12,082 nt of DNA from an uncultured candidate division Zixibacteria bacterium (lineage in GTDB: Bacteria; Zixibacteria; MSB-5A5; GN15; FEB-12): NCBI GenBank assembly GCA_913009765.1, contig CAJVYT010000095.1, forward strand, positions 1-12,082. Direction: 5' to 3'. The notes under the pieces were generated by a model that did not search any database, was not told where the DNA came from, and worked only from the letters and a program-made list of their open reading frames with translations. Shown here one piece after another: positions 1 to 12,082 of the stretch (its first letter is position 1; each line of letters starts with the position of its first letter). The position numbers and the translations under genes were made by a program.

Positions 1-107
1 CTGTGGTGTCTTTTTTTATTTTCATTTTTTTTTTTTTTTTTCAAGCAGAAGACGGCATACGAGATATATCAGTGTGACTGGAGTTCAGACGTGTGCTCTT
101 CCGATCT
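1..107. other. Illumina adapter read-through (assembly artefact)
   Basis: Bases 42-65 are the Illumina P7 flow-cell sequence, 66-73 an 8-nt index, and 74-107 the read-2 primer ending in CTCTTCCGATCT. They are preceded by 17 T residues (25-41) and a low-complexity tail. Read in reverse complement, this is insert, adapter, index, P7, then the poly-A that sequencers emit after running off the fragment. The index in reverse complement is ACTGATAT, which I recall as TruSeq index 25. Genomic sequence begins at about 108. None of these bases should be annotated biologically. Confidence 0.98.
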
Positions 108-126
108 AGATATCCAGAATTTGTAG

Positions 127-146
127 GGTTCAGGCATGCCTGAACC
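127..146. repeat. 20-bp perfect palindrome, TGTAGGG-led repeat
   Basis: Two 10-base arms (GGTTCAGGCA and its exact complement) form a perfect palindrome with no spacer. It is preceded by TTGTAGG, and a second palindrome with an unrelated stem at 242-266 carries the same lead-in. It looks like a dispersed REP-like intergenic palindrome. It has no T-run, so it is not an obvious terminator. Confidence 0.8.
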
Positions 147-190
147 TTATTGACATGTGTCAAAATCATTCCCGGTTTCGGTCGTTCCTG

Positions 191-206
191 ATTCGCCTAA
201 GCGAAT
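191..206. repeat. Short hairpin ATTCGC-CTAA-GCGAAT
   Basis: A 6-bp stem with a 4-base loop. A similar hairpin with a TTAT loop lies at 1116-1131 (ATTCGC, then GCGAAAT), and both are followed by TTG within a few bases, so they may be two members of one small repeat family. The flanking 147-240 stretch holds no supportable gene. Confidence 0.45.
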
Positions 207-241
207 TGAGAACTACCGATTAAGTGTCAGTATTTTTGTAG

Positions 242-266
242 GGCGGAACTCTTTAGCAGTTCCGCC
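242..266. repeat. Palindromic repeat with 9-bp stem, copy 1
   Basis: Arms GGCGGAACT (242-250) and AGTTCCGCC (258-266) enclose a 7-base loop. The 18 bases from 239 to 256 (TAGGGCGGAACTCTTTAG) recur exactly, in reverse complement, at 5915-5932, about 5.7 kb away. This is therefore a dispersed repeat rather than a chance hairpin. It shares the TTGTAGGG lead-in with the 127-146 palindrome. Confidence 0.8.
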
Positions 267-393
267 ATCAATGTCAGAACTACGAAATGGTTTGACCTAC
301 CTGACTAACTTTTATAAGGGTATTGAATATTATAATAATGCTCAGCAAATACTTTTTGATCTTTAAAGGAGAAAAATTATTATAGCGACATGT

Positions 394-534
394 ATGTCAA
401 TCGGGTTAACTTTTTTAATATTAACCTTAGTTCATAAATCATATGGAGAAGATTCACTTTTTGATTTAATCTTTGTTTTTATTTTAATTTCATCAATATA
501 TCTGATTTATAGTAAGTTTAAAAAGAAAGTATGA
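394..534 (+). CDS. Possible small two-helix membrane protein
   Basis: A 46-aa reading frame with two strongly hydrophobic segments (about residues 3-13 and 23-40) separated by a short polar stretch with acidic residues (GEDS), and a basic end KFKKKV. A good Shine-Dalgarno AAAGGAG lies at 365-371, but it is 22 nt from the ATG at 394. It sits correctly, 7 nt away, before an in-frame ATT at 379 followed by ATA at 382. The start may thus be a rare AUU/AUA codon (51 aa), or the gene may be decayed. No homology is recognised. The hydrophobic pattern with a basic C-terminal tail is what suggests a real protein. The repeat at 542 begins just after its stop. Confidence 0.35.
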   Translation: MSIGLTFLILTLVHKSYGEDSLFDLIFVFILISSIYLIYSKFKKKV

Positions 535-541
535 TTTCGAC

Positions 542-712
542 GGGTGGCACACCGCTTGAGGTTTGTTGAAAAAGTCCAAAATATGTTTCAAGACCCTTCG
601 ACTCCGCTCAGGGTGACTTGAAACACAACAACTTATAATATATCATGCTTAGCGGAGTCGAAGTATGTTCCGAATTTAGAGGTTTATCAACAAGCCCCTT
701 GCGGTGTGTTTA
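542..712. repeat. MITE-like element with imperfect terminal inverted repeats
   Basis: Bases 548-573 pair with 683-708 in inverted orientation at 21 of 26 positions by my alignment, bounding about 160 bp without a gene. Inside are two inverted copies of a GAGCGGAGTCGAAG-type repeat: 594-617 in reverse orientation and 643-667 forward. The first is wrapped by GTTTCAAG/CTTGAAAC arms (585-592 and 616-623), giving a nested hairpin. The left edge GGGTGGCACACC (542-553) recurs exactly at 9605-9616. The whole segment could fold into one long hairpin. I see no transposase and no clear target-site duplication. Confidence 0.55.
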
Positions 713-812
713 CTGTTCATAACGATGTTCTTTACACATTTTATACAATCCCTCACTATTTGCTTATCACATCCTTTCCTATGAATAACTTAATTATGAA
801 AGGAAAAATTCT

Positions 813-944
813 ATGTACAAAAACAATACAATAAATATTAACGAAAATGGCTTTAAGCCATTTTTTAAGGCAAAGCCATTTCGCTGTAATTACATACAAC
901 TGTTTAACTTACAGCGAAAAATTACCCGAAAAAACAGCCAATAA
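813..944 (+). CDS. Doubtful small ORF, 43 aa
   Basis: ATG at 813 has a suitably placed AAAGGA (799-804, 8 nt away) and opens a 43-codon frame whose product is basic and aromatic, with the stretch NGFKPFFKAKPFRCN. Two inverted repeats (844-864 and 879-919) lie inside the frame, which argues for non-coding repeat DNA instead. I recognise no family. It is kept only because the ribosome-binding site is reasonable. Confidence 0.2.
   Translation: MYKNNTININENGFKPFFKAKPFRCNYIQLFNLQRKITRKNSQ
844..866 (+). terminator. Terminator-like hairpin
   Basis: AAAATGGCTT (844-853) pairs with AAGCCATTTT (855-864); in practice the stem is AAAATGGC/GCCATTTT with a 5-base loop, and it runs into six T residues (861-866). 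It fits an intrinsic terminator on the plus strand, although no convincing gene lies upstream. It may instead be one of the palindromic repeats of this region. Confidence 0.4.
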
Positions 945-1130
945 AAGATGTTTTATATGCGAAACGAACCCATTTTTTCGATGTGAAAGGACTGGACTCC
1001 GTGGCAAGCACGGAGAGGAGTTCAGAAGAATAATGTTTTTATAATTATTATTTCCCTCTATGTTAGAGAGGATTAAGAGGTATGAAAACCCTTATAGAGA
1101 ACATGAGATAACCACATTCGCTTATGCGAA
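879..1130. other. Gene-free hairpin cluster
   Basis: No credible gene is seen in 945-1168. The stretch carries several inverted repeats: 11-bp arms TTTCGCTGTAA (879-889) and TTACAGCGAAA (909-919); a 7-bp stem CTCCGTG/CACGGAG with loop GCAAG (997-1015); short arms at 1055-1071; and TTCGC/GCGAA at 1117-1130. The density suggests accumulated palindromic repeats or an unrecognised structured RNA. Confidence 0.4.
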
Positions 1131-1168
1131 ATTGCAATGACTCAAAATATAAAGAATGAACGGTTTTT

Positions 1169-1417
1169 CTAACGTACAACTATCCGGTCGGTTTTATCTC
1201 TATCTAATAAATAATATCTTGCTTTGTGTAAAGCAATAGCAGAACAAATTGGAAGCACTATAAAAAAGATAACATATATGATAACAAAAAATAGTTCATG
1301 GTTTGTCGCAGCAATCATATCATACATTTGATGAGAATGATATCTGGTCACTAAGCCAAACCCAAAAATTTCTGCTAATAATGAACTAATAAAAATTGTG
1401 TAATAGACAGCTAACAT
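1169..1417 (-). CDS. Small two-helix membrane protein, unknown function
   Basis: Encodes 82 aa. The start at 1417 is well supported: AAGGAGGT sits just upstream, with its GGAGG core at 1428-1424 and a 6-nt spacer, the best Shine-Dalgarno site in the window. The product has hydrophobic segments at about residues 3-22 and 43-65. Between them is a polar loop with a His-rich patch (RYHSHQMYDM), and the tail after residue 65 is basic (HKARYYLLDRDKTDRIVVR). Arrangement and size suggest a small inner-membrane protein, and I do not recognise a family. It is transcribed divergently from the permease at 1866, with a possible promoter at 1464-1494. It could be a regulatory or partner subunit of that permease, but divergence is the only evidence. 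Confidence 0.7.
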   Translation of the reverse strand: MLAVYYTIFISSLLAEIFGFGLVTRYHSHQMYDMIAATNHELFFVIIYVIFFIVLPICSAIALHKARYYLLDRDKTDRIVVR

Positions 1418-1463
1418 AAATTACCTCCTTATGTGATACAGCTTTCAACATTTAGGATTGCAT

Positions 1464-1494
1464 ATTGTATGCCGAAACGATATTATTGGAGCAA
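1464..1494 (-). promoter_or_regulatory. Possible promoter of the 82-aa membrane protein
   Basis: On the minus strand a good -10 TACAAT (1469-1464) is preceded 19 nt upstream by a weak -35 TTGCTC (1494-1489). The predicted start point is about 40 nt upstream of the ATG at 1417. The spacing is longer than ideal, so the call is tentative. Confidence 0.3.
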
Positions 1495-1552
1495 TCTGTA
1501 ATAATTGATTGTTAACTGTGTTGTCTGACAATGTGATGTGATGCTGTTTTTA

Positions 1553-1803
1553 AAGTATTTCTTTACCGTTTCATGTTGAAACAGATACTTGTATAATGCA
1601 ATAGCTTGCAGGTATTTATACCTTTTTAAGTTTTAGCTGTGGTAGGTGTACTTGTCGTGAAGTCAAGTAAAGATTCGTCAGACGGTTCGGGTGTCCACCT
1701 CAGATGAATTAATTTTGTTATTTTGATAGATGAAACGAGTTCAAGGGGTATTCTATCAAGTTTGTAGTTTAAAGATTCAGCGAAGTCTTGTTCAAGTCAC
1801 TGA
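1553..1803 (+). promoter_or_regulatory. Structured leader candidate upstream of the permease
   Basis: The 448-nt divergent gap 1418-1865 has no gene but many inverted repeats: AAGTAT/ATACTT (1553-1558, 1585-1590) enclosing GTTTCA/TGAAAC (1568-1582); TGCAA/TTGCA (1597-1610); AGGTA/TACCT followed by a T-run (1610-1627); a long imperfect helix 1637-1648 with 1692-1703 enclosing ACTTG/CAAGT (1650-1654, 1664-1668); and perfect 8-bp arms TTGATAGA/TCTATCAA (1723-1730, 1752-1759). The nested helix 1637-1703 looks like a branched RNA domain. This could be a 5' leader with regulatory structure, or stacked palindromic repeats. I cannot match it to a known riboswitch class. Confidence 0.35.
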
Positions 1804-1865
1804 GAATGTAAACTTAGTAAAAATTACTTTCATATAGCAAGTCGATCTAATACTTTTACACTACT

Positions 1866-3077
1866 ATGAGTTTGATAATATTAGGAGTATTTGCTGCTGT
1901 ATATTTCGGAATGATACTTGGGAAAATTCCGGGGACAAATTTGGACCGCACAGGTGTGGCACTTCTTGGAGCTATAGTTTTATTAGCTACCGGAACAGTT
2001 CAAGTTAATAGTTTTTTTGATGCTGTTGATATTGGGACAATACTGCTGTTGTTCAGCCTCATGATACTGTCTGCTCAATTTCAGCTTGCCGGTACTTATT
2101 CATATATAGTGAAAAAAATTGGTAATTATGACTTTAATCCGACTAAACTTTTGGCTGTTATTTTGTTGACGACTGCTATATTGTCTGCTTTACTGATAAA
2201 TGATATTGTATGTCTTGCATTAACTCCGTTGGTCATTGAAATTTGTAGTAAACGTCAATTTAACCCAATTCCTTTTCTTTTGGGTGTCGCTTGTGCATCC
2301 AATATCGGTTCTGCGGCAACCTTGGTGGGGAACCCTCAAAATATTCTTGTCGGAGAGGCTCTTAAATTATCTTTTTCAAAATATTTGTTTGATAGTTTTG
2401 TACCGGTATTGTTGAGCCTTGTTTCTTTATGGCTGATACTTTCATGGCAATATAAAAAACATTGGCTTATGCCGGTAAAAAAAATAGTTGTAGACGAACA
2501 ACCTTTTAGTTTGGGTCAGAGCATCAAAGGCGGCATAATTACCTTATGCTTGTTAGCTGTGTTTATCTTCGGTTTTTTCTCACGAGATGTAGCAGCTTTA
2601 AGTGCAGCCGGTTTTCTTTTAATCTCTCGCAGTATGCGTTCACGAGATATTCTTAAAAACGTTAATTGGCAGCTTCTTGTATTATTTATCTCGTTGTTTA
2701 TTGTTAACTTTGCTTTAAATGAATCCGGCATGCTTCAAGAATTTCAAAATTTTGTTCTAAATGGTGGAATTGATTTGTATAAGCCGGGATGGCTTTTTGT
2801 CGTCAGTGCCGGTTTGTCAAACATTGTTTCCAATGTCCCAACAGTGATGCTGTTGCTTCCGTTAGCGAAACATCCCTTAGCAGGCTCGGTTCTTGCTTTA
2901 TCTTCTACTTTAGCAGGGAATTTTTTCATTGTCGGTTCCATAGCTAACATTATTGTTGTTCAGCAGTCCGATAGGCTCGGAGTTCATCTCAGTTGGGTTG
3001 AGCATGCCAAAACCGGAATGCCGGTTGCATTGGTTTCATTAACTATTGCAGGATTGTGGTTATGGCTTAGTTCATAA
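1866..3077 (+). CDS. SLC13/ArsB-NhaD-type ion transporter permease
   Basis: A 403-aa polytopic membrane protein, almost entirely hydrophobic, with about ten to eleven spans. The two half-repeats of the ion-transporter superfamily are visible: the N-terminal half carries SNIGSAATLVGNPQNILVG (145-163) and the C-terminal half SNVPTVMLLLPL (322-333) with GNFFIVGSIANIIVVQQ (351-367). The first contains the family's G-N-P-Q-N hairpin tip that binds substrate and Na+. Length is near the short members of the family (arsenite, Na+/H+ or anion permeases). Substrate cannot be read from sequence; an anion such as dicarboxylate, sulfate or arsenite is possible, and no arsC/arsR neighbour supports arsenite. 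No clear Shine-Dalgarno precedes the ATG. The upstream gap is rich in inverted repeats. It converges on the archaemetzincin gene with 32 nt between stops. Confidence 0.85.
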   Translation: MSLIILGVFAAVYFGMILGKIPGTNLDRTGVALLGAIVLLATGTVQVNSFFDAVDIGTILLLFSLMILSAQFQLAGTYSYIVKKIGNYDFNPTKLLAVILLTTAILSALLINDIVCLALTPLVIEICSKRQFNPIPFLLGVACASNIGSAATLVGNPQNILVGEALKLSFSKYLFDSFVPVLLSLVSLWLILSWQYKKHWLMPVKKIVVDEQPFSLGQSIKGGIITLCLLAVFIFGFFSRDVAALSAAGFLLISRSMRSRDILKNVNWQLLVLFISLFIVNFALNESGMLQEFQNFVLNGGIDLYKPGWLFVVSAGLSNIVSNVPTVMLLLPLAKHPLAGSVLALSSTLAGNFFIVGSIANIIVVQQSDRLGVHLSWVEHAKTGMPVALVSLTIAGLWLWLSS

Positions 3078-3109
3078 GATATGTGAATGCTTGTTGGATA
3101 AACTAACTT

Positions 3110-3652
3110 TTAAAAAGCACCGGTGAGTTGGCGTTTGCAGATGTCACAGAATTTTTCAGTTTTATTATCAATATCGTTCATGGTCTGCGAATAGTAATTG
3201 ACACATTTTGGATTACGGCAGTCAGTCAAATCAAAAAGGTGTCCGAGTTGATGGATAGATTCTTTTAAAAGACGGGGAAATATCTTTTTATCATCTTCAG
3301 GAAGTCCGTAAAATTGCTGTCTGATTTCGTATAATGAAACAACCGATGTTCCGGCTATTGTATCACAATATGCAATTACATTTCGTTCATCGGGGATATA
3401 AAGATCTTCTTCGCATACACCGATTATAATTTCACGCATATTTGCTTTTGAACGTTCCAGTTTTTGAAGCAGGACAGTTGCATAATATTGGTTGCGGATA
3501 ATGTTATGAGCTTCTACCGGCATTTTCATACCTTTTAAAATATCTACCGAGCGGTTAAAAACAGGACCTATTTCGGCAGCAAGACGATTTACTATCATAA
3601 AGTCAACTTCGCCCAATGGAATTACAACTATCTTTGATTTTAATAAACTCAT
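3110..3652 (-). CDS. amzA: Archaemetzincin-like protein, probably catalytically dead
   Basis: A 180-aa full-length relative of the archaemetzincin zinc proteases (peptidase family M54). Family features include the central EEDLYIP (81-87) and a C-terminal zinc-binding segment. The usual signature is HExxHxxGxxHCx4CxM, then CxxC. Here it reads HQLGHLFDLTDC (134-145), then C150, then C169 and C172. The two histidines and all four structural cysteines are kept. The general-base Glu is Gln135, the Gly is Asp141, the third zinc ligand is Asp144 instead of His, and the Met-turn Met is Asn152. Asp can act as third ligand in snapalysin-type metzincins, but loss of the Glu should abolish ordinary hydrolysis. 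The frame is intact, so it looks selected rather than decayed. It lies 8 nt downstream of a 62-aa zinc-ribbon gene, at the end of a co-directional deoB-deoC group. A peptide-binding role is a guess. Confidence 0.85.
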   Translation of the reverse strand: MSLLKSKIVVIPLGEVDFMIVNRLAAEIGPVFNRSVDILKGMKMPVEAHNIIRNQYYATVLLQKLERSKANMREIIIGVCEEDLYIPDERNVIAYCDTIAGTSVVSLYEIRQQFYGLPEDDKKIFPRLLKESIHQLGHLFDLTDCRNPKCVNYYSQTMNDIDNKTEKFCDICKRQLTGAF

Positions 3653-3660
3653 AATATTTT

Positions 3661-3849
3661 CTAACCCGAGGAAAAAAACGGAGAACTGTTTCCGTCTTTT
3701 GAAATTTTTATTTCAACAGGTGCTGCACATTTTGGGCAATGTCCTTTGAACGCTGTCTGCTGTTTATTGACATAAATTCGTGCATATACATGACAACATT
3801 TAAAATGCATACCAATAAATGGTCTTTTCTTCTTATCATCAGTCGTCAT
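3661..3849 (-). CDS. Small zinc-ribbon protein
   Basis: A 62-aa protein with a compact Cys cluster: Cys18, Cys19 and His20, then Cys38-Pro-Lys-Cys41, with HVYARIYVNKQQTAFKGH between. This reads as a minimal zinc ribbon with a beta-hairpin linker. I recall similar uncharacterised small proteins of this FKCC...CPKC pattern, but not a name. The basic N-terminus (DKKKRP) and Ser-rich tail are probably disordered. No Shine-Dalgarno is obvious. It lies 43 nt after deoC and 8 nt before the archaemetzincin-like gene, so co-transcription with the latter is likely. Binding a nucleic acid or a partner protein is possible, but there is no direct evidence. Confidence 0.75.
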   Translation of the reverse strand: MTTDDKKKRPFIGMHFKCCHVYARIYVNKQQTAFKGHCPKCAAPVEIKISKDGNSSPFFSSG

Positions 3850-3892
3850 ACTATAAAATACAAAAAAATACAGATTTTACAACTATATTCAG

Positions 3893-4564
3893 TCAGTTTT
3901 TCTTGAGCGATTCGTGCATAATAATTACAGATGCAGAACACCCTATTCTTGAAGCTCCGGCAGAAATCATGTTCTGACAATGAGATAACAGCTTTATTCC
4001 GGCTGATGCTTTAATCTTAATTTGTCCATCAGCTGTTTTTTGCATCAGTTTTACTGCTTCAACTGTTGCTCCTCCGAAAAATCCTGTGGAGGTTTTAATG
4101 AAGTCGGCACCACTGTTAATGACTACTTTGGTTGCTTCACTAATTTCAATATCTGTTAATTGTGATGATTCGACAATCACTTTTAGAATAATATTATATG
4201 GAATATTATTTCTGATTTCATAAATTTCTTTTTCAGCCTTTTCATATTGGTGCGTTTTTAAAAGTCCAATATTTGCCACCATGTCGAGTTCATCGGCTCC
4301 ATCTTTTACCGCTAAGAGTGCCTCTTGTAATTTTAGGTCTGCTCGGTTGGCACCAAGCGGGAACCCTATTACCGATGCTGTTTTTACTTGGCTCTGCGAC
4401 AGATAAGTCTTAGCGGTGGCGACATAACATGGATTGACGCAGACAGCAAAGAAATTATGAACAATTGCTTCTTGGCATAATTTCTGAATGTCATCTTTTG
4501 TGGCATCCTGTTTTAAATTGGTATGGTCAAAATATGAGGGGAGAATGGCTATATCCGGCTTCAT
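3893..4564 (-). CDS. deoC: Deoxyribose-phosphate aldolase
   Basis: DeoC splits 2-deoxyribose 5-phosphate into glyceraldehyde 3-phosphate and acetaldehyde, the last step of deoxynucleoside catabolism, in the cytoplasm. The 223-aa product has normal family length and a class I aldolase TIM barrel. The Schiff-base lysine is Lys157 in FIKTSTGF (155-162); the second conserved lysine is Lys185 in IKASAGI (184-190); Asp94 lies in DELDMV (91-96). VIGFPLGAN (65-73) is also typical. The phosphate-binding end reads RIGCSASV (206-213), where many homologues have GTSSG, a mild variation. The start overlaps the deoB stop (ATGA), with AAGGAA 7 nt upstream, so the two are translationally coupled. Confidence 0.97.
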   Translation of the reverse strand: MKPDIAILPSYFDHTNLKQDATKDDIQKLCQEAIVHNFFAVCVNPCYVATAKTYLSQSQVKTASVIGFPLGANRADLKLQEALLAVKDGADELDMVANIGLLKTHQYEKAEKEIYEIRNNIPYNIILKVIVESSQLTDIEISEATKVVINSGADFIKTSTGFFGGATVEAVKLMQKTADGQIKIKASAGIKLLSHCQNMISAGASRIGCSASVIIMHESLKKN

Positions 4565-5742
4565 GATTCTATTCCTTTTTTAAAAGAGTGACCGTATAAA
4601 TTATTTTCAATCTGAAAAATATCAACAATTGTTTGGGCTATGTCTGCAAAAGATGTCCTTCTTCCTAAGTTTATACTTTGTTTCATCTTCTTATTATACA
4701 CCAAAAGTGGTATATGTTCTCGAGTGTGGTCGGTATGTTTTGAAAAAGTAGGGTCACATCCATGGTCAGCAGTAATAATGAGCAAGTCCTCATTGTGCAT
4801 GGTTGTGATAATTTTTTCAAGTTCTGTATCAAACTGTTCTAACATCTGTGCGAACTTCTGAGGGTTTCGCCTGTGTCCGCAGAGTTCATCAAAATCAACC
4901 AGATTGGCAAATATTAATTGGTGGGTGGTGTCATTTGAAATAGATTCTTTAATTGTTTGAAGTCCCTCAAGATTTGATTTTGTTTTGATATATGTAGAAA
5001 TACCGTCACCGGCAAACAAATCATGTATTTTTCCAATGGCAAGAGTCTTGATATTTTTCTCAATCAGATAATTTAGCAGAGTTTTTGATGTTGGTTTAAG
5101 AGAAAAATCTTTTCGTTTGGCAGTTCTCTTAAATTGTCCAATTTTGCCGTTAAACGGGCGGGCGATAACACGGGCGACAGCATGTTCACCAACTAAAATC
5201 TGACGGGCTGTTTCACAAATTTTATATAATTTTTCTGCCGGATACACATCTTCATGAGCGGCAAGTTGAAAAACAGAATCGGCAGAGGTGTAGAGAATTA
5301 TTTCTTTTGTAAGTAAATGATGTTCTCCGAGACGTTCAATAATTTCTGTACCACTTGATACACAGTTTCCAATAGTTTTTATTCCTGTAGTTTTTTCAAA
5401 TTTGTCAATTAGTTCTTTGGGGAATCCATTGGGATATGTAGGAAACGTTTTTTTGGTGACAATACCGGCTATTTCTAAATGTCCGATAGTAGAATCTTTG
5501 CCGCAAGACAATTCAGCCATTTTCCCATAGCAGCCAATCGGGTTTATGATTGGTGGGAGACCCTTGATAGAAGCAATATTTCCCAAACCGAGAGATTGGC
5601 TTGTCGGCATGTGTAAACCGCCGACTGCTTCAGCACAGTGTGGCAAGGTAGAGGCACTGGAGTCGTTATAGTCAGAGGCATCGGGTAGTTCGCCAACGCC
5701 GCATCCATCGAGTACAATTAATATCACTCTATGTATATTCAT
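4561..5742 (-). CDS. deoB: Phosphopentomutase
   Basis: DeoB interconverts (deoxy)ribose 1-phosphate and 5-phosphate, supplying the substrate for DeoC. The 393-aa protein belongs to the alkaline-phosphatase superfamily and has the family's usual length. Metal and active-site motifs are complete: Asp12 in VILIVLDGCGVGE (6-18); GKDSTIGHLEIAG (81-93) with the phospho-acceptor Ser/Thr; NLVDFDELCGHRRN (280-293), giving Asp285 and His290; ADHG (Asp326, His327); and TDHTRE (His339). The cap domain lies roughly at 95-210. The gene is first of the deoB-deoC pair. AAGG directly abuts the ATG, so the ribosome site is weak. A TATAAA (5765-5760) could be the -10 of its promoter, with no clear -35. Confidence 0.97.
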   Translation of the reverse strand: MNIHRVILIVLDGCGVGELPDASDYNDSSASTLPHCAEAVGGLHMPTSQSLGLGNIASIKGLPPIINPIGCYGKMAELSCGKDSTIGHLEIAGIVTKKTFPTYPNGFPKELIDKFEKTTGIKTIGNCVSSGTEIIERLGEHHLLTKEIILYTSADSVFQLAAHEDVYPAEKLYKICETARQILVGEHAVARVIARPFNGKIGQFKRTAKRKDFSLKPTSKTLLNYLIEKNIKTLAIGKIHDLFAGDGISTYIKTKSNLEGLQTIKESISNDTTHQLIFANLVDFDELCGHRRNPQKFAQMLEQFDTELEKIITTMHNEDLLIITADHGCDPTFSKHTDHTREHIPLLVYNKKMKQSINLGRRTSFADIAQTIVDIFQIENNLYGHSFKKGIES

Positions 5743-5842
5743 CCTTGCAATGTATTGGTTTTATATGAAAATGCAAATATGAAGCAGTGCGAGAAATTGA
5801 AAAAATATTGATTGGCGGACGAGGACATACACCATACACGGG

Positions 5843-5878
5843 ATACGTCATGCTGAGCGGAGTCGAAGTATGATGTAT
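5843..5878. repeat. GAGCGGAGTCGAAG-type palindromic repeat
   Basis: The 25 bases 5848-5872 match 643-667 at 24 positions, and share the 16-mer CTGAGCGGAGTCGAAG with the reverse complement of 594-617. Outer arms ATACGTCAT (5843-5851) and ATGATGTAT (5870-5878) pair across it with one G-T wobble. This is a third copy of a dispersed repeat family in this window. It lies in the gap between deoB and the lipoprotein gene. Confidence 0.75.
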
Positions 5879-5898
5879 TCTGTGATTTGCAATTTAAT

Positions 5899-5929
5899 AA
5901 AAAAGGCGGAACGACTAAAGAGTTCCGCC
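5899..5929 (-). terminator. Terminator of the sigma operon, built from a repeat
   Basis: Read on the minus strand, arms GGCGGAAC and GTTCCGCC (5929-5922 and 5912-5905) form an 8-bp GC-rich stem with a 9-base loop, followed by TTTTTT (5904-5899). It lies 36 nt past the lipoprotein stop. The stem is the same repeat as at 242-266, with 18 identical bases, so a dispersed palindrome appears to serve as intrinsic terminator here. Confidence 0.75.
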
Positions 5930-5965
5930 CTACTATCTAATATTTTATATAAAATCAAATAATGT

Positions 5966-6796
5966 TTATTTCAAGCCTTCGGCTTTGGTGAGAACGAAAT
6001 TAACATCGTAATTTGATTCAAATTTATACCGCTGCCATTCGCCGTCAGTCAGCTGGGTGCGTTCTCCTTCGGTTTTCCACTTCTCTGTCTGTTTGATAAC
6101 AATACCTTTCACATAGGCAAAATAAATCATTCCATCTGTTTGAATTTTGTCCAAACCTGAACGCTGGGTTTTATCACCATCTTTTGGTTCTATCGGAATG
6201 AGTAAATTCCCGGTATATGCTATAACTGCACAATCGTATCCTAATTCTCGTACAAGAGATTTGATAGTATAGGTCGTTGATGCATTCATCGTTTCTGACG
6301 GAAGCATTACAGAGGTTGTCTGTGTCCAACTGTAGCCGGGGGATACTTTCGTTGACGGAAAAACAGGCATACCCTGTTCATAATAATTTTTCATATATGA
6401 TGCTGCTTTATCTTCAGAATCTTTAAAGGTGAAATCGATAATTTTACCATTTTGTAAAACAATCAAATCCATCTCGCGAGAATAGGTCACCGAATCAAGT
6501 TGTGTAGAATCATCTTTGTTGGGTTTGGTGTAATGCCACGTGTCAATTTCATTTATTTTATAAGTGCTGTCATTGATAATTTCTAAAATATTTTGTTTGA
6601 CAGTAGCTAAAGAGACATCAACTTCTTTTTTTACAAGAGAGTCTGCTGAATAGATTTCAGTTTGACGTTTTGAATCTTGTTTGTATTCTAAACTCATTCC
6701 CGGTTTGTATTTAAATGAGAGTTGTATTTCTTTTGTGCCTTCGGTGCAGCTGAGTAACAGCATTGAAAGCAAAATGAGGGCGGTTAGTCTTTTCAA
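5966..6796 (-). CDS. Secreted lipoprotein, DUF6263-like
   Basis: A 276-aa protein with a lipoprotein signal: a basic start (MKR), a hydrophobic core and the lipobox LLSC with Cys17 as the lipidated residue. It should therefore be anchored in the envelope outside the cytoplasm. The mature part is rich in beta-strand patterns and resembles DUF6263-type proteins (FKYKPGMSLEY at 28-38); the assignment is by eye. The start is TTG at 6796-6794, supported by AAGGAG (6808-6803, 6-nt spacer) and by the signal peptide beginning exactly there. It is the last gene of the sigma/anti-sigma unit, 28 nt after the anti-sigma stop, so it is probably a co-transcribed envelope component or sensor. Molecular function unknown. 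Confidence 0.85.
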   Translation of the reverse strand: MKRLTALILLSMLLLSCTEGTKEIQLSFKYKPGMSLEYKQDSKRQTEIYSADSLVKKEVDVSLATVKQNILEIINDSTYKINEIDTWHYTKPNKDDSTQLDSVTYSREMDLIVLQNGKIIDFTFKDSEDKAASYMKNYYEQGMPVFPSTKVSPGYSWTQTTSVMLPSETMNASTTYTIKSLVRELGYDCAVIAYTGNLLIPIEPKDGDKTQRSGLDKIQTDGMIYFAYVKGIVIKQTEKWKTEGERTQLTDGEWQRYKFESNYDVNFVLTKAEGLK

Positions 6797-6824
6797 TTCT
6801 TTCTCCTTGGTAACAATAATATAA

Positions 6825-7385
6825 TCAGTTTACCAAACGATTATATTCATGTATCACAGACAGTCTTCCAAGCATCCCCGGAGGACTAATCAGTAACATT
6901 CCCTGTATATGATTAAGTTGTTCTGCTTTGGTAAAAATTGGTGAATCGTCTGGTTCTATCATTTGTTCAAGCGGTGTCATGACAAAAATAGGAGATTCGG
7001 CAGGATTGTTTTGAGCAAACTTAGTATCGCTTGTGCCAATGATAATAGAAATTGCAAAAATAATCAATGCAGCTGCTGTTGAGATCAATGCTCGGCTGAA
7101 TTCAGAGCGTATTTTTTCAGGTGATTTCTGTTTTTGCTGTTCCTGCCAGTCGTTTTTCTCAATCGTACGGGCAAAAATTAAATTGGCTGTTTCTTCAAAA
7201 TAAAGATCACCCGGATTCACAGAAGCACTGTTATTGAGCAGTTCTTTGAGATGACCGGTAGCTTCTAACTCTTGCTTACAGGAATCACATAAAAGAATAT
7301 GTTCCTTGAGTTGTGTGGCAAGCACGGGGTCAAGACTGTTGTCGGCGAGGTCATCTATAAGCAGCTTATATTGGAGACATGTCAT
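6825..7385 (-). CDS. Anti-sigma factor, zinc-finger (ZAS) type with one membrane span
   Basis: A 186-aa partner of the upstream ECF sigma factor. Residues 1-40 form a zf-HC2/ZAS-like domain with Cys3 and the motif His29-x3-Cys33-x2-Cys36 (HILLCDSC), which binds the sigma factor in the cytoplasm. A charged linker leads to one transmembrane helix (about 99-117), leaving about 69 residues outside the membrane that may sense a signal. I chose the ATG at 7385 rather than the longer frame from 7478. It has AAAGGAG 5 nt upstream, inside the last sigma codons, and the ZAS domain starts right there; the extra 31 residues would overlap the sigma gene. The sigma stop and this start are 2 nt apart, so translation is probably coupled. 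No protease-site prediction was made. Confidence 0.9.
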   Translation of the reverse strand: MTCLQYKLLIDDLADNSLDPVLATQLKEHILLCDSCKQELEATGHLKELLNNSASVNPGDLYFEETANLIFARTIEKNDWQEQQKQKSPEKIRSEFSRALISTAAALIIFAISIIIGTSDTKFAQNNPAESPIFVMTPLEQMIEPDDSPIFTKAEQLNHIQGMLLISPPGMLGRLSVIHEYNRLVN

Positions 7386-7387
7386 TT

Positions 7388-7963
7388 TTACTCCTTTGGG
7401 TATAATCGCTGTTTTAATATCTTTTTTAGTTTTGTGCGGGCGATGTGAAGATTCGAGCGAACAGTAGCTTCGGGGCATCCAAATGTTTCCGCTATTTCTG
7501 CTTTTGTAAATCCTTCAATATCATGCAGAATTGCTGTTAAGCGTTGTTTGGTCGGAAGTAATTCCAAAGCCTTTAAAATTTCATTCATCAGTCGCTTATT
7601 TTTCAGATTCTCTGAGGGGGTGGCTACTTTGGTAGAAAGGGCAAGCTGTATATGACCGGGGAGAGAAGTGGAATCATCAGCCAATGTCGTATGACCTTTT
7701 CTTTTTCGTAATAGGTCAATTGAATAATTTGTAGCAATCCTCAAGATGAAACTGGTAAAATATCTTACATTCTCTAAGTCCTTACGTTTGTTATAAATTC
7801 GTACAAATGTCTCCTGTACAACTTCATCGGCATCCAAATGATTACCCAGTATCTGAAACGCCACCGAATAGATTTTTCTTTGGTAGCGGTGTACTAGTTC
7901 AGCAAATGCTGTGTCATCACCATGTAAAAATTGCTCGACTATTTGAGGAACCGATTTATCCAT
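7388..7963 (-). CDS. ECF-family RNA polymerase sigma factor
   Basis: A 191-aa sigma-70-family factor with only regions 2 and 4, as in the extracytoplasmic-function group. Region 2 spans about 18-88, with the core-binding and -10 segments in HLDADEVVQETFVRIYN (42-58) and FTSFILRIATNYSIDLLRKR (69-88). A linker (89-123) separates it from region 4 (about 126-183), whose helix-turn-helix is FTKAEIAETFGCPEATVRSN (152-171) and reads the -35 element. GAGGG lies just before the ATG. It is first of a unit with the anti-sigma factor and lipoprotein, and divergent from an MFS exporter. A housekeeping-like TTGACA promoter precedes it, rather than an obvious ECF-type autoregulated one. Its subgroup cannot be assigned by eye. 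Confidence 0.95.
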   Translation of the reverse strand: MDKSVPQIVEQFLHGDDTAFAELVHRYQRKIYSVAFQILGNHLDADEVVQETFVRIYNKRKDLENVRYFTSFILRIATNYSIDLLRKRKGHTTLADDSTSLPGHIQLALSTKVATPSENLKNKRLMNEILKALELLPTKQRLTAILHDIEGFTKAEIAETFGCPEATVRSNLHIARTKLKKILKQRLYPKE

Positions 7964-8039
7964 AATCCCTCAAAATAAATTATCATCAACATATAGACGC
8001 TTCTGTTTCGTATCTGTTTAAGTAAATAACAAAATAACC

Positions 8040-8068
8040 TTGACTCTTAAAACAATTAACATTACAGT
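8040..8068 (+). promoter_or_regulatory. Candidate promoter of the MFS exporter
   Basis: TTGACT (8040-8045), a 17-nt spacer and TACAGT (8063-8068) make a reasonable housekeeping-type promoter about 55 nt upstream of the exporter ATG. It overlaps the divergent promoter at 8059-8087, so the two could interfere. Confidence 0.45.
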
Positions 8069-8087
8069 TATGTTTGGAACTTGTCAA
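8059..8087 (-). promoter_or_regulatory. Candidate promoter of the ECF sigma operon
   Basis: On the minus strand a perfect -35 TTGACA (8087-8082) is followed after 17 nt by TAATGT (8064-8059), about 90 nt upstream of the sigma start codon. The -10 matches consensus at only three positions, so certainty is moderate. It overlaps the exporter promoter on the other strand. Confidence 0.45.
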
Positions 8088-8125
8088 TCTTTTTTATGAC
8101 AACAACTTAGAAAGAATAATGAGAA

Positions 8126-9535
8126 ATGACAGAAAAACCGCTTTTACAAAATAAATATTTACTTTTTACCGTTGGAGCGATAGGTACCTTTATGGCGACA
8201 TTAGACGGTTCTATCCTAAATGTTGCTCTGCCAACGATTTCCAACGATTTTGCTGTCTCTATTGATAAAATAGCATGGATTGTTGTGACATATTCGTTAA
8301 CTCTTATTTCATTGATGCTGATTTTTGGAGTATGGGTTGATAAAAAAGGATATTACTTTGCCTATCGGTTTGGATATATTTTCTTTATAATAGGCTCGGC
8401 AATGTGTGCTATCAGCACGAGTTTTGAATTTCTTGTTTTCAGTAGAATAATTGAGGCTATTGGAACTGCTATGTTTGCTGCTATTGGTCCCGGGATGGTA
8501 ACCTCTGTTTTTGGAGAAAAAGAGAGGGGTAAAGGGATAGGATTGATGGTTATGATGGTTGCCGGCGGGTTTATGGTCGGACCACCATTAGGCGGTTTTC
8601 TACTTAATTATTTTCATTGGTCAGCTCTGTTTGTAATTAATATCCCGATAGGTCTTTTTGGTTTGTTTATGACATTGAAGTTTTTTAAATCAATACCAAA
8701 ACCGGTATTAAAAAGGTCTCTCAAAATTGAGGGGGCGGCATCAATGTCGGTTGCTTTGGTAGCGACAACATTTTGTATGTCCGAAATTAATTCGTATCCA
8801 TTATATGATTATCATATCTGGGGATTAGCTCTGCTTGCTCTTGTTATGTACAGTCTGTTTTTCTATTTTGAATCAAAACCAAAAACAGCCCTTATCGGGT
8901 TGCAGGTATTTTCAAACAGACAGTTTACATCATCTATTGGAGCGATGCTGTTTATGTTTATGGCACTTTCCGGTATTACAATTTTGATTCCTTTTTATTT
9001 AGAAACAATCAAAGGATACGCTCCTAATCAGGTTGGTCTGTTTTTAACTATTTTTCCTATAATGATGTTTGTTTTTGCTCCGTTGTCCGGTCGTTTGTCC
9101 GATAAAATTGGTTTTCAGCAATTAACAATTGTTGGTCTGCTTGTTTTGATTCTTGGTATGTATTTTCTTTCTGATTTAACAGTGGACTCTACCAAAGGCT
9201 ATATCATTTTGAGTTTTGTTTTGCTTGGTATGGGGGTAGGGATATTTAACACGCCAAATTCTTCGGCACTGATGGGGTCGGTCACAGAAAAACACAGAGC
9301 AGTGACATCATCGATTTTGGGGACAACCCGCAATATCGGTATGTCTATCGGGATTGCATTGTCGACGGCTCTGTTTACATATTTCCAAACACAAAACAGT
9401 TTTCTTGGCGATAAGGGAGTTATTTTTGTTAAGTCGTATGCAACGGTGATATATGTTTCAATTGGGATTACCGGAATAGCTTTATTATTTTCATTTTTAA
9501 GGGGTCAGAAAAACGCTGTAACTGAAAGTAATTAA
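8126..9535 (+). CDS. MFS multidrug exporter, DHA2 (EmrB/QacA) family
   Basis: A 469-aa polytopic transporter with about 14 predicted spans, the usual layout of DHA2 proton-drug antiporters. Family motifs are clear: D1 at the first helix, LDGSILNVALP (26-36); motif A, GVWVDKKGYYFAYRFG (68-83); Arg107 in the fourth-helix motif FSRIIEAIGTA (105-115); antiporter motif C, AGGFMVGPPLGGF (146-158); and HWSALFVINIPIG (164-176). A second motif A-like loop, GRLSDKIG, follows in the C-half. The length is slightly short but complete. Only a weak ribosome site (GAG at 8121-8123) is seen. There is no adjacent MFP adaptor (EmrA) or TolC gene, so it may work alone in the inner membrane. Divergence from the ECF sigma operon hints at, but does not prove, shared stress control. 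Substrate unknown. Confidence 0.93.
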   Translation: MTEKPLLQNKYLLFTVGAIGTFMATLDGSILNVALPTISNDFAVSIDKIAWIVVTYSLTLISLMLIFGVWVDKKGYYFAYRFGYIFFIIGSAMCAISTSFEFLVFSRIIEAIGTAMFAAIGPGMVTSVFGEKERGKGIGLMVMMVAGGFMVGPPLGGFLLNYFHWSALFVINIPIGLFGLFMTLKFFKSIPKPVLKRSLKIEGAASMSVALVATTFCMSEINSYPLYDYHIWGLALLALVMYSLFFYFESKPKTALIGLQVFSNRQFTSSIGAMLFMFMALSGITILIPFYLETIKGYAPNQVGLFLTIFPIMMFVFAPLSGRLSDKIGFQQLTIVGLLVLILGMYFLSDLTVDSTKGYIILSFVLLGMGVGIFNTPNSSALMGSVTEKHRAVTSSILGTTRNIGMSIGIALSTALFTYFQTQNSFLGDKGVIFVKSYATVIYVSIGITGIALLFSFLRGQKNAVTESN

Positions 9536-9604
9536 AATATTGACTTAAACGAAATATTCGCTATTATATAAATCTTAAATGACTGTTGTAAAAACACCTC
9601 AGTT

Positions 9605-9636
9605 GGGTGGCACACCCCCCTTGGGGTGTGTGGAAA
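9605..9636. repeat. Palindromic repeat CACACCCC-CCTT-GGGGTGTG
   Basis: A perfect 8-bp GC-rich stem (9611-9618 and 9623-9630) with a 4-base loop. The leading GGGTGGCACACC (9605-9616) is identical to 542-553, the left edge of the MITE-like element. It follows the exporter stop by 69 nt but lacks a T-run, so it is better read as a dispersed repeat than as the exporter's terminator. Confidence 0.65.
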
Positions 9637-9655
9637 TATTCCAAGAGAATAGAAA

Positions 9656-9673
9656 CCTAACCCAAGGGTTAGG
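9656..9673. repeat. Palindrome CCTAACCC-AA-GGGTTAGG
   Basis: Perfect 8-base arms separated by two A residues, about 30 nt upstream of the tRNA. In reverse complement it is led by GTGTAG, similar to the TGTAGGG lead-in of the 127-146 and 242-266 palindromes, so it may be another member of that stem-variable repeat group. Confidence 0.6.
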
Positions 9674-9704
9674 CTACACGGTTATTATATGTGTTCCTAT
9701 ATAT

Positions 9705-9780
9705 GGGGCCTTAGCTCAGATGGGAGAGCGCTTGACTGGCAGTCAAGAGGTCAGGAGTTCGATCCTCCTAGGCTCCACCA
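9705..9780 (+). tRNA. tRNA-Ala (anticodon GGC)
   Basis: A full 76-nt cloverleaf. The acceptor stem GGGGCCT (9705-9711) pairs with AGGCTCC (9770-9776) and includes the G3-U70 wobble that identifies alanine tRNAs. D-stem GCTC/GAGC, anticodon stem CTTGA/TCAAG with loop CTGGCAG, so anticodon GGC reading GCC/GCU codons. T-stem AGGAG/CTCCT with TTCGATC loop. Discriminator A and encoded CCA (9778-9780). A terminator follows at 9788. Confidence 0.98.
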
Positions 9781-9787
9781 AAATTTT

Positions 9788-9812
9788 AAACCCGCTTAAC
9801 GGCGGGTTTTTT
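9788..9812 (+). terminator. Intrinsic terminator after tRNA-Ala
   Basis: AAACCCGC (9788-9795) pairs with GCGGGTTT (9802-9809) around a 6-base loop and continues into a T-run ending at 9812. It starts 7 nt after the tRNA CCA end, as expected for a monocistronic tRNA unit. Confidence 0.9.
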
Positions 9813-9825
9813 ATGTTAAATGATG

Positions 9826-9952
9826 TATTGATGTACACTATATAATCTCATATATTTCAATATGGGAAAACGCAATAAAATTCGGACAGATAATAAAACA
9901 GCACAACCAAGCGATAAACTTTTGCTGGTTGGTTTTCTTGCTCTTATCATAT
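9826..9952 (+). repeat. 127-bp direct repeat, copy 1
   Basis: Identical base for base to 11956-12082, offset 2130 bp. It covers 36 nt upstream and the first 91 nt of the 696-aa membrane protein gene. The preceding bases differ (G at 9825, C at 11955), so the identity starts exactly here. The upstream part holds a perfect TATAAT (9841-9846), a possible -10 without a visible -35. Confidence 0.99.
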
Positions 9953-11952
9953 TGCATATAATTGGCGGTTTTTGGCATTCATATTATAGTTGGGGGTTTT
10001 CATACTGGTCTCTGTTTTCAATAAATACAATTACTATTTTTGGTGTTCTTTCAATCATCGCTTTGTTGGCAACATATTATTATCGGTCAAAAATCAAATT
10101 AGAGTTTTTAGATAGATTTCAATTCACACATAAATCAAAATTTGTGACATTTATATTCTACACAGTAATTTCGATAATTCTGTTTTTTATTTTATATAAT
10201 TATCGTTCTCAAGCACATATCTATGGTGATGGGTATTCAATCTTAGAATTTTGTTCGATACATTCTTCACTTGTTATTAAAGACCAATATTATTTACAGC
10301 TTTTAGCAGTTTATTGGCACTGGCTTATGTTTAATATGTTATCGTCACTGTCGTTTTTAGATAAAGAAAAAATATTTGCTCTTACAAATGTAATTGGCGG
10401 GATAATAGGTCTATTAGGGATTTATAAAATTACAGGTCTATTGGCACGTAGTATGAAAGAACGAATTTTTCTGCTTGTGATTTCATTGTCATCTGCATCA
10501 ATTATTCTATTTTTTGGGTATATCGAAAATTATACATGGGCGATGTCGTTTATGCTCTGGACAATTTATTATTGTATAAGATATATTCATAAGTCTTGTT
10601 CAATATTTCTGCTTTTCTTGTTCGCATTTATTTCCTTAGCATTTCATTTGATAACAATACCGGTTTTAGTAACTGTATTTTACGTTTTGTTATATAGAAT
10701 ATATGCGGTTAAGAAAATATTAATTAGACTAACAAATTTTTCTTTGTTTATTGTAATATGTATTGGTTCTCTTATAATTTTGTTTCTATCGCAATTAAAG
10801 CAATTGACGCAGTTTGTTCCATTATGGAAGATATCAGGTAATAATTACTCTCTGTTTTCGTTGAATCATCTTAGCGATCTGTTCAATTTAATATTGTTGC
10901 TGGCACCGTTAGGCTTGCTTTTTTTTGTGTTTTCAGTTTTACTCAAAGAGAAAGATGAAATCAAAAACGATAAAACTGAAAAAGTTCTCTTTGTTATATC
11001 ACTTTTAACTTTTCTTTCGGCATCATTTATTGATCCTCAGTTAGGGATGATAAGAGATTTTGATTTATTTTCTTTTTATGGAATTCCATTAACATTATGG
11101 GCTGGATATAGATTTTCAAGAATGTATTTAGAAGATAAATTTCCTTCATGGATAATCGTTGCATCTTCTATAATTGTCATCATTCATATTGTTCCTAACC
11201 TGTACGAAAAAAACAGACCGGAATTAGCAGTTGAATATCTTGATGAAGTTCTTTGGAAAGACCCCCATTATCAAACTGATTATCAGGACGCATATAGAGG
11301 ACTTTCGTGGGGAGTTATTCTTGAACACAATGTTAATAGAGGAGATTTGTCAGAAAAATATTTTACCAAAAGATCAACTGTTGATCAATTTGATCCGACA
11401 CCTTTTTACAATTTAGGATCGTTATATAATAAAAAGAATCAATTGGATTCTTCAAGATATTATTTTCAGAAAGGATTTGAATTGAATCCACAGGATCCAA
11501 AGTTTTTATCTAAACTTGCTGAAGTTGAGTGTAAATTACAGAATTTTCAATTAGCAGAAAAATTGGCGAAAGAATCACTAGCTATTGATTCGAATCATTT
11601 ACAAGGATTGATTGCTTTAGGAAATATTTATGGGGTACAAAATCAAATGGGAAAATCAATAGTATATTTAAGAAAAGCATATGACTTAAATCCTAACGCA
11701 TATATAATTATGTTGAATTTAGGAGCTCAATATGCTAAAGGAATAAATGCTGATTCTGCATTATATTATTATGATAAGTCATTATCTACTATTCCAAATA
11801 CTTTAAAGATTAAAATATTGAGTAGACTTATTTCGATTACGCTTTATCAAAATCACCAATCAAAAGCAATTGAGTATTTGAATCAATTAAAACAAATAGC
11901 TCCCAATTCCGCACTTGTCCGTAAAAAAGAAAAAGAAATTTATGGGCAGTAA
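9862..11952 (+). CDS. Polytopic membrane protein with C-terminal TPRs, GT-C-like
   Basis: A 696-aa protein in two parts. Residues 19-446 contain about 11 to 13 hydrophobic spans. Residues 512-681 form five tandem 34-residue TPRs (starting near 512, 546, 580, 614 and 648). Polar motifs stand out in the membrane part: YGDGYSIL (121-128) after the third span, FGYIENYT (218-225) and IRDFDLFSFYG (397-407). The architecture resembles GT-C membrane glycosyltransferases with TPR tails, where an early extracytoplasmic acidic residue is catalytic; Asp123 would be the candidate. This is inference from architecture only. No clear Shine-Dalgarno precedes the ATG. The gene looks more AT-rich than deoBC or the exporter. 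Its stop is followed after 3 nt by a second copy of its own upstream and start region, so it is probably the first of a tandem pair, or an assembly loop. Confidence 0.75.
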   Translation: MGKRNKIRTDNKTAQPSDKLLLVGFLALIILHIIGGFWHSYYSWGFSYWSLFSINTITIFGVLSIIALLATYYYRSKIKLEFLDRFQFTHKSKFVTFIFYTVISIILFFILYNYRSQAHIYGDGYSILEFCSIHSSLVIKDQYYLQLLAVYWHWLMFNMLSSLSFLDKEKIFALTNVIGGIIGLLGIYKITGLLARSMKERIFLLVISLSSASIILFFGYIENYTWAMSFMLWTIYYCIRYIHKSCSIFLLFLFAFISLAFHLITIPVLVTVFYVLLYRIYAVKKILIRLTNFSLFIVICIGSLIILFLSQLKQLTQFVPLWKISGNNYSLFSLNHLSDLFNLILLLAPLGLLFFVFSVLLKEKDEIKNDKTEKVLFVISLLTFLSASFIDPQLGMIRDFDLFSFYGIPLTLWAGYRFSRMYLEDKFPSWIIVASSIIVIIHIVPNLYEKNRPELAVEYLDEVLWKDPHYQTDYQDAYRGLSWGVILEHNVNRGDLSEKYFTKRSTVDQFDPTPFYNLGSLYNKKNQLDSSRYYFQKGFELNPQDPKFLSKLAEVECKLQNFQLAEKLAKESLAIDSNHLQGLIALGNIYGVQNQMGKSIVYLRKAYDLNPNAYIIMLNLGAQYAKGINADSALYYYDKSLSTIPNTLKIKILSRLISITLYQNHQSKAIEYLNQLKQIAPNSALVRKKEKEIYGQ

Positions 11953-11955
11953 AAC

Positions 11956-12082
11956 TATTGATGTACACTATATAATCTCATATATTTCAATATGGGAAAA
12001 CGCAATAAAATTCGGACAGATAATAAAACAGCACAACCAAGCGATAAACTTTTGCTGGTTGGTTTTCTTGCTCTTATCATAT
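11956..12082 (+). repeat. 127-bp direct repeat, copy 2, ends at contig edge
   Basis: Exact copy of 9826-9952 that stops precisely at the last base of the window. A repeat of exactly 127 bp ending at a contig end is the signature of a de Bruijn assembly with k=127 reaching an already used node. It may hide a real tandem duplication with a 2130-bp unit. Confidence 0.99.
11992..12082 (+). CDS. Start of a second copy of the TPR membrane protein (partial)
   Basis: The first 91 nt (30 codons plus one base) match the gene starting at 9862 exactly, including 36 nt upstream. The frame is open to the contig edge. Whether this is a true tandem paralogue, identical or diverging further on, or a graph overlap of the same gene cannot be told from this sequence. 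Confidence 0.45.
   Translation, partial: MGKRNKIRTDNKTAQPSDKLLLVGFLALII

Follow-up and report, generated by a model that had tools for sequence, protein, structure and literature searches.

Little is known of the function of the archaemetzincins (M54/PF07998), and the archaeal protein studied in PMC3427221 was inactive on the substrates tested. Mutants of AMZ-tk indicated that the zinc-binding His and Glu residues are important for proteolysis (PMC4681839). CarG of Myxococcus xanthus is an archaemetzincin in which Gln replaces the catalytic Glu. It is proteolytically inactive, is required together with its partner CarD at promoters that depend on ECF sigma factors, and has been reported from Cystobacterineae only (PMC3427221, PMC4374960, PMC9304148). 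Mammalian AMZ1 carries Asn, Ser, or Thr at the position of the third His and has been described as an aminopeptidase, a description that the authors of PMC3427221 doubt. None of the terms M54, archaemetzincin, archaelysin, AMZ1, and CarG appears in the main text of a review on inactive metallopeptidases from 2024 (PMC11266112), which suggests that a group of pseudo-archaemetzincins may have been overlooked. Furthermore, a survey of the literature on metzincin pseudoenzymes, Zixibacteria proteases, MrfA, and CarG found no title or abstract opening that deals with such a group.

The window analyzed here is a stretch of 12,082 nucleotides from an uncultured bacterium of the candidate division Zixibacteria. 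It contains a gene that belongs to the archaemetzincins by descent and departs from them at the active site, with the following features:

3110..3652, minus strand: pseudo-archaemetzincin of 180 amino acids, M54 fold without the catalytic set (open reading frame list, Pfam, alignments)
3218..3253, minus strand: altered active-site motif HQLGHLFDLTDC, residues 134-145, where the canonical motif is HExxHxxGxxHC (sequence, codons, alignment)
3137..3220, minus strand: structural cysteines C145, C150, C169, and C172, together with N152 at the former Met-turn position (alignment)

The frame starts with ATG and has no internal stops over its 180 amino acids. Its product matches Pfam PF07998 with 64 bits (cut-off 24.4, E 2.5e-17), the archaemetzincin fold is present, and the score against NCBIfam NF033823 (archaemetzincin family Zn-dependent metalloprotease) is 132.8 bits, below the cut-off of 145. 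When the protein is aligned with solved archaemetzincins, HQLGHLFDLTDC falls on HExxHxxGxxHC and CVN falls on CxM. The catalytic Glu is replaced by Gln135 with the codon CAA, the Gly by Asp141, the third His by Asp144, and the Met of CxM by Asn152, while His134 and His138 are retained and the CX4CX(n)CXXC element, a putative zinc site, is complete (Cys145/150/169/172). The initial annotation had claimed these four replacements, the CAA codon, the retention of two His and four structural Cys, and an intact 180-residue frame, and each of these points was borne out. The window protein is a homologue of the M54 family by sequence and fold, yet it is without the Glu, third His, Gly, and Met that define the peptidase.

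A homologue search with a threshold of E <= 1e-10 found 365 proteins, and residue counts were taken from the best 120 of these 365. The closest relatives of the window protein are from Zixibacteria, and among the names listed for the 99 proteins of a second protein search most were Zixibacteria and one was Dehalococcoidia. Three separate Zixibacteria MAG contigs (L001-L003), with 93-95% identity, carry HQLGHLFDL(T/N)DC with either CAA or CAG as codon 135, and seven or eight more window genes were matched in these loci. Among the best 120 homologues, residue 135 is Q in 85, R in 29, H in 5, and K in 1, and it is Glu in none. His134 is present in 120/120 and His138 in 118/120; residue 144 is E in 72, D in 26, Q in 17, N in 2, and P, H, and S in one each; residue 152 is N in 116 and H in 4; and each of the four structural Cys is present in 120/120. 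Since the same changes occur on three separate MAG contigs and Glu is missing from all of the best 120 of the 365 homologues, the altered motif is neither a chance occurrence nor a sequencing error. The altered site is not special to the window gene and is common to a wider lineage. Pairwise Nei-Gojobori dN/dS values of the window gene against L001, L002, and L003 were 0.030, 0.016, and 0.036, respectively; with dS at 1.1-2.0 these ratios are rough, and more distant pairs were saturated. The pseudo-archaemetzincin gene is under strong purifying selection.

M54 genes were sought in 132 Zixibacteria genomes, and at least one was found in 120 of them, with 145 matches in total; these assemblies are MAGs, and gene absences are therefore soft. 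The loci analyzed yielded 173 frames that represent 144 distinct M54 sequences, in addition to that of the window. The intact set (Glu135, His144, Met152) is found in 35 M54 sequences, and in G002 and G003 an intact paralogue coexists with the pseudo-form in the same genome. The non-intact sequences form a series that runs from HExxHxxGxxN through HQxxHxxGxxN and HQxxHxxDxx(E/D/S) and finally reaches proteins with no zinc ligand, such as the one in L130 with FKIVARLMGMRAC. A quick tree of 140 rows was computed, with the six motif columns excluded on purpose and the fragments L010, L028, L030, L048, and L101 left out. This tree places the sequences with Asn or His at position 152 (69 rows, including the window) in one clade with an SH-aLRT support of 99. 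On this tree the Glu site needs at least 6 changes, the third His at least 3, and the two other His at least 12 and 11.

Among 70 Asn/His152 sequences, columns 134, 135, 138, 141, and 144 have conservation ranks of 101, 122, 118, 155, and 161 of 170, and the four Cys columns show no variation; the same five motif columns rank 6, 7, 8, 22, and 9 in the 35 intact-motif sequences. The low ranks of the motif columns next to the invariant Cys indicate that the protein is well conserved except at its former cutting site. Positions that seemed to be newly conserved in the pseudo-clade were dropped from consideration, because the sequences with the intact motif differ much more among themselves (median column entropy of 1.94 vs 0.66). 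The initial annotation had suggested a selected pseudoprotease, which might bind peptides, act as a regulator, or carry out another chemistry, and had asked whether homologues with the altered motif form a clade with low dN/dS or show scattered changes in a decaying gene. The clade with its support of 99, the dN/dS values of 0.016-0.036, and the four Cys, which are invariant in all 90 sequences with the partner gene described below that are complete in this region, uphold the former view, and decay was not seen. As separate observations, the archaemetzincin frames of L058, L063, L109, and L160 are extended at the N-terminus by some 40 residues, which include a hydrophobic segment that may be a membrane anchor. 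In addition, 24 of the 35 intact-motif archaemetzincins (L161, L162, L166, L170, and others) have a sigma-54 (NtrC-type) response regulator gene in the same orientation within 200 bases, vs 0 of the 90 partnered pseudo-forms.

Next to the pseudo-archaemetzincin gene of the window lies a small gene that is shared by most of its relatives:

3661..3849, minus strand: zinc-ribbon-like protein of 62 amino acids, conserved partner gene, with its stop 8 bases upstream of the pseudo-archaemetzincin start (frame list)

This gene occurs once per genome in 93 of the 132 genomes, and in 90 of these it immediately precedes an M54 gene in the same orientation. As for the three other occurrences, that of G010 is beside a cut-off pseudo-form in L010, that of G132 is only 80 bases away from where its contig ends, and that of G074 is on another contig than the M54 gene. 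The partner accompanies none of the 35 intact-motif sequences (33 are without it and 2 are at contig edges). Conversely, the intact set is seen in none of the 91 partnered sequences, a number that includes the window; seven of them retain the Glu together with Asn at 144. For 19 non-intact M54 sequences, no partner was detected or the gene is at a contig edge. The 62-residue gene forms a conserved gene pair with the pseudo-archaemetzincin gene. An independent-pairs test gave 7 pairs with at most one informative, and co-loss statistics on the tree are powerless. A single clade of all 107 non-intact sequences was not rejected (p-AU 0.57), and the branch that unites a set of 102 sequences (90 partnered and 12 added unpartnered relatives) had a support of only 33, which does not fix the root of the group. 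The contrast in pairing is largely one phylogenetic event and does not count as many independent ones.

An alignment of 64 sequences of the 62-residue protein shows G13, C18, C19, Y22, R24, Y26, C38, P39, C41, G53, F58, and F59 to be invariant. The protein has no NCBIfam match, and its Pfam matches are below the cut-off only, with several of them to zinc ribbons. Its AlphaFold2 model contains four strands (pLDDT 87.9), and no known fold was prominent in a fold comparison. Zinc binding by this protein can be predicted from its cysteines. A search found 982 relatives, and among the 120 listed no name indicates a function. A 280-residue protein (P0196) was considered as a possible fusion of both genes and is not taken as one, because its first part is not recognizable as a zinc ribbon in that frame.

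Many relatives of the window gene have an MrfA-type helicase gene a short distance downstream. In L078 the helicase combines DEAD, Helicase_C, HRQ1 winged-helix, and MZB domains, and its match to the YprA structure 6znp has an E value of 3.3e-275. Proteins with an MZB domain were found in 91 of the 132 genomes (95 matches), and in 65 cases the MZB gene follows an M54 gene in the same orientation within 6 kb, 54 of them with a partnered M54 gene. The L142 locus contains a kinase gene, then an intact-motif archaemetzincin gene (HELGHTMNLHHC), and then MrfA; in the L148 locus a kinase gene of similar type is followed by the zinc-ribbon gene, by an archaemetzincin gene with HQIGHVLGLKNC, and, after two more frames, by MrfA. 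We take the kinase gene in both loci to be sugar-kinase-like. These loci suggest that the helicase neighborhood is older than the catalytic loss. An MZB match is absent from 23 of 90 partnered genomes, including G001-G003, which are the closest relatives of the window, and a Pfam scan found no MrfA-type helicase in the window itself. The 23 genomes indicate that MrfA is not required for the pseudo-archaemetzincin, and a role with MrfA only was rejected because it fails for G001-G003. RNase_H_2 presumably represents the exonuclease domain of MrfB. Proteins that carry it were detected in 116 of the 132 genomes; none was found in G002 and G003, and in G001 the match was only in a frame of 1140 amino acids. 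The pseudo-archaemetzincin pair is present while both MZB and RNase_H_2 were unfound in G002, G003, G007, G021, G022, G049, and G054, a pattern that suggests joint loss or the incompleteness of MAGs.

Other genes of the neighborhood are also shared with relatives, and those of the window are as follows:

3893..4564, minus strand: DeoC-type aldolase, upstream neighbor that is common in relatives (PF01791)
4561..5742, minus strand: Metalloenzyme-superfamily protein (PF01676), which we take to be a DeoB-type phosphopentomutase; its cluster is found near 43 partnered loci
5966..7963, minus strand: DUF6263 protein, anti-sigma-like zf-HC2 protein, and ECF sigma factor, the wider conserved neighborhood (Pfam)

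DeoC is located within 1 kb in 57 of the 83 partnered loci with enough flank, and the DUF6263, anti-sigma, and ECF sigma clusters are found near 41, 39, and 38 partnered loci, respectively. Since DeoC and others are conserved neighbors as well, adjacency alone names no pathway. Single loci show variations of the DeoC gene: one frame at L009:3808-5688 matches both DeoB and DeoC and is a possible fusion, and DeoC is split across two frames at L001:5016-5753. Promoter-like and terminator-like sites in the region 2900-8200 occur at chance level. A search of the window with Rfam found tRNA only, namely a tRNA-Ala gene at 9705-9780 with the anticodon GGC; a frame of 88 amino acids at 9579-9845, which overlaps this gene in the same orientation, is likely to be spurious.

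Several explanations of the altered site have to be weighed. It is most improbable that the protein is still an active or weakened peptidase, or that the motif is an artifact of sequencing or gene decay. The description of AMZ1 as an aminopeptidase in spite of its substituted third His could be cited in favor of activity, although the authors citing it doubt that description (PMC3427221), and the seven partnered relatives that retain the Glu, with Asn at 144, point in the same direction. However, Glu is missing in all of the best 120 of 365 homologues, the AMZ-tk mutants indicate that the zinc-binding His and the Glu matter for proteolysis (PMC4681839), and independent MAG contigs carry the same changes at a dN/dS of 0.016-0.036. 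A different possibility is that the site has been altered and not abolished, and that a metal is bound by His134, His138, and Asp/Glu144, to which Asp/Glu141 may be added, for metal sensing or for a non-peptidase chemistry. HEXXHXXGXX(H/D) is an accepted metzincin ligand set that includes His/His/Asp, with Asp as the third ligand (PMC3427221), and the best 120 homologues retain His134 in 120, His138 in 118, and an acid at 144 in 98. Furthermore, 78 of 90 partnered sequences have either both His or neither, and residue 144 is acidic in 36 of the 60 partnered sequences with both His vs 3 of the 30 without both, a pattern that, like the column ranks, is confounded by descent. On the other hand, one or both His are missing in those 30 of 90 sequences, 24 of the 60 with both His are without an acid at 144, and in the 70 Asn/His152 sequences columns 134, 138, and 144 rank behind the majority of columns in conservation. 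Both His are gone in 18 of these 30 among the 90 complete partnered sequences, so a metal at the old site is not needed for the role shared by the whole group. We consider this explanation unlikely. The closest homologues of the window protein mostly retain His134, His138, and an acid at 144, so that a kept metal site fits its own subclade, which may have the predicted His134/His138/Asp144 metal site without a general base.

CarG raises the question of whether the protein is a transcription cofactor of the same type, joining a CarD-type protein that binds RNA polymerase and serving ECF-sigma promoters, here through the ECF sigma gene of the neighborhood. CarG is itself an inactive archaemetzincin with a Glu-to-Gln change that is needed with CarD for such promoters (PMC3427221, PMC4374960, and PMC9304148), and ECF sigma and anti-sigma genes are found in the window as well as near 38 and 39 partnered loci. 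The CarG-type model NF033824, however, gives the window protein 83.3 bits vs an equivalog cut-off of 250. Three intact archaemetzincins obtain more bits from the same model (100.7, 123.8, and 136.2). No CarD domain was found among the ten window proteins scanned, and the direct partner gene encodes the 62-residue protein and not carD. On its NCBIfam score the window protein does not qualify as an orthologue of CarG, and nothing in these scores, which stand here in place of a tree, points to common descent with CarG. We regard a CarG-like role as quite improbable.

The probable explanation, toward which we lean, is that a non-proteolytic archaemetzincin scaffold and the zinc-ribbon protein work jointly, and that they may do so on nucleic acid. 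The results suggest that the archaemetzincin fold was recruited for a non-cutting job. The fold and its four-Cys element would have been retained as a binding surface and not for cutting. The pairing of the genes suggests that both products act together, probably as a complex, in which the archaemetzincin fold may be the scaffold and the zinc ribbon a module that binds nucleic acid or protein. More tentatively, the pathway could be one related to nucleic acids, such as DNA repair or transcription; this link is drawn from the MrfA/YprA-type helicase just downstream in many relatives and from CarG as a transcription cofactor. A more specific scenario, which we find possible but doubtful, is that in Zixibacteria an archaemetzincin adjacent to MrfA lost catalysis and gained the 62-residue zinc-ribbon partner. 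The pair would then be an undescribed nucleic-acid-handling complex that serves in damage recognition or in the loading of a helicase in most lineages, and in the lineage of the window it would have outlived MrfA.

If this scenario is true, it would be a second conversion of an archaemetzincin into a non-enzymatic factor, beside CarG. The residue-by-residue erosion of the site, with the four-Cys element fixed and most of the fold kept, shows which part is dispensable and provides a natural series for studying binding by the fold. The 62-residue partner and the MrfA neighborhood offer a first testable hypothesis for a pathway. Beyond the initial annotation, the analysis adds a phylum-wide lineage of pseudo-archaemetzincins and a new small zinc-ribbon-like partner, and the latter is the more informative part.

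Compared to archaemetzincins of known structure (AmzA 2x7m, 3zvs, and 4axq; 3lmc), the window protein shares the M54/PF07998 sequence family, the fold, and the four-Cys element with its spacing, but it is without the catalytic Glu, third His, Gly, and Met and is paired with the gene for the 62-residue zinc-ribbon-like protein. AMZ1 resembles it in the replaced third His, as is also seen in one partnered clade with Asn at 144; the window protein differs in having no Glu, whereas a loss of Glu is not mentioned for AMZ1 in the available part of PMC3427221. A likeness to the MrfAB (YprAB) genes for mitomycin repair in Bacillus subtilis lies in the MrfA-type helicase close downstream of the pseudo-archaemetzincin genes of many relatives, but the window is without MrfA and G001-G003 are without an MZB match. 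The words metzincin, protease, and zinc ribbon are absent from the main text of a survey of the YprA family (PMC12458937). CarG belongs to the same fold family and, in the available accounts, is an inactive, conserved member with Gln replacing Glu, as Gln135 does in the window protein, which unlike CarG has also lost the third His and the Met and has the 62-residue protein and not carD as its gene partner. As the one inactive archaemetzincin that has been studied, and as a transcription cofactor, CarG is by analogy the closest functional precedent for the pseudo-archaemetzincin of this locus.
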